Assembly (NCBI GenBank): GCA_035651655.1
Contig: DASRFG010000026.1
Coordinates: 48,499 to 112,498 of the forward strand
Direction: 5' to 3'
DNA: 64,000 bases
Source of the DNA: Terriglobales bacterium
GTDB lineage: Bacteria > Acidobacteriota > Terriglobia > Terriglobales > Acidobacteriaceae
In this document: piece after piece, positions 1 to 64,000 of the stretch
Numbering within the stretch: position 1 is the stretch's first letter
Layout: each line of letters opens with the position of its first letter
Notes under the pieces: generated by a model
Databases searched by the model: none
What the model was told of the DNA's origin: nothing
The model's input: the letters and a program-made list of their open reading frames with translations, nothing else
Position numbers and translations under genes: made by a program

Positions 1-1539
1 GGTTGCATTGACAGCAACACGGCCGCGCTGGCTGATTTTCTTGCCGGGAACGTATTGAAGTCCACCATCGCGGTAGGCAACGCGGAACGTGCCGTCACTG
101 TCAATGCATTTAACGCCTACATTCAGGATGCCTGGCAGGTCACCCGCAAGCTGAACCTGAATTACGGACTCCGTTATGAATACTTCGGTCCGCTGCATAG
201 CGGCAAAAAGGACCTGGGAGTTTTCATCCCGGGTAAGGCCCTGCTCATTCAGGGAAATGGCATCGATTCCATCTTCCCGCCAGACAGAAACAACTTTGCA
301 CCTCGCCTCGGCTTTGCCTATCAGCCCAGAGAGAACGGCGATCTGGTGGTTCGCGGCGGAATCGGGGTCTTCTTCGATCAGATCAACATGAATCCTTTCC
401 TGGACTTCCGCCCACCCATCACCGCGGCGAGTGGTTTACAGGGCAACCCCGTTGGTCCGTCCCCATACTCTACCTATACTCGCAACGGGTATAACTGGCA
501 GGCGGTGCAAGCCGGCGGGCAGTCGATCTTCCCTGGTGTCCAGACTTGCCCCAGTTTGAACTTCAACATCGATCCTGGCTGCGGCGTTCCGGGCGCCGGC
601 GGCACGAATATCTACAACGTTTTTGGTGTCAACCAGAATTTCCGCGCCCCCTATTTTTACAGCTACAATCTGCAACTCGAAAAAGCCCTCGGCAATGCCG
701 CATTGGTCCAGATCGGTTACGTAGGGAACCAGGGGCGCAAGCTGAACATAATGCTGAACCTGAACCAGAACGGAGATTACAACACGCTATATCCCAACGT
801 CGGTTCGATCCTGCAGCTCAACAGCTCAGGCACCTCAAACTACAACGGACTGCAATCCGTTTTCAGAGTGAAATCCTGGCACGGGTTGACCTCCCAGTTC
901 GCTTACACCTGGGCGCATTCTCTCGATGAGATCAGCGAGTATCGTGCCGTCATCCCCTTTGACAGCTTCAACCTGCACCTGGACTATGGAAATAGCGACT
1001 ACGACACCCGCCACCTATTCACCACCAGTTTCACCTACGACATACCGGGGTCTTCGCATGGTCCCAAAATCCTGACGCATGGATGGCAGCTGAGCAGTTT
1101 GTTGAACTTCCATAGCGGGCAACCTTACGACATCACTCGTCCGGGCAAGAATTTGATTGGCGATCCTTTTGCGGGTGTTTCGCACAGCTTTTCGAAAAAC
1201 CTGCCGATCTGCTCCTGTGCTGGCATGCAGTGGGTTAACCCGTTAGCTTTCGCCTCGGCAACGGGTCCTGGAAACCTTTCGCGTAATAAGTTCGCTGGGC
1301 CTGGCTTTGGAGACGTGGATCTATCTGTCTTCAAGAACATTCCCATCACGGAGCGGTTCAGACTTCAGCTCCGCGCAGAGATGTTCAACCTATTCAATCG
1401 AATCAACCTCGTATCCGGAGCGGGAGCAGTGAACTCCGACGGCACAATCACAGATACGATCGGCGACTTCAACGGCGCCCCGGGCCTTGGGCCGGGTGAG
1501 CCCTTCAACATGCAGCTGGCTATAAAGATTATTTTCTAA
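1..1539 (+). CDS. TonB-dependent receptor, Oar-like, C-terminal part (5' end outside window)
   Basis: The reading frame is open from the first base, so only the C-terminal 512 residues are visible. They consist of alternating aromatic and polar stretches typical of outer-membrane beta-strands, with repeated patterns such as NLNYGLRYEYFGP, DVDLSVFKNIPITERFRLQL and RAEMFNLFNRIN. The protein ends in MQLAIKIIF; a terminal phenylalanine is the usual last residue of a barrel protein. The pattern matches the large Oar/CarboxypepD_reg TonB receptors expanded in Acidobacteria, thought to take up oligosaccharides or other large substrates. The substrate cannot be read from this part. The plug and carboxypeptidase-like regulatory domain would lie upstream of the window. 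A strong terminator follows the stop codon. Confidence 0.9.
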   Translation, partial: GCIDSNTAALADFLAGNVLKSTIAVGNAERAVTVNAFNAYIQDAWQVTRKLNLNYGLRYEYFGPLHSGKKDLGVFIPGKALLIQGNGIDSIFPPDRNNFAPRLGFAYQPRENGDLVVRGGIGVFFDQINMNPFLDFRPPITAASGLQGNPVGPSPYSTYTRNGYNWQAVQAGGQSIFPGVQTCPSLNFNIDPGCGVPGAGGTNIYNVFGVNQNFRAPYFYSYNLQLEKALGNAALVQIGYVGNQGRKLNIMLNLNQNGDYNTLYPNVGSILQLNSSGTSNYNGLQSVFRVKSWHGLTSQFAYTWAHSLDEISEYRAVIPFDSFNLHLDYGNSDYDTRHLFTTSFTYDIPGSSHGPKILTHGWQLSSLLNFHSGQPYDITRPGKNLIGDPFAGVSHSFSKNLPICSCAGMQWVNPLAFASATGPGNLSRNKFAGPGFGDVDLSVFKNIPITERFRLQLRAEMFNLFNRINLVSGAGAVNSDGTITDTIGDFNGAPGLGPGEPFNMQLAIKIIF

Positions 1540-1559
1540 CGATTGTTCGCTACTTCGTC

Positions 1560-1592
1560 GGATGCGCGAGTTCTCTCGCGCATCCTTTTTTT
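1560..1592 (+). terminator. Rho-independent terminator of the TonB receptor gene
   Basis: An 11-bp perfect stem (GGATGCGCGAG / CTCGCGCATCC) with a TTCT loop is followed directly by seven T residues. It lies 20 bases after the receptor stop codon. The structure is unambiguous on the plus strand. Confidence 0.93.
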
Positions 1593-1637
1593 GCGGCGTG
1601 TCCGCTCGGCGGCCCCGCTTGGCACGAGTCTTTTCTG

Positions 1638-1946
1638 CTACAGATTCAGACTCCGCAGACAGTAGCGGATCTCGGTGGTCATCTCCAACACCCGAATGCC
1701 TTCTACCACCATCAGTTTGCAGGACAGTGCTGCTCGTTGCGGGGTGCCTTCGCCATGGTCGTAGGTCACGCGGCAGTATTGACAGTCTTCATTCCAGCAG
1801 AAGCGGCCGTAGGAAACACCCTCCGGAGCCAGTTGCTGGAAGCAGCGAAGCAGGGTGTTGTTCTCTGGGACCTCGAAGACACGTCCGCCCACCTGGATTT
1901 TGACAAGCTTGTCGAAGGGCCGCAGCAGAGGTCCAGGGGCTGTCAT
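1638..1946 (-). CDS. 2Fe-2S ferredoxin-like protein
   Basis: This 102-residue protein has a ubiquitin-like beta-grasp start (VKIQVGGRVFEVPENNTLL) and cysteines at 50, 55, 58 and 76 (C-x4-C-x2-C-x17-C), the spacing expected for plant-type [2Fe-2S] ligands. It probably carries electrons or forms a small module of a larger oxidoreductase, but no partner gene lies beside it. It is convergent with the TonB receptor gene, whose terminator lies between them. The ATG at 1946 has no strong Shine-Dalgarno sequence. Confidence is high for the fold and low for the pathway. Confidence 0.8.
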   Translation of the reverse strand: MTAPGPLLRPFDKLVKIQVGGRVFEVPENNTLLRCFQQLAPEGVSYGRFCWNEDCQYCRVTYDHGEGTPQRAALSCKLMVVEGIRVLEMTTEIRYCLRSLNL

Positions 1947-2010
1947 GTTGAATGAATTGTATGTTGGGTAGCTTCCCGGCAGCTAAAACGAAAGGCGCTA
2001 GACTCGCGGG

Positions 2011-2301
2011 CTACTGGCTGGGAGTACGATGCGCATTGCGCTTTGCATCTCTGCGCTGCTGAGCAGCCAGGCGTTCCTGCCGCTTCTTATCGGCCTTCAG
2101 GAACTTCATTTCGGCTTTCTCACGCTCGCTGAGGCGGCGCGCGGGATGGGTCATTGTATGTTTGGGGCCTTTTACGCCATGCCGCTTCTTGGGAGCGTCA
2201 GCGCGGCTGGTTCCCTGTTGGGCCGCTGCCACTCCGACCAGGCAAAGTCCCGCGACCAAGACCACCATCAGCCGCAGTGTCTGCAGACCCGTACGCCCCA
2301 A
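2011..2301 (-). CDS. small basic secreted protein, function unknown
   Basis: The 96-residue product has an N-terminal hydrophobic segment (LMVVLVAGLCLVGVAAA) followed by a likely signal-peptidase site AAAQQ. The mature part is very rich in Lys and Arg (KKRHGVKGPKHTMTHPARR, then a charged helix with EREKAEMKFLKADKKR). The start is TTG at 2301, supported by AGGGAGG four bases upstream. No known domain was recognised. The charged tail looks helical and could bind nucleic acid or envelope polyanions, which is a guess. It is probably transcribed alone. Confidence 0.65.
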   Translation of the reverse strand: MGRTGLQTLRLMVVLVAGLCLVGVAAAQQGTSRADAPKKRHGVKGPKHTMTHPARRLSEREKAEMKFLKADKKRQERLAAQQRRDAKRNAHRTPSQ

Positions 2302-2453
2302 ATTGCCTCCCTGACCTTCCCCCCACCCTGAACGCTTATCATGTTATAACCCAGAAGCTGCAAAAAGTTGCAACGGATCGAGATGGGGAGCCTTACCGAG
2401 CAACAACCGAGCGGCCACAGACATCTCTTGCTATGTCACAGAAAGGAAACTTC

Positions 2454-2801
2454 ATGGCGGGTTCAGCAGAGCGGCAGCGTGACGAAGATTTCGGCAAAGG
2501 AGCGGTCGAAGGGGATGAGAAGGCCGGAAACAGTTCCCTTAGTGGCCAGTTGGGACATCGCGATCAGAACCCGCTGGTGAAATCCTCGGACACCGACTTC
2601 CCCGAACCGGGCGAAAGTCCCGAACACACGGGTGAACCGCAAGGTAAAAGCCTTCTGGACAAGGACAGCGGATGCGGTGAAGGCACAGCCCAGCAAAGGC
2701 CATGTCCCCAGAACCCCGAGCACGTTGGCCAGACCCAGGATCCTGGCCACCGCCAGAAACAAAATCAGGGTGACGAGAAAGACGATCCCCTGGTCGCTTA
2801 A
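2454..2801 (+). CDS. doubtful hydrophilic ORF, possibly antisense to a membrane-protein fragment
   Basis: A 115-codon plus-strand frame begins with ATG after AAAGGAAAC, a good ribosome-binding site. Its product is low-complexity and hydrophilic (rich in Gly, Asp, Glu, Gln and Pro) with no recognised domain. The opposite strand over the same bases is also open and encodes a hydrophobic stretch (IVFLVTLILFLAVARILGLA), but that frame lacks an ATG or GTG start before the hydrophobic segment. One of the two may be real and neither is secure. The region sits between korB (minus) and the small secreted gene (minus). Confidence 0.25.
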   Translation: MAGSAERQRDEDFGKGAVEGDEKAGNSSLSGQLGHRDQNPLVKSSDTDFPEPGESPEHTGEPQGKSLLDKDSGCGEGTAQQRPCPQNPEHVGQTQDPGHRQKQNQGDEKDDPLVA

Positions 2802-2815
2802 AAGCGGCCGGTCAG

Positions 2816-3862
2816 CTATCTGAGCTCTTCCATCACCTGCTCAAGCACCTCGCGCCCGGGCCGCACCACGCTTTGCGGCAACGTTGCCAGGGGTTCTTCG
2901 GTGACGTTGAGCATATCAATGAAGGTTGGCGCCTTGGTGTCTACGAACAGAATGCCTGTCAGCACTTCGCTATTCTCATGCGCCTCCATCAGGCGCTTAA
3001 TGGCTGCAATGCGGTTGGTGGGATCGTAATCTTCCTCCAGTTTGCGCAGCCGCAGCTGAGAACCGTCATGCATGGTGACGCTCACCGTGGTGCCCGGATC
3101 GTAATCCACGCTGATCTCTTCAAACGCGGGCACGAAGCTGATCTCCTGCAGCGGCTCCTCATGGTCCTTCATGTACTTGTAAGACTTGGTCGAGCCCTCG
3201 TGATCGTTAAAGGTAACGCAGGGAGAGATGACGTCGAGCATCACGGTACCGCGATGCGCAATGGCAGCCTTCAACAGGCTGTGCAGTTGCCGCTTATCGC
3301 CGGAGAATGAACGGCCCACGAATGTAGCCCCCAACTGAATGGCCAAAGCACAAGTGTCAATGGGCGGCAGGTCGTTGATGACACCAGTCTTCAGTTTTGA
3401 GCCCACGTCGGCGGTGGCGGAGAACTGTCCTTTGGTCAAGCCATAGACGCCGTTGTCTTCGATGATGTAGATGATCGGCAGATTACGGCGCATAAGATGA
3501 ACGAATTGTCCGATGCCGATCGAAGCTGTGTCGCCATCACCACTGACCCCTAGTGCCATAAGCTGCTGATTGGCCAGGACGGCGCCGGTGGCCACGGAGG
3601 GCATGCGTCCGTGCACGGAATTGAAACTGTGCGCCCGGTTCATGAAATAAGCAGGGGTCTTGGATGAGCACCCAATGCCTGAGAGTTTGGCCAGGCGCTC
3701 GGGCTTTACGCCCATTTCATACATGGCATCGATAATTCGCTCGCTGATCGCATTGTGCCCGCAACCCGCGCACAGGGTGGTCCTTCCGCCCTTGTAATCG
3801 AGCACTGAAAGGCCGATGCGATTCGTCTTCGGCGGTGGGGTGGAAGTGGGAGTGGTGGCCAT
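2816..3862 (-). CDS. korB: 2-oxoacid:ferredoxin oxidoreductase, beta subunit
   Basis: The thiamine-diphosphate-binding half of a 2-oxoacid:ferredoxin oxidoreductase, 348 residues. It shows CAGCGHN (31-37) and the ThDP/Mg motif GDGDTAS (about 108-114) followed by an asparagine-containing EDNGVYGLTKGQ. With the alpha subunit it oxidatively decarboxylates a 2-oxoacid, most likely 2-oxoglutarate, to the acyl-CoA while reducing ferredoxin in the cytosol. The start lies one base after the korA stop codon, so the two are surely co-translated. Substrate choice (2-oxoglutarate rather than pyruvate or branched-chain acids) is inferred from KorAB-type size and two-subunit layout. Confidence 0.93.
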   Translation of the reverse strand: MATTPTSTPPPKTNRIGLSVLDYKGGRTTLCAGCGHNAISERIIDAMYEMGVKPERLAKLSGIGCSSKTPAYFMNRAHSFNSVHGRMPSVATGAVLANQQLMALGVSGDGDTASIGIGQFVHLMRRNLPIIYIIEDNGVYGLTKGQFSATADVGSKLKTGVINDLPPIDTCALAIQLGATFVGRSFSGDKRQLHSLLKAAIAHRGTVMLDVISPCVTFNDHEGSTKSYKYMKDHEEPLQEISFVPAFEEISVDYDPGTTVSVTMHDGSQLRLRKLEEDYDPTNRIAAIKRLMEAHENSEVLTGILFVDTKAPTFIDMLNVTEEPLATLPQSVVRPGREVLEQVMEELR

Positions 3863-3863
3863 T

Positions 3864-5699
3864 TTACTTGCCCTCCATCATGATGATTTCGTCAGTCACC
3901 GAGCGAGCGTCGAGCGGCAGCCCGTGAATATGAGCAATGCTGCGCAGCCGGGTGATGCGTTCAGGCGAAATGTCCAGTTTCAACAGAGACAACAACTGAG
4001 CGTCCCGGTTTTGTTCGACCAGATACACGCGATCATGCTTCTCCACAAAATCATGCACCTCACGGGTGAATGGATAGGCTTTGATCCGCAGGTAATCAAC
4101 TTCCAGGTTGTATTCCTTGCGGAGCTGATCGCGGCTCTCGACGATCGCCCAGTGACTGGTGCCGTAAGCAATGATGCCGATTTTGGACTTGCCGGTGTGC
4201 ACTTCGGGGCGCGGAACGAACTTGCGCGCGGTTTCAAACTTATGATTTAGGCGCTCCATGTTATTGGAGTAGTCGTCCGCCCGCTCACTATATTGCGATT
4301 TCTCATTATGGCCGCTGCCGCGCGCGAAGTAAGCGGCGCCCGGATGGTCAGTTCCCGGCAGGGTGCGATACCCGATGCCATCGCCGTCCACGTCCTTGTA
4401 GCGGGCAAATCCGCCGAGACGATCGAGATCTTCCTTGCTCAACAATTTCCCGCGATTTAGCGGCTTCTCGGGATAGGGAAACGGATCGGACATCCAGTTG
4501 TTCATGCCCAAATCAAGATCAGACATTACGAATACGGGCGTCTGGAAATGTTCGGCGATGTCGAAGGCCTCGCCGGCCATGGTGAAACACTCCTCGACCG
4601 ACGACGGAAATAGCATGATGTGCTTGGTGTCGCCATGCGATAGGACGGCGGTGAACAGAATGTCGCCTTGAGAAGTACGCGTAGGCAACCCGGTGGATGG
4701 CCCCACCCGCTGAATGTCCCAAATGACCGCGGGAATTTCTGTGTAGTAACCGAGGCCGGCGAATTCCGCCATCAGCGAGATGCCGGGTCCGGCGGTTGCG
4801 GTCATCGAGCGAGCACCCGCCCAAGCCGCGCCCAGAACCATGCCAATAGCCGCCAATTCGTCTTCCGCCTGGACGATTGCGAATGTCGCTTTGCCATCCT
4901 TGCCGATGCGGTATTGCTTCATGTAATCAATCAGGCTCTCCACCAGCGAAGAGGAGGGCGTAATCGGATACCAGGTCACCACCGTGACGCCGGCGAACAT
5001 GCAGCCCAATGCAGCGGCTGAGTTGCCGTCAATGATGATCTTGCCCTGGTTTTTGTCCATGCGCGTGATCCAGTAAGGATCCTGCTTGGTCAGTGTATTC
5101 ACGGCATATTCGTATCCGGCGCGGGCCGCGTTGAAGTTCAGGTCCGCAGCTTTTGCCTTCCTGGCAAATTGTTTGCGGATGGCCTTCTCAATCTCCGCCA
5201 TGTCAATGTTGAGCAGCCGCGCCGCGACGCCGACGTAAATCATGTTCTTGACTAGCTTGCGCAGCTTGGCTTCCGGGCAGACGGTCGCAACCAACTTGTC
5301 GTAGGGCACGGAGTAGAAAGTGAGATCATTGCGCAAGGCACGCAAATTGAGCGGCTCGTCATAGAGCACGACTGCGCCTGGCGCCAGCGACATAGTGTCT
5401 TCTTGCGCCGTCTCCGGATTCATTGCCACCAGTAGATCAATTTCCTTCTTGCGAGCAATGTAGCCATCTTTATTGGCGCGGATGGTGTACCAGGTGGGCA
5501 GGCCGGCGATATTAGACGGAAAGAGGTTCTTACCTGAAACCGGTACGCCCATCTGGAAAATACTGCGCAGAAGAACGCTGTTAGAGCTTTGTGATCCCGA
5601 GCCGTTAACCGTCGCGACTTGAATGCTCATATCATTCACAACGCGCTTTTGGACCGGTTGTCCCGGGACTTCTCGTATTGCTACATCGGTGGTGGCCAT
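3864..5699 (-). CDS. korA: 2-oxoacid:ferredoxin oxidoreductase, alpha subunit (gamma-alpha fusion)
   Basis: This 611-residue subunit fuses the gamma domain (about residues 30-205, with FQMGVPVSGKNLFPSNIAG near the start) to the pyrimidine-binding alpha domain (from about 215; motif WYPITPSSSLVESL) and a C-terminal transketolase-like domain (about 500-611). The gamma-alpha fusion is typical of KorA-type enzymes. It binds the substrate and coenzyme A. The length is normal for the family. A leader of 169 bp separates it from the upstream accA gene, so it may have its own promoter. In the context of icd, sdh and mdh in the same window it plausibly fills the 2-oxoglutarate step of the TCA cycle. 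Confidence 0.93.
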   Translation of the reverse strand: MATTDVAIREVPGQPVQKRVVNDMSIQVATVNGSGSQSSNSVLLRSIFQMGVPVSGKNLFPSNIAGLPTWYTIRANKDGYIARKKEIDLLVAMNPETAQEDTMSLAPGAVVLYDEPLNLRALRNDLTFYSVPYDKLVATVCPEAKLRKLVKNMIYVGVAARLLNIDMAEIEKAIRKQFARKAKAADLNFNAARAGYEYAVNTLTKQDPYWITRMDKNQGKIIIDGNSAAALGCMFAGVTVVTWYPITPSSSLVESLIDYMKQYRIGKDGKATFAIVQAEDELAAIGMVLGAAWAGARSMTATAGPGISLMAEFAGLGYYTEIPAVIWDIQRVGPSTGLPTRTSQGDILFTAVLSHGDTKHIMLFPSSVEECFTMAGEAFDIAEHFQTPVFVMSDLDLGMNNWMSDPFPYPEKPLNRGKLLSKEDLDRLGGFARYKDVDGDGIGYRTLPGTDHPGAAYFARGSGHNEKSQYSERADDYSNNMERLNHKFETARKFVPRPEVHTGKSKIGIIAYGTSHWAIVESRDQLRKEYNLEVDYLRIKAYPFTREVHDFVEKHDRVYLVEQNRDAQLLSLLKLDISPERITRLRSIAHIHGLPLDARSVTDEIIMMEGK

Positions 5700-5868
5700 G
5701 AACTCTATCCTTATGAAGTGGAGCCGGTGGAAACGTCCGCCGTCTCGAGGTTTATTGGGAAACTATTAATTATACGGTAAGGCGGAGACATAGCGGCGCA
5801 CGAAAGTCCTTCCCCGCTCGGAGGAACAGAGGTGGTAAACCTCGCCACAGGGCCCACTGCTTGTGTCG

Positions 5869-6951
5869 TTATTCTCCGCGGAAGAACTCCGCCATGTGGC
5901 GAAATTTATTGTATCGTGAGGCGACTAATTCGGAAGCAGGAATTTTCTTCAACTCCGAGTAGTGTTTCTGTAGCCCTGCGGCCAGCAGGGCTGCGGCAGC
6001 TTCGTGGTCGCGATGGGCCCCTCCTTCAGGTTCGGGGAGGACGTCATCAATACATCCCAGCCCCTGCAAATCAGAAGCGGTAATCCGCAAGGCTTGCGCT
6101 GCCAGGTCTTTCTTACTGGCATCGCGCCACATGATCGAAGCGCAGCCTTCGGGTGAGATTACGGAGTAGATGGCGTTCTCCATCATTAGGACCCGGTCAG
6201 CGACCGCAATTGCCAGTGCACCACCGCTTCCCCCTTCGCCAGTGATGGTGCTGATGATGGGGACCTTAATGCGCGCCATCTCCCGCAAGTTGCGGGCAAT
6301 GGCCTCCGCCTGTCCACGTTCCTCGGCGCCCAGGCCGGGGTAAGCACCGGGCGTGTCCACAAATGTGAAGATGGGCCGGCCGAATTTTTCAGCAACATGC
6401 ATGGCTCGCAACGCCTTGCGATAGCCTTCCGGATTCGGCATGCCAAAATTGCGGTAAACCTTTTGGCGCGTGTCGCGGGCCTTCTGATGCCCGATCAGCA
6501 GCACCTCTTCACCGTTGAAGCGGGCCATGCCACAAATAATTGCGGGGTCGTCACCAAAAGTGCGATCGCCGTGAATCTCACTCCACTCAGTAAAGATGCG
6601 CTCGATATAGTCGAGAAGGTATGGGCGTTGCGGATGACGCGCCAGCTCTGTCTTTTCCCATGCGTTCAGGTGCGCATAAATCTGCTGGCGAAGCGCGTTC
6701 ACGCGCTCGTGTAATTGCTGCAGCCTGCGCTGGGCTTCCTTATTCTCGCCGGCCAGAGATTCAAGCTGCCCGATCTGCTGCTCGATCTTTTCCAGTTCGT
6801 GTTGTGCCTTACTGGCTGATTCCATCTTGCTTGAGTGGCCGTTCCTGCCGTGAGACCAAAGCGACTCCACCATGGACAGCAGAAACTCGGAGACGGCGAA
6901 TCTGCCTTCGCCGCCCATCATCCGCGCTGCTGCCGCTGCCGTAGCTTCCAT
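5869..6951 (-). CDS. accA: acetyl-CoA carboxylase, carboxyltransferase subunit alpha
   Basis: AccA of the cytosolic acetyl-CoA carboxylase complex, which makes malonyl-CoA for fatty-acid synthesis. A coiled N-terminal helix (HELEKIEQQIGQLESLAG) precedes the crotonase-like core with HPQRPYLLDYIE, GMPNPEGYRKA, TPGAYPG and the oxyanion-hole region TGEGGSGGALAI. The start chosen gives 360 residues and lies 23 bases after the dnaE stop, fitting an operon. An internal ATG at 6825 would give the more usual 318 residues, and the first 42 residues have no family match I recognise, so the later start is a real alternative. Confidence 0.94.
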   Translation of the reverse strand: MEATAAAAARMMGGEGRFAVSEFLLSMVESLWSHGRNGHSSKMESASKAQHELEKIEQQIGQLESLAGENKEAQRRLQQLHERVNALRQQIYAHLNAWEKTELARHPQRPYLLDYIERIFTEWSEIHGDRTFGDDPAIICGMARFNGEEVLLIGHQKARDTRQKVYRNFGMPNPEGYRKALRAMHVAEKFGRPIFTFVDTPGAYPGLGAEERGQAEAIARNLREMARIKVPIISTITGEGGSGGALAIAVADRVLMMENAIYSVISPEGCASIMWRDASKKDLAAQALRITASDLQGLGCIDDVLPEPEGGAHRDHEAAAALLAAGLQKHYSELKKIPASELVASRYNKFRHMAEFFRGE

Positions 6952-6974
6952 GCTGCTTGCTTCTATCCGATCCC

Positions 6975-9900
6975 TTATCCGACTACTCGTACACTTCCGC
7001 GCCCACAGAGCTGCTCCACCCGTGCGATGAAGCCCCGATCTGGTTGCACATTATAGCCTTCAGTTTCCATAACCACCATGAAGTCGCCCTGCCGTTCCAC
7101 ATCGAATAACAGTTTCGCCTGGCCCTTGCGTTCGGCGCAAAGGGAATGGAGCGCATCAACTGTGGCTTCTGTGGCAGTCTCAAGCGGGATTCTGATGCGC
7201 AGGGCATTCGGGAGCTTGGGCTGGGCTTCTTCCAAGGGGACGATGTCGCTGACCGTGAGCTTGGGATTGGCTCCTTCCTCAATGCGAACTCCTCCCCGGA
7301 TGAGCACTGGGGCTTCGATTTTCAGACGCTCTTGCAGGCGTTTAAATGCTTCGGGGAATACGAGCATCTCCAAAGACCCGGTCATGTCCTCAAGAGAGCC
7401 CTGCGCGTAGAGGTCGCCCTTTTTTGACTTAAGGACGCGAACATTGGCGGTGACACCACCGACATAAATTTCCGCGTCTTTGGCGGTGGACTGCTTCATG
7501 CGGCCTATGTCCTCGATAGTTAGAGCGCTGAAATCGGCGAGTTTGTCCTGATATTTTTCCAGCGGATGCCCGGTAATGAAAAATCCGAGAATTTCCTTTT
7601 CTGCGGACAGCCGCGTGTGCTCGTCCCAATCTGGAATCTCGGGTAGGTGGTCATTGTGGACCGGCGCCTCGTCCTGCTGGAATACACCAAACAATCCATG
7701 CTGACCGGATTCGGCATCGCGCTGGGCTTTCTGCGCGCGCTCCATGGCTTTGTCCACTACGGCCATGAGCTGCGCGCGCCGGCCAAGAGAATCCATGGCG
7801 CCACTCTTGATCAAAGATTCCACGACGCGTTTGTTGAGCAGCCGCAGATCTACTTTCTCGCAAAACTCGAACATGGAAGAGAACCGACCCAGCCCCTTCC
7901 GAGCCAGAGCGATGGATTCAATAGCGTTGTGGCCCACGTTCTTCACCGCAGCCAGGCCAAAGCGAATGGCAGCACCGTGAGGAGTGAAATTCGCATCGCT
8001 AACGTTAATGTCCGGCGGCTCGACGGCGATCCCCATCTCACGGCATTCGTTGATGTACTTTACGACCTCATCGGTATTGCCCGTCACTGACGTCAAAAGC
8101 GCCGCCATGAACTCCACCGGATAATGCGTCTTCAAATAAGCCGTGTGATAGGCCAGGAGCGCATACGCGGCGGAGTGCGATTTGTTAAATCCGTAGCCGG
8201 CAAATTGCTCCATCAGATCGAAGATCTTCTCGATCTTTTTCGGCGGAAGTCCACGCTGCACCGCGCCTTGGACGAAGCGCTCACGCTGGGCCGCCATCTC
8301 AGCCGGAATTTTCTTGCCCATTGCCCGCCGCAGAAGGTCGGCTTCACCCAGCGAATAGCCCGCCAGCTTGTTGGCGATCTGCATCACCTGTTCCTGGTAC
8401 ACGATGACGCCCAGAGTTTCTTTCAGTATCTCTTCGAGCTCCGGCAGTTCGTATTCAATCCGCTTGCGGCCGTGTTTGCGGTCAATGAAATCATCAATCA
8501 TTCCGCCCTGGATCGGTCCTGGCCGATACAGTGCATTTAAGGCAGTGAGGTCCTGGATGGAGTTGGGCTGGTAGCGGCGCAACACATCCCGCATGCCGTG
8601 TGATTCAAACTGAAAGACGCCCGAAGTCAGTCCCTTGTGGAATACCTTTTCATAGGTTTCGACATCCTCGAGCGGAATTCCCTCAAGGGCGACCTGCTCG
8701 CTGCGCGTCTGCGCAATCAGCTTGATGGTGTCATCGAGGATGGTAAGCGTGGTGAGCCCAAGAAAATCCATCTTGAGCAGGCCCATCTTCTCGATCGCCG
8801 TCATGTCGAAGGCGGTGACGATTTCATCGTTCTTGGTCTTGTGCAGCGGCACAAGTTCGGTCAGTGGGCGCGGCGAGATCACCACTCCGGCAGCATGCAC
8901 ACCGGAATTCCGCACCAAACCCTCCAGCTTCCGGGCAGTGGTAATCAACTCTTTGACTTGAGCATCGTTCTGAAATGCGGCCTGCAGCGCAGGCGAATCC
9001 TGCAGCGCTTTCTCCAAAGTGATATTGAGCTGCGCCGGCACCATCTTGGCGATGCGGTCCACTTCCGCATAGGGGATATCCATGGCCCGGCCGACGTCCT
9101 TAATCGCGGCCTTGGCGGCCATGGTGCCGAAGGTGATGATTTGCGCCACGTTCTCGCGTCCATACTTGCTGGTGACGTAATCAATTACCTCGCCCCGTCG
9201 GTTCATGCAAAAATCAATGTCAATGTCCGGCATGGACACGCGCTCGGGGTTAAGGAAGCGCTCAAACAGCAAGTCGTGTTGCAGCGGATCTATGTCGGTG
9301 ATCCCCATGGCGTAGGAGACCAGCGAACCGGCCGCCGAGCCGCGCCCGGGGCCCACAGGAATGTTGTGTTCTTTGGCATAGCGGATGAAGTCCCAAACAA
9401 TAAGAAAATACCCAGCGAACTGCATTTGCTGGATGATGCCGATTTCACGGGCAAGACGCTGTTCGTAATCCGCCAAAGAATTCTTGAGCTGCCCACGCGC
9501 CTCAAACTGCCGCAAACTCTCCAGCCGACCCGCAAAACCCTCCCGCGCGATATGCCCAAAGTAGGTGTCCAGCGTAAAACCGGGCGGAACTTCGAAATGC
9601 GGAAACGGATTGCCAACTTTCTCCAGGCGCAGATTGCAACGCGCTGCGATATCAACCGTGCGGCTAAGAACATCCGGGGTGTCCTTGAAGACGCGGTACA
9701 TCTCGTCGTAACTTTTGACGAAGAACCCCGTCCCCTGGAACTTCATCCGGTTGGTGTCCTGGATGGACTTTCCGGTCTGAATGCAAACCATGACGTCCTG
9801 GGCGTGCGCGTCGTCTTCGCAAAGATAGTGGCTGTCGTTGGTGGCGACCAGAGGTGTATTCAGCTCTTTGCTGAGCTGCAACAGTCCGGGCTGGATGCGC

Positions 9901-10448
9901 TTTTCCATCTCCAGGCCCTGGTCCTGAATTTCCAGGAAGAAATTCTGTGGCCCGAAGATTTCGCGGAAGGAACCAGCGGCTTGCCTGGCCGCATCGTAGT
10001 TCCCTTCCGTGAGCCGCTCTGCGACTTCGCCTTTCAAACAACCGGAGAGGCCAATCAGCCCTGCGCTGTGCTCCGCAAGAAATCTCTTGCTCACACGCGG
10101 CTTGTAGTAGAAGCCGTGGAGGGAAGCTTCGGAGGTGATCTTCACCAGGTTGCGATAGCCCTGTTCGTTTTCCGCGAGCACCAGCAGGTGGTTGTAAGTG
10201 TCGCCCTCAGGAGCCGCCCGGTGGTCATCTTTTTTGCAGATGTACAGTTCACAACCGATGATCGGCTTGATCCCTGCCTTGTTTGCCGCATTGTAAAAAT
10301 GGACTGCGCCAAAGATGTTTCCGTGGTCGGTCATGGCCACGGCTGGCATACCCAGTTCCTTGGCACGGGCGACTAGCTTGTCCACATCGCAGGCGCCGTC
10401 CAGCAGCGAATAGTCGGTATGCAGGTGAAGATGGATGAATTGGGACAT
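6975..10448 (-). CDS. dnaE: DNA polymerase III, alpha subunit
   Basis: The replicative polymerase catalytic subunit, 1157 residues, the normal DnaE1 length. It begins with a PHP domain (HLHTDYSLLDGACD, residues 7-20). The palm carries the catalytic aspartates in PDIDIDF (about 405) and KMDFLGL (about 556). The tRNA-like fingers, helix-hairpin-helix region and OB fold (EIYVGGVTANVRVLKSKKGD) follow in order. The gene heads a minus-strand run with accA only 23 bp downstream, a dnaE-accA arrangement also seen in other bacteria. Nothing is missing from the active site. Confidence 0.97.
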   Translation of the reverse strand: MSQFIHLHLHTDYSLLDGACDVDKLVARAKELGMPAVAMTDHGNIFGAVHFYNAANKAGIKPIIGCELYICKKDDHRAAPEGDTYNHLLVLAENEQGYRNLVKITSEASLHGFYYKPRVSKRFLAEHSAGLIGLSGCLKGEVAERLTEGNYDAARQAAGSFREIFGPQNFFLEIQDQGLEMEKRIQPGLLQLSKELNTPLVATNDSHYLCEDDAHAQDVMVCIQTGKSIQDTNRMKFQGTGFFVKSYDEMYRVFKDTPDVLSRTVDIAARCNLRLEKVGNPFPHFEVPPGFTLDTYFGHIAREGFAGRLESLRQFEARGQLKNSLADYEQRLAREIGIIQQMQFAGYFLIVWDFIRYAKEHNIPVGPGRGSAAGSLVSYAMGITDIDPLQHDLLFERFLNPERVSMPDIDIDFCMNRRGEVIDYVTSKYGRENVAQIITFGTMAAKAAIKDVGRAMDIPYAEVDRIAKMVPAQLNITLEKALQDSPALQAAFQNDAQVKELITTARKLEGLVRNSGVHAAGVVISPRPLTELVPLHKTKNDEIVTAFDMTAIEKMGLLKMDFLGLTTLTILDDTIKLIAQTRSEQVALEGIPLEDVETYEKVFHKGLTSGVFQFESHGMRDVLRRYQPNSIQDLTALNALYRPGPIQGGMIDDFIDRKHGRKRIEYELPELEEILKETLGVIVYQEQVMQIANKLAGYSLGEADLLRRAMGKKIPAEMAAQRERFVQGAVQRGLPPKKIEKIFDLMEQFAGYGFNKSHSAAYALLAYHTAYLKTHYPVEFMAALLTSVTGNTDEVVKYINECREMGIAVEPPDINVSDANFTPHGAAIRFGLAAVKNVGHNAIESIALARKGLGRFSSMFEFCEKVDLRLLNKRVVESLIKSGAMDSLGRRAQLMAVVDKAMERAQKAQRDAESGQHGLFGVFQQDEAPVHNDHLPEIPDWDEHTRLSAEKEILGFFITGHPLEKYQDKLADFSALTIEDIGRMKQSTAKDAEIYVGGVTANVRVLKSKKGDLYAQGSLEDMTGSLEMLVFPEAFKRLQERLKIEAPVLIRGGVRIEEGANPKLTVSDIVPLEEAQPKLPNALRIRIPLETATEATVDALHSLCAERKGQAKLLFDVERQGDFMVVMETEGYNVQPDRGFIARVEQLCGRGSVRVVG

Positions 10449-10546
10449 CAGAGCTGTGGGATTCTGTACTTACATTCTACGGGGAACGACGGGCGTGCGC
10501 GACACGCAAATTATCCACACCTCGTGGAAAACATGCGGTGGGAATG

Positions 10547-12154
10547 CTATCGGCGCTTCTTGGCCTTGCCCTTGGCCTTGGCAGGCTTTGCGGCAGGCTT
10601 AGCCCTCGGCTTCGGGCTGGCCTTGGTGTTCGCCTTGGCAGCGACTGGCGGTCTGGACTCCGGCTTTTTAGGGGCCTCTGCAGCCGGTCGTTTCTGGCCG
10701 GGCGTAAGCGCAGCCGCGGCAGCTGGCGCCTGCGCTGGAGCCGGAGCTCCCTTCTTTTTCCCGGATTCTTTCCCCTTTTTGCCCGCGTCTGCCGCTGCCG
10801 GTGGCGTGGCCACGGGTGTCACTTGTGCCTTAGCGGCGCGACCCCTTTTGGGAGGTGGCGGAGGCGGTGGCGGGGGAGGTGGAGCCAGCGGCTTGAGGAA
10901 TTTCAGAATTTCCGTCCGGGAACGCAGCTTGCCATCGAGCAAAAGGTGAAAGACCTGATCGGCGATCTTGGGATACTCCGGCATGGCGGGCGTGATGCGC
11001 AGCTCCACCATTTCTGCCAGTGGAATCTTCTGCTGTACCTGCCTCCATTTGCCGAAGAAATTTTTAATCTTCTGGGAAGCTGCTTGCTGCCGGGTCGTGA
11101 GTTCAAAGAACAAAATGGTCTCCGGCCGCGCGTTTGAAAGTAAATCCCAGGCGCGCGAGGGAGTAGCTGCTTCCTTTCCAGAGAGTCTCTTCCCCAAATC
11201 GCGGGCGTCATCGTCCAAGCGGCGCCATTTCTCAACCAGGTCACGGCGCGGAATCAGCTTCTGCATGTCGGAGATGTCACGGCTGCCTAGCCGCCGAGTG
11301 AGGAAATGAAGCACCGCGGGGCCAGTGTCTATTGAGGAATAGCCAAACTCGCCCATCTGCTGCTTGAGCTTACTCAACTGTGCCAGGCCGGCAGTATCCA
11401 CCTTCGACGTGCTCCAGTGAGGATTAAGCACCTTCAGCCAGTCTTCTTTCTCCAGAGCCTTAATGATGTGCAGAGGGTCGTCTTCATAGGCCAGTTGCTC
11501 GATCTCGTAACCAATGGCGCGATCGCTAATGTGCTCGATATATTTATTTTCTTTGGCTGAGTCGTACCGTGTCTGCGTGCGCTCTTCGAGCGGCCAGTGA
11601 AAGCGCGCTGCAAATCGTGTGGCGCGAATCAATCGCGAAGGGTCTTCTACGAAGGCATAGTTATGCAGGATCCGCAGCAGTTTGGCTTCAATGTCCGCCG
11701 CGCCGTTAAATGGATCCAGCAGCAAACCGCGGGAACCCGGATTCAGCGAGAGCGCCATGGCATTGGCGGTGAAGTCACGGCGCCGAAGGTCCTCGGCGAT
11801 AGTAGCGGGTGAGATGACCGGCGGCTTCCCTGCCTTCTCATAGCGCTCGGAGCGGGCCATCGAAATCTCAGCTCGCACGTTTCCAGGCAGCAATAGGTAG
11901 AGGGTCTTCAGGTCGTCATCCACCCCCTGCACTACCACGCCGGCGCGTTCCAGGTCTTTCTGCAAACGCAGCGGGTTACCTTGAACAGTGAAATCGAGGT
12001 CGCGGATAGGAAAGCCACTGATGATGTCGCGCATGGCCCCGCCGGTGAGATAAACATTGATCTCCGCCGCCCTGGCCACGTCCTGCACCAGGGTGACGCC
12101 CCGCTGCTGCTCTGGGGTCAGCCGGATTTCCAAGGTGTAAATGTAGTCCGCCAT
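10547..12154 (-). CDS. CCA tRNA nucleotidyltransferase / poly(A) polymerase family enzyme with a Pro and Lys/Ala-rich tail
   Basis: Residues 1 to about 420 form a class II nucleotidyltransferase: the head motif LTGGAMRD, the metal-binding pair DLDFTVQ, then RRRDFTANAMA and EDPSRLIRATRFAARF. It adds CCA to tRNA ends or A tails to RNA; these activities cannot be told apart here. The last 113 residues are unrelated: a run of 11 prolines followed by a low-complexity Lys/Ala/Pro region ending KAKGKAKKRR, resembling bacterial histone-H1-like tails. The normal enzyme ends near residue 425-450, so this is an added tail. The gene lies 98 bp upstream of dnaE on the same strand. Confidence 0.87.
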   Translation of the reverse strand: MADYIYTLEIRLTPEQQRGVTLVQDVARAAEINVYLTGGAMRDIISGFPIRDLDFTVQGNPLRLQKDLERAGVVVQGVDDDLKTLYLLLPGNVRAEISMARSERYEKAGKPPVISPATIAEDLRRRDFTANAMALSLNPGSRGLLLDPFNGAADIEAKLLRILHNYAFVEDPSRLIRATRFAARFHWPLEERTQTRYDSAKENKYIEHISDRAIGYEIEQLAYEDDPLHIIKALEKEDWLKVLNPHWSTSKVDTAGLAQLSKLKQQMGEFGYSSIDTGPAVLHFLTRRLGSRDISDMQKLIPRRDLVEKWRRLDDDARDLGKRLSGKEAATPSRAWDLLSNARPETILFFELTTRQQAASQKIKNFFGKWRQVQQKIPLAEMVELRITPAMPEYPKIADQVFHLLLDGKLRSRTEILKFLKPLAPPPPPPPPPPPKRGRAAKAQVTPVATPPAAADAGKKGKESGKKKGAPAPAQAPAAAAALTPGQKRPAAEAPKKPESRPPVAAKANTKASPKPRAKPAAKPAKAKGKAKKRR

Positions 12155-12473
12155 GCTTTATTGTTCGCCCGGAGTGGCTGCCAACCCGCGCACACCCCTA
12201 GGCCCGGCCCAACCCGTTTCCGGTCTTGGTAGCCCGGACTCCCCGATTGCCTGTAAGTTACTTGAATAAATGGACTTAGACTTCCCTAACGGGGCGCGGC
12301 AAACTGATGAAGATATCACAACGTTACCGCTTTGGCTACATCCAGCGCCACAATTTACGCGCCGGAGCAGGAAAAATGCGACAATCCTGAGCGGCGAAAC
12401 CAGCCCGGCGGAAGCAGTCCTTTCCCGCCCCGCACCTCTGAGTTGGAGGCGCCGTAATCGTCGGCTTTGAACC
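12155..12473. other. divergent intergenic region
   Basis: This 319-bp gap separates the minus-strand nucleotidyltransferase gene from the plus-strand DUF6982 gene and should hold both promoters. Small open frames on both strands show no coding signs. I see no clear -35/-10 pair, repeat or riboswitch. Confidence 0.4.
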
Positions 12474-12950
12474 ATGCCTTCAACGCATAAAAAAGTGATT
12501 GTCCGCAAGATGGACCGCGACACCATCAATGGCCACGTCGCGCCGGCCAACTTTATCGTGGCCGGCAAGCTGGAGATGTTGAACACGGCCGGTAACCTGG
12601 TCGCCATTGATTTGCATGAAATCAAGGTTGTTTACTTCGTTCGCGACTTTGCGGAAGGCGCGCCTGTGCGCAAGACTTTCGCTACTCGACCCCGCACCGA
12701 AGGACTGTGGGTGCGGCTCCGCTTCAAAGATAACGAGGTCATCGAGGGCATGATGCCCAATGACCTGGCCCTGGTCGGCGTGGAAGGATTTTTAGTCAAT
12801 CCCCCGGACGTTCGAGCGAACACGCAGCGCATGTTCATTCCAAGAACGGCTCTTTCCGCACTCACCGTGTTAGGAGTTGTCGGCATTTCCAAGGCACGCC
12901 GCCGTAAGCACGTTGCCCCAGAGCTCCAGGTCCCGATGTTCGAGCAGTAG
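12474..12950 (+). CDS. DUF6982-type protein
   Basis: This 158-residue protein starts with VIVRKMDRDTINGHVAP and contains LEMLNTAGNLVAIDLHEIK and VYFVRDF, a pattern I recognise from acidobacterial DUF6982 proteins. The fold looks all-beta and small. A short hydrophobic stretch near the end (LSALTVLGVVGI) is followed by basic residues KARRRKH. No catalytic motif is visible. In the family, members are often found near regulatory or PilZ-like proteins, but no function is established. The ATG at 12474 has little Shine-Dalgarno support. It is followed by lpxD after 90 bp on the same strand. Confidence 0.75.
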   Translation: MPSTHKKVIVRKMDRDTINGHVAPANFIVAGKLEMLNTAGNLVAIDLHEIKVVYFVRDFAEGAPVRKTFATRPRTEGLWVRLRFKDNEVIEGMMPNDLALVGVEGFLVNPPDVRANTQRMFIPRTALSALTVLGVVGISKARRRKHVAPELQVPMFEQ

Positions 12951-13040
12951 CTGGCAAGCAACAAGTTCTCGCAAAGACCACCTGTGCCGCATAGCGCCGC
13001 TGAATTACAATCGCCACTTCGCTCAAGAGGATGTAGCCCC

Positions 13041-14057
13041 ATGAAACTTGGACAGATCGCCTCGTCTTTAGGCATGCGCCTGGAGAATGGCTCACCAGAA
13101 ACAGAAATTTCTGGAATTGCGCCCCTCGAATCGGCGCAACCGGGCCAGCTCACATTTGTAGCGAATCCGCGTTATGCACAGGCCGCTCGCAAGACGAAGG
13201 CATCGGCCGTAATTGTGGCTGAGGACTTTCCTGCCATCGCCGCCTCTATGTTGCGATCCCGCAATCCCTATCTGGATTTTGGCCGTGCCCTCGAGCTTTT
13301 CTACCGGCCGCCTAAATATCCCGCCGGCGTACATTCCACGGCGTTCGTCCACGACTCTGCTGAGATCGGTAAGAATGCCGCCATCGGGCCTTATGTGGTG
13401 GTTGATGAGGATGTGGTGATTGGAAAAAACTGCGTTCTCCTGCCGCACGTGGTGATCTATCGCGGGGCACGCATTGGAAACAATTTTTTCGCGCATGCGC
13501 ATGCTGTGGTGCGCGAGTACTGCCGGGTCGGAGATAACGTGACGCTGCAAAACGGCGTGGTAATCGGCGGAGACGGCTTCGGCTTTGCCAAGGACAACGA
13601 AGGCAAGTGGCGCAAAATCGTGCAGTCTGGCCCTGCGGTCCTGGAGGACGACATCGAGGTACAGGCCAATGCGTGTGTGGACCGCGCCAGTATTGGCGAA
13701 ACGCGGGTCGGGCGCGGGACACGCATTGATAACCTGGTGCAGGTCGGCCACGGCTCACGCGTGGGACAGAACACACTTCTATGCGCCCAGGTGGGTCTTG
13801 CGGGTTCAACCGACGTTGGGAGCAATGTAATTCTGGCGGGGCAGGTGGGCGTCGCGGGACATTGCAAGATCGGCGATGGAGCGATTGCAACCGCACAAAG
13901 CGGCATACCGAACGATGTTGCGGCCGGCAAAACGGTCAGTGGCTACCCCGCAATAGATAACAAGTTGTGGCTCCGTTGTGTTGCCGTATTCAATCGCCTG
14001 CCGGAACTGGCACGCGCCATCAGGGGCGGCGGAAAAGGCGAAGAAAAGGACGTATAA
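13041..14057 (+). CDS. lpxD: UDP-3-O-(3-hydroxyacyl)glucosamine N-acyltransferase
   Basis: LpxD transfers a 3-hydroxyacyl chain from acyl carrier protein to UDP-3-O-acylglucosamine, the third step of lipid A synthesis, in the cytosol. The 338-residue product has the N-terminal uridine-binding domain ([18 protein letters not shown]) and then a long left-handed beta-helix of hexapeptide repeats ([20 protein letters not shown] onward), with the HGFGFA-equivalent DGFGFAKD and the conserved QVGHGSRVG turn. I chose ATG at 13041 because MKLGQIAS matches the family start and AGAGGA precedes it. The presence of LpxD supports a lipid-A-bearing outer membrane. Confidence 0.95.
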
Positions 14058-14091
14058 GGGTGACTTGTTCCTGTAGCATCCAACTCCATAA

Positions 14092-14871
14092 ATGACCGAG
14101 GGCCTCCAAATTTCGGCCAGCAAAGAGCCGGGCCCCATCCGTGTCCTTCTGCTCGACGACCGGGAAGAGAATTTACTGCTGCGCTCGACCATCCTGCGCC
14201 GCAAGGGATATCACGTTGTGACCTCATCCTCCATCGAGCAAGCCGAAGCCAAGCTGCAGGACATTGACATCGCCGTGCTCGACTATCACCTCGGCCGCGG
14301 CAAATTCGGCAGCGAGGTGGCGCAAACTTTGCGCGAGAAGCGTCCGCACGTGCCCATCATCATTCTCTCTGCAACCTTGGAGCACCGCTTCGGCGGCATC
14401 GCGGACATGCAACTGCTGAAGGGCAATAGTTCAGTGGATGACCTGGTGGCCGCCCTGCGCTCGTTCGAGGCCAAACGGCGAGGCAAGCCTGTAGTGGTGG
14501 ACGCGCGTGACTTTTACTACTCGCGTATCAGCATGTCCATGGGAGACGACATGGTCATCCAGATCGTCGACCGCGATGGCAATTGGCAGTATGTGAACGA
14601 TTATTATGCAGCGCTCAACAATCACAAGCGGTCCTGGTTTATTGGACGTAATATTTTCGAGCAGTTTCCCGCACTGCGTGGGGACTGGGAAGAGATCATC
14701 CGCACCGTCGTCGACACTCGAGAAACCTACATAGACCGCGGCTTCCGTGGCCTGCCCCACCTGCCCCGTAAAGCTGCACGCTGGACGTGGAACGTTCTTG
14801 TATTTCCCATTAAGCTGCACGACGACCGCGATGGCGCGTTACTCAGCGCCAGGTTAATCGAGAAAAAGTAG
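14092..14871 (+). CDS. response regulator with receiver and PAS-like domain
   Basis: Residues 17 to about 125 form a complete receiver domain: acidic pair DD in VLLLDDREEN, phospho-acceptor aspartate in IAVLDYHLG, the switch serine in IIILSATLE and the lysine in QLLKGNS. Residues about 150-255 look like a PAS sensor fold (VIQIVDRDGNWQYVNDYYAAL). There is no DNA-binding or enzymatic output domain, so it probably passes signals by protein contact. No histidine kinase gene is adjacent. It follows lpxD after 34 bp and converges with plsC. Confidence 0.82.
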   Translation: MTEGLQISASKEPGPIRVLLLDDREENLLLRSTILRRKGYHVVTSSSIEQAEAKLQDIDIAVLDYHLGRGKFGSEVAQTLREKRPHVPIIILSATLEHRFGGIADMQLLKGNSSVDDLVAALRSFEAKRRGKPVVVDARDFYYSRISMSMGDDMVIQIVDRDGNWQYVNDYYAALNNHKRSWFIGRNIFEQFPALRGDWEEIIRTVVDTRETYIDRGFRGLPHLPRKAARWTWNVLVFPIKLHDDRDGALLSARLIEKK

Positions 14872-14889
14872 AAGCAAGAAGCCATTTCT

Positions 14890-15594
14890 TCAACTAAATT
14901 CTTCGGGCAGCGCCCTCTGAATCTGCTCCCGGACAACGGCCATAAGTTCCTCCCGATCGGAAACCTGAGTTGGATCAATGGGCTGGTGGAAAGTAACCGT
15001 GGCGGTGCCAGGGCGCAAGCTCCAGCGGCGCTTTGGCATGAGATTGTGGGTTCCGGCGATGGTGACCGGCGCCACAGGTGTGCCGCTCTCCATGGCGAGA
15101 TGGAAGGGACCCCTTTTGAACGGCAGGAGACGGCCATCCGGCGAGCGCGTTCCTTCCACAAAAATGGTCATATTCACTCCTTGGGCGAGTACATTGGCGG
15201 CCGCGCGGAGGCTGGCGATGGCGTTGTCACGATTGCTACGGTCAACCGGCACCAGCGAGCCCAACCGCATGGCGCGGCCGAGGATCGGAATACGAAACAA
15301 TTCCCGCTTCACCAGCACTGACGTTCGCCGCGGAATGAGGGGCACCAGGATGGGCGGGTCTAAATTTGACGCATGATTGGACATGAAGATGTATGTCCGT
15401 TGAGGGTCGAGGCGATCGAGGCCGACCACCTTCACCTTCACACCAGCCAGCCGCACTCCGGCCCAGGCGATGCGAGTGCCGAGCCAGTACAGCAGATCAA
15501 TTTCGCCGGTGAGCAGGGTCCAGGGAAATCCGACCAGCGCAGCAAAAGGGACTACTAACGCCCAGAATCCCAACATAGCGAAGGTGCGGATCAC
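14890..15594 (-). CDS. plsC: 1-acyl-sn-glycerol-3-phosphate acyltransferase
   Basis: PlsC converts lysophosphatidate to phosphatidate at the inner membrane. The 234-residue protein begins with a hydrophobic segment (MLGFWALVVPFAALVGF) and shows the acyltransferase signature NHASNLD (HX4D), FVEGTRSPDG (EGTR) and a Pro-rich GTPVAPVTIAG block. The start is GTG at 15594, whose bases overlap the mpl stop codon (GTGA), so it is translationally coupled as the last gene of the mgtC-dapF-ldcA-mpl-plsC operon. A longer frame upstream lies wholly inside mpl and is not coding. Confidence 0.92.
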   Translation of the reverse strand: MIRTFAMLGFWALVVPFAALVGFPWTLLTGEIDLLYWLGTRIAWAGVRLAGVKVKVVGLDRLDPQRTYIFMSNHASNLDPPILVPLIPRRTSVLVKRELFRIPILGRAMRLGSLVPVDRSNRDNAIASLRAAANVLAQGVNMTIFVEGTRSPDGRLLPFKRGPFHLAMESGTPVAPVTIAGTHNLMPKRRWSLRPGTATVTFHQPIDPTQVSDREELMAVVREQIQRALPEEFS

Positions 15595-17015
15595 GTGTGG
15601 GTTTTGGCCGGCGCAGAGAGCGACTGCAACCGGCGCGGCAGCTTTTCGTAGATGCCGCCAAATCCGCCATTCGACAGGATGACCACCACGTCCCCGGAGC
15701 GCAGTTCGTCGCCGATTTGCGCCACAATGGCGTCGGCGTCGGGAATCGTGCGCGCCCGTTTCCCGGTGCGGTTGATGCGGGCGATGACAGCTGGTAAGTC
15801 GAGACATTCACTGGCGGGAATCGCCTCCGGGCGGAACACGCGTGCGACGATGACCTCGTCAGCTAGTCCCAGACTGTTGGCGAGTTCATTCTGCAGTACG
15901 TTGCGGCGCAGTGTATTCGACCGAGGCTCCAAAATCGCCCATAGCCGCCGCCCCGGATAGCGTGAGCGCAGCGCCTTAATCGTTTCCGAAATGGCGGTAG
16001 GATGATGGGCGAAATCATCAATGATGGTGACGCCTTTGACCTCAGCCTTTACCTCGAGCCGCCGCTTTACGCTTTTGAAGGTTTTTAGCGCTTCGGCAAT
16101 CGTGTCCTTTTCGATGCCATAACCGGCGGCCATGGCCGCTGCTGCGGTGGCATTGAGCACGTTATATTCACCGGCGATCGGAAATTCAAAGTCCGCCCAG
16201 CGTTTGCCGTCACGCAGCACAGACCAGGAGGTTCGACTCGGCTCCATATGAAGGTCTTCAACCTTCCAGTAAATGTCCCCGAAAGATCCGTAACGCTCGA
16301 CCGGACAAAATGCCTTTTTTGTGCATTCAGTGACGTTGCCATTGCCGCCGAACGCCACGATCTTTCCTCGCCGGGGTACCAGGTTCACCAGTCGCTTGAA
16401 CGCGGTCTTCACCGCGTCGAGGTCCTGGTAGATGTCCGCATGATCGAATTCGACGGAGGTGAGTATGAGTGAATCCGGAAAGTAGTGCAGAAATTTCGGG
16501 CCTTTGTCGAAGAATGCGGTGTCGTATTCGTCGCCTTCAATAATGAGGTGTTTGCCTTCTCCCAGCGCAAAGCTGCTGCCGAAGTTCTCGGCAATACCGC
16601 CCACCAGAAATGATGGCTCCTGGCCAGCCACTTTAAAAATCCACGCCAGCATGGAAGTGGTAGTTGTCTTGCCATGCGTACCGGCAATGGCGATCACTTC
16701 GCGTCCACGCAGAAACTCATCGTGCAGTATTTGCGGGAGCGAGCAGAAGGGGATGCGCTGGTCGAGAACGAATTCAAGCTCTGGATTGCCGCGGGAAATC
16801 GCGTTGCCGACCACCACCAGGTCCGGCCTGGGATTTAGATTTCCTTCGGCATAGGGTTGCGCCAAAGGTACGCCCATTTCAGCAAGAAAATCGGACATTG
16901 GGGGATACGCCGCAGCATCGGATCCCGTCACCTGAAACCCGCGCTGTTTGAGCATTCCGGCCAATGAGGCCATGGCTGTGCCACAGATTCCGATGAGGTG
17001 GATGTGTTTGGTCAT
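15591..17015 (-). CDS. mpl: UDP-N-acetylmuramate:L-alanyl-gamma-D-glutamyl-meso-diaminopimelate ligase
   Basis: Mpl attaches recovered murein tripeptide to UDP-MurNAc in peptidoglycan recycling. The 474-residue Mur-ligase has the N-terminal Rossmann-like start HIHLIGICGTAMASLAGML, the ATP loop GTHGKTTTTSM, and a C-terminal domain with DDFAHHPTAI. The FAHHP motif and overall length fit Mpl better than MurC. It overlaps ldcA by four bases (ATGA) and plsC by four, which ties it to an LD-carboxypeptidase that would release exactly its substrate from tetrapeptides. Confidence 0.93.
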   Translation of the reverse strand: MTKHIHLIGICGTAMASLAGMLKQRGFQVTGSDAAAYPPMSDFLAEMGVPLAQPYAEGNLNPRPDLVVVGNAISRGNPELEFVLDQRIPFCSLPQILHDEFLRGREVIAIAGTHGKTTTTSMLAWIFKVAGQEPSFLVGGIAENFGSSFALGEGKHLIIEGDEYDTAFFDKGPKFLHYFPDSLILTSVEFDHADIYQDLDAVKTAFKRLVNLVPRRGKIVAFGGNGNVTECTKKAFCPVERYGSFGDIYWKVEDLHMEPSRTSWSVLRDGKRWADFEFPIAGEYNVLNATAAAAMAAGYGIEKDTIAEALKTFKSVKRRLEVKAEVKGVTIIDDFAHHPTAISETIKALRSRYPGRRLWAILEPRSNTLRRNVLQNELANSLGLADEVIVARVFRPEAIPASECLDLPAVIARINRTGKRARTIPDADAIVAQIGDELRSGDVVVILSNGGFGGIYEKLPRRLQSLSAPAKTHT

Positions 17016-18019
17016 CTTTTTACCGAGGCCTTAATGGACTTTGAGGCTTCAGATCGCGAAACAACGGGAGACTCGAAGCTCAACTGCACCGGCTGGGCTT
17101 TGGCTTTATCCACGCGCAGCGCGGCCTGAAGTCCAAACGGAAGCGTGTGATTGTCTCCCGAGACGTGGCCCGAGGGAAATCCATATGCGACTGGAATTTC
17201 CAGGTCACCGACCACTCGCAATACGACTTCCTGCAAACTGTAGGGCTGTTCTCCCGGCTGGACGCAGCCGAGCATCTCACCGAAGACGACGCCGCGCACC
17301 TTATCGAGCTTGCCGGCCAACTTCAACTGCATCAGCATGCGGTCGATCTGAAATGGCTTGGTGTTCACATCTTCAACGAACAAAATGGTTCCGTTAGTCT
17401 GGATTTCGTAGGGCGTCCCTAAGGAGGCAGACAGCATCGACAAGCAGCCGCCATACAAGATGCCTTCAGCCGTACCTTCAACCAATGGTTGCACATTCGC
17501 GTTGTCTGCAGCTTCGATGCGCTGGCCGGCGCCTGAGAGCACATTCCATGACGCCAGGTTTACACCATCTGCGTGGGCAAAATCCTTGGCGACCATGGGG
17601 CCATGAAATGTAACCAGATTGGTAGCGTCTGAAAACCAGGTAAGCAGCGTGGTTACGTCGCTGTATCCGACGAAGATTTTTGGGTGGCGGCGAACGATTT
17701 CCATGTCAATTTCTTGCAGCAGGTAATTGCACCCGTACCCGCCGCGTGCGCACACAATAGCGCGCACTTCTTCACGTTCGAACATCTCCTCCACTTCACG
17801 CGCCCGACGCTTCGCCGATCCCGCAAAGTACTGGTCACGTTCAAAAATCGATGGAAGGTAAAAAGGCTGATAGCCCAACCGCCGCAACTCTCGGCACCCG
17901 GCGTCAAACTGATCGCGCTTGAAATCGCTGGCTGGGGCGACGATGCCCACCGTGTCACCCGGACGGAGCGCAGGTGGTTTGACGCGTTGCTCAAGCGGAT
18001 TTGAGTCGCGAGATTTCAT
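17012..18019 (-). CDS. ldcA: LD-carboxypeptidase (peptidase family S66)
   Basis: This 335-residue enzyme removes the terminal D-alanine from murein tetrapeptides in the cytosol, making tripeptide for Mpl. It has the start LRPGDTVGIVAPAS, the nucleophile region AIVCARGGYGCNYLLQEI, SDVTTLLTWF, FHGPMVAKDF, and the C-terminal block GFPSGHVSGDNHTLPFG containing the catalytic histidine. I chose ATG at 18019 (MKSRDSNPLE) because the sequence before it overlaps dapF and has no family match. It is 23 bp after the dapF-like gene and overlaps mpl by four bases. Confidence 0.93.
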   Translation of the reverse strand: MKSRDSNPLEQRVKPPALRPGDTVGIVAPASDFKRDQFDAGCRELRRLGYQPFYLPSIFERDQYFAGSAKRRAREVEEMFEREEVRAIVCARGGYGCNYLLQEIDMEIVRRHPKIFVGYSDVTTLLTWFSDATNLVTFHGPMVAKDFAHADGVNLASWNVLSGAGQRIEAADNANVQPLVEGTAEGILYGGCLSMLSASLGTPYEIQTNGTILFVEDVNTKPFQIDRMLMQLKLAGKLDKVRGVVFGEMLGCVQPGEQPYSLQEVVLRVVGDLEIPVAYGFPSGHVSGDNHTLPFGLQAALRVDKAKAQPVQLSFESPVVSRSEASKSIKASVKR

Positions 18020-18042
18020 TGCTGCAACCTTAAAGTAATACT

Positions 18043-18849
18043 TTAGACATAAAACTCTCCCCGGCAGACCAGCCGTACCGGGCCCCGCAAGAACACGCGC
18101 TCTTCCCAGCGAACCGTCTGTGTCCCGCCCGGGGTGTGCACTCTGACGGGCGACTGGGCATGCCCGGCAGAGATTGCCGCAACTGCCGACGCACAAGAGC
18201 CGGTGCCGGACGACTGTGTCTCTCCCACTCCGCGCTCAAAAAAGCGCGCCTGCAGATCGCCGTTCTTACCAAGCTTCACCAATTCAACGTTAATCCCATA
18301 CTTGAAGTCATGATGTTTCCCGATCTCCGCCGCTTCGCCCTGCCATCCGGGCGCAAACTCCTGCACGAACACTGCGAAGTGAGGATTTCCCATTGAGACC
18401 GGAATTCCCCGCACTTCGCGAAAGGCGAGTTTAATGGGAAATTCGTCGCCTACTTGCGGCTCGCCCATATCAATTTCAAATTCAAACTCGCAGCCCTTGT
18501 GACTCACCAGAGTGCAGGCCTTCAGGCCCGCTCCTGTACGGATCAGCATCTTTTCTTTTTGCTGCTCAGCCGCGAGGTAGGCTGCAACGCAGCGCGTGCC
18601 ATTCCCCGATATCTCGGCTTCCGAGCCGTCAGCATTAAACAGCCGCGCGCGCACATCAGCATCGGTCGCGGGAAAGAGCCACTCTATGCCGTCCGCACCC
18701 ACCCCGTTATGGCGATCGCAAAGGCGCCGGCTTAGGGCCGCGAGATCGGGACGGGCATGCATGCCATCAATCACCAGAAAATCATTTCCGCAGGCGCTGG
18801 CTTTAACGAATGGAATGGCAGCATTCAGGCTATCAGGGGAAGAACTCAT
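18043..18849 (-). CDS. dapF: diaminopimelate epimerase family protein with both catalytic cysteines replaced by serine
   Basis: The 268-residue sequence has the full DapF double-fold pattern: FVKASACGNDFLVID, FNADGSEAEISGNGTRC, GNPHFAV and FERGVGETQSSGTGSC. Known DapF uses two cysteines as acid and base, one in CGNG and one in ACGSG. Here both are serine (Ser81 and Ser214), while substrate-binding positions (Asn in FNADGS, Asn in GNPH, Arg in FERG) are kept. A serine pair should be a poor acid/base, so it may be a variant epimerase, act on another substrate, or be inactive. It overlaps the mgtC-like gene by four bases and is followed by ldcA and mpl, which suggests a role with murein peptides. 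The gene symbol is by homology only. Confidence 0.8.
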   Translation of the reverse strand: MSSSPDSLNAAIPFVKASACGNDFLVIDGMHARPDLAALSRRLCDRHNGVGADGIEWLFPATDADVRARLFNADGSEAEISGNGTRCVAAYLAAEQQKEKMLIRTGAGLKACTLVSHKGCEFEFEIDMGEPQVGDEFPIKLAFREVRGIPVSMGNPHFAVFVQEFAPGWQGEAAEIGKHHDFKYGINVELVKLGKNGDLQARFFERGVGETQSSGTGSCASAVAAISAGHAQSPVRVHTPGGTQTVRWEERVFLRGPVRLVCRGEFYV

Positions 18850-19550
18850 TCGCGCTCAGCCGTCCCCAACCATTCGACGCCACGGAATAAGGTTGATTCC
18901 CGCAGGCGCTGTAACACCCGTTGGTGTTCGCTCCTCTCAGCCTCGATAGAGAATTGCACCCGCACCTGATTGTTCATGCGCGTGATATTGACCGATGACA
19001 TGCTCTGATTTTCATCCTGCAAGATCTGGTTCAATTCGGCGATGACGTTTTCCGCGCTCTCTCCAATGACGCTATAGCTCGTGAACGAGCCCTTACCCTG
19101 GAACTTTGATTCCAGGCGTCCAAGCGTGTACAGGGCGAGCAAAATCACCAGGGTCGCGAAAACAGCAGGCAGATACAGTCCTGCGCCCACCGCCATTCCC
19201 ACCGATGCAACTACGAACAGGGTGGCGGCCGACGTGAGTCCCACTACCGAACCGCGGGAGTGCAGAATGGAGCCGGCGCCGATGAAACCGATTCCGGGAA
19301 TGATCTGGGCCGCGATGCGAGTGTGGTCGCCGGGATATTGATTGGCCAACTCAAAAGAAAGAATGGTGAAGAACGCCGACCCGAAACAGATGAACATGTT
19401 GGTGCGCAGTCCGGAAGGTTTGTGTGCGATTTCCCGCTCTAAGCCGATGACTCCGCCCAGTATCGCCGCGAGAATCAGGCGCATGATGGTCTGCGCCACG
19501 ATGGCAGCCATGTCCATCCTCGGGCCGAAGATCTCCCACAATCTGCGCAT
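18846..19550 (-). CDS. MgtC/SapB family membrane protein
   Basis: The 234-residue protein has about four or five N-terminal membrane segments with the family motif LGGVIGLEREIAHKPSGLRT and GIGFIGAGSIL, then a C-terminal soluble domain (about 150-234) of ACT-like pattern. MgtC relatives affect magnesium homeostasis and acid or virulence responses; their exact activity is unsettled. It is the first gene of the overlapping operon that continues with the dapF-like gene (ATGA overlap). The link between MgtC and murein recycling is not explained by known biology. Confidence 0.88.
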   Translation of the reverse strand: MRRLWEIFGPRMDMAAIVAQTIMRLILAAILGGVIGLEREIAHKPSGLRTNMFICFGSAFFTILSFELANQYPGDHTRIAAQIIPGIGFIGAGSILHSRGSVVGLTSAATLFVVASVGMAVGAGLYLPAVFATLVILLALYTLGRLESKFQGKGSFTSYSVIGESAENVIAELNQILQDENQSMSSVNITRMNNQVRVQFSIEAERSEHQRVLQRLRESTLFRGVEWLGTAERE

Positions 19551-19649
19551 ATTCTGAGCTTGGGCTGGATTTTAACATCGGCTGTTGCCGACTCTCTGAC
19601 TTCCCGCGGAACTGAGGTAACGGGCAAGGTACCGTTCGAGTTGCCAACG

Positions 19650-21362
19650 TCAGCGGATAAGCTGCCGGGTGCGATAGATGGTTGCCCGAGGTTGGCCAGT
19701 GGTTTGGATAACTACCAGCGCTGGAAGATGATGCTCCTGGGCCGACTTGGCCACCGGGTCATTGTCAAAAGCAACAGCGAAATCAGCGTAGCGGTTCGGG
19801 GCCTGCAACGCGCGTTGCCACATCCCTTCCTTCCCCCACTGCCTGGGATCGCCGTGATTGCCTTCCTGAATCACACGCCCGAGCGGAATGCCGGCGTCCT
19901 GCAGCGCGCCTCCGTGGTCGCCGATGTACATCAGCAGAGTGGAAGATGGTGGTAACCGAACCAGCTCTTTCGCTAATGACTTCTCGAACCCAATTCTGGT
20001 GCGGGAGTTCGCAATCGCTTCTCTTAAGCAGACCGGCTGCGCACGCCAGATCAGGGCGTTGCTCAAAGCCAGCAGGGCAAAACCCGTAAACGGAACGGCC
20101 ACTTTCCAGCGGCGGGACTGCACTCGAGTAACCAGGAAGTAGAGTGTCACCGCTGAGAATACTGCGATGGCCGGAAGTAATTGCAGTCCGTAGCGGAGGT
20201 TGTAATACGAAAATGGCCACCACGTCGGCACAAAAACCGGCACGCCGCCATAGGCAATCGAGAGCGCGTAAAAGGGCAGCGGCAACCATAGCAGCAGCCA
20301 AATACTGAGGCTCCGAATTGCAGACACGGCAAGCAAAGTACCCGCCGCCGCCAGCACAAGCCAGAATTTCGACCAATTCCCTTCCCCTATATCTAATTCG
20401 ACGGACTTTATGAAATAGGTTGTTGCCACTCGGATATTTTGATAACCAGGATGGTGAGGCTCGCCTCGGCTTTCAGTTTTCTGCTCGATCGCACGTGCCG
20501 AATAGGGACCATTCACAAAATCGAGCGCGTTGCCGTAAATAGCAGCGTTATAGGCCAACCAGAAAGCTGGAGCGGCCGCTACCAGCACCAGAAACACCAA
20601 TAATCCTCTGGGCTCCTTCGATTCCCGCTTACCCAATCGCCCTCTACCGACTACCACTGCGACTGATATGACGGCCAATGCGGAACCCAGGAACCAGCCG
20701 TCGTAGCGGGTCAGCATCGCGCCGGCGACGAATAAGCCGCACCACATTAACCAGCGGCTAGCTTGTTCTTCTCTGCCCGAATCATTTGCTCTTACTAAGC
20801 GCACGAACTCACTAAAGAAGACGAGCGCCCAAATAAACAGCGCCAAGTAGAGCGACTCAGTCATGGCCGTGCTTTGAAGGTAGATAAGGTTGGGATTGAC
20901 GCCATATAAAGCCGCCGCAAACCACGCGGCGAGATAGTGCGGGTCTCCGAGCCGCGCGGGACGAGTTCCCGGTGTGGCCGGGCCATTTCCCGGCCGAGTT
21001 AAGGCTGCCAATCCGTCCCGCACCAGCCGGAATATGCCGACCATGCCAGCAACGTACGCGATCATGAAGGGAAAGGAAGCGCCGAAGCCCGTGTGCCAGG
21101 ACTGGTTCGAGATCACGAACGGAATAATGAGGATGTGCGGCAACGGCAGCCACACTGTGCCGAGTTGCTTCCATCCTGGAGTCAGCGAATCGAAGACACG
21201 GCGAGCAATGTTAATGTGCGCTACTGCGTCGCCATAGAGCAGGACCTGATTGTGACGGAAATAATATAGAAAACTGAACAAGGAAACGAGAACGGCAAGA
21301 ATCAAGACCGTCGAGACGTCACTCCGCTGCTCACCGGACTCGCCGCTTTTAGCCACTCTCAT
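19650..21362 (-). CDS. polytopic membrane protein resembling GT39-family glycosyltransferases
   Basis: This 570-residue protein has roughly ten to twelve membrane segments. After the first segment an acidic motif (YGDAVAHINIARR) sits in a predicted periplasmic loop, as in ArnT/PMT-type glycosyltransferases that use polyprenyl-phosphate sugars. The C-terminal 130 residues are soluble. It overlaps the upstream PfkB kinase gene by four bases (ATGA), so the two are coupled. Donor and acceptor cannot be read from the sequence. It could also be a general PMT_2-like integral membrane protein of unknown activity. Confidence 0.7.
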   Translation of the reverse strand: MRVAKSGESGEQRSDVSTVLILAVLVSLFSFLYYFRHNQVLLYGDAVAHINIARRVFDSLTPGWKQLGTVWLPLPHILIIPFVISNQSWHTGFGASFPFMIAYVAGMVGIFRLVRDGLAALTRPGNGPATPGTRPARLGDPHYLAAWFAAALYGVNPNLIYLQSTAMTESLYLALFIWALVFFSEFVRLVRANDSGREEQASRWLMWCGLFVAGAMLTRYDGWFLGSALAVISVAVVVGRGRLGKRESKEPRGLLVFLVLVAAAPAFWLAYNAAIYGNALDFVNGPYSARAIEQKTESRGEPHHPGYQNIRVATTYFIKSVELDIGEGNWSKFWLVLAAAGTLLAVSAIRSLSIWLLLWLPLPFYALSIAYGGVPVFVPTWWPFSYYNLRYGLQLLPAIAVFSAVTLYFLVTRVQSRRWKVAVPFTGFALLALSNALIWRAQPVCLREAIANSRTRIGFEKSLAKELVRLPPSSTLLMYIGDHGGALQDAGIPLGRVIQEGNHGDPRQWGKEGMWQRALQAPNRYADFAVAFDNDPVAKSAQEHHLPALVVIQTTGQPRATIYRTRQLIR

Positions 21363-22282
21363 TCCAGATGGGTGAGTTCGCGAAATGTCTGAAATCGCCC
21401 CTGAATCTCCTCACTGGTCAGGTTTTGCAGTCTCTCGGTGCCGAAGCGTTCGACGGCAAATGACCCCATCACGCCTCCGTAGAACATGGCGCGCTTGAGC
21501 ACTTCGCGGTTCAGTTCGCCTTGGGAAGCGATGTAGCCCATGAATCCTCCGGCAAAGGAGTCGCCAGCTCCGGTGGGGTCGTGAACCTCTTCAATAGGCA
21601 GGGCAGGAGCGCGGAAGGGATGCCGGCCAATTCCGAAAGCTCCTTCGCGAAAGAAAATGGTCGCCCCGTATTCGCCATGTTTAACAACCAGCGCCTGAGG
21701 ACCCATCGCCAGCACTCGCTGAGCGGCGCGCGGCAGGCTGGATTCATGGCCCAGCGCCTTAACCTCCGCGTCGTTAATCAGCAGCACGTCGAAGACCTTA
21801 ATAGTTTCCACCAGCTCTCGCGGCGTGTGGTTGATCCAATAATTCATGGTGTCGCCGCCCACCAGTTTCGCGCCGTTCATTTGCCGTCCCACATGCGCCT
21901 GGAGAGTAGGTTGTATGTTGCCCAAAAACAGAAATTCGGTGTCGCGGTAGCCGGCGGGAACCTCCGGATGAAACTGCTCGAAGACATTGAGCTCTGTCAC
22001 CAGAGTCTTGGCCTCATTGACATTGGCGCCGTACTCGCCCGCCCAGAAGAAGGTCTTGCCCTTCGCGCGCTGAATACCGCAGGTATCTACGCCGCGCCGC
22101 CGGAGAACTTGCTCGTGTTCAGAGGCAAAATCGTCGCCCACCACCGCAACGATCCGTACCTTTGTGAAATAGCTGGCTGCGAGGGCGAAGTATGTTGCCG
22201 AACCGCCGAGCACGCGCTCCACCTTACCGTAAGGCGAAGCGATGGTGTCAAAGGCGATGGAACCGACTCCAAGCACACTCAT
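21359..22282 (-). CDS. PfkB-family carbohydrate kinase
   Basis: The 307-residue ribokinase-like enzyme shows the first PfkB signature region ([16 protein letters not shown]), the sugar-binding and lid segments, and the C-terminal signature [16 protein letters not shown] with the catalytic aspartate in GAGD. It phosphorylates a sugar or nucleoside; the substrate is not evident. The ATG at 22282 overlaps the mtnP stop (ATGA), and its own stop overlaps the next gene, so it lies in a coupled trio with mtnP. The context hints at a role in methylthioribose or adenosine salvage. That is inference. Confidence 0.9.
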
Positions 22283-23169
22283 TTCTGTTGACCCGCCTTG
22301 CCCTGCGAATCGAGATACTTGCCCAAAATCAGTTTTAATTTTTTGCGCGTAGCGGCGGGAATTTTGTCGCGCTCGGTTAAAATCGCGTGTGCCAGAGCAG
22401 AACCGCACTTGCATGAGCGGGTCTTAGGTGTGGCAGCTACCGCTTCGCGAACGACCTTACAGGCATTCTCTGCATTCTTCAGCAGGACAGCGACCACTTG
22501 GTCCACGGTGACCGAATCGTGCGTAGGATGCCAGCAATCGTAGTCAGTGACCATAGCCACCGTGACGTAACAAATCTCCGCCTCGCGCGCCAACTTGGCT
22601 TCCTGAAGATTGGTCATTCCGATCACGTCCATCCCCCAACTTCGATAGACCTGTGATTCGGCGCGGGTTGAGAACTGCGGCCCCTCCATGCAGAGATACG
22701 TTCCGCCTGGTTTGCCCGTCACCTTCGCTTTCTTGCAAGCAGTTTCCACGACGTGGGACATCTCTGGGCAGACTGGATCGGCCAGTGCAACATGGACCAC
22801 AACTCCGTCTCCAAAGAAGGTAGATACCCGCTTGGTAGTACGGTCGAAAAACTGGTCTGGAATGACGAAATCCAGCGGCTTGTGCTCCTCCTTCAAAGAT
22901 CCGACTGCGGAGATGGAAACTATGCGTTCCACACCCAGCTGTTTTAGGCCGTGAATATTGGCCCGGAAATTTAACTCTGTTGGCAGGATGCGGTGGCCAC
23001 GTCCATGACGCGCCAGGAATGCCACTGCCCTTCCGTCCAGCTTGCCTAAGATGTAGGCGTCTGATGGCTGGCCGAAAGGAGTATCCACACGAAGCTCTCG
23101 CGTATCGGTCAATCCCGGCATGGCATACAGGCCGCTGCCACCAATGATGCCGATTTCTGCTTCCGGCAA
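22279..23169 (-). CDS. mtnP: S-methyl-5'-thioadenosine phosphorylase
   Basis: MtnP cleaves methylthioadenosine, a by-product of polyamine and other S-adenosylmethionine-dependent reactions, to adenine and methylthioribose-1-phosphate. The 296-residue protein carries [44 protein letters not shown] and [16 protein letters not shown]. The TN pair before LQEAKLARE is characteristic of MTA phosphorylases rather than purine phosphorylases of wider range. It follows the prolyl oligopeptidase gene after 33 bp and is coupled to the PfkB kinase. A polyamine gene (pdaD) lies far away in the same window. Confidence 0.94.
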
Positions 23170-23202
23170 ATCTCCTCCTGAAGATTGAAATAAAAAGCTG
23201 GG

Positions 23203-25320
23203 CTACGGCTTCATGCCCAATTGCCACATCAAGAAACTGAGCTCGTCGGTGACGTCTTCGATCTGCTTGTTTACCGGCCTGCCTTCCGAGTGCCCCGCCT
23301 TTGTGTCGTAATGCAGCAGAACGGGATTGGACGATCCGGCCGTCGCCCACTGCATGAGGGCCGCCATCTTGCGCGCGTGCAATGGCGCCACCCGGGTATC
23401 GAAATCTCCGCTTACAAACATGATGGCTGGGTATTTTGTCGTTTTTTCGACGTGCTGATAAGGGGAATACGCGTAGATGTATTTGAACTGTTCCGGATCG
23501 GCGGCAGAGCCGTACTCCGGCACCCAAAATTTTGCCACGAGAAAATCCTGGTAGCGCAGCATGTCCAGCAGGGGGTACCCGCAAATTACAGCCTTGAACA
23601 GGTCGGGCCGCTGAGTGATCGCTGCCCCCATAAGCAGGCCGCCATTGCTGCGGCCTTCAATCGCGAGCTTGGAGGAGTTGGTGTAACGATTCGAGATCAG
23701 CCACTGGGCGGCGCTGAGGAAGTCGTCGAAGACATTTTGCTTATTGGCTTGCATGCCGGCGCGGTGCCACTTCTCGCCGAACTCGCCACCACCGCGGAGA
23801 TTGGGCACGGCAAACACCCCACCGTGCTCTGCCCACAGCACAGCGGTGGCGCTGAATTGCGGAGTGTAACTTACGTTGAAACCGCCGTACGCAGTCATCA
23901 AGGTGGGATTCGACCCGTCCAGCTTGAGACCTTTCTTGTGGAGCAGGAACATGGGTACGCGAGTCTTGTCCTTCGACTCGTACCAGACCTGCTTCAACTC
24001 GAAATTCTCGCTCTCGAGCGGAACCTTCAGGCGTGCCCATTCAGATTTCGAACTTGAGCTGAGGGCATAACGGTAGATGGTGAGTGGAACATGAAACGAG
24101 CTAAAGCCAAAGAACGCCTCATCGCCTTGCCAGTGCCCGCTGATCTCGCTGACAGTGCCGAGCGTAGGGAAATTCACCTCACCTGCAGGACGCCCATCCG
24201 CACCAAAGACCTTCACCTGAGACGTTACATCATGCAGGTAACGGACCAGCAACTTGCCCCCGGCCAGGGCGAAGCTCTCCATCACTGAATTCGTTTCCGG
24301 CACGATCTCGCGCCAGCGTTCGCGCGCCGGGTCATGCAGGTCAACTGCCAGGATGCGGCCATTCGGGGCCTTCCAGTTCGTCTGCAGGAAGATCTTGTCG
24401 CCGCCGATATTTGCCTGGAAGCGCGCGTCAATGTCTCTGACTAAAGGTTCGATCGGCGCTTTTTTCGAGAGGTCCTGATAAAAAATGTCGGTCTTATCGG
24501 CCGCCGCGCCGTACAACACCTGGATGACCAGATAACGTCCGTCTTCGGAGACATCGGCTACGGCAATGTTCTGTGGGCCGTAGCCCTTGCCGAAGATCTC
24601 GGCGTCTTGTTTCGCATCCGTGCCCAAAGCGTGGTAGCGAACGTGGGGAGCATCTTCGCCCATCATCGAGTAATACAAACCGCTCTTGTCGGGTTTGAAT
24701 GACACTCCAAAATAACGCGCTTTCGGCAGCTGGTCAGACAGGTCGCGACGCTGGCTCACATCCATCAGGTGAACTTCCATCTCGTCGGCGCCGCCGCGGC
24801 GGACGCCATACGCCAGTACGTTTCCATCTTCCGTGACGTCCAGAATGGTCACGCTGGTGGTGTGGTCGGGGCTCATGGGATGCGGATCAATGAGCACCTC
24901 ATCCTTACCCTCGGCTCCCTGCTTCATGTGGATCACGAACAGGTCCTGGTCGGCGCGCCGCTCGCGAAAGAAGTAGCGTCCATTGCGCTCGACGGGAACT
25001 TCGATATTGTCAATCTTCATCAACTGCCCCAGGCGAGCAGACAAGTGATCGCGCCCGGGTAGCCGGTCAATGATGGAATGGGTATAGCTGTTCTGCGCCT
25101 CTATCCAGGATCGCGTTTCGGGGCTGTTCTGGTCCTCAAGCCAGCGATAAGGGTCGGAAATCCGCACTCCGTGAAGGACGTCCACCACATCGTCACGCCG
25201 CGTTGGCGGCGGACCAGAAGTTTGCTCTTTGGCCTGCGAGCTAAAAGATAAAGTTAAGGACATAATTGCCAATATGGCCGCAATCTCCAGATAAACATTC
25301 CGGAACCTGCCCATGCGCAC
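23203..25320 (-). CDS. prolyl oligopeptidase (S9A), secreted
   Basis: A 705-residue serine peptidase with an N-terminal signal segment (VYLEIAAILAIMSLTLSFSSQA). A seven-bladed beta-propeller (about 70-430) precedes the alpha/beta-hydrolase domain with GGFNVSYTP, the nucleophile in GRSNGGLLMG (about 552), the aspartate in FDTRVAPLHA and the histidine in KAGHSEG. It cuts short peptides after proline, probably in the periplasm. The length is normal for the family. It is the likely first gene before mtnP, 33 bp downstream. Confidence 0.95.
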   Translation of the reverse strand: MRMGRFRNVYLEIAAILAIMSLTLSFSSQAKEQTSGPPPTRRDDVVDVLHGVRISDPYRWLEDQNSPETRSWIEAQNSYTHSIIDRLPGRDHLSARLGQLMKIDNIEVPVERNGRYFFRERRADQDLFVIHMKQGAEGKDEVLIDPHPMSPDHTTSVTILDVTEDGNVLAYGVRRGGADEMEVHLMDVSQRRDLSDQLPKARYFGVSFKPDKSGLYYSMMGEDAPHVRYHALGTDAKQDAEIFGKGYGPQNIAVADVSEDGRYLVIQVLYGAAADKTDIFYQDLSKKAPIEPLVRDIDARFQANIGGDKIFLQTNWKAPNGRILAVDLHDPARERWREIVPETNSVMESFALAGGKLLVRYLHDVTSQVKVFGADGRPAGEVNFPTLGTVSEISGHWQGDEAFFGFSSFHVPLTIYRYALSSSSKSEWARLKVPLESENFELKQVWYESKDKTRVPMFLLHKKGLKLDGSNPTLMTAYGGFNVSYTPQFSATAVLWAEHGGVFAVPNLRGGGEFGEKWHRAGMQANKQNVFDDFLSAAQWLISNRYTNSSKLAIEGRSNGGLLMGAAITQRPDLFKAVICGYPLLDMLRYQDFLVAKFWVPEYGSAADPEQFKYIYAYSPYQHVEKTTKYPAIMFVSGDFDTRVAPLHARKMAALMQWATAGSSNPVLLHYDTKAGHSEGRPVNKQIEDVTDELSFLMWQLGMKP

Positions 25321-25398
25321 CTCTGTTAAAAATCAGTGTAGATTGACGATGCGCGGCGTCGCAAACCCAGGACGCCAGAGATGCTGAGAGCAAAATCC

Positions 25399-26835
25399 CT
25401 ACTGGGCATCCGCTGCCAGCACGGCAGCACGTAGCTTCGCGGCGCTGGCTTCGTCAAAACTCTCCATTACTATCACCAGATTCTGGCGGTGCTCTACAAA
25501 GACCGGGCCTTCTTCTGTATTCCAACGAGTTGCCGTGGTCGCGGTCGCGCCCGGCATCGCCGCGGACGAAGGCGCGGTTGCAGCCTGAGGCATCTGCGCC
25601 AACGTTATGGTCTTGTATTTCTGTTTTAGGGATTTCCTATAGGCTCGCGCAAATAGCATCGCCTGCTCAGGCGTCGTCCAGCGCGAGACGTAGAGCAGCG
25701 CGAGCGAACCGGATGCTGAGCTTTTCGAATGTCCGGCGTAGTAGTATCCGCCGCGCCACTCTGGCGCGAGCGACTTTGCTGCATCCGCATCGTCAAACTG
25801 CTCGAGCATCGCCAAGACGTCAAACTCGCCGACACCACCCACATCCAGTTGTTCGTACTCTGTACCTAGCACCCGTTTCGCATCGGCTAAGGGCAGGCGA
25901 GGAAGGCGTTCTCCAGAGATATAGGCGTCCGGCTGCATGATCTGGCGCGTGTTCACCGGCGGATTGCGGAGCACTCCCGCGAACGCTGCCTGCTGACCGC
26001 CGCTCGCTAATAGCTCACGCTCAAAGTCCAGGCCATAACGATAGGGGAAAAGCAGCAGATTTTTCAGGTAAAGAGGCGCAGTGTTGAAAAGCGGCGAGCC
26101 TTCCATGACACCGGCTTTCATGGCATCGGCAATCTCTGGAACTTCGGTGGCCGTTCTGCCTGTCGGCGCCAGGATGTAATCAATCAGCACCAGCATTCCC
26201 TGGCCTTCGATCACCGCCTGCCGAGCGGCCTTTTGCTCATCCTCATCGGGCTCCCGCTGGTCGGCGCTTTTTTTCCACTCTACGGTGGGCCCATTCTTCT
26301 CCCATTTTTCAAGGTCGAAGTCCTGGTCCTGCAGGGCATGTGTGAGCTCATGGGCCAGCACCGGCTTTTGCAGGTTCGCTTCAATCCAGTCGAGCAGATT
26401 CACGGTTTTGGTCTTCGGATCGTAGTAGCCGGCTACCTGCTCCTGAAGCAGCGCGACCAGAAACGTCTTGAGATCAAAATTGCGCGGCAGCAATCCGAAC
26501 TTCTTTAGCACCTGTTCGGAGCGCTGCAAGCGTTTGGCATCCTCATCCGTCTCCAAGCGTGATTTCACATAGCTGCCGACCTGCTCGCGGTTTACCAAAG
26601 CCCGCTTTACCTCGTGCCTCAGCGCCAGGCCGGTGTCTTGGCTGGCAAACTTGAGAATTTCATCCACCGAGCGAAAGAGTTCCTTCGCTTGCTCGGCAGT
26701 GATGCGGGTTTCAGGGGCTTGGGGTACGGTCTGTGAAGCCTTGGCAGGCTCAGCGGTGGTTTGAACTGGACTCGCGGCAATGGCAAACAGAATTGGTACA
26801 AAAAGCAGAAAGCGATGGGGGAGAGACCTTACCAC
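25399..26835 (-). CDS. secreted zinc-metalloprotease-like protein (HELTH motif), acidobacterial type
   Basis: The 478-residue protein begins with a signal sequence (FLLFVPILFAIAASPVQTTA). It has a HELTH motif at residues 162-166 (LAHELTHALQDQDFD), the HExxH zinc-site pattern, preceded by GYYDPKTKTVNLLDW. The C-terminal part contains an Ala/Thr/Pro-rich linker and a small domain ending in a repeated EHRQNLVIVMESFDEASA-like block. I do not recognise a named peptidase family, and the third zinc ligand is not obvious. It starts three bases after the nuoI stop, so the two are probably co-transcribed despite no obvious link. Confidence 0.72.
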   Translation of the reverse strand: MVRSLPHRFLLFVPILFAIAASPVQTTAEPAKASQTVPQAPETRITAEQAKELFRSVDEILKFASQDTGLALRHEVKRALVNREQVGSYVKSRLETDEDAKRLQRSEQVLKKFGLLPRNFDLKTFLVALLQEQVAGYYDPKTKTVNLLDWIEANLQKPVLAHELTHALQDQDFDLEKWEKNGPTVEWKKSADQREPDEDEQKAARQAVIEGQGMLVLIDYILAPTGRTATEVPEIADAMKAGVMEGSPLFNTAPLYLKNLLLFPYRYGLDFERELLASGGQQAAFAGVLRNPPVNTRQIMQPDAYISGERLPRLPLADAKRVLGTEYEQLDVGGVGEFDVLAMLEQFDDADAAKSLAPEWRGGYYYAGHSKSSASGSLALLYVSRWTTPEQAMLFARAYRKSLKQKYKTITLAQMPQAATAPSSAAMPGATATTATRWNTEEGPVFVEHRQNLVIVMESFDEASAAKLRAAVLAADAQ

Positions 26836-26838
26836 CGA

Positions 26839-27306
26839 TTACCGGGTGTACACGGTGGGCTGCGGACCTTTTTCCAGAGTCTGGCGGTCCCAGATAGCGC
26901 CCTCACGAGTGTAGTTGGCCAGCTCGAAATCCTGAGTGAGTTCGAGGGCGTCGGTCGGGCAAGCATCTTCACATAGGCCGCAGAACATGCAGCGGCTCAG
27001 GTCGTAGGTGAAGGTGGTCAGTTCCTTGCGTCGGGTAGCTGCATTGCGCTCACTGCTGACTACAATCAGGTGCTCAGGACAGGCTAGCGCGCACAAGTCA
27101 CACGCTATGCAGAGAGTCTCATTGGTGTCCGCGTTGACATTCAGCCGCGGCGCCCCACGATAACGCTCAGCCACTTTGGGCCGTTGCAGCGGATATTGCT
27201 CGGTATAGATCTCTTTTGGATCCTGGTAGCGGAAGGTAATGGAGAGACCCTTGAGCAGGTCCACCATCAAGACGCGGCGTAGCAGGTTGGAGAATGTAAG
27301 GGCCAC
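26839..27306 (-). CDS. nuoI: NuoI-type 8Fe ferredoxin subunit
   Basis: The 155-residue protein has two [4Fe-4S] motifs, CIACDLCALACP and CMFCGLCEDACP, spaced as in the I subunit of respiratory complex I, and the NuoI-type N-terminus (MVDLLKGLSITFRYQ, PKVAERYRGAP). No other nuo gene is adjacent, so it is either a detached complex I subunit or a paralogue serving another oxidoreductase. The GTG at 27306 gives 13 extra residues before the conserved methionine at 27267; neither has a strong Shine-Dalgarno sequence. Confidence 0.85.
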   Translation of the reverse strand: MALTFSNLLRRVLMVDLLKGLSITFRYQDPKEIYTEQYPLQRPKVAERYRGAPRLNVNADTNETLCIACDLCALACPEHLIVVSSERNAATRRKELTTFTYDLSRCMFCGLCEDACPTDALELTQDFELANYTREGAIWDRQTLEKGPQPTVYTR

Positions 27307-27407
27307 GAAGCCAGTTTACCATTCCCGCCAAAATAAGAACTGCCCGAACCGCCCTCGCTTCGCCGATCTTCTGGCATCCCAAGCGTCTGCGGTTCGAGCA
27401 GTTAGCT

Positions 27408-27454
27408 GGCCCGTCGTTTAACGGGCCGGGGCCCTGACGGCATTTAAATGCCGT
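27408..27454 (-). terminator. two hairpins after the LPQTA-tailed protein gene
   Basis: The first hairpin on the minus strand is a perfect 18-bp palindrome, ACGGCATTTAAATGCCGT (27437-27454). The second has a 7-bp stem GGCCCGT/ACGGGCC (27408-27427) with a six-base loop. They lie 8-55 bases downstream of the gene's stop codon. There is no long T tract, so a termination role is likely but not certain; RNA stability is an alternative. Confidence 0.5.
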
Positions 27455-27462
27455 TTGTAGCG

Positions 27463-28542
27463 TTACTTCTTTCTACGACTCACAACACCAGCGGCCAGGG
27501 AGCCGAAACCAAGCAGCCCGAGTAACGGCAGTGGAGAAGCCGTCTGGGGAAGCTTGTTCTCTGCAGTCTGGGTGCCGGCGGCATTTTGATCGCTAGCAGC
27601 TGCAGCGCTCTGGTCGGTGCTGGGAGTGCTGCTGCTGGCAGCGGCGGCGTTCTGATCGCTGCTGCTGGGAGTGCTGCTGCTCGCGGCGGCGGCGTTCTGA
27701 TCGCTGCTGCTGGGAGTACTGCTGCTCGGGCTGGAGCTGGCGGCAGAGGCACTCTGATCACTGGCGCTTGGCGTGCTGGCATTGCTGCCGGCGGCAGGCT
27801 GCGCATTCGACGGGCTACCAGCAGTGCTGGAGGCCGACGGATTGGCAGCGCTGGACGAAGCAGCAGATGAATTCGCGCTCTGATCGCTCGGAGTCGCAGT
27901 TGACGGAGTCGAGGCCGAAGACGGCTGATTGGCAGCCGCGGTTTGGCTGGTCTCTCCGGCAGCAGAACCGGTGGAGGCTGCTCCGCTGCTCATGCCCGCC
28001 GAGGGTGAGCTCGAGGAGGATGACGCGCAATGATCGGAGACCATCTTCACGTCACTCACCTGAATGGTGTTGCCATTCGCAGAGCTGGTGCCAGTGCTGG
28101 CGGAACTGCCGGAACCGCTAGCCGACGTGCCGGTCACCTGAACTTCGTGTCCAACATGCTCAGCCAGTTTGCTGGTATCGCCCGTGACGGTGTAGGTGGT
28201 GCCAGTGGTGTCCTGAACCAGAGTGTAGCTCCCGTTCGAACCTTGCAGACAGCCTTGAACGCTGTTCTGACCGCTGGATGAAGCTGCCATGCCGCTCTGA
28301 TCTGCGGACTGGCCTGAAGGCGTGCTCTGCCCCGGCGTCTGGTTGCTGCTGGGGGAGGTTGCCGATGAGTTAGGGTTGGATGGTTGATTCTGGTCTGGCG
28401 TCGGGGTGGATTGCGAACCCTGAGCCGAGGGCTGACTAGCGCTGCCGCTGGCACTGCCTGAGGACGATGTACCCTGATCTTGCGCGATCGCCACCGCAGC
28501 CCCAAGCAGCAGAATCCAGCTCAAACTTAATGCTTTCTTCAT
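27463..28542 (-). CDS. Ser/Ala-rich secreted protein with LPQTA-type C-terminal sorting-like tail
   Basis: The 359-residue protein starts at ATG 28542 with an excellent ribosome-binding site (GGAGGAAATGC) and a signal peptide (LSWILLLGAAVAIAQ). Most of it is low-complexity Ser/Ala/Gln/Pro. A folded patch at about 90-150 (VQGCLQGSNGSYTLVQDTTG, then GHEVQVTGTSA) resembles the small OB-like domain seen in other acidobacterial secreted proteins. The end, LPQTASPLPLLGLLGFGS followed by a hydrophobic stretch and RRKK, has the order of a cell-surface sorting signal. No sortase gene is in the window. Function unknown; a surface or envelope stress protein is plausible. Confidence 0.8.
   Translation of the reverse strand: MKKALSLSWILLLGAAVAIAQDQGTSSSGSASGSASQPSAQGSQSTPTPDQNQPSNPNSSATSPSSNQTPGQSTPSGQSADQSGMAASSSGQNSVQGCLQGSNGSYTLVQDTTGTTYTVTGDTSKLAEHVGHEVQVTGTSASGSGSSASTGTSSANGNTIQVSDVKMVSDHCASSSSSSPSAGMSSGAASTGSAAGETSQTAAANQPSSASTPSTATPSDQSANSSAASSSAANPSASSTAGSPSNAQPAAGSNASTPSASDQSASAASSSPSSSTPSSSDQNAAAASSSTPSSSDQNAAAASSSTPSTDQSAAAASDQNAAGTQTAENKLPQTASPLPLLGLLGFGSLAAGVVSRRKK
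27622..27728 (-). repeat. 45-bp tandem repeat inside the Ser/Ala-rich gene
   Basis: Two nearly identical 45-bp units (27622-27666 and 27667-27711) and the start of a third encode repeated SSTPSSSDQNAAAAS. They are in frame, so copy-number change would alter length without breaking the gene. Confidence 0.85.
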
Positions 28543-28708
28543 GCATTTCCTCCGAAAAGTTCCCCGCCTCTGGCGCAAAGGTACAGGGGTCGATCTTTGA
28601 ACAATCAGGTCATTAGAACCAGCTGCTTGAGCCGGGGTTTGCTCCCGGTAAAAAGATACTGACTTGCTGCTGGATGCCTTTAACCGACTAAAATGACTAC
28701 CTTTCCCA

Positions 28709-29182
28709 ATGAAGACCGACTCCGGCGATGAGGTATGGATGCAGGAAGCTTTGCGCCAGGCGCAGTGCGCGTTGGACGCAGGGGAAGTCCCCGTGGGCGC
28801 GGTCGTGGTTTTTGAGGGCCGGGTGGTTGGCCGCGGATTAAATCGCAATTTGCGCGACCTCGATCCCACTGCGCATGCCGAGGTTGTCGCCCTGCGCGAA
28901 GCGGCCGCCGCTCTAGGTAACCACCGCCTCCTCAATTGCGAGCTGTATGCGACAATCGAGCCCTGCGCGATGTGTGCAGGCGCGATGATCCATGCCCGCT
29001 TACGGCGCCTGGTGTACGGCGCTGATGATCCCAAAGCTGGCGCCGTCCATTCGGTGCTCTCGGTGATCAATCACCCGCAGTTGAATCACTCCATAGAAGT
29101 TCGGCGCGGCGTGCTCGCCGAGCAATGTGGAAAGTTGCTGCAGGCCTTCTTCCGCCGGCGGCGTGCCGAACAGAAAGCGTAA
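28709..29182 (+). CDS. tadA: tRNA-specific adenosine deaminase
   Basis: TadA converts adenosine 34 of tRNA-Arg(ACG) to inosine. The 157-residue zinc deaminase has the catalytic HAEVVALREA (His and general-base Glu) and PCAMCAGAMIHARL (two zinc cysteines), with QAQCALDAGEVPVGAV at the start and VLAEQCGKLLQAFFRRRR at the end. The length is typical. It is divergent from the LPQTA-protein gene and converges with the 29201-29746 gene. Confidence 0.95.
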   Translation: MKTDSGDEVWMQEALRQAQCALDAGEVPVGAVVVFEGRVVGRGLNRNLRDLDPTAHAEVVALREAAAALGNHRLLNCELYATIEPCAMCAGAMIHARLRRLVYGADDPKAGAVHSVLSVINHPQLNHSIEVRRGVLAEQCGKLLQAFFRRRRAEQKA

Positions 29183-29200
29183 GTCTCGAGAGAATTATTT

Positions 29201-29746
29201 CTACAGAGCCTCGGAAACGAGCCACCCGTGCAACAACTGGCGTACTTTGCCACCTTCGATACGGCGGCGCACTGCATTGAGCACAGTGATATGAGCGCTC
29301 GTGCCTCGTCCCGAGAAGCCTGCCCAATAAGGGACGTAGAGGTCCTGAATGGGTTGTGCGACGATCGAGAAGTCTCTGAGCCGGAAAAAGCCACGCCGAA
29401 AGACAACGCGCCGGATCTTTTCCACCAGCAAGTATTGAGCCTCTCCGTCATTCAGCACAGGGGCGACCCGATTACGGGTTTGGACGCGAATTGTCTCTGG
29501 CGCATCGCGCCCAAAGCTGAAAATGTCTAGGCTGCCGTTCACCACGTCTATGCCAATAAGGCGGGAATCGCTGCCGGCGCCGTTTCGAATCTCGGTGCGA
29601 AAAACTCGAAATGGAAGATAGAAATCCGACACCACGCGGAGCGGTCCAGGATACGCGTTGCGCAACAACCCTGAAATCCCAGCAGACATCTGGCGCACTG
29701 CCTCATCGCGAGTGACGTTCGGCCGCAGGCTGAGAATCGTGTCCAT
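29201..29746 (-). CDS. conserved-looking hypothetical protein downstream of the symporter
   Basis: I do not recognise a family. The 181-residue protein is mixed alpha/beta, begins MDTILSLRPNVTRDEAVRQM, and has aromatic blocks VVSDFYLPFRVFRTEI and QDLYVPYWAGFSGRG; there is no signal peptide. ATG at 29746 lies five bases after the symporter stop; a GTG at 29770 overlapping that gene is an alternative. The tight spacing says the two are co-transcribed, so it may assist or regulate the transporter, which is a guess. Confidence 0.65.
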   Translation of the reverse strand: MDTILSLRPNVTRDEAVRQMSAGISGLLRNAYPGPLRVVSDFYLPFRVFRTEIRNGAGSDSRLIGIDVVNGSLDIFSFGRDAPETIRVQTRNRVAPVLNDGEAQYLLVEKIRRVVFRRGFFRLRDFSIVAQPIQDLYVPYWAGFSGRGTSAHITVLNAVRRRIEGGKVRQLLHGWLVSEAL

Positions 29747-29751
29747 ACTGT

Positions 29752-31464
29752 TCAACGGAAGTAAACCCACAGACCCACTACGGTCGCGATTAGCAGGAAG
29801 GTAAAGATCAAATTGATGCGATGTTCCCGTTGAGTTTCAGCAGCCGGTTTGTACTGGGCCCGAAGCAGGCTGGGGTCCATCGCCGAAACATCAAGCTTGT
29901 CGCTGACAGTCGCAAAGGTCAGGCCAGCAAGTTTGCGGCGATCTGGGGCGGGGGTTGCCAGGCTTACCACGATCAACACCGCCGAACACACCACGAACAT
30001 GAAAATAGCGTAATGAAGAAAGTTAATGTCAACAATCCAGCGAACCAGGGGTGATGCGAAACGATGGCCTCCCGCCGCCCGGTCCAATATCTCGAAGACG
30101 AATCTCACTGCTCCCAAGACGAACCCCGTGAGCAGAGAAGAAATCGCGCCCGATGAATTTAATCTCGTCCAGAGGATGCCAAGAATAAAGCACGCGGTAA
30201 TGGGAGGACTGATGTAGGCCTGCACGCTCTGCAGATAAATGTACAGCTGACTGCTGATCAGATGAATGAATGGCACCCAAAGCAGGCCGAGAACCACCAT
30301 GATGCCCGTGGCTGCGCGTCCAAAGCTTACCAGTTGGTGCTCCGACGCCTGGGGACGGAGCTTCTTATAAAAATCGAGCGTCACCAAAGTAGAGGCCGAA
30401 TTAAACACCGAGCTCATGGCGCCCATCAGTGCGGCCAGCAAGGCCGCTATCATCAAGCCCACTAAGCCCTGCGGCAGCAGATTGATAATTAATGTCGGAT
30501 AAGCAATATCGCCGTTCAGGACCCGGCCGTCCGGACCGATCTTAAAAAGATCGCGATAAAGCGCGAGCGCGATCATCCCCGGAAGCACCAGCATGAACAC
30601 GGGCAGAATCTTCAAAAACCCGGCGAAGATTGTTCCGGCTTTGGCGTGGCCTTCATCTTTGGCGGAGAGCACGCGCTGCACGATTACCTGGTCGGTACAC
30701 CAGTACCAGATACCTAGAATAGGAGCGCCCAAGAAGATTCCCGTCCACGGGAATTCGGGGTCAGTTGCTGGTTTGATCATGTGGAAATAATCAGGAGGCA
30801 GCGCTGCGCGCAATCCCGCGAAGCCACCCACCCGGTGTAATCCAATAAAGCTGAGGATTACCGCCCCGCTAATCAGAATCAAAGTCTGCACCAGATCGGT
30901 GTAAATGACCGCGGCAAGCCCACCGGCAATGGTGTAAATCCCAGTAGCGACAACCAGAATGATCGCCGCGGTAAGAGGACTCCATCCCACGACCCTTTCG
31001 AGTACCACTGCCGCCGCGTACAGGTGGACGGAGATCTTTGTAAATATGTACGCCAGGATGGAAATTACCGCGAGGTAAACAGCACACTGGCGACTAAATC
31101 GTCGCTCCAGGAATTCCGGCATGGTGAAGACATTGGAACGCAAGTAAAACGGAACGAACACCCACCCCAGGATTAAAAGGATGAGGCACGCCAGCCACTC
31201 AAAGTGCCCGACGGCAAGCCCTGTGGTGGCGCCCGACCCGGCAAGTCCGATGAAGTGCTCGGTAGAAATGTTGGATACAAACAGAGACGCGCCAATGGCG
31301 AACCAACCGATATTTCGGCTCGCCAAAAAATAATCCGTGGAGGTGCGTTCACGCCGCGCAAAATGAAGGCCAATGGCAAAAATTACCGCGAAATACGCTC
31401 CGATGATGCCCAGATCCAAGGTGGTAAGAGTTTTGTGGGTAACGTGCGCCACCGCTTGAACCAT
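29752..31464 (-). CDS. sodium:solute symporter (SSS family)
   Basis: A 570-residue inner-membrane transporter with about 13-14 membrane helices. Family features include RERTSTDYFLASRNIGWFAIG near the start, the sodium-site helix GASLFVSNISTEHFIGLAGSG, FTMPEFLERRFS and ALMGAMSSVFNSASTLVTLDFYKK. The layout is SGLT-like (sugar, inositol or related solute), but the substrate cannot be assigned. ATG at 31464 has a strong ribosome-binding site (AGGAGAGGAGCAAC). It is divergent from the secreted protein gene at 31820. Confidence 0.92.
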   Translation of the reverse strand: MVQAVAHVTHKTLTTLDLGIIGAYFAVIFAIGLHFARRERTSTDYFLASRNIGWFAIGASLFVSNISTEHFIGLAGSGATTGLAVGHFEWLACLILLILGWVFVPFYLRSNVFTMPEFLERRFSRQCAVYLAVISILAYIFTKISVHLYAAAVVLERVVGWSPLTAAIILVVATGIYTIAGGLAAVIYTDLVQTLILISGAVILSFIGLHRVGGFAGLRAALPPDYFHMIKPATDPEFPWTGIFLGAPILGIWYWCTDQVIVQRVLSAKDEGHAKAGTIFAGFLKILPVFMLVLPGMIALALYRDLFKIGPDGRVLNGDIAYPTLIINLLPQGLVGLMIAALLAALMGAMSSVFNSASTLVTLDFYKKLRPQASEHQLVSFGRAATGIMVVLGLLWVPFIHLISSQLYIYLQSVQAYISPPITACFILGILWTRLNSSGAISSLLTGFVLGAVRFVFEILDRAAGGHRFASPLVRWIVDINFLHYAIFMFVVCSAVLIVVSLATPAPDRRKLAGLTFATVSDKLDVSAMDPSLLRAQYKPAAETQREHRINLIFTFLLIATVVGLWVYFR

Positions 31465-31819
31465 GTTGCTCCTCTCCTGAAATCCCCAGTCGCCATGCCA
31501 CTGCGCAAGCCAAGGGACCGGAACAGATCATGCGAAGTGCGCCAGACCAAGTGACGAAATCTATCCTAGTGGTTAAATATTCGCAATAGCCGGTTCGGGG
31601 CCGTGACAATTGCTGCGGTTGTAGTGGTTGTGTAAGCTGGTGGGGAACGGTTGCCGCGTTCAGCAAGACGACACTCCGAATTCAGCTTCTAGAAATGCGG
31701 AGCTCAGTTCATCTCCGCCACACGTGCGCGCGCGTGGTTCCTTTGCGGCCAGGTCCAGGTCCCTATCTTTAGGAGTTACTGATGGCTCAGCCTCTCTGAG
31801 CAGACTAGGCAGGATCAAA
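31465..31819. other. divergent intergenic region with small hairpins
   Basis: This 355-bp gap should hold the promoters of the symporter gene (minus) and the secreted-protein gene (plus). A short hairpin GCTCAG/CTGAGC (31785-31801) lies just ahead of the plus-strand start. I see no recognised riboswitch core and no convincing -35/-10 pair. Confidence 0.4.
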
Positions 31820-32773
31820 ATGAACCGTATTTGCGCTTTGGTGATTCTGGTGACAGCGACCGTGTTGTTGCACCCAGGAGGTGCACTCGCTCAGGAAACT
31901 TTCGGCAAGACAGCAAACCCCTCGTCGGGTTCCGCCCCTCTGACCGTGGTTTATACCTATACCTTCGATAACAGCCAAGGTCATCACGCGTTATCGGTAG
32001 ATAAGCCGTCGGACGATAAATGCTCGTCGGTGATTTTTAGTGGCGGAGACTCAAACCACAATAATTTGCTGGATATTGGTGAAATCTGGACTTGGACTTG
32101 CACCGCGGTGATTAATACCACAACCACGAACACCTCGCAGACGGGCGCCAGTTACACCGTATGCCAGGGTAACATCTGCACGACCACTGTCCTTGACTTC
32201 ATCACGGAGAAAGCAACCGTCACCATCACCCCCGCCCCCCTGAAAGTTTCAATAACTGGAACGCAATCCGCCTGCAAGGGCGACCTGGTCACTCTAACGG
32301 CAGTAGCCACCGGCGGAACTCCTCCTTACACATTCAAGTGGAACACTGGCGCAACCAGTCAGACGATCACGCCCAGCACAGCGGTAGCTGGAACCTTCTC
32401 CTTCGGGGTCACGGTAACTGACCAGGCGGGAAGGACAGCTTTTGTAAATACCACTCTCACAGTCGCCTCCGTGTGTTTGGTCCCGTTTCATGCGACGGCA
32501 CATCCCCAGTTTCCTCTATTAACAACCATCGAGTGGGGATGTGGTTTCCAATTTGCGGGTCGCTGCCTGTCGCAAACTATAGTCAAGATTTGTATAGGAG
32601 GGCAGTGCCTCAACAACCCGGCCGTTCCAGGGCCTCCACTTTGTAAGGTGTGCGACGGGCTCATCGCGGCGGGTGCAGGGTTCGCCCTGGGCCTCGGCAT
32701 AGGGCTGTTCTACCGAAGGATGAGAAGGCGATCCCCCAGCTCCGGAAGCGGAGTGCCGAGTCCCTCCCCATAA
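31820..32773 (+). CDS. secreted or surface protein with Ig-like (PKD/SprB) repeat and C-terminal membrane anchor
   Basis: The 317-residue product has a clear signal peptide (MNRICALVILVTATVLL then GGALAQ), an N-terminal beta domain with cysteines, a central PKD/SprB-like module (about 150-215: SITGTQSACKGDLVTL, TGGTPPYTFKWNTGATSQ), and a C-terminal hydrophobic helix AAGAGFALGLGIGLFY followed by RRMRRR. The end looks like a membrane stop signal. It is Thr- and Cys-rich, as expected for an exported protein. Likely a surface adhesin or structural protein. ATG at 31820 is preceded by AGGCAGGAT. Confidence 0.75.
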   Translation: MNRICALVILVTATVLLHPGGALAQETFGKTANPSSGSAPLTVVYTYTFDNSQGHHALSVDKPSDDKCSSVIFSGGDSNHNNLLDIGEIWTWTCTAVINTTTTNTSQTGASYTVCQGNICTTTVLDFITEKATVTITPAPLKVSITGTQSACKGDLVTLTAVATGGTPPYTFKWNTGATSQTITPSTAVAGTFSFGVTVTDQAGRTAFVNTTLTVASVCLVPFHATAHPQFPLLTTIEWGCGFQFAGRCLSQTIVKICIGGQCLNNPAVPGPPLCKVCDGLIAAGAGFALGLGIGLFYRRMRRRSPSSGSGVPSPSP

Positions 32774-32864
32774 CCCTGTAAGGATTGGCTTTCGAACTAT
32801 GTATGGGTATCCTCCTTGTGCACTGGAAAATTGTGTAGTTTGGAGTCGGGGGTGGCACGGGAGG

Positions 32865-32987
32865 ATGGGGTACAGCGTACTGTTGATTGTTTCTCTGCTG
32901 ACGGTAACAAGTGCTGAGGTCACGGCGCAGCGGAGGGAAACAGGCACAAGCCCTCGGTCAGTAGAATCAACGGTTACATGCACATGA
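32865..32987 (+). CDS. possible 40-residue secreted peptide ahead of the glucoamylase
   Basis: A short frame encodes MGYSVLLIVSLLTVTSA and then EVTAQRRETG, which looks like a signal peptide with a very short mature part. Its stop codon overlaps the start codons of the GH15 gene (ATGCACATGA), so it could couple translation of that gene, which lacks its own Shine-Dalgarno sequence. It may equally be chance. A GGGAGG run touches the start and is too close for normal use. Confidence 0.3.
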   Translation: MGYSVLLIVSLLTVTSAEVTAQRRETGTSPRSVESTVTCT

Positions 32988-35458
32988 ACATTGGGCAGGA
33001 ACGGATTGCGCCAGGTTGGCCCGGCATTCCGCCGCGCTGGACCTCAAGCTCCAAGACCGGAGTGGGCACCTCCTTGGTAGCGCAAAGCCGCGTTTGGTTC
33101 ACCCTGAGTCACGGCATCCTGAATGAAATTTACTTCCCACGAGTGGATCAAGCCTGCACACGCGATCAGGGATTTCTTGTTACTGATGGAAAGCAGTACT
33201 TTTCTGAAGAAAAGAGAGATTGCACCTTCGAAAGTATTCCTTGGGAACCCGGAATTCCACTGCACTGCCTGACCAATACATCGGTTGACGGACGCTATCA
33301 AATAAAGAAGGAAGTCCTCACTGATCCTTATCGCAATGTGGTCCTGCAGAAAGTTCGTTTTCTGCCGTTGCAAGGTGCTCTTTCGGATTACCATCTCTAC
33401 TCTCTTCTAGCTCCACACTTGGCCAACTACGGCTACGGCAATACTGCCTGGTGCGGACAATACAAGGGTTCACCCATGCTTTTCGCCCAACGAGACGGCG
33501 TGAGCCTGGCGGTAGCATGCTCTGTTCCCTGGCGAAAAATGTCGGTTGGATTTGTGGGTGTCTCTGACGGCTGGCAAGACCTCTCGCAGCACTACGAAAT
33601 GCAATGGGAATACACTCGGGCGGAGAACGGAAACGTTGCCCTGACGGGAGAGATCGACCTTGCCGCCTGCAACGGGGAATTTTTCGTAGCCATTGGATTC
33701 GGCTCAACCCCTTACGAGGCTGGCCAGTTGACCGCCTCCAGCCTGTTCGAAAACTACGATCTGGTTCGTGAACACTATGTGACCCCTTGGAAAAACTGGC
33801 ACACCACGCTCTTCCCCGCCGATCGTGAGAGTCGTAAACACGATTTGTATAGGGCCAGCGCGGCGATTCTACGGTCCCATGAATCAAAGGATTTTCTGGG
33901 AGGGACCATTGCCAGCCTTTCTATCCCGTGGGGATTCAACAAGGGGGACGACGACCTTGGCGGCTACCACTTGGTCTGGCCAAGGGACTTAGTCGAGGTC
34001 GCGGGCGGTTTTCTCGCTGCCGGAGCCGTTAACGATGCGCTTCGCGTGCTGCGGTATCTGGAGGCCACACAGGAAGCGGAGGGTAACTGGGCGCAGAACC
34101 TATGGCTGAATGGCGAACCATACTGGAATGGCATCCAGATGGACGAAACTGCGCTCCCCATCCTGCTCGTCGATCTTATCCGCCGTAAAGCTCCCGACAA
34201 GATGGAACGCATGGATCGCTGGTGGCCCATGGTCGGTAAAGCAGCAGGCTACTTGGTGCGCACCGGTCCGGTAACCCAACAGGACCGATGGGAGGAAGAT
34301 GCGGGATACTCTCCGTTCACGTTAGCCACCGAGATCGCGGCATTGCTCGCCGCGGCAGACATCGCCGAGTTGGCAGGAAAGGCAGCTACCGCCCAGTATC
34401 TCCGCGACACTGCGGACATCTGGAACGATAACGTAGAGCGCTGGTGTTACGCCGAGGACAGCGATTTGGCTCGTAACCTCGGCGTAGATGGCTATTACGT
34501 GCGGATCGCTCCCCCGGAGGCAGGAACTGCGGCTGGGCCCATCGCCGGTCTGGTTCTGATCAAGAATCGTATTGCGGCGCAGACTATCAAGTCGGCTGCG
34601 CACGTTATTAGTCCGGATTCCCTGGCACTCGTGCGCTTTGGCCTGCGCGCACCGGATGATCCGCGCATTCTAAATACTGTAAAGGTCATTGATGCCTTGC
34701 TGCGGGTGGATTTACCCCAGGGATCTTGTTGGTATCGGTACAACGGCGACGGCTATGGCGAACACGAAGACGGCTCCCCTTTCGACGGAACCGGCATCGG
34801 CCGGCTTTGGCCGCTGCTTACAGGGGAGCGGGGCCATTACGAGTTAGCTGCGGGGAAACCGGAAGCAGCCGAGTCTCTCCTCGCTGCGATGGAACGTTTC
34901 ACAAATGGCAATCATTTGATCCCGGAACAAATCTGGGACTCAGCGGACATCCCCAAGCGAGAGCTATTTCTCGGCAGGCCTTCTGGATCTGCTTGTCCGT
35001 TAGTTTGGGCCCATGCCGAGTACATCAAGCTTCGGCGTTCCCTTCTGGAAGGCGAGGTCTTCGATCAGCCGCCTCAAACCGTAGAGCGTTATCAAGTCCA
35101 AAAGATGGCCGCAATCCATTGTGAGTGGCGTTACAACAATAAAACTTCCTCCATGATGCGGGGAAAGGTTCTACGCATTTCGTTGCTCAAGCCCGCGTTG
35201 GTGCACTGGAGCACTGACCGCTGGGCAACGGCTCAGGATACGAATACCCTCGATTTCGGCCTGGGTACCTACGTCGTGGACCTACCCACAAAGGACCTTC
35301 CTGCCGACACGCGGGTTTGCTTCACCTTTTATTGGCACCAGGCAGATGAGTGGGAAGGCGCGGATTTCGAGGTAGTGATAAAGCCGGAAGAAGAAGTGCC
35401 CGACGCTTTACCGGCGGCCTCCCTTGCGACTGCCCGCACCGGATCACGTAATGACTAA
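32978..35458 (+). CDS. glucoamylase / glycoside hydrolase family 15 protein
   Basis: An 826-residue GH15 enzyme that releases glucose from alpha-glucan ends. It has the N-terminal beta-sandwich (APGWPGIPPRWTSSSKTGVG, about 1-270), the (alpha/alpha)6 barrel with WGFNKGDDDLGGYHLVWPRD, the general-acid region RWEEDAGYSPFTLATE and the general base in LIPEQIWDS, and a C-terminal beta domain (about 690-800). No signal peptide is visible, so it probably acts on internal glycogen. ATG at 32984 (MNIGQERIAP) is an alternative start. No other glycogen gene lies beside it. Confidence 0.92.
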   Translation: MHMNIGQERIAPGWPGIPPRWTSSSKTGVGTSLVAQSRVWFTLSHGILNEIYFPRVDQACTRDQGFLVTDGKQYFSEEKRDCTFESIPWEPGIPLHCLTNTSVDGRYQIKKEVLTDPYRNVVLQKVRFLPLQGALSDYHLYSLLAPHLANYGYGNTAWCGQYKGSPMLFAQRDGVSLAVACSVPWRKMSVGFVGVSDGWQDLSQHYEMQWEYTRAENGNVALTGEIDLAACNGEFFVAIGFGSTPYEAGQLTASSLFENYDLVREHYVTPWKNWHTTLFPADRESRKHDLYRASAAILRSHESKDFLGGTIASLSIPWGFNKGDDDLGGYHLVWPRDLVEVAGGFLAAGAVNDALRVLRYLEATQEAEGNWAQNLWLNGEPYWNGIQMDETALPILLVDLIRRKAPDKMERMDRWWPMVGKAAGYLVRTGPVTQQDRWEEDAGYSPFTLATEIAALLAAADIAELAGKAATAQYLRDTADIWNDNVERWCYAEDSDLARNLGVDGYYVRIAPPEAGTAAGPIAGLVLIKNRIAAQTIKSAAHVISPDSLALVRFGLRAPDDPRILNTVKVIDALLRVDLPQGSCWYRYNGDGYGEHEDGSPFDGTGIGRLWPLLTGERGHYELAAGKPEAAESLLAAMERFTNGNHLIPEQIWDSADIPKRELFLGRPSGSACPLVWAHAEYIKLRRSLLEGEVFDQPPQTVERYQVQKMAAIHCEWRYNNKTSSMMRGKVLRISLLKPALVHWSTDRWATAQDTNTLDFGLGTYVVDLPTKDLPADTRVCFTFYWHQADEWEGADFEVVIKPEEEVPDALPAASLATARTGSRND

Positions 35459-35495
35459 GGCCGGCACCTCGGCGCGTCACACTGGAACTAAAGGT

Positions 35496-35516
35496 CTGGC
35501 GGAGAGGGAGGGATTC
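35496..35516. repeat. left att-like copy of the tRNA-Ser 3' end
   Basis: It is identical over 21 bp to 37961-37981. The six bases before it (AAAGGT) also match those near the right copy, offset by one base. Sequence after the core (AATAAAGCTCC) does not continue the tRNA, so this is a partial copy. Confidence 0.8.
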
Positions 35517-36296
35517 AATAAAGCTCCTGAAATCACAACAATATAGGGTTACAGATTTATTTCAATATTACAAAAAGCATACGTTATATGCAGCCCTACA
35601 CCGACCGGGCACACCGGGCACACTTTTGGACCACCGGAGAAGGCGCTGGAGAGGAGACAATTTCAGAGCCGCGGTTTTCGTTTTGCGAACGTTGACTGCG
35701 GCCCCTTAACGGTGGGTGCCAGCTCCTTCCCGCACTGGCCTAGCGCGGGAGCCAGAGCCTACCACAACGGCTGAGTTCGCAAGTTCGGTCTCCGTAAAGC
35801 TCCTTCTGGTTCACTGTTCTTGTCAGGAGGCAGCGAGTCTCCAAAATCTGCGCTTAACTTTGACGCAGGGCGTGACCCTGGCAGAAGTCACCAACGGTAC
35901 AACTCTGATGCATCGTCTTAAGCCGATGGCAAGATAGCAAAATCCCGTAGCTCAGTCGCGGGAAGAATCAAATCCCGATTGCTACCTGCTCGAACCTGCA
36001 TCGGGACGCTTTCACAAGGTAGGAAGCAAGCCAACTGGCCAACTTCTTCATGTTTCACCTCCTGATAGTGTTCCGACTTCGAGCTTATTTTACCAACTCG
36101 CAACCTGTGAAATCCATAGGTGAATCGCCGTAATTTCAGCACTGCCTGGAGTCAAGCAGCCAGCCCTAACCTATTTCGCACGAGCAGTCATCGCACCGAA
36201 ACCGCCACCAGATTTCATTGTCGAGCATGGTCGCCGTCTTACTGTCCCAGCGATTGCGCGGGTATTTTCGCGTGGGGGGAAAGGCTCAAGGCGCTT
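35517..36296. other. intergenic stretch inside the insertion
   Basis: About 780 bp with no convincing large gene. Its first 80 bases are A/T-rich and contain a small inverted repeat GCATA/TATGC (35577-35591), then a tandem duplication of CCGGGCACA (35605-35622). A 27-codon frame with a very strong ribosome-binding site lies at 35968-36051 on the minus strand. No integrase remnant was recognised in any frame. Confidence 0.5.
35968..36051 (-). CDS. 27-residue peptide with near-perfect Shine-Dalgarno sequence
   Basis: ATG at 36051 follows AGGAGGTGAAAC, an almost ideal ribosome-binding site at normal spacing. The peptide is MKKLASWLASYLVKASRCRF and seven more residues, then TGA. The first half could form an amphipathic or membrane helix with a basic tip. 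It lies inside the tRNA-bounded insertion, downstream of the two larger minus-strand genes. It may be a small membrane peptide, toxin or leader. No homologue is known to me. Confidence 0.4.
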   Translation of the reverse strand: MKKLASWLASYLVKASRCRFEQVAIGI

Positions 36297-36971
36297 CTAC
36301 GCGCATTCTGGGAAATTCTCCTGCAAGTATTCCAACAGTTCATCTCCAGCGATTCCTAGCAAGCTGCCCAGTCTAGCGATGTCACTGATTGACTTTTCGC
36401 CAATAGAGAGGCGGCCCTGCCCTTTTGCCTTCTCGTATTTCGCGCTTAGATCGGCAGCGACGTGGGCACCACCTTCCTTGTTCGCCATTGCGAGCACGAT
36501 ATCTTTATTCGAGACCTTGTTGTTTCCGCTGTCCCAGCATGGGGTAAGCCACCAGTCTCTCAATGGCGCTTTTGCCTCAGCATCTGAACCCCTCTTATAT
36601 CTCACAAACGCAGCTCCGCTGGCCCCGATGCTGAGATTCACGGGGATGGAAACAGTCATCCATTGCTCACCGGACGGTAACCTACCGCGTGCTGGCGCGA
36701 TCAGCGGCTTAAAGTGAATCGGCCTCTTCCAATACTCAGAATCGAGTTGGTGCAGCAAACACGGCGAGGGCGGCTTTTTGTCCGGCACATGATGAACAAA
36801 CACGCGAATGGGAAGAGCAATATCAAGAACCTCGGCCTCCAGAGCGACCTGGTTACCCGAGACGTCGTGGCCGTAGAACCTATCCAAGGCGCATTCCAAG
36901 CGATGCTTCGTCACGAGGAGTTTCTCGATCAATACGTTGCGATCTAGTGTTTTCATTCGCCCCATTGTCAC
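36297..36971 (-). CDS. hypothetical protein of the tRNA-Ser insertion
   Basis: I do not recognise a family. The 224-residue protein has an N-terminal part with VLDIALPIRVFVHHVPDKK and CLLHQLDSEYWKRPIHFKPL and a C-terminal helical region, KGQGRLSIGEKSISDIARLG then LEYLQENFPECA, that resembles a short helix-turn-helix-like segment. No signal peptide or membrane helix. The GTG at 36971 has AGGGGAG ten bases before it; ATG codons at 36965 and 36956 are alternatives. It is 35 bp after the DUF5677 gene and probably co-transcribed. Confidence 0.65.
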   Translation of the reverse strand: MTMGRMKTLDRNVLIEKLLVTKHRLECALDRFYGHDVSGNQVALEAEVLDIALPIRVFVHHVPDKKPPSPCLLHQLDSEYWKRPIHFKPLIAPARGRLPSGEQWMTVSIPVNLSIGASGAAFVRYKRGSDAEAKAPLRDWWLTPCWDSGNNKVSNKDIVLAMANKEGGAHVAADLSAKYEKAKGQGRLSIGEKSISDIARLGSLLGIAGDELLEYLQENFPECA

Positions 36972-37006
36972 GGAGTTCAGACTCCCCTAGCAGAATCCGC
37001 TTCCAA

Positions 37007-37849
37007 CTAGGCAAGCGATTCTGGAGACCAAATCAACGCCCAATCACGGAGTGCCTTCTGAATGGCCGCTTGCAGACCGTCAATCTTGAACCGCTCTTCC
37101 TGAACCTCCAGAGCCACGAGTAGGCAATTGTGTGCCGACATCAGTGCTTCGTCAGCTTCTTTGGGCTGCGACTCCCGGCTAAAGCCCAAATGCCCCTCTC
37201 CCTTTTCTAGTCGCTCGGTCATCGCACGAGATGTGCTGTGAGCGTGTCGCAGCGGGTAGAAGTAGCCGGGCACTATCAGTGAACCGATAGCTCCCGTCTT
37301 CTTCGCCATTGAAACGAAGTCCAACTTATTCCACGTGTGCCCAACTCGTTTCTCCTCGCAAGTCTTGGACTTGCACGATTTCACCATGAATCTGGCCTTA
37401 ACCTCCGCGTACCTGCGTTCTGTATCCGCCACAATGTCCGGTGGCAGCGAACCATCGCCGAATGTGTCGAAGATTGGCTTCATCAGCTTGTACTGTTGGA
37501 CACGGTCGAAATCAAAGAATGTCTGAAGTTCGTCAGGGTGGTCGTGAAGGTACTTGAGCGTAATGGTGTGCTCGTACATCGAGCGCAGTAGCTTCATGGC
37601 TCCGTAACCGTATCCGTTCGCTGCCATGAGGAAGAGTTCCATGAAGTCTTCCGCCACAAGTGAGCCGTAGAAGTACACAAACTTGTCTATCGAAGTATCC
37701 ATCACCTGTGTGCGGGTGAATGCCAAATCTATGACCTCTCCGAGACGGGACATCACCGCTGTCCATTGTGGGTGCCGTTGGTCAAACGCCGTTGCTGCGT
37801 CAGAGAACCCGTAAAGCGATATCGTAGGAGTGGAGTCGGTGTTGCTCAT
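37007..37849 (-). CDS. DUF5677-like protein of the tRNA-Ser insertion
   Basis: The 280-residue, mainly helical protein has the pattern SLVAEDFMELFLMAANGYGY, then GAMKLLRSMYEHTITLKYL and PGYFYPLRHAHSTSRAM, which I associate with DUF5677 (a family of uncharacterised helical proteins common in accessory regions). Conserved His, Glu and Asp residues along the helices could form a site, but none is proven. It begins at ATG 37849 with no strong Shine-Dalgarno sequence. It lies inside the 21-bp-repeat-bounded element and heads a two-gene unit. Confidence 0.7.
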   Translation of the reverse strand: MSNTDSTPTISLYGFSDAATAFDQRHPQWTAVMSRLGEVIDLAFTRTQVMDTSIDKFVYFYGSLVAEDFMELFLMAANGYGYGAMKLLRSMYEHTITLKYLHDHPDELQTFFDFDRVQQYKLMKPIFDTFGDGSLPPDIVADTERRYAEVKARFMVKSCKSKTCEEKRVGHTWNKLDFVSMAKKTGAIGSLIVPGYFYPLRHAHSTSRAMTERLEKGEGHLGFSRESQPKEADEALMSAHNCLLVALEVQEERFKIDGLQAAIQKALRDWALIWSPESLA

Positions 37850-37960
37850 GACCAGATTGTACCCAGATCAACGTGGATAAGAGCGCGGACCTGCGAAGGC
37901 ACCAGGTGTCCCTCAGCAACCTGAATGTTCAGGCACTGCAAACAGCAGAAATCAAAGGTG

Positions 37961-37981
37961 CTGGCGGAGAGGGAGGGATTC
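37961..37981. repeat. right att-like copy (3' end of tRNA-Ser)
   Basis: It is the same 21 bp as 35496-35516, here running from one base past the encoded CCA into the T loop. A 14-bp palindrome CCTGAA-TG-TTCAGG lies just inside the element at 37920-37933. Confidence 0.8.
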
Positions 37982-38051
37982 GAACCCCCGATACCCTTTC
38001 AGGTATGTCCGCTTTCGAGGCGGATCGTTTCAACCGCTCACGCACCTCTCC
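37962..38051 (-). tRNA. tRNA-Ser(CGA)
   Basis: The 90-base minus-strand gene has a 7-bp acceptor (GGAGAGG/CCTCTCC), discriminator G, an encoded CCA, a D arm (GTGAGCGGTTGAAAC), an anticodon stem TCCGC/GCGGA with loop CTCGAAA (anticodon CGA, 38015-38017), a long variable arm as in class II tRNAs, and a T arm with GGTTCGAATCC. It reads UCG serine codons. Its 3' end coincides with the 21-bp repeat that bounds the neighbouring insertion. Confidence 0.96.
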
Positions 38052-38060
38052 GCGAGGCTG

Positions 38061-38100
38061 TGGCGAATCGCCGGATTTGAACCGGCACTCTCAGTTTACC
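38061..38100 (-). pseudogene. 3' fragment resembling a tRNA T arm
   Basis: On the minus strand GCCGGTTCAAATCCGGC (38070-38086) folds as a 5-bp stem with a TTCAAAT loop, the T-arm consensus, followed by GATTCGCCA. No matching 5' half, D arm or anticodon arm is found upstream. It ends only nine bases before the tRNA-Ser gene. It could be the remains of a second tRNA or of an earlier integration; chance is possible. Confidence 0.4.
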
Positions 38101-38141
38101 CGGTTTTGGAATTGACGGAAAAGCCCGCCAAAGTAACCGCG

Positions 38142-40685
38142 CTAATGCAGCAGCCACTCCGCCAGGGTGTGCCGCCGAGGCTTGAAGTGGTATAAATCCG
38201 CGATTTGCTGGACGTAGCTGCGCGTGAGTTGCTGCTCTTTGGCCAGGGTCTGGTCATCCAGACGATTGACCACCGCCCCCGGATCTTTAACCAGATCGAA
38301 ATATTGATTTGTGCCTTCCAGGGCGTTCGAGACAAAGAGCGTGCGGCCGTCGTTGCCCAAAAGTCCATAGAGAGGGCCATAGCTTGAGACCAGCAGATAG
38401 TTGTTGCGAAGGTACGAAGACGCCTCTGGTTGAGACCCGGTGAATAAAGGCCTGCCAAACCTCTCATCGTTCACAATGGGACGGTGTCCCAGCAAATAAT
38501 AAAGAGTTGCCGGGATATCCATGTTGAAGGCGACATTGTCGGGATTGCAGTAATACTTACTGCGCATGGACAACGGCAGATGAACAATTAATGGAATGCG
38601 CATCCCGGATGGATTCATCTCAAAACCGTGGCCTTTGCGTCCGAACTCTCCGTAAGCATCGCCGTGGTCGGCCGTAAGAATGACGATGCTGTTGTCATAC
38701 AGCCCAGAGGATTTCAGATGGCGTATAAATCCTCCGAAGCAACCATCGAGCCGCTCCAGTTCTGAAGCGACGACCGCATTGAAACCGGGATAAGTTTTTT
38801 TGGGTTGTCGCTCTGGCGGGAGATGTCCCAGCGTTATTCCGTGAATGTTCTGCGGCTGCGCATACATGAAAATCGGCCGGCCCGGAACGTGCAGCCGTGA
38901 GATTTTGGATTCCGCGTCGGCTGCCGTGGAACAAAGATCTTCGTCAGTCCAGTTGATCACGTTTTCATCGAGGTGAACTAAGTCAGGAGTGGGGCGAAGC
39001 AACAGTCGCAACACAGTGTCCACGCTGATGAACCGTTGGTAGCCATCCGTATCGAGCAATTTCTCCAGGCTGTTTACCGGGTGAAACGGCTGGATATAGT
39101 GCTTATGCAGAAGCATGGCGCCCGCCCAGATCGAGGGCTCGGCGAGAGTTGTGCCCGCGTAACGTGTAAACGCCTTCCGCATTACGGTGCTTTCGGCTGC
39201 GAATTTGCCGATTTCGGGAGTGAAGTGCACAGCGGGGTTATAGGCGGAGAGGTAGTCGGGCCGCAGACTATCTACGACAAGGATAAAGACGTTGGGTAAT
39301 GGCCCGCGCGCCGGCGACAACTGATCCACCAGATTGACCTCAGGTGGAATGACGGTAGCGCTGGGCGGCACATTGGTTTGGGTAAGAAGAAATTGGCAGA
39401 GCTCGTCGCATGGCTTTTGCTGGGGTGACGTCCAGATCTCGTTGACCACTTGGAAAGACGCGTTATAGTACGAGTGCCGCAGCATGGCATCGGTCATCGC
39501 CTTGACCGGCGGTGATGAAGCAGCGGTCCCCGTCGGCTGTGTAAAAAGCAAGTAATAGGTCAGTGGGCTCAGTACCGCGATTAAGACCAGCAGCCAGATG
39601 GGATAGCCCCCCGCTCTGCGCACCCTGAAGTACACGAATAAAAATCCCAAGGCGCACGACCAGAGGACGAGTGACCACAATTTTTCCAGCAGAAAATTCC
39701 AGTCAACAACCCCGATTATTGCGGGGACTATGTAAGCGGCTGCCAAAAGTGCCAGGGCAAGAGCGACCTTCGTTCGCAAGGTCCAAGCCGCTGAGGATGT
39801 GGCTCCTGCTGCAATGCTTACTTTTTGCCGCCTCAGCAGGAGAGCACCAAAGAACATCACGAGGGTCAACGCCATCATCCCAGAATAGATTTTTGCTTCG
39901 ATGGAATTGAAGGGTATTGTCGCCAGAATTACATTCTGGAAAATTCTCTGCAGCGCGAACCAAGCCAGCAGGTGATAGGAGAAGCAACGGAACCGTGCTG
40001 CGTTCCTGGTACGAGCTCCGATAGATTCGCCGAGGTTGACTAGGCTCACTGCGAAGGCGCACAGAATCAAATGACCGCAAATTGCTGCCAACCAGGCCAT
40101 GAGATCCACCTGGCTGAACTGGAAGGGCGTCCCCATCTGTAGAAACCGTAAAAAGGACATCGCCGGATACAGAACGCCGATAGCTGCCGCAGTGATCAAT
40201 AGCGGGACAAATCCCAAATGCCCCGACCAGTTCTCACTGGCTATTGGATTCCGCCAATAAGCGACATAATCAATCCCCGCGATCAGGATCACTGGAACCA
40301 GCAACACCAAGCTCCAGATGTAGCTTTGGGAGTTGTTTCCGATATGAGAAAAAGGCCGGGAGATAAGAAGGTAGAGCGTCGCTCCGGCGTTAAAACAGAC
40401 AAACTCGATCGCCAATCGGCGTGATTGTTTTTCGCGCCGCTCCTTCAAGAGGGAAAGACAGAGCACGAGGACGAGAACGCTGTAAAGATATGGGTGCAGC
40501 CGAATAAACCAGGGCAGCCAGCGCTGGAAGGGCGCTTGAATGAAGGCGTAATAGGTATCCGGCAAATAGGCCAACAAACAGTAAATTGATGTCATTAGCA
40601 GCAGCGCGGCGTAGCAGAGCCGCGCCGCCACCGGCATCAAGAAACACACTTTGGGATGAGTGCTCTGTGAAGGCATGAGCATCAT
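38142..40685 (-). CDS. membrane-anchored alkaline-phosphatase-superfamily protein (sulfatase/phosphotransferase-like)
   Basis: The 847-residue protein has about ten membrane helices in its first 400 residues and a large periplasmic catalytic domain from about 465 (VFILVVDSLRPDYLSAYN, TADHGDAYGEFGRKGHG). The expected nucleophile position lies in RYAGTTLAEPSIWAG, a threonine rather than the Cys/Ser of the CxPxR sulfatase signature. This favours a phosphoethanolamine or phosphoglycerol transferase-like role over a true sulfatase, but the target is unknown. The start (ATGATGCTCATG) is uncertain by a few codons. It follows the acyl-CoA ligase gene after 129 bp. Confidence 0.78.
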   Translation of the reverse strand: MMLMPSQSTHPKVCFLMPVAARLCYAALLLMTSIYCLLAYLPDTYYAFIQAPFQRWLPWFIRLHPYLYSVLVLVLCLSLLKERREKQSRRLAIEFVCFNAGATLYLLISRPFSHIGNNSQSYIWSLVLLVPVILIAGIDYVAYWRNPIASENWSGHLGFVPLLITAAAIGVLYPAMSFLRFLQMGTPFQFSQVDLMAWLAAICGHLILCAFAVSLVNLGESIGARTRNAARFRCFSYHLLAWFALQRIFQNVILATIPFNSIEAKIYSGMMALTLVMFFGALLLRRQKVSIAAGATSSAAWTLRTKVALALALLAAAYIVPAIIGVVDWNFLLEKLWSLVLWSCALGFLFVYFRVRRAGGYPIWLLVLIAVLSPLTYYLLFTQPTGTAASSPPVKAMTDAMLRHSYYNASFQVVNEIWTSPQQKPCDELCQFLLTQTNVPPSATVIPPEVNLVDQLSPARGPLPNVFILVVDSLRPDYLSAYNPAVHFTPEIGKFAAESTVMRKAFTRYAGTTLAEPSIWAGAMLLHKHYIQPFHPVNSLEKLLDTDGYQRFISVDTVLRLLLRPTPDLVHLDENVINWTDEDLCSTAADAESKISRLHVPGRPIFMYAQPQNIHGITLGHLPPERQPKKTYPGFNAVVASELERLDGCFGGFIRHLKSSGLYDNSIVILTADHGDAYGEFGRKGHGFEMNPSGMRIPLIVHLPLSMRSKYYCNPDNVAFNMDIPATLYYLLGHRPIVNDERFGRPLFTGSQPEASSYLRNNYLLVSSYGPLYGLLGNDGRTLFVSNALEGTNQYFDLVKDPGAVVNRLDDQTLAKEQQLTRSYVQQIADLYHFKPRRHTLAEWLLH

Positions 40686-40814
40686 TAGCTCGAATCGGGA
40701 GACCCATATTGAAGGATATTGGCGGTCCGGCGACCTACAAAGTGACGGAAGTACCCTGACTGCCCTGCGTTCCCAAGGGACGGCCAGCTAGTAGAGGCTT
40801 CTCTGTTTCTGTAT

Positions 40815-42389
40815 TTATGAAACCAGGGTTCGCAGCTCCCGGCGGAGGATCTTGCCGGAAAGAGTCCGCGGAATCGCAGATACGAACTGAACTTCGCGGG
40901 GCTGCTTGTATCCGCTGAGGCGCTCGGCGACAAAGCCGCAAAGCTCTGACGCCATGCGATCGTCGGCTGCGTACCCCTCGCGCAATACAACAAAGGCGCA
41001 GGGCAATTCGCCGGCGCCGTCATCATGTTTTCCCACCACTCCGCAATCGCGCACGGCAGGATGCTCCAGCAGCACTGCCTCCACTTCGGCGGGCGCTACG
41101 GGAAATCCTTTGTACTTGATCATCTCTTTGCGGCGATCCAGAATGTAATAGAAGTCATCGGCGTCACGGCTGGCAATATCGCCGGACCAGTACCAGCCCT
41201 CGCGCAGAACCGCGGCGGTTGCTTGCGGATCTTTCCAGTACCCCAACATGAACTGCGGTCCGCGCATCACCAATTCGCCCCGTTCTCCGGCGGCGACTTC
41301 CCTCTCAGCCTCATCCAGTATGCGGCACTCGGTTCGTGCTACAGGTGGGCCGATAGACGCCGGACGGTATAGCTCCGGCTCAATGAAACCGACATGCGTC
41401 ACCGGCGATGCTTCGGTCATCCCGTAACCCTGCATGATGGGAATTCCGGTGAGTGCAGTGAAACGGCGTGCGAGATCAGGGGCCAGCGGCGCTGCCCCTG
41501 ACTTTACCCAGCGGACATCGTGCTCTTTGGGGAACATGCCTCGTTCGGCGGCCTGAGCAAACGCATTCAACATGGGCGGGACGCAGGGCATGGCGGTGAT
41601 GCCCTCTTCATTGATCAGGCGCGCCGCCTGTTGCACGTCAAAACGGGGCGCGAGTACCACGGTTCCGCCAATCATCAACGTTGGGTTGAGGACCACATTC
41701 AACCCATAAATATGGTAAAGCGGCAAAAAACAGAGTAGGACATCATCTTCTTGAAACGGAGTAGCCCCGGGGCCGATTACCTGAAACACATTTGCCACCA
41801 GGTTGTAATGGGAGAGCATGACTCCTTTCGGCAGTCCTGTAGTGCCGCTGGAATAGGGTAAGGCAGCGACCTCCTGCTCGGCCGGCCGTTGCGGCGATGG
41901 CAATGAATTCTTGCTGGGGCGCAACAGGTCAGAAAAATCCAGAGCGCCGGAAATATGTTGCCGGGTCGCAAAGACCTGCCGCAACCCGGGCAGACCAGAA
42001 AGATTCATGCCTTTCATTACGCAGCCGTCGCTGATCAACATTGCTGCGCAAGAGTTCTCCAGTTGATAACGCACCTCGCGCTCGCGGTAACTGGGATTCA
42101 GTAGCGTGGGAACTGCGCCGGCGAGGGTAGCTGCGTGATAACCAACGGCGAATTCCCAGGAATTCGGCAGGTCAATCGCTAAAACCTCGCCTGGCTTGAG
42201 ACCAGCACCTACCAGCCCGTGTGCCAGACGCTCGACGAGTTCACCGTATTCGGCATAGGTAAAGCGGCGACGTGGCTCGCAGGAAGTGTCCACCAGCGCG
42301 ATCTTTCTCCCGAACTGCCGGCAGGACTCGAGAATTGCGCGGTGCAGGAATATGCCCTGCGGATCGGCGTAGAGCCGCGTACGACGCAT
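40815..42389 (-). CDS. AMP-dependent acyl-CoA synthetase / 4-coumarate-CoA-ligase-like
   Basis: A 524-residue adenylating enzyme with the P-loop-like motif YSSGTTGLPKGVMLSHYN, the A5 motif MQGYGMTEASPVTH, WYWSGDIASRD, YILDRRKEMIKYKGFPVAPAE and the catalytic lysine in TLSGKILRRELR. It activates a carboxylic acid to acyl-CoA through an acyl-adenylate. Its acid (fatty or aromatic) cannot be read off. The length is normal. It lies downstream of the glutaredoxin gene on the same strand. Confidence 0.92.
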   Translation of the reverse strand: MRRTRLYADPQGIFLHRAILESCRQFGRKIALVDTSCEPRRRFTYAEYGELVERLAHGLVGAGLKPGEVLAIDLPNSWEFAVGYHAATLAGAVPTLLNPSYREREVRYQLENSCAAMLISDGCVMKGMNLSGLPGLRQVFATRQHISGALDFSDLLRPSKNSLPSPQRPAEQEVAALPYSSGTTGLPKGVMLSHYNLVANVFQVIGPGATPFQEDDVLLCFLPLYHIYGLNVVLNPTLMIGGTVVLAPRFDVQQAARLINEEGITAMPCVPPMLNAFAQAAERGMFPKEHDVRWVKSGAAPLAPDLARRFTALTGIPIMQGYGMTEASPVTHVGFIEPELYRPASIGPPVARTECRILDEAEREVAAGERGELVMRGPQFMLGYWKDPQATAAVLREGWYWSGDIASRDADDFYYILDRRKEMIKYKGFPVAPAEVEAVLLEHPAVRDCGVVGKHDDGAGELPCAFVVLREGYAADDRMASELCGFVAERLSGYKQPREVQFVSAIPRTLSGKILRRELRTLVS

Positions 42390-42429
42390 AGGTAATATTG
42401 TAATTAACTCGGCAGTGACGAATAGCGTT

Positions 42430-42669
42430 TCATCGCGCGAGCTTGCGCAGAAAGTCGCGCTCGTTCAAGCGATACTTGAAGGCCTTCCTGCCATTAATAA
42501 AAACTACAGGCACTTCGTCAGTGAACTGCCGCCGCAGGAGTTCGTCTGAATCAACGTCAATTTCGTGCCAATTGAAGTTAGCACGGCGCGCAAGTTTTGA
42601 AAGCGTTTCTTTCACTATCTCGCACAAGTGGCAGCCCTTGCGAGAGTACACAATCACTTCGGCCGGCAT
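42430..42669 (-). CDS. glutaredoxin-like protein
   Basis: This 79-residue thioredoxin-fold protein begins EVIVYSRKGCHLCEIVKETL with a CHLC redox motif and contains the cis-proline in DEVPVVFINGRKAF. It should reduce disulfides or S-glutathionylated proteins. I chose ATG at 42669; upstream codons show no family match. It ends 40 bp before the acyl-CoA ligase. Confidence 0.85.
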   Translation of the reverse strand: MPAEVIVYSRKGCHLCEIVKETLSKLARRANFNWHEIDVDSDELLRRQFTDEVPVVFINGRKAFKYRLNERDFLRKLAR

Positions 42670-42864
42670 CGCGGAGAGTTTATCAGAAGGCCCGGGCAGA
42701 AGAGCATCTCTGCGCATCCCGTCAAGCTGATTTAGCCACACTACACAAAATTCCGGCAGAGCTCGAAAAACCGCATGAGCAGGGCACCCTTGTCTTGGTG
42801 GTCGCATCACACCGCATCGACCCTATAAAGAAAACGATCGTTCCCAAAAGAAAGGTGTTCGTTT

Positions 42865-43641
42865 ATGAATCAGGTCGCAGGGCTTCTAGTGCGGGATGCT
42901 GACACCGTCTCCGGCGACGCAGGCTCATTTCAGCGCTGGGCTGCACTGATTGGCGGAGGTTCACTGGCGCTCGTCGGTCTGACGCGGCGTTCTAAATCCG
43001 GTGTTGCTATGGCTGCTGCCGGCGGACTTCTGGCCTATGTTGGCGCCACCGCGGACCGCATTCCTCGAGTGATCGTGGCCAGCAGCAGCGTCTTAGTGAA
43101 CTGCTCCCCCCAAGAGGCTTATCAGTTCTGGCGGAATTTTGAGAACCTACCGCTCTTCATGCGTCACCTTGAGTCTGTAAGCGTATCCGGCGACAAGCGC
43201 ACCACATGGATTGCGCTAGGCCCTCTGGGCACCCGCATTACCTGGGACGCAGAAATCGTGACTGAGCGCGCGAACGAAGTGATTGAGTGGCAAGCGCTTC
43301 CCGGGTCGCGGCTGCGAGTTGACGGCTCTGTGGAGTTTCGCAGCGCGCCCGCGAATCGTGGAACCATCATTCAAGCCATGATGCGCTTCCGCCCACCTTC
43401 CGGCGGGGTCGGGCGGGCGGTTGCGAAAATCTTCGGTAAGTATCCGAACTTTGTAATGCGCCAAGACCTGCGGCGCTTCAAAGCCCTGGTCGAAACCGGC
43501 GAAATACCCACCACGGAGGGACAGACGCACGGCCCGCGTTCGTTAAAGATAGCGGTGCTCCGTCTCGCCGATCCCGATCGGCCACTGCGGCCGGAATCTC
43601 GAATCACCGAAGTGTTAAACGCGTTGCGGAGGATAGCATGA
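42865..43641 (+). CDS. SRPBCC (polyketide cyclase/START-like) protein with N-terminal membrane segment
   Basis: The first 65 residues hold two hydrophobic segments ([30 protein letters not shown]). The rest is a SRPBCC fold beginning [20 protein letters not shown] with [14 protein letters not shown] and the typical [20 protein letters not shown]. Such proteins bind hydrophobic ligands in a cavity; the ligand is unknown. Its stop overlaps the next start (ATGA), so it is coupled to the zinc alcohol dehydrogenase. The pairing recurs in acidobacterial genomes, from general memory. Confidence 0.85.
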
Positions 43642-44837
43642 AAGCAGTCTGTTGGATGGGTACAGAAAAAGTCACCGTCGAGAACGTGCCGGATCCGAAG
43701 ATTCTGAATCCGCGGGATGCGATCGTGCGCATCACCAGCACCTGCATCTGTGGTTCCGACCTTCATCTCTATAACGGGCTCATTCCCACCATGGAGCAGG
43801 GTGACATCCTCGGCCACGAGTTTATGGGTGAGGTGGTAGAAGTCGGCGGGGCGATTGACCGCGAGAAGCTCAAAGTGGGAGACCGTGTAGTCGTCCCATT
43901 CACGATTGCGTGCGGTCGCTGCTTTTTCTGCCAGCGGCAGCTCTGGTCGTGTTGCGACAACTCCAATCCGAATTATTGGATTGCCGAGCAGATGATGGGC
44001 TATTCACCTTCCGGGCTCTTCGGCTACACCCACATGATGGGCGGATATGCCGGCGGCCAGGCGCAGTACGCTCGCGTTCCGTATGCCGACGTTGGTCCGC
44101 TCAAGCTCCCCGAAGGAGTTCCCGACGAGAAACTAGTCTTTTTATCTGACATCTTTCCCACCGGCTACATGGGCGCTGAAAACTGCGACATTAAGCCGGG
44201 CGACACGGTTGCCATCTGGGGATGCGGCCCCGTCGGGCAGTTCGCCATTCGCAGTGCATTCATGCTCGGCGCTGAGCGGGTGATCGCAATTGACAGGTTC
44301 GACTATCGGCTTCGCCTGGCTGCGCAGGCCGGAGCGGAGATCATCAACTACGAAGAAGTGGACGATGTGGTGCAAACGCTAAAAGACATGACTGCCAACA
44401 TCGGGCCGGATGCCTGCATGGATGCCGTAGGCATGGAAGCCCACGATCACAGTTTCATGTACCTGGTTGATCGCACCAAGCAGGCGATGAAAATCGAGAC
44501 CGACCGTCCCATTGTTCTTCGCCAGTGCATCCAGGCCTGCCGCAAAGGTGGAACGGTTTCTGTGCCCGGCGTGTATGCCGGTTTCGTTGACAAGTTGCCC
44601 ATGGGCGCCTATATGAACAAAGGCCTGGCGATGAAAACCGGTCAGACGCACATGATGCGCTACATGAAACCACTGCTTGAACGCGTCGAGAAAGGCGATA
44701 TCGATCCCAGCTTTGTGGTGAGCCACCGCCCGTCGATCAATCAAGCGCCCGAGATGTACAAGATTTTCCGCGACAAGCAAGAGCACTGCACCAAAGTGGT
44801 GCTCGATCCCTGGGCGGATGGAGCAGCCGCAGCATAG
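43638..44837 (+). CDS. zinc-dependent alcohol dehydrogenase
   Basis: A 399-residue medium-chain dehydrogenase with zinc ligands in [14 protein letters not shown] and [12 protein letters not shown], and structural zinc cysteines in [17 protein letters not shown]. The NAD-binding motif is [17 protein letters not shown]. An insertion around residues 105-150 ([20 protein letters not shown]) and the length match the formaldehyde-dehydrogenase-like branch. Substrate is not established. It is coupled to the SRPBCC gene and followed by a small membrane protein gene 35 bp later. Confidence 0.92.
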
Positions 44838-44872
44838 AGCACCAGTCTTACGAACAACTGAGGAGTTTGAAA

Positions 44873-45307
44873 ATGGCCGGACTGACTATCGATGACGCGA
44901 TGCCCAGCATCATCGACGCAAAAACTCATGGCCTCATTGATTACATTCACGCCGGTACCAACTTTTTAGCGGCTGCGCTGTTCCGAAAAAACCGGCGTGC
45001 CCGCAACGCTGCCCTGGCCCTCGGAGCTGGGGTGCTGGCGAATGCGTTGATGACGGATTACCCGCTTGGCGTATTTCGCCTCTATAGCTTCAAGGTGCAC
45101 GGGATCTTAGACTACGGAGTCGCGACGGCCTCCGCCGTGCTTCCCGCTCTCCTCGGAATAGAAAACAGTGCACCCACCAAATACTTCCGCATGCAAGGCG
45201 CAGGCGAGACCGTAATTGCCGGTATCACCGACTACGACGACGATTCAGGTGCTGTGCGTCAAAGAGGACGTCTCGAGAAGCGGTTCGAGCGGCGCAGGGC
45301 AGCCTGA
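44873..45307 (+). CDS. small membrane protein, function unknown
   Basis: The 144-residue protein has three or four short hydrophobic helices (GLIDYIHAGTNFLAAALF, AALALGAGVLANALM, VATASAVLPALLGI) and a charged tail ending KRFERRRAA. ATG at 44873 has GAGGAG seven bases before it, which decides it over a TTG six bases upstream. It belongs to the SRPBCC-dehydrogenase cluster by spacing. I recognise no named family. Confidence 0.72.
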   Translation: MAGLTIDDAMPSIIDAKTHGLIDYIHAGTNFLAAALFRKNRRARNAALALGAGVLANALMTDYPLGVFRLYSFKVHGILDYGVATASAVLPALLGIENSAPTKYFRMQGAGETVIAGITDYDDDSGAVRQRGRLEKRFERRRAA

Positions 45308-45352
45308 AGCTGCTGGCCACGTGGATGCTCGCACACTACCCCGGGTGATGTG

Positions 45353-45380
45353 GTGTCCTAATTTGAGCAGATTAGGACAC
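45353..45380. promoter_or_regulatory. perfect 10-bp inverted repeat upstream of sdhC
   Basis: GTGTCCTAAT and ATTAGGACAC form a perfect stem with an 8-base loop (TTGAGCAG). It is 21 bp before the -35 of the sdhC promoter and 46 bp after the upstream gene's stop. There is no T tract, so it suits an operator as well as a terminator. Confidence 0.5.
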
Positions 45381-45400
45381 TGCGCCCGCGTGACTTGTCC

Positions 45401-45430
45401 TTGACTCTCGTGCCTTCCAGTCCACATAAT
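45401..45430 (+). promoter_or_regulatory. sigma-70-type promoter of the sdhCAB operon
   Basis: A TTGACT hexamer (45401-45406), an 18-bp spacer and CATAAT (45425-45430) form a good vegetative promoter, with the sdhC start codon about 40 bp downstream of the -10. Confidence 0.6.
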
Positions 45431-45471
45431 AAAATGTTTGCGCATTTATCCCTGAACTCATAGGAGCTATT

Positions 45472-46209
45472 TTGGCTTCGGCCAGTTCTACGGCCTCAGG
45501 CAGAGCACCCGCCGTTCGGTCCGGAGTTGCTCCACTGCGGGCTGGAGAAGGCCACTCGTTCCTGTTGCGCCGCCTCCACTCACTGAGCGGAATCGTTCCG
45601 ATCGGTGCGTTTCTGGTCGAGCACTTCTTCTCCAATGCCTTCGCCACCAATGGTCCTGAAGCCTACAACGAAAATGTTCGCTTCCTGACCGGGCTGCCCT
45701 TCGTGTTCTACCTGGAGCTGTTTTTCATCTGGCTGCCAATCGCATATCACGCAGGATATGGCTTCTACATTTGGTTCCGGGGCGAATCGAACCTGGCGGA
45801 GTATCCCTGGGCGGGAAACTGGATGTACGCAACCCAGCGCTGGACGGGTGCAATTGCCTTCTTCTACATGGGTTGGCACGTCTGGTCCATGCGCTTTAAC
45901 GGCGTCCATCTGCTCACTAATTCTGCCGCCGCGTTTTGGAAGGTACAAAATGAGCTGCGGCATCCCTGGGCAGTGGCGTTCTACTTTGTAGGCATCATCG
46001 CCGCATCCTGGCACTTTGGATATGGCTTGTGGCTGTTCGCCGCGAAGTGGGGCATCTTTGCCGGCGACCGGGCGCGGCGGAGGTTTGCCGTGGTCTGCTG
46101 GCTAGTCGCGGTGGTCTTGATTACGGTGGGAACGGTTTCCATACTCGCGTTCCTAAGGACGCCACCGGTTGCGCCGCCGGCAAATCTGAACGGAGCCTGG
46201 ATCCTGTGA
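45472..46209 (+). CDS. sdhC: succinate dehydrogenase, cytochrome b558 subunit
   Basis: The membrane anchor of succinate dehydrogenase/fumarate reductase, 245 residues, with five membrane helices and heme-ligand histidines in RRLHSLSGIVPIGAFLVEHF, AYHAGYGFYIW, GWHVWSMRF and ASWHFGYGLW. This single large diheme anchor is the Bacillus/epsilon-proteobacterial type rather than SdhC plus SdhD. The start is TTG at 45472, decided by AGGAG five bases upstream and the match at MASASS. sdhA and sdhB follow at 39 and 33 bp. Confidence 0.93.
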   Translation: MASASSTASGRAPAVRSGVAPLRAGEGHSFLLRRLHSLSGIVPIGAFLVEHFFSNAFATNGPEAYNENVRFLTGLPFVFYLELFFIWLPIAYHAGYGFYIWFRGESNLAEYPWAGNWMYATQRWTGAIAFFYMGWHVWSMRFNGVHLLTNSAAAFWKVQNELRHPWAVAFYFVGIIAASWHFGYGLWLFAAKWGIFAGDRARRRFAVVCWLVAVVLITVGTVSILAFLRTPPVAPPANLNGAWIL

Positions 46210-46248
46210 CATTTTCCGTGTACCCACTGGGATTCGACGACTTCAATC

Positions 46249-48039
46249 ATGGCAGCTAATCCGAAAATCATTGTTGTGGGTGGCGGGCTGGCCGGTCTGT
46301 CTGCCGTCATCAAGATCGCCGAAACGGGCGGTCACGTGGATCTGTTCTCCATCGTGCCGGTGAAGCGCTCGCATTCAGTATGCGCGCAGGGCGGTATCAA
46401 TGCCGCCAAGAACCTGAAAGGCGAAGGCGACTCCACGTGGCAGCATTTTGACGATACGGTTTACGGGGGCGACTTCCTCGCGAATCAGCCGCCGGTGAAG
46501 GAAATGTGCGATGCCGCGCCCGGCATCATTGATCTGCTTGACCGGATGGGCGTCCCCTTTAACCGTACTCCGGAGGGCTTGCTCGATTTTCGCCGCTTTG
46601 GAGGAACGCTGTACAACCGGACGGCGTTTGCCGGGGCAACCACCGGTCAACAATTGTTGTATGCCCTCGACGAGCAGGTGCGCCGTCATGAAGCGGACGG
46701 CAAGGTCCTGAAGTACGAACATTGGGAATTCCTCTCCGTGGTGCTCGACACCAACCGCGCCAGCCGCGGAATCTGCGCCATGGATCTCCGCACCATGGAA
46801 GTACGTACTTTTCCTGCTGACGCGGTCATCATCGCGACCGGGGGTATCGGCGCCATCTTCGGCAAGTCCACGAACTCGGTGGTCTGCACGGGATCGGCGC
46901 AGTCCGCCCTTTACCAGCAAGGAGCCTTCTACGCCAATGGTGAGTTCATCCAGGTCCATCCCACTTCGATTCCGGGAGAAGACAAGCTGCGGCTGATGTC
47001 CGAATCTGCCCGCGGTGAAGGCGGACGCGTATGGGTTCCCAAGAAGCCTGGGGACAATCGCGATCCGAAATCCATTCCCGAAAAGGAGCGCTGGTACTTC
47101 CTCGAAGAGTGGTATCCAAAGTACGGCAATCTGGTGCCTCGGGACGTCGCCACCCGCGCCATCCATAAAGTGGTCTATGAGCTGAACATGGGAGTTGATG
47201 GCCAGCCCATGGTCTACCTTGACCTGACTCACATCGACCGCAAGGTTCTCGACCGCAAACTGGAAGGTATTCTCGAGATTTACGAGAAGTTTGTTGGCGA
47301 TGATCCGCGCGACACGCCGATGAAGATCTTCCCCGGGATGCACTACACCATGGGTGGACTTTGGGTTGATTACAAGCAGGCAACGAACATACCCGGCCTA
47401 TTTGCCACTGGTGAGTGCGAATATCAATATCACGGCGCCAACCGCTTGGGCGCCAACTCGCTGGTCTCCTGTATACACGGTGGATTTGTAGCTGGCCCCG
47501 CTGCAGTTGCGTACGCCCGCTCGCTGGACAAATCAGCCGCTGCTTTGAGCAATGGAGTATTCGACGCCGAGAGAAAACGCCAGGAAGAGATCAACTCTAA
47601 GCTGGTGCGCTCTGACGGGAAGGAGAATCCGTTCCGGCTGTGGCGCGAGCTCGGCGATTTGATGACGCGGGATTGCACCGTGATCCGGCACAACAATGAT
47701 TTGCAGAAGACTGACGGGAAAATCAGCGAGATGCTGGAGCGCTTTGAGCGCATAAACCTGAGTGATCGTTCGATGTGGGCGAACACCAGCTTTGTTTTTG
47801 CTCGCGAGCTTTACAATATGCTGCAGCTGGCACGGGTGATTGCGCAAGGGGCCCTCATGCGTAACGAGTCTCGCGGCGCACATTACAAGCCCGAGTTTCC
47901 CGAGCGCGACGATAAGAACTGGCTCAAGACGACCAAGGCATATTTCGCCGCCGATGCGGATGAGCCGCGCTTTGAGTTCGAGCCGGTGGATGTGTCGCTG
48001 ATTCCACCGCGGCCGCGACGGTATGACGTGGCGAAGTAA
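46249..48039 (+). CDS. sdhA: succinate dehydrogenase/fumarate reductase flavoprotein subunit
   Basis: A 596-residue FAD enzyme oxidising succinate to fumarate at the cytoplasmic face. It shows the FAD start IIVVGGGLAGLSAVIKIAE, the flavinylation histidine region KRSHSVCAQGGINAA, the active-site HPTSIPGEDKLRLMSE and RGEGGRVWV, and HGANRLGANSLVSCIHGG. The length and spacing match SdhA of the three-subunit type. It sits between sdhC and sdhB in the usual C-A-B order. Confidence 0.96.
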   Translation: MAANPKIIVVGGGLAGLSAVIKIAETGGHVDLFSIVPVKRSHSVCAQGGINAAKNLKGEGDSTWQHFDDTVYGGDFLANQPPVKEMCDAAPGIIDLLDRMGVPFNRTPEGLLDFRRFGGTLYNRTAFAGATTGQQLLYALDEQVRRHEADGKVLKYEHWEFLSVVLDTNRASRGICAMDLRTMEVRTFPADAVIIATGGIGAIFGKSTNSVVCTGSAQSALYQQGAFYANGEFIQVHPTSIPGEDKLRLMSESARGEGGRVWVPKKPGDNRDPKSIPEKERWYFLEEWYPKYGNLVPRDVATRAIHKVVYELNMGVDGQPMVYLDLTHIDRKVLDRKLEGILEIYEKFVGDDPRDTPMKIFPGMHYTMGGLWVDYKQATNIPGLFATGECEYQYHGANRLGANSLVSCIHGGFVAGPAAVAYARSLDKSAAALSNGVFDAERKRQEEINSKLVRSDGKENPFRLWRELGDLMTRDCTVIRHNNDLQKTDGKISEMLERFERINLSDRSMWANTSFVFARELYNMLQLARVIAQGALMRNESRGAHYKPEFPERDDKNWLKTTKAYFAADADEPRFEFEPVDVSLIPPRPRRYDVAK

Positions 48040-48072
48040 AGCCTGGCAGCGGAACGCCGGCGCTACCTAAAC

Positions 48073-48825
48073 ATGGCAGATAACAAGAGCGTAATCATCA
48101 AGGTAAAACGGCAGGAGAATCCAAACTCCAAGTCACACTGGGAGGAGTTCGAGCTGCCATGGAAGCGCGGCATGAACGTGATTTCCTCGCTGATGGATAT
48201 CGCGGCGAATCCTGTCACCCGCGACCGCAAGCCGACCACGCCCATTACGTATGACTCAAACTGCCTGGAGGAAGTCTGCGGCTCCTGCGCCATGCTGATT
48301 AACGGGCGGGCTCGCATGGCCTGCTCGGCGCTGGTTGATAAGCTGGAGAAGCCTATCCGCTTGGAGCCGCTTTCGAAATTTCCTGTGGTCCGCGACCTCG
48401 CGGTGGACCGCGCTGTCCTGTTCGAGGACCTCAAGCGGGTGAAGGCCTGGGTTCCGATTGACGGCACCTACGACCTCGGTCCCGGACCGCGCATGACGAT
48501 GGACCAGCAGGAGCAGGCCTACCCGCTTTCGCGCTGCATCTCGTGCTGCTGCTGCATGGAGGTCTGCCCGCAGTTCAACGAGCACACCGGGTTCGTGGGG
48601 GCGGCAGCGATTTCACAAGTGAGGCTCTTTAATACTCACCCCACCGGAAGCGCGCTCAAACGCGAACGCCTGACGGCGCTCATGGGCGACGGCGGAATCC
48701 ATGAATGCGGCTATGCGCAGAACTGCGTAGAGGTGTGCCCCAAAGACATTCCGCTGACGCGCTCCATCGCAGAAGTTGGCCGCGAGGTCATGAAGCAGGC
48801 CATTGGCGACCTGTTCCGCCGTTAG
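48073..48825 (+). CDS. sdhB: succinate dehydrogenase iron-sulfur subunit
   Basis: The 250-residue electron-transfer subunit has the [2Fe-2S] cysteines in CLEEVCGSCAMLINGRARM with a later Cys in ACSALV, then the [4Fe-4S]/[3Fe-4S] pattern CISCCCCMEVCP and CGYAQNCVEVCPKDIPL. It carries electrons from SdhA to the cytochrome b subunit and quinone. It completes the sdhCAB operon. Confidence 0.95.
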   Translation: MADNKSVIIKVKRQENPNSKSHWEEFELPWKRGMNVISSLMDIAANPVTRDRKPTTPITYDSNCLEEVCGSCAMLINGRARMACSALVDKLEKPIRLEPLSKFPVVRDLAVDRAVLFEDLKRVKAWVPIDGTYDLGPGPRMTMDQQEQAYPLSRCISCCCCMEVCPQFNEHTGFVGAAAISQVRLFNTHPTGSALKRERLTALMGDGGIHECGYAQNCVEVCPKDIPLTRSIAEVGREVMKQAIGDLFRR

Positions 48826-48954
48826 CACGCACGGCAGTACACCTACTAACGTGTACCTCTCTTGGTTCATCTTTTCAAAAAGTCGGGCTGAAATTCTCAA
48901 GCCGCGTTCTACAATGCCGATCACTTCAGTTAGATAAGTTCTGGAGATCGGGTC

Positions 48955-49734
48955 GTGTTCAGGAATTTCGGCCGTATCAAACCGCTGCTTGCACTGTTTC
49001 TCTTCTTGGCTTCCACCCAGGCCTATTCGCTGCACTATCGCACCGGGTCATTGCGCTACCGGAGCCGGCGACACAGCCGAGTGCGCGTGCACCATCGCCA
49101 CGTGGTGTGGGCGTGGCGGTCTCCGATCCGTGGTTCGCACGACTCTCTGCTCCGTCAAAACGAGGAGATTGACCGCCTGGGGCTGCCCCGCATCGCTGAT
49201 GACGACCAACTCCAGGAATTGAAGCAGCAACAGGAACTGGTGCCGATTGTGGAGAGCCGCACTTTGGTAGTCCATCCCAACCTCGACCCAAAGAATCGCT
49301 TCTGCCGCCCGTGGACACGGCAATTTTTACAGGGTGCGGCAGCCGCGTACTATCGGCAATTTCATCAGCCTATTCAGGTGAACTCGGCGGTCCGCACCGA
49401 AGAACAGCAGAAGCGTCTGCGCCGCTGGAACCATAACGCCGCGCCCGCATCGGGGGACACCGAGTCATCTCACGTTGCCGGCATCACCGTGGACATCTCC
49501 CGGCATGGCATGACACGCGCGCAGCGAAAGTGGATGGCGCAATACCTTTACGACCTGCGTGAACGAGGCCTGATCGAAGCAGCGGAGGAGCGCCGGGAGC
49601 CGGTCTTCCACGTCATGGTGTCGCAGCGCTACGCAAGCTTGCATGAACCAACGGTAAGAGAATCCCGGCAGCAGTCGCCCGCAACTACGGACCAGGCGTC
49701 GCCGCAAACCGAAGTTCCTGCCAGCGCGAATTAG
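48955..49734 (+). CDS. DUF5715-family secreted protein, M15-peptidase-like
   Basis: The 259-residue product has a signal peptide (PLLALFLFLASTQAYS) and a C-terminal domain with SSHVAGITVDIS and, later, PVFHVMVSQRY. The HxxGxxxD and second-His pattern resembles D-Ala-D-Ala or L-Ala-D-Glu peptidases of family M15, so murein hydrolysis is likely but unproven. The start is GTG at 48955 after a moderate ribosome-binding site (TCTGGAGAT). It follows the sdh operon by 129 bp. Confidence 0.8.
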   Translation: MFRNFGRIKPLLALFLFLASTQAYSLHYRTGSLRYRSRRHSRVRVHHRHVVWAWRSPIRGSHDSLLRQNEEIDRLGLPRIADDDQLQELKQQQELVPIVESRTLVVHPNLDPKNRFCRPWTRQFLQGAAAAYYRQFHQPIQVNSAVRTEEQQKRLRRWNHNAAPASGDTESSHVAGITVDISRHGMTRAQRKWMAQYLYDLRERGLIEAAEERREPVFHVMVSQRYASLHEPTVRESRQQSPATTDQASPQTEVPASAN

Positions 49735-49799
49735 CAGGCGTCTGGCATACCTTCTCCTGTCCTGAACACTGGCAGCCTGCCCGTGTAGAATGAAAGCTC

Positions 49800-51062
49800 A
49801 TGTTCTCCCGAACCACCCGCCTTCTCCCAATTCTGCTTTGTTGTGTTTTTAGCTTTGCTCAGGGCGACAGCCCGTCTGTTTCACCTCAGGCGCGCCGCAT
49901 TCACGATTCGGCAATCGTAATCGATACCCACGCGGATACCCCCCAGCGCTTTCTCGATGAAAACTTCGACATCGGAAGCGTCACCCCGACCACCAAGGGA
50001 AACATAGATCTGGAGAAGGCCCGAGCAGGAAATCTGGGCGCCGAGTTTTTCTCGATCTGGGTGGATCCCAGAAGCAACGGTGGGCATTACGCCAAGCGCG
50101 CATTCGATCTGATTGATTCAGTTTACGCGCAGGCGTCGCGCCACCCCAATCAGATGGTGATGGCCTATACCGCGCAAGACATCGTCCGCGCCCGCTCAGG
50201 CTCACAGAAGAAGTTTGCGGCACTGATGGGAGTCGAGGGCGGACACGCCATTGAGGATGATTTACACATTTTGAGAGACTTCTATCGCCTCGGCGTTCGT
50301 TACATGACTTTGACGTGGTCCAACACCAATGAGTGGGCGGACTCCTCTGGCGACATCAAAAACCCCGAAGTGAAGCACCACGACGGACTCACCGATTTTG
50401 GCAGGCAGGTGGTGCGGGAAATGAACCACCTCGGCATGATGGTGGATATCTCTCACGTCTCCGACAAGACATTCTGGGACACTATCGCCGTTACCAAAGC
50501 ACCAGTGATCGCCTCACATTCGTCGGCGCGAGCACTCTGCGACCATGCCCGCAACATGACCGACGACATGCTGAAGGCGGTAGCGAAAAATGGCGGGGTA
50601 GTGAACGTAAACTTTTATTCTGCTTTTGTGGATGATAATTTCCGCAAGGCCGAGCAGGAGATGGCCAAGGATCGTCAGGCCGCTGAGAATGCCTTTCTAC
50701 AGCGGCTTAAGGAAGAGGGAAAGCCCTTCAGCTATCCGGAATTCGACCAGTTGGAGAGAGAATGGAATGCCAAAATTCCGCGGCCGCCGCTGAAATCGCT
50801 GATTGATCAGATTGACCACATCGCCAAGGTGGCAGGCGTGGATCATGTGGGATTGGGCTCGGATTTCGACGGCGTCTCCGGGGCTTTACCTGCCGGAATC
50901 GACTCCGCCGCCGATTTGCCCAAGATCACACAAGGATTGCTGGATCGCGGCTACAGCTCTGCTGATATTAAGAAGATGGTTGGCGGCAATATGCTGCGCG
51001 TGTTCGGCGAGGTCGAGCAGGTCAGCCGGAAGATGCAGGCCGAAGAACCAGCCAAAAATTGA
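49800..51062 (+). CDS. membrane dipeptidase (peptidase family M19)
   Basis: The 420-residue enzyme has a signal peptide (LLPILLCCVFSFAQGDS) and the M19 binuclear-zinc motifs: IDTHADTP, GVEGGHAIEDD, ISHVSDKTFW with SHSSARALCDHARNM, and GLGSDFDG. It hydrolyses dipeptides, often including D-amino-acid ones, probably in the periplasm. The length is typical. It lies between a murein-peptidase-like gene and the cyclophilins; no direct overlap. Confidence 0.94.
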   Translation: MFSRTTRLLPILLCCVFSFAQGDSPSVSPQARRIHDSAIVIDTHADTPQRFLDENFDIGSVTPTTKGNIDLEKARAGNLGAEFFSIWVDPRSNGGHYAKRAFDLIDSVYAQASRHPNQMVMAYTAQDIVRARSGSQKKFAALMGVEGGHAIEDDLHILRDFYRLGVRYMTLTWSNTNEWADSSGDIKNPEVKHHDGLTDFGRQVVREMNHLGMMVDISHVSDKTFWDTIAVTKAPVIASHSSARALCDHARNMTDDMLKAVAKNGGVVNVNFYSAFVDDNFRKAEQEMAKDRQAAENAFLQRLKEEGKPFSYPEFDQLEREWNAKIPRPPLKSLIDQIDHIAKVAGVDHVGLGSDFDGVSGALPAGIDSAADLPKITQGLLDRGYSSADIKKMVGGNMLRVFGEVEQVSRKMQAEEPAKN

Positions 51063-51139
51063 ATGATTGGGCGAGTGACTCATTGAATCATTGCCTCAAT
51101 GCGTGACTCTCGCTCAATAAATTTAGTCAGGAGCTACGA

Positions 51140-51868
51140 ATGTTCAAATTGTCCAGTTTGATTACTGTTGTTCTCGCGAGTGCTCCCCTGCTGGCCCAAA
51201 CCAAGCCGAGTGCGGCTCACAAGGCACCCGTACGCAAAGCTACGCCGGGGGCAGCGACCAAGGCCGAGCCCACCGCCGTCTTCCACACCACGGCCGGTAT
51301 TCTGACCTGCACTTTGTTTCCAGACAAGACGCCAAAGACCGTTGCCAACTTCATCGGCCTGGCAAAAGGCACCAAGGACTGGACCAACCCGGTTAGCCAC
51401 GTGACCAAGCACAACACGCCACTCTACGATGGCACCATCTTCCATCGCGTGATTCCAAATTTCATGATTCAGGGTGGAGATCCCGCCGGCAACGGCAGCG
51501 GCGATCCCGGCTACACCTTTGAGGACGAGTTCCGGCAGGACCTCGCGTTTGATCGTCCGGGACGGTTGGCGATGGCCAACTCCGGGCCGAATACCAACGG
51601 CTCACAGTTTTTCATTACCGATGTGCCAACGCCACACCTGAATGGACATCACACCATCTTTGGACAGTGCGATGCGGCCAGCGTGGCTCTGGTTAAGAAA
51701 ATGGAAGCCATGGCACGCGATCCGAATGACCGGCCGTTCCATCCAGTGCGCATTGTTCATGTAGATATCCTGCAACCCGGCGCCGCGCGCAAAGCTACCA
51801 GCCCGGCGCATCGCAAGCCAGCCGCAAAGAAACCGGCTGCCAAACCAGCAACAGCGCCGAAGCAATAA
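51140..51868 (+). CDS. secreted peptidyl-prolyl isomerase (cyclophilin type) with Lys/Ala-rich tail
   Basis: The cyclophilin core (about 50-210) carries [35 protein letters not shown] and the [10 protein letters not shown]-like [11 protein letters not shown] signal peptide ([14 protein letters not shown]) sends it out of the cytosol. The last 30 residues are Lys/Ala/Pro-rich ([17 protein letters not shown]). It accelerates cis-trans proline isomerisation during folding. A strong ribosome-binding site (GTCAGGAGCTACGA) precedes ATG. It is 23 bp upstream of a second cyclophilin gene. Confidence 0.92.
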
Positions 51869-51891
51869 CAAATCAGGAGGAGAGGAGCACC

Positions 51892-52419
51892 ATGGCCCGG
51901 CAACCCGGAACCTACGCTATTTTCGATACTACTGAAGGCACAATCGCATGCCGACTGTTTGAAAAAGACGCGCCCAAAACCGTGCAGAATTTTATCGAGC
52001 TTGCGGAAGGCAAGCGCGAATGGAAGCACCCGCTCAGCGGCAAGAAGTCCAAAGATCGGCTCTACGACGGAACAATCTTCCATCGTGTGATCCCCGCCTT
52101 CATGATCCAGGGCGGAGACCCGGCGGGCAATGGAACAGGCGGACCGGGCTACCAGTTCGAGGACGAGACCAAAGGCTCACCACATCGTTTCGACAAGCCA
52201 GGCAAACTGGCGATGGCCAATGCCGGGCCTAACACCAACGGCTCGCAGTTCTTCATCACGGTTGCCGCAACCACGTGGCTCACCGGCAAGCACACCATCT
52301 TTGGCGAAGTGACGGAAGGTCAGGATGTCGTGGACAAGATCACTCGCCTTCCGCGAAATACGCAAGACCGGCCCAAGAAAGATGTGAAAGTGAATTCGGT
52401 AAAGATCGAGCGAACGTAG
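51892..52419 (+). CDS. cytosolic cyclophilin-type peptidyl-prolyl isomerase
   Basis: A 175-residue cyclophilin without signal peptide. It shows [20 protein letters not shown], the active-site arginine region, [16 protein letters not shown] and GKHTIFGEV. It is a close paralogue of the preceding gene, pointing to a tandem duplication with one copy exported. AGGAGGAGAGGAGCACC precedes ATG. Substrates unknown. Confidence 0.93.
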
Positions 52420-52483
52420 GCGATTTCACCACGAAGACACGGGGGGCTCGGAAGGTACGCCGTTTAAGCCAACGCAGTTCGTG

Positions 52484-53410
52484 CTACACGCCGATTACGC
52501 TGACCAGTTCCTTCACTGCGCCTGCGCTCTTTTGCAGCGCGCTCTGCTCTTCCGGCGTCAGTTTGATCTCGATGATTTGCTCAATACCACGCGCTCCGAG
52601 TTTGCAAGGAACGCCGACAAATAGGCCCTTCAATCCGTATTCGCCTTCCAGATAAGCGGCACAGGGAAGAATCTTCTTTTTGTCCTTGAGGATGGCCTCG
52701 ACCATCTCCGTAACTGCGGCCGAAGGCGCGTAATAGGCGCTGCCGGTTTTCAAATATTTGACGATTTCGGCTCCGCCGTCCCGGGTGCGCTGCACCAGCC
52801 GCTCTAGAGTCGCGTTGTCCATCAGTTCGGTAATAGGAATGCCCGCCACAGTTGAATAGCGTGCCAATGGGACCATGGTGTCACCGTGACCGCCGAGCAC
52901 AAATGCGGTGACGTTCTCCACGCTGACCTTCAACTCCATGGCGATAAAGGCGCGGAAGCGCGCTGAATCGAGCACACCCGCCATGCCAATCACCCGGTTC
53001 CGAGAAAAACCGCTCAGCTTGTAGGCGGCTTGCGCCATCGCATCCAGAGGGTTGGAAACGATGATCAGAATGCAATTGGGCGAATACTGCACCGCGCTGC
53101 CCACCACGTCTTTCATGATCTTGTGGTTGATGTTGAGCAGGTCGTCGCGGCTCATGCCTGGTTTGCGGGGTACCCCGGCAGTGATCACGACGATGTCGGA
53201 GTTGGCAGTATCTTTGTAATCCTGCGTGCCAAGAATAAAGGAATCTTTCTTCTCGATCGGCATCGCTTCCAGCAAGTCAAGGGCCTTGCCTTGCGGCACA
53301 CCTTCAATAATGTCAATGAGTACAACGTCCGCCAGTTCCTTGGCCGCAATCCAGTGCGCGGCGGTAGCGCCTACGTTTCCCGAACCAACAATCGTGACTT
53401 TATTTCGCAT
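52484..53410 (-). CDS. mdh: malate dehydrogenase
   Basis: The 308-residue NAD enzyme interconverts malate and oxaloacetate. It belongs to the LDH-like MDH branch: [16 protein letters not shown] for [19 protein letters not shown] with the arginines that select dicarboxylates, IVSNPLDAM and the catalytic histidine in [13 protein letters not shown] at 53410 matches the family start; extra codons upstream show no homology. It runs on the minus strand downstream of icd (81 bp), so the pair may be one unit. Confidence 0.95.
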
Positions 53411-53491
53411 TGACCTTCTCTCTCCAGCGCCGATGGCGGGTGTGTGGATATCAGCCATGCCACCCATGCCCAGCCGATTAAAAGTTAAATC

Positions 53492-54916
53492 CTAGTCTGC
53501 CGCAGTTGAGAATCTGGCGCCCATGTTGCTGATGATGTAGTCCCCAAATTCGCTGGTCTTGACCTTGGTCGCACCTTCCATCAGGCGCTCGAAATCGTAA
53601 GTGACTTTCTTTTGCTGAATGGTGCGCTCCAACGCCTCTTCAATCAGCCGGGCGGCTTCCTTCCAACCCAGGAAGTCAAACATCATTACGCCAGAAAGAA
53701 TAACCGAACCGGGATTGATCACGTCTTTATCGGCATATTTTGGTGCCGTGCCGTGGGTCGCCTCAAAGATGGCGTGCTCGTCGCCAATGTTGGCGCCAGG
53801 CGCGATGCCCAGGCCTCCCACCTGCGCTGCACAGGCGTCGGATATGTAATCTCCATTTAAATTAGGCGTGGCCAGCACGGAGTACTCATCGGCACGAGTA
53901 ACTACCTGTTGGAATATGGAATCGGCAATGCGATCGTTGACCATTAGTTTCTTCTTCCATCCGGCCTGGCCGTGTGTCTTGTAGATCTTGTCTAGAACAC
54001 CTTTTACTTCCGCATAGACGGACTTGCGAAAATCCTCGCTGGCGAATTCCAAACCAGGTTCAACCATGGCCGCGTTCTGCTCGATGCTGAGCTGCGGATT
54101 TTTATCTTTGTTGTCGAGAATCCAGCTCTCGCGCTCAGTGACCACTTGGTCGCGAAATTCTTCCGTCGCCAACTCGTATCCCCACTCCCGAAATGCACCC
54201 TCGGTGAACTTCTGGATATTTCCCTTGTGTACCAGTGTGACCGCGTTCCGATTATTCGCCAGCGCATACTGAATCGCCATGCGCACCAGTCGCTTGGTGC
54301 CGGTGACCGAGATAGGTTTGATGCCCACGCCGGAATCTGTCCGCACTTTTTTCGGACTGTTCTTCAACATGTCATTGTTCAAGAAATCAATCAGCTTGCG
54401 GGCCTCCGGCGTGCCCTGCTTCCATTCAATACCGGCATAAACATCTTCCGTGTTCTCGCGGAAGATGACCACGTTCATGCGTTCGGGATGCTTCACCGGC
54501 GAAGGCACTCCCTGGTAATACTTCACCGGGCGAACGCATGCATATAGATCGAGAATCTGTCGCAATGCAACATTCAGCGACCGAATACCGCCGCCCACCG
54601 GCGTGGTCAGTGGGCCCTTGATCGCGACTCGCAGCTCGCGGACCGCAGCGACCGTGTCATCCGGCAACCAGTTTTTAAACTTTCTGAAAGCTTTCTCGCC
54701 AGCGAAGACTTCGTACCAAGCAACCCGCCGTTTGCCGCTATAGGCCTTCTTCACCGCGGCATCGAACACCCGTTGCGAAGCTTTCCAGATGTCGCGTCCC
54801 GTGCCATCGCCTTCAATAAAAGGGACAATGGGATTATCGGGAACGTTGAATCTTCCATTACTAAACGTGATGGCCGCGCCATCACTGGGCAACGCAACCC
54901 CGTTGTATGAAGCCAT
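53492..54916 (-). CDS. icd: isocitrate dehydrogenase (NADP-dependent)
   Basis: The 474-residue enzyme converts isocitrate to 2-oxoglutarate. It contains [20 protein letters not shown], the phosphorylatable loop region [13 protein letters not shown] with the substrate arginines, [30 protein letters not shown], and [21 protein letters not shown] chose ATG at 54916 because AAGGAG lies five bases before it. Supplying 2-oxoglutarate, it links to the kor genes and to glutamate/glutamine synthesis encoded just upstream. Confidence 0.95.
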
Positions 54917-54963
54917 TGGCACTCCTTTGCAGAATGATACGAGAACCGGGCGGCGAAAGGAAA

Positions 54964-57900
54964 CTACCGGATTATGCGGTCAAAAACCTGACGCACACCG
55001 TGGAAAGTGCGTGCCAGCTCAGCATCCAGGCCGCCGACCAGGTCGCGGGACAGAATGCGCGCGGTCAGCCGCTCGGTAATCCGCCGCGCGTGCTCAGTTG
55101 CCGGCAGCGTTTTTCGCGAGCGTCCCACGACTAATCGCACCACGTGTTCCACGGTGCGCATCAGCTCCGCAGCTTCTTCCAGGAGCACGTAATCATCTTC
55201 GGCCAATAGCGAGTACTCGCGGAGCCTGCCGAGACGTTCGTGCAAGTTGCCCTGATGGCCTTCGATCTGGTGGCGAATTTTGAGATAACAGGTGATGAAA
55301 TCAATGTCGTAAACCGCCCCTGGATCAGTTTTGAAATTTCGCTCTCGCGGCTCCAGGACCTCAAGCCGCCGTCGCATGTCCCGCACCGCGGAACCAAAAG
55401 CCGGCTCCTTAGCATACCTTCGCAGGCATTCTTGGGCTGCTAACACCGCCTCTGTCCCGACTTCAACCGATCCGGCCACCCAGCGCAGCTTGGTACAAGT
55501 GAGTGCCTCCCAGGGTTGCGCCTCCTGAGCGCAGTAGGCGCGCAACTGCGCCGGAGTGACCACCAGTTCTCCCTCCGATCCGTGTGGCCTAAGGCGCGCG
55601 TCCACAGGAAACACGGTTCCGTCACGCGTATAGGCGGCCAGTGCCTGCATGGTCTGCTCGGCGGCTTTGGTCGCCACCGCAGGATCGAGCTTTTCGTCAC
55701 GGACGAAAAGCACATCGGCATCCGAAAGCAGGTCGAACTCGGAAGTTCCCAGTCGTCCAAATGCCAGAATCGCCAGTCCGGGCGGCTGTCCCGAAATGGT
55801 CAGGGCGGCGCGGATGCATTGCTCGGCCACCAGGGTGCTGCTACACAGCGAGTAATACACTGGCCGCAAATCCAGGATGTCGGCTGCACCCGAGGCAAAC
55901 ACACGATGCCGATAGTGGCGCCGCAGTAGCGCCAGCTTGTCTCCATCCGACCAGACCGACGAGGACAGAAAATCGAACGTCGAATCGTTCGGCCCTTGTA
56001 TGGAATCAGCCCCCGCAAACAAATCTGGAATCTGCTGGGCGGTCCGAGGGCCGCTTGAAAGTGCAGCCAGGGTCTCAATCTCTTCCGGATGGCGGACCAA
56101 AATGTCGGTGAGATATTCGCTTGAGCCAAATAAGGCCAACGCGCGCTCCACCGCTTGCGGCGCGGACATCAGCGCTGCATAGCGCTCCGAACTCGTAAAT
56201 GCTGCACTAAGAAAACGGTAGAGATTGCGTCTGGTAATCGCGTCCAGGTCAGGACGCATCGCTGTTTCGTACAGCGCGCTGGATTCTTCAGCGAGACGTT
56301 GCAAAAGCTGATGGTATTGCTGTTCGGCGCCGCTATCTTCCATGCGCGGCCGCAATCGGAATTCGCCTTCCCGGTCCTGCTGAAACTGCTGCTGGTGAAT
56401 GATGCGTTCATAAATATCCGCCACTGCGGCCATGCAGCCACGCACGAGATGAACCACTTGGCTTGGCCGGATCTTCGCCTCTTTGTGCAGCGCTGTCGCG
56501 GGATCGCCGGAGGAACTACCACCATGGGCTTCACTTACAACCGACCGATAGAGCACCCGCAAATCATGGCTTGACTGCGGTAAACGGTGTGTCTGCTGGC
56601 CTTCGCGCAACTGCAACCGGTGCTCCACTTTGCGCAGAAACTCGTAGGCTGTAGTTAGCTCGTGAAATTCCTTGCCGGTAATGTGGCCCTTGTCATGCAA
56701 TTTCTGCAGAGAAAACAAAGTGCCGCCGGAGCGCAGCCACGGCTCTGCTCCGCCGTGAACGCGCTGCAGGCACTGCACCAGAAATTCGATGTCGCGAATG
56801 CCGCCCCGATCAAGCTTTACGTCAATATCGCCCAGTTCGTGGGTGGCGCGCCGGCGCGCACTGATGCGTTCGCGCGTGTCCAGCGCCGTCGCAATGGCGG
56901 CAAAATTGAGCCGGGTCGTGTCGCCGCTGTACACCTGTGGCTGCACCCCGCGGATGAATTCTCGCGCCAGCGCCGCGTCCCCCGCGGTGTAGCGGACTTT
57001 GATCAGGGCCTGGCGCTCCCAGTCGTGGGCGAAGGTGGCGTAATACCTGAGCGCATGGCCCAGTGCAACTGCCGGCTCGCCTTCTCTTCCCTGCGGACGT
57101 AAGCGAAGATCAATGCGGAACACCCGGCCCTCGAAGGTCATGCGGGAGAGAATCTCGCTGACCTGCTGCGCCAGCCGGATGAAGTATTCGCGGTTTGAAA
57201 TGGCCGCAGATGGCAACTCTTCGCCGTCGCCATACAGAAAAAACAGGTCAACATCGGAGCTGTAGTTGAGTTCGTTGCCGCCAAGCTTCCCCAGAGACAA
57301 CACTGCGAATGGCGTTTCTACCACGCGGCCCTCACTGTCCATATGCCTCGGGGCCTCGAAACGGCGGCGCAGCACGGCTTCCGCCTCGCGCAAGGCATCC
57401 TCTATGAGCACGTCTGCCAAGGCGGAGATCTCGGAGGTAGTTTCTGCCAGCGGCGCGATTCGCAGCACGTCGCGCAGCATGATGCGCACATACTCACGTC
57501 GCTTGAATCGGGAGAGCAACAGCGCGATATCCGTATCCAAAGATCGAGCCCTATACCTGGCGAGCCCTTCATGGAACTCTTCGCGAGAAAGGCTGCGGTC
57601 CAGGTTGTTACGTCCACGCACAAAGCTCTGCAGCAGGTCGGGATTGCGGATCAGCGTGTCCCCAAGATAGCGGCTGTACCCGAACACCACCAGCGCGTAG
57701 TGAATCAGGAAACGGTGAGCGTCCAGTAACCGCAATAGTTCGCCACCTGCTTCCGCGTCAGCTTCCACCAAGCGGTCGAAAAGATTAAGAGCGGAATCGG
57801 GATCCGGGGATTCGGCCAAGAGAGGTTGCAGCGCCGCAGACACTGCCGCGGGAGCGCGCTGCACAATCCGCGCCAGCGTCTCCGCAGCGCGGCCGGGGTC

Positions 57901-57972
57901 GCGGAACTCGATGGGCGCTGCAGCAGTCGCGTGCTGGAGAATTCGGGAGTTCGAAACAGGTCCGCTGGACAA
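54964..57972 (-). CDS. glnE: bifunctional glutamine synthetase adenylyltransferase/deadenylyltransferase
   Basis: GlnE turns glutamine synthetase off by adenylylation and on again by phosphorolysis. The 1002-residue protein has two nucleotidyltransferase domains with [17 protein letters not shown] (about 230) and [18 protein letters not shown] (about 741), each followed by a helical domain, the usual GlnE layout. The second contains [15 protein letters not shown] and the first [18 protein letters not shown]. It lies just downstream of glnA on the same strand, separated by a terminator and a repeat. Confidence 0.94.
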
Positions 57973-58014
57973 GGTGCTTGACTCTAATTTTCAGCATAGC
58001 ACGGGGATTGGCGT

Positions 58015-58119
58015 ACCACAGGGGGCACAGAGAACACAGAGGTGAACCACAGAAAATGGCCGCATAAGGCATCCGCTCGCTTTTCTCTCACTCTGTGAGC
58101 TTCTGTGCACTCTGTGGTT
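58015..58119. repeat. imperfect long inverted repeat of CACAGAG-type dispersed sequence
   Basis: The left arm (58015-58056, rich in ACCACAG and CACAGAG) pairs imperfectly with the right arm (58081-58119, rich in CTCTGTG), with a 24-base loop between. It lies between the glnA terminator and glnE. Such ACCACAGAG sequences are commonly repeated in bacterial genomes; whether this one is dispersed cannot be seen from one copy. A related fragment ACCACGAAGACACG occurs after the cyclophilin gene (about 52424-52441). Confidence 0.65.
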
Positions 58120-58122
58120 AAT

Positions 58123-58150
58123 AAAAAAAAGCCCGGCATTTCTGCCGGGC
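58123..58150 (-). terminator. Rho-independent terminator of glnA
   Basis: On the minus strand an 8-bp stem GCCCGGCA/TGCCGGGC with a GAAA loop is followed by eight T residues. It starts 33 bases after the glnA stop codon. The glnE gene downstream therefore probably depends on read-through or its own promoter. Confidence 0.92.
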
Positions 58151-58183
58151 CTGAACCAACAGCCACGTAGGTAAGCAACCGGG

Positions 58184-59596
58184 TTAAATGTCGTAATACA
58201 GCGCGAACTCAAACGGATGCGGACGCAAACGCACCGCATTCACTTCTTTCTCACGCTTGTAGTCAACATAAGTCTTAACCAGCTCTTCCGTGAAGACGTC
58301 ACCCTTGAGGAGGAACGAGTGGTCCTTCTCCAGAGCATCGAGGGCGTCTTCGAGCGAGCCGGGCATGGATGGTACCTTCGCCAACTCTTCTGCGCCCAGA
58401 TCGTAGATGTCCTTGTCGAGCGGCTGGCCGGGATCGATCTTGTTCTCGATGCCGTCCAGTCCAGCCATCATCATCGCGGCGAAGGCCATGTACGGGTTGC
58501 AGCTCGGGTCGGGCGGGCGGAACTCGATGCGTTTGGCCTTAGGTGAAGCCGAGTACATCGGTATACGACACGCCGCCGAGCGGTTGCGCCGCGAGTAGGC
58601 CAGGTTCACCGGAGCTTCAAAGCCCGGTACAAGGCGCTTGTACGAGTTGGTGGTAGGAGCGATGAGCGCGGAGAGCGCCGGGCCATGTTTAATGAGCCCG
58701 CCGATGTACCACAACGCCATCTGCGAAAGTCCCGCATAGCCGTCTCCGGCGAAGAGCGGCTTGCCGCCCTTCCACAGTGACTGGTGGGTGTGCATTCCGC
58801 TGCCGTTATCCTGAAACAGCGGCTTGGGCATGAAGGTGACCGTCTTGCCATACTGGTTGGCGACGTTCCGCACGATGTACTTATAGAGCATCATGTTGTC
58901 GGAAGAGCGCACCAGAGAATCGAATTTCAAGTCAATTTCAGTCTGACCGCCGGTTGCGACTTCGTGGTGATGGCATTCGACCGTGAGGCCGCAATTTTGC
59001 ATGGTCATCGCCATCTCAGTGCGCAGGTCCTGATAGTGGTCTGTGGGCGGAACCGGGAAATAGCCTTCCTTGAAGCGCGGCCGATAGCCCAGGTTGTTCT
59101 CGGCGCGACCGGAATTCCAACGCCCTTCTTCGGCGTCAATAAAGTAAAAGCCATGCTGCTCGCGCTGGTCGAAACGCACGTTGTCGAAGATGAAGAACTC
59201 GGCTTCGGCGCCGAAGAACGCGGTGTCAGCCAGCCCCGTGGACGCCAAATACATCTCGGCTTTCTTTGCGATGTAGCGCGGATCGCGGTCGTACCGTTGT
59301 TTGGTCACCGGATCTACGACGTCGCACACCATTACCAGCGTAGGAACCTCGGTGAAGGGATCGAGCATGTACCACGCCGGATCGGGCATGAGCAGCATGT
59401 CGCTCTCGTGGATTGCCGCCCAGCCACGGATGGAAGAGCCATCCATACCGAAGCCCTCTTCGAAGGAATCCTCGGTGAACTGGTCAATCGGATAAGAAAC
59501 GTGGTGCCATAATCCAGGGAGATCGGTGAAGCGGAGGTCGAGCAGCTTGACCCCATTCTTCTTTACGAACTCCAGGATGGTCTTCGGATCAGCCAT
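58184..59596 (-). CDS. glnA: glutamine synthetase type I
   Basis: The 470-residue ATP-dependent enzyme makes glutamine from glutamate and ammonia. It shows [29 protein letters not shown], the ATP motif [19 protein letters not shown], and [19 protein letters not shown]. Tyr398 in [12 protein letters not shown] corresponds to the Tyr397 adenylylation site of the enterobacterial enzyme, matching the neighbouring glnE. GGAG precedes ATG at good spacing. A LysR gene is divergent upstream. Confidence 0.96.
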
Positions 59597-59965
59597 TTAA
59601 TTCTCCTTTGCGCCGTCAACGGGCGCGAATAGACCCCACACCGCTACCTGCAAAGGTGTTGTGGGCTCGGGCAAAACTGAAAGTCTCATCAATTCGGCGG
59701 GAACACCTGCTGCTACAATCTCCTCGCAGCAAGACATGTTGAGCATACGTGCTTACCTTGGTGCGGGGAAATTGATTGTTTTTATGGGCCCCATAAAGGT
59801 GTTTTATCCCCGACCCTATGTTGATGAAAATTAACTATTTACTCCCGGTCGGTGGGAGCTGCAATTGGGCTCGCCGTGATCGCGCCTCATGATTCAAAAC
59901 GTAGAGGTTCACGAAGGTTACTTTGTGCCCTCGGCGTTGTTTGTGCTTAGCTAGTTTTGCACTCC
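59597..59965. promoter_or_regulatory. glnA-LysR divergent promoter region
   Basis: This 369-bp gap should hold both promoters. An inverted repeat TTTATGG-GCC-CCATAAA (59781-59797) lies in it and may be an operator. No NtrC or sigma-54 consensus was found on a careful read. Confidence 0.45.
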
Positions 59966-60874
59966 ATGGACTTTGACCAGCTAGAGACGTTTTTGGAAGT
60001 GGCGCGGCACGCCAGCTTTTCACGGGCGGCGGAGAAGCGCTTCCGCACTCAGCCCGCGATCTCTTCCCAGATTCGCGCCCTGGAAGAAGAAATCGGCGCC
60101 CGGCTTTTCGACCGCAGCGGCGGTAAGGTAGCGCTCACCGCCGCGGGTAAGGTCTTTCAGCAGTATGCTGAGGAGGCTTTGCAGTCCCGCCGCGTGGTGA
60201 TGACCACCGTCGAAGAGATGGAGCGCGTCCCTCGCGGCGAAATTGTTGTGGCCGCTAATGAGGGCACCTGCCTGCACATCCTGCCCGAAGTGTTCGCTGA
60301 ATTCAAAAAGCAATATGCCAAAGTTGCGGTGAGTATTAAGCGGTCCGAGCACAGCAAGATTCTGGAATCCGTGATTGATAACTCGGTGGACTTCGGTGTG
60401 GTATCACTCCCGGTCACGGACACTCGCATGACCGTGGTTGCAATTCACAAAGACGACCTGGTACTGATCGCGCCGCCACGGCACCCGCTGGCAAAGATGG
60501 CAGGCGCGCCTCTGGCAGAAATTGCCAAATATCCGCTTCTGTTGCCGAAGGTCGGACGCACACGCGACGCCCTGGAGAATTTATTTCATGAACGACGGCT
60601 CCGTCCTCACGTCTCCATGGAGCTCGACTCCAGCGAATTGCTGAAGCGCTTTGTGGCTGCCGATGTTGGCGTGGGTTTCATTGCCCGTTCCAACGTCGCT
60701 GAAGACGTGCGGGCTGGCGTACTGGTGGCACTACCAATCGCGGATGCTCAAATTCGCCGTGACCTGGCGCTCGTATTTCGCAAAGACAAAGCGCTCAGCC
60801 GCGCGGCACTAGCCTTCATTGATATCGCTGTCCGGCTCAAGCCGGCGCAAACGGCTAGTTCAGGCCGCGATTAG
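59966..60874 (+). CDS. LysR-family transcriptional regulator
   Basis: The 302-residue protein has an N-terminal winged helix-turn-helix (MDFDQLETFLEVARHASFSR then AAEKRFRTQPAISSQIRALE) and a C-terminal effector-binding domain (about 90-290) of the LysR type, with the TDTRMTVVAIHKDDLVLIAP lobe boundary. I chose the ATG at 59966 as it begins the conserved helix. It is divergent from glnA, which suggests but does not prove regulation of glnA. The effector is unknown. Confidence 0.92.
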   Translation: MDFDQLETFLEVARHASFSRAAEKRFRTQPAISSQIRALEEEIGARLFDRSGGKVALTAAGKVFQQYAEEALQSRRVVMTTVEEMERVPRGEIVVAANEGTCLHILPEVFAEFKKQYAKVAVSIKRSEHSKILESVIDNSVDFGVVSLPVTDTRMTVVAIHKDDLVLIAPPRHPLAKMAGAPLAEIAKYPLLLPKVGRTRDALENLFHERRLRPHVSMELDSSELLKRFVAADVGVGFIARSNVAEDVRAGVLVALPIADAQIRRDLALVFRKDKALSRAALAFIDIAVRLKPAQTASSGRD

Positions 60875-60881
60875 GGCAGAA

Positions 60882-62459
60882 TTATTCACTGTCTGACTCC
60901 GAGCTCTCCTTATCCGGTCGCGCATCTTTTCCCAAGTCTCCAAACGGCCAGAGGCCAAATGCCTTCAGCATAAGGTCGTCCTTCTGTTTCACCAACGCCC
61001 GCGCAGTCTTCTCCGGCGGCCATGGGCTGGCGAGGCGCTCTGGACGATCCGCAATCCAGAAGGCGGTGAGCGCCATCAACGTGGCGTCACGAGTGAGCAG
61101 GTCGGGTTTGACTTTGTCGAAGGTGTCAACCGCAGAGTGATGGGTGTACTTGTACTCGGGCGAATCCTGTCCCATGTTAACTCCCGGCAGACCGGCTAAA
61201 GTGAACGGTCCGCTATCGGTGCCGAAGCTGGTCTTATCGTCAACTTTGATTTCGCCAAAGGATTTCACTGACTCGGCGAACTTTTGGACGGCAGGCTTTA
61301 AATCGTCGCGCCCACCCAGATTCAGGCTCACCACCGGTCCCTGGCCGTTGTCCAGAATCACCGCGGCCACATGGTTCGCCATTTCATCCTGGTGCATTTT
61401 TACGTAGGCGAACGAGCCGAGCAGCCCCTGTTCCTCGCCAGTGAAGAGCACAAATCGCATGGTCCGCTTGGGCCGCTGGCCGGCTTTAGCGATGGCTTCT
61501 GCCGCTCCCAGAGTGGTCGCAACCCCGCAGCCGTCGTCAGTGGTGCCTTGCGCCAGGTCCCAGGAATCGAGGTGTCCACCAATCACAACCACCTGCTCGG
61601 GGTGCTGCGTGCCGCGGATCTCACCCACCACATTCGCCGATTCCACCGGCCCATCTGTGATGCGGTTCTGGACGTTCATCTTCAGGCGCACCGTCTTGCC
61701 CGCCTCCAGAAAGCGCTCCAACTGCTGATGGTCTTCCGCGATGATGCTCACCACGGGAATTTCGTAAAACGTATCGAAGCCGAGCACTCCAGTGTGCGTC
61801 AGGTGCATCCCCGCGGCCGTGGAGCCACCCTGTCCACCGATCACAGCCAAAGCGTGAGCTTGGTACGCAGCCCTTAGAAAAGGACCGAATTTCAGGAACG
61901 CTTTCCTGCGCTCCTCCCGCTTGGGCTCTTCGCCTTTCTCCTTCCTGATCACCAGCAGGATCTTGTTCGGCCATTTTCCGGAGTTCTCTTTTACTTCCTG
62001 GTCAAGGTGGCCTACGTCAACCGCAACCAGTTCGCCTTCCACGCCGCCCTTGGGTGTAGATCCGACCCAACCCATGGAATCAATCGTTAATCCCCTCTGG
62101 ATGGGTGACAGCACTTCAGCGTCGCCCGAAACACGCGTCCATCCGCGAGAGAGCTGCCATTTTTCCGTGTGAACGTTGCTCAAGCCGATCGCCCGCATTT
62201 TCGCCAGCCCCCACTCAATTGCCTTCGCGGCTTGCGGTGAGCCGGTAACTCGGCCGCCGATGTCGTCGCTCAGTTCCTGCAGGTCTTCGACAGGATGAGA
62301 ATCCAGCATGCCGTGCCCGGCGATGGCCGTGAGTGCCGGCATAGTGCCATCCTCGGTAGGCGGGGGCGGATCGAGAATCGCCGGTCCGGCGGCCCATAAG
62401 CTCATGCCGGCCAGCAGGCAAAGAGAAATTACGAAAACACGGGGAACATTACCATGCAT
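60882..62459 (-). CDS. M28-family metallopeptidase with PA domain, secreted
   Basis: The 525-residue enzyme has a signal segment (VFVISLCLLAGMSLWAAG). A protease-associated insert (about 130-240) precedes the M28 core with zinc-ligand motifs GGHLDSWDLAQGTTDDGCG, FTGEEQGLLGS and YTHHSAVDTFDKV. It is probably an aminopeptidase or carboxypeptidase acting in the periplasm. The C-terminal 20 residues are acidic and likely disordered. It converges with the LysR gene with seven bases between. Confidence 0.92.
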   Translation of the reverse strand: MHGNVPRVFVISLCLLAGMSLWAAGPAILDPPPPTEDGTMPALTAIAGHGMLDSHPVEDLQELSDDIGGRVTGSPQAAKAIEWGLAKMRAIGLSNVHTEKWQLSRGWTRVSGDAEVLSPIQRGLTIDSMGWVGSTPKGGVEGELVAVDVGHLDQEVKENSGKWPNKILLVIRKEKGEEPKREERRKAFLKFGPFLRAAYQAHALAVIGGQGGSTAAGMHLTHTGVLGFDTFYEIPVVSIIAEDHQQLERFLEAGKTVRLKMNVQNRITDGPVESANVVGEIRGTQHPEQVVVIGGHLDSWDLAQGTTDDGCGVATTLGAAEAIAKAGQRPKRTMRFVLFTGEEQGLLGSFAYVKMHQDEMANHVAAVILDNGQGPVVSLNLGGRDDLKPAVQKFAESVKSFGEIKVDDKTSFGTDSGPFTLAGLPGVNMGQDSPEYKYTHHSAVDTFDKVKPDLLTRDATLMALTAFWIADRPERLASPWPPEKTARALVKQKDDLMLKAFGLWPFGDLGKDARPDKESSESDSE

Positions 62460-62631
62460 GATTGTCCTCCAGAGGTACTGCGGTGACTTGCCTGATGTGA
62501 GCAGCGGAATCTCATTGTAGCTGAAATCGTGAAACCATTTTCAGGCCCGCTACTCTCTACTGATGACACCGTTGGCAGAGTTCGCTATCTTTTAGAGGCA
62601 GCGGTCAATCCAGAACTATCGGGAGATACGG

Positions 62632-62970
62632 ATGAAATCTTGCAAACTTTTTAGCTTATTCGCAACCCTGGTTGTGCTCAGTACACTCGTGGCGGCGGAG
62701 CCCCCAAACAAAGAAAACGGCAAGCAAAGCCTGACTGGGGTGGTCAGCGATTCCATGTGCGGAGCCAAACACATGATGGAAGGAAAAGAGGCCGACTGCC
62801 TCCGCGCCTGCGTGAAGCAAGGATCGAAGTACGCGCTGGTAGTGGGCGATAAGGTCTACACCCTTGAGGGACACAGCGACGAGCTCGGAAAGCTGGCGAA
62901 CCAAAAAGTAAAGGTAACCGGCGCGGTTAAGGGCGACACGGTCGAAGTCACCTCGGTTAAAGCGCTCTGA
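62632..62970 (+). CDS. small secreted protein with conserved Cys motif
   Basis: The 112-residue protein has a signal peptide (LFSLFATLVVLSTLVAA) and an OB-like beta domain: LTGVVSDSMCGAKHMM, three further cysteine-containing turns (ADCLRACVKQG) and KYALVVGDKVYTLEGH. This pattern is common in acidobacterial exported proteins; no function is known to me. The core resembles the folded patch of the LPQTA-tailed protein at 27463-28542. Confidence 0.78.
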   Translation: MKSCKLFSLFATLVVLSTLVAAEPPNKENGKQSLTGVVSDSMCGAKHMMEGKEADCLRACVKQGSKYALVVGDKVYTLEGHSDELGKLANQKVKVTGAVKGDTVEVTSVKAL

Positions 62971-63143
62971 GGATTGGATCGCGAATGTCTGCAAGCTGTC
63001 GAGGGCGGGGGCCAGTAGGTTTCCGCCGTTCCCATTTGTGTCAAATTTTTCCCTAAATTCATACACATACTTAGGGCGCTATGTTAGATTGAAATCGCTT
63101 TTATCCCTGCGCTGGTCGGAGGACTCGCGAATTGCCACTGAGC

Positions 63144-63689
63144 ATGGTTCCCAAGAGAATTTTCTTCACCAAGGGAGTGGGGAAACATCGGGAACGGCTA
63201 ACCTCTTTCGAGCTTTCGCTCCGTGATGCCGGCATCGCCTCCCAAAATCTTGTCCGCGTCTCCTCCATTTTCCCACCCAACTGCAAGCTGGTTTCGCGCT
63301 CTCAAGGACTGAAGTACCTGCGTCATGGCGAGGTGGTATTTGCGGTGGTGGCGGAGAATTCAACCCGCGAACCCCATCGCCTGATGGCGGCGAGCATCGG
63401 AGTGGCGATTCCTGCGGACCGCAACACCTACGGATACTTGAGCGAACACCATTCTTTCGGTGAAAAAGAAGAAGCTGCGGGCGATTATGCCGAAGAGCTA
63501 GCCGCTGAAATGCTGGCCACGACGCTGAACGTGGAGTTCGATCCCGACCGCTCCTGGGATGAGAAAAAGGAGATTTACCGGATCTCCAACAAGATCGTCC
63601 GCACCGCCAACATTACGCAGTCCGCAGTGGGCGACAAACGCGGTCTGTGGACAACAGTGATCGCCGCCGCGATGCTTATTATTGACTAG
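63144..63689 (+). CDS. pdaD: pyruvoyl-dependent arginine decarboxylase
   Basis: The 181-residue enzyme converts arginine to agmatine for polyamine synthesis. It has the pyruvoyl-forming site [13 protein letters not shown], where cleavage between the two serines (Ser40/Ser41) makes the alpha and beta chains, plus [16 protein letters not shown] and the helical C-terminus. Length fits the archaeal-type family. I chose ATG at 63144 ([13 protein letters not shown]) as the conserved start; upstream TTG lacks support. It converges with a deoxyhypusine-synthase-like gene, consistent with a polyamine locus. Confidence 0.92.
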
Positions 63690-63700
63690 CTCGGCTGGGA

Positions 63701-64000
63701 CTAGCTTCGGCTGAGTGCCTTCTTATTCCCTGTTTTTCGGTTTGAGGTAGCTTCCTGCACCTCCACAGGATCTTTGTCCAAGCGCTCCAGAACGGCAGCC
63801 ACCAGTAGAGGCAAACCTACGGTCGCGTCCACGAACACTTCGCCAAATCTCCCGCCCTCGGAGGGGGGTACGAACTTGCCCCAGGAAACGGCCTCACTGT
63901 AGGGGCTGCCGGAGAGGCCTCCCCAGTACACCGGCTCGGGGCATATCCTGACCCCGTAGTGATAGCGCTTTAGGGGCACCTGCTCGCCCGCGCGGCGATG
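63701..64000 (-). CDS. deoxyhypusine-synthase-like protein, C-terminal part (5' end outside window)
   Basis: The frame is open to the window's right edge and only about 99 C-terminal residues are visible. They include VPLKRYHYGVRICPEPVYWG, GLSGSPYSEAVSWGKFVPPS and EVFVDATVGLPLLVAAVLER, which match the end of deoxyhypusine synthase family proteins; bacterial members often make homospermidine or related polyamines. The KFVP and DATV turns are characteristic. Convergence with pdaD (11 bp apart) supports a polyamine role. The catalytic lysine would lie further upstream. Confidence 0.8.
   Translation of the reverse strand, partial: HRRAGEQVPLKRYHYGVRICPEPVYWGGLSGSPYSEAVSWGKFVPPSEGGRFGEVFVDATVGLPLLVAAVLERLDKDPVEVQEATSNRKTGNKKALSRS

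Follow-up and report, generated by a model that had tools for sequence, protein, structure and literature searches.

Why should a tRNA nucleotidyltransferase end in a long, lysine-rich chain hung on a run of prolines? The question is raised by a gene in the 64,000-nucleotide stretch of DNA from a Terriglobales bacterium analyzed here (the window), whose features are collected in Table 1. We consider in turn what the enzyme is, where its extension begins, how widely and under what selection the extension is kept, and what it may do for an enzyme that does not work alone in its cell.

Table 1. Features of the nucleotidyltransferase gene and its neighbors in the window
Feature	Residues	Positions	Strand	Basis
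Whole gene, class II tRNA nucleotidyltransferase with C-terminal extension	535 aa	10547..12154	(-)	
Catalytic core, ordered in the model	1-423	10886..12154	(-)	
PolyA_pol head domain (PF01743), with D52 and D54 of the DxD motif	34-161	11672..12055	(-)	
Flexible loop	about 101-122	11789..11854	(-)	alignment to PDB enzymes
Templating motif EDxxR (EDPSR)	170-174	11633..11647	(-)	
Run of 11 prolines, mixed synonymous codons	425-435	10850..10882	(-)	
Basic motif KRGR, directly after the prolines	436-439	10838..10849	(-)	
K/A/P-rich cationic tail, predicted disordered, ending KAKGKAKKRR	438-535	10550..10843	(-)	
dnaE (DNA polymerase III alpha), next gene, 98 nt past the stop codon		6975..10448	(-)	
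DUF6982 gene, upstream, divergent		12474..12950	(+)	

The protein scores 74.8 bits against PF01743 (cut-off 23), which places it in the class II nucleotidyltransferase and bacterial poly(A) polymerase superfamily. Its DxD, RRDF, and EDxxR motifs line up with those of PDB enzymes, and D52, D54, R125-T129 (the RRDF(T) motif), E170, D171, and R174 are invariant in an alignment of 22 proteins. A phmmer search with the core returned the Thermotoga maritima CCA-adding enzyme (E 1e-44) and the Aquifex A-adding enzyme (E 3e-37) as the best solved relatives, in keeping with the original prediction of a CCA-adding/poly(A) polymerase-type enzyme. In the AlphaFold model, block-mean pLDDT mostly exceeds 90 as far as about residue 420, and the core is confident to about residue 423; residues 1-424 align to CCA-adding and A-adding structures across the head-neck-body-tail fold, with large rmsd values. 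VIA-align gave a Z of 26.7 (rmsd 13.2, 402 aligned residues) for the Thermotoga enzyme and 27.0 (rmsd 10.3, 365 aligned) for the Aquifex aeolicus enzyme, a tie, while the Thermotoga tRNA complex 5hc9 (Z 22.1, rmsd 13.5, 399 aligned) covered the whole core. The cores of the Thermotoga (3h37/3h38/5hc9) and A-adding structures (1vfg, 4wby, 4wc2, presumably all from Aquifex aeolicus) are thus alike with that of the window enzyme, which carries the tail as an extra.

With both structural matches tied, the enzyme is a candidate for either CCA or A addition. The family models that would name a single activity all returned scores below their cut-offs: the CCA-adding equivalogs TIGR02692 (92.8 against 438.8 bits), NF008137 (93.7 against 451), and NF009814 (87.2 against 290), the PcnB poly(A) polymerase model TIGR01942 (60.7 against 305.65), and the A-adding equivalog NF041569 (119 against 1440), of which only profile positions 472-870 were matched. 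CC-adding enzymes are marked by a deleted or shortened flexible loop (PMC7014341, PMC3925840). The loop of the window enzyme is equal in length to those of the aligned Thermotoga CCA-adding and Aquifex A-adding enzymes, and a CC-adding role is rejected on this predicted full-length loop.

The core aligns over its full length with the Thermotoga enzyme, and the tail thus begins about where known enzymes end; among the VIA-align matches listed, none extends past model residue 429, and pLDDT falls below 50 from residue 438 onward. Residues 424-535 read as A424, 11 prolines (425-435), KRGR, and then a K/A/P-rich chain ending in KAKGKAKKRR, all encoded within 10547-10885, as had been predicted. These 112 residues (the 113 first counted include the stop codon) are 71% K+A+P and carry a net charge of +24. 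The histone-H1-like character first ascribed to them holds for composition and goes no further. R439 of the KRGR motif is invariant among the 22 aligned proteins. The proline codons run CCA CCT CCC CCG CCA CCG CCT CCG CCA CCT CCC, a mixture on which a plain trinucleotide expansion is rejected. A run of this length is a likely substrate of EF-P (for background on EF-P and EfpL, see PMC11611912), and the genome has an EF-P gene. Open-access literature, judged by title and abstract start, yielded no report linking polyproline to a tRNA nucleotidyltransferase. On the opposite strand, an ORF of 176 aa (10419-10949, (+)) contains an 11-glycine run that mirrors the prolines; it is probably no gene.

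Relatives from the rest of the phylum show where such an enzyme normally stops. In a phylum sample, 38 of 149 genomes matched at E ≤ 1e-30, 16 belonging to the window's own family (f1; families are coded f1-f13) and 22 being phylum kin only. Loci were examined for 14 of these 22, and 12 of the ORFs measured 861-909 aa. Among the 14, all from other Acidobacteriota classes, 13 end 2-28 aa past the core (for one of these, the locus contains no stop codon); the alignment of the fourteenth stops early. Together with the disorder of the model from residue 438, this upholds the claim that the normal enzyme ends before the tail. The three tested against NF041569 score 567-817 bits, short of the cut-off of 1440, in alignments that span almost its full length, and a Pfam scan of one relative showed DHH, DHHA1, and CBS domains at the front. 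The nearest phylum relatives found outside the class are DHH-CBS, A-adding-like enzymes of the NF041569 type, mostly of about 880 aa. The window enzyme differs from them in having no such front domains, seen in the one relative scanned, and in continuing into a tail where 13 of the 14 examined end.

The tail stands out in the sampled part of its own genome. A sample of 449,581 bases (the window plus 20 stretches, about one-ninth of 4.07 Mb) gave, by naive gene calling, 420 ORFs of at least 90 aa, which were ranked on their last 60 residues. The window enzyme comes first in K+A+P (72%; next 55%) and in longest proline run (11; next 5), and second in lysine content and net charge, after a 190-aa protein at L162 1485-2057 (-) on contig C32. 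Only one other ORF of the 420 has a 60-aa segment with K+A+P of at least 55% and lysine of at least 12%, and a genome-wide habit of such tails is rejected. The L162 protein has a K/A/P/Q-rich body and, by eye, a signal-peptide-like start, and has no Pfam match at E ≤ 0.001. In the roughly 450 kb sample, no ORF besides these two is strongly K/A/P-rich. A search with the tail alone found only itself in the genome at E ≤ 1, under low-complexity filtering that may mask weak likenesses, and a duplicate of the tail elsewhere in the genome is rejected at that threshold. Runs of at least eight CCN codons occur genome-wide as 16 overlapping matches at five places, the window gene included, all in the proline frame of an ORF; a backward-pattern control gave an equal count, which is inevitable for a periodic pattern and uninformative. 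Elsewhere in the genome, 11-proline runs at C6:47330 (-) and C23:355567 (+) lie just after a probable membrane segment and look TonB-like by eye. At 51140-51868 (+), the window also carries a peptidyl-prolyl isomerase of the cyclophilin type, whose start looks by eye like a signal peptide and which has a short [18 protein letters not shown]-terminal tail.

Across Terriglobia, a tail was scored in complete loci as at least 50 aa past core position 423 with K+A+P of at least 50%. It is present in 58 of 60 f1 loci, 20 of 23 in f7, 7 of 10 in f2, 8 of 20 in f5, and the single f12 locus, and was found in none of the complete enzyme-bearing loci of f6 (0/10), f8 (0/4), f3 (0/1), and f11 (0/1). Loci from named genomes, which overlap with the genomes of the family-coded loci, have it in 73 of 77 cases. 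All of these are counts of loci and not of genomes, with at least one gene entered twice (G033, as L036 and L185), and eight rows stand outside the complete counts (one in f1, three in f2, one in f5, and three named) because they are cut off, lack a stop, or match over too short a length. The comparison of tail presence and length across Terriglobia that was proposed at the outset therefore gives five families with a tail and four without, with lengths of 66-231 aa in the near clade. The absence from f6, f8, f3, and f11, and the 8 of 20 in f5, indicate that the tail is inessential to fold or reaction. On a core tree of 98 of the 126 distinct cores (f1 thinned; tails labeled at no less than 50 aa and 45% K+A+P), every multi-row family forms one side of a branch, and tail presence changes at least seven times, so that gains and losses must have been repeated.

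The linker varies by clade. Near the window it reads A/S/E, a proline run, and KRGR; Granulicella-like members have SPPAPPPPVxxRRxR; and f5 and f7 mostly have [AS]GI[KP]E or similar. Of the tails that reach 50 aa, 173 in all with duplicates and two broken frames counted in, 166 have a net charge of at least +10, and 168 have at least three K/R/H among their last five residues. In L111 and L179 (the Granulicella rosea type), L102, and L194, long acidic (Asp/Glu) blocks separate the basic linker motif from the K/A/P end; the ends of these tails stay K-rich, and their net charges (-18 for L111 and L179, -4 for L102, and 0 for L194) mean that net charge is not strictly conserved.

Codon usage indicates at what level the tail is kept. 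The nearest clade comprises 62 listed loci, 61 of them usable; leaving out L073 and L079, whose frames are broken at N's, and removing duplicates gave 56 distinct tails. In pairwise comparison of tail codons 2-9, the third position differs in 68% of cases and positions 1 and 2 in 3.9%, against 49% and 34% for the last 40 core codons of the same genes, which implies that the linker prolines are held tighter than the adjoining enzyme. At least seven consecutive prolines occur inside the first 13 tail residues of 52 of the 56, and all 56 have a basic motif within the first 26 ([KR]G[RK], or KKR in two). Codon choice inside the proline run departs from that of the rest of the gene: CCC makes up 53 of 534 codons in the run against 487 of 2061 elsewhere in the same genes, and CCA 144 of 534 against 242 of 2061 (chi-square 110.9, p 7e-24, codons treated as independent), a choice that appears to avoid long runs of C. 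Lysine exceeds arginine in 59 f1 tails (K 2119, R 331), in contrast to their cores (K 1551, R 1762). Judged by its codon pattern, the tail is translated and under purifying selection as protein.

The enzyme that bears this tail is not the only one of its superfamily in the cell. A second PF01743 gene in the genome (L002) encodes a tail-less protein of 477 aa that has an HD domain. The window type is absent (E ≤ 1e-30) from 27 of 151 class genomes, 20 of them named directly and seven by elimination from the full list; these 27 hold exactly one PF01743 gene in 23 cases, two in one (8% contamination), and none in three. The three without any (G052, G086, and G109) have completeness given as 92-100%. 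A sample of 14 genes, seven drawn from the 23 single ones and seven being the second gene of a two-gene genome, scored 363-764 bits with L002 against 29-67 with the window core, and none of the 25-residue C-ends printed for them is a K/A/P tail. The full flexible loop is present in 13 of these 14, the loop pattern being unmatched in the f6 one, and a CC-adding role for the L002 type is rejected on that ground.

The tRNA genes suggest how the work is shared. The window genome has 50 RF00005 matches, all above the Rfam cut-off, and CCA is encoded in all 31 tRNA genes found in 30 loci from among them. Three f4 genomes with a single gene (G060, G067, and G074; L360-L362) have 18 of 26 sampled tRNA genes without CCA, while in other single-gene genomes CCA is encoded in 20 of 21 (f10), 5 of 6 (f9), and 8 of 8 (f13). 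CCA encoding thus switches within the class, f4 being mostly without it and the other sampled families mostly with it. Because the f4 genomes pair a lone L002-type gene with mostly CCA-less tRNA genes, the L002 type very likely makes the full CCA end alone where CCA is not encoded. By such comparisons, the tail-less L002-type enzyme looks like the housekeeping CCA enzyme, and the tailed enzyme, which looks dispensable at class level, is probably an accessory one; we infer a division of labor between them. A role of the window enzyme as the main CCA enzyme of the cell, which its first annotation might have implied, is probably to be given up, the tail-less L002 type also being present.

Among the 72 relatives whose loci include at least 1.5 kb of flank, 19 have dnaE on the same strand. 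The DUF6982 gene is a conserved neighbor, matched by tblastn in 77 of the 80 relatives fetched; its strand was printed for six, all divergent.

The closest tested analogue of the tail comes from a nematode. The class II CCA enzyme of Ascaris suum has a 40-aa K/R-rich extension with the patch RPKKRGKKRR that is unneeded for catalysis and raises tRNA affinity, is required to bind and extend armless tRNA, and confers tight tRNA binding when moved to the human enzyme, according to the study describing it (PMC12013499). The window enzyme likewise has a K/R-enriched extension past its normal C-terminus. In both class II enzymes the basic extension follows directly on that terminus, with RPKKRGKKRR there and KRGR plus KAKGKAKKRR here; its catalytic dispensability and its gain in tRNA binding, shown in Ascaris (PMC12013499), would here be expected by analogy. 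The settings differ: the Ascaris extension is 40 aa long and serves truncated mitochondrial tRNAs (PMC12013499), whereas the window clade has 66-231 aa, a proline spacer, an alanine/proline-rich chain, CCA-encoding tRNA genes, and a second enzyme. With all 50 tRNA matches above the Rfam cut-off, the Ascaris reason does not obviously apply. Open-access searches turned up no report on the basic region of E. coli poly(A) polymerase (judged by title) and none of this enzyme in Acidobacteria (judged by title and abstract start).

With the Ascaris extension as its closest tested analogue, the Terriglobia tail is read here as a proline-spaced chain that grips RNA electrostatically. We hold it somewhat probable that the tail is a selected C-terminal extension of a second, accessory enzyme, whose cationic chain grips RNA and raises affinity; the analogy makes an RNA-binding role plausible. 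The stiff proline spacer would keep the disordered polycationic chain off the tail domain of the enzyme, from the end of which it leaves; in the A-adding enzyme of Aquifex, the corresponding domain serves as an anchor by contacting the elbow of the tRNA (PMC3925840). Holding the RNA backbone electrostatically, the chain would strengthen binding of the RNA that is extended at its 3′ end, and the enzyme might thereby capture weak, damaged, or noncanonical RNA 3′ ends, either in tRNA repair or in the adenylation of other RNAs. That the tail binds RNA with a gain in affinity is what we infer, as are the RNAs and nucleotides that the enzyme would use. The long acidic blocks of some tails (L111, L179, L102, and L194) sit uneasily with this grip, being an arrangement of charge that a simple RNA grip leaves unexplained. 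The division of labor, for its part, has to reckon with three class genomes, of the 27 that lack the window type, in which no PF01743 gene was found.

The sequence would suit binding of RNA or DNA by the tail alike, and the main rival, which we regard as unlikely, makes it a nucleoid tether that binds DNA as the KPAA domains of AlgP and PhaF do, with RNA contact incidental. One f2 tail (L043) holds GRPRG, which we take to be AT-hook-like. Composition and proline/alanine spacing resemble those of the C-terminal domain of AlgP, which is described as DNA-binding and likened to histone H1 (PMC9239181), and K-rich low-complexity regions occur in many DNA-binding proteins (PMC6821194). The host, however, is an RNA enzyme, K/R-rich regions are tied to RNA binding too (PMC6821194), and the acidic blocks of some tails would weaken simple DNA binding. 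The AlgP and PhaF domains of Pseudomonas are likewise disordered, K/A/P-rich, C-terminal, and of comparable length, but are reported to consist of regular KPAA repeats with DNA and granule roles (PMC9239181), whereas the window tail is irregular, belongs to a different host domain, and is like them by composition only. The tail might instead place the enzyme in an RNA-protein assembly such as the ribosome, an RNA decay complex, or a polyphosphate/RNA condensate, with no direct gain in affinity, which we think quite unlikely. Such a role would suit the acidic-then-basic charge blocks of some members, cationic disordered tails may coacervate with polyanions (PMC9239181), and the low-complexity regions of ribosomal proteins are mostly C-terminal, with a K-rich minority, in one survey (PMC6821194); the neighborhood nevertheless names no partner, dnaE being adjacent in a minority of loci and the DUF6982 neighbor having no known function.

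Two further explanations deny the tail any function. That it is a tolerated product of low-complexity drift would agree with its wide length range (66-231 aa among 56 near relatives), with the lower identity of the part after KRGR than of the core (44-59% against 73-81% in seven relatives), and with the several families that lack it. The codon pattern already disfavors drift, the prolines being kept as protein despite scrambled codons, and lysine far above arginine in tails but not in cores, basic ends in 168 of 173, tails in five families, and the first rank in K+A+P within the genome sample, and so no general habit, also speak against it; we consider drift very improbable. The remaining possibility, that the frame past the core is untranslated or the tail an artefact of assembly or frameshift, would draw on L073 and L079, the two loci with broken frames among the 77 complete named ones. 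The original prediction had counted loss of the tail at a frameshift in homologues as evidence against itself, but both breaks fall at N's in the assembly, beyond which the usual tail resumes in another frame. Of the 173 tails that reach 50 aa, 168 stay open to a basic end; this and the codon pattern of purifying selection on protein also contradict an untranslated or frameshifted tail, which is rejected as having a negligible chance of being right.

We thus return to the RNA grip, in which the tail of this soil bacterium's second tRNA-finishing enzyme probably helps it hold RNA. How the arrangement arose is open to a more speculative suggestion, which we advance as doubtful: in much of Terriglobia, an A-adding-type enzyme, redundant beside the CCA enzyme, may have lost its DHH-CBS front, gained a proline-spaced polycationic tail, and become a broad RNA 3′-adenylating enzyme, a bacterial poly(A) polymerase that would have arisen independently of E. 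coli PcnB. If the RNA grip is true, the extension would be a bacterial, larger-scale counterpart of the basic extension of the nematode CCA enzyme, and it raises the question of why these bacteria keep a tailed second nucleotidyltransferase despite encoded CCA and another CCA-type enzyme.
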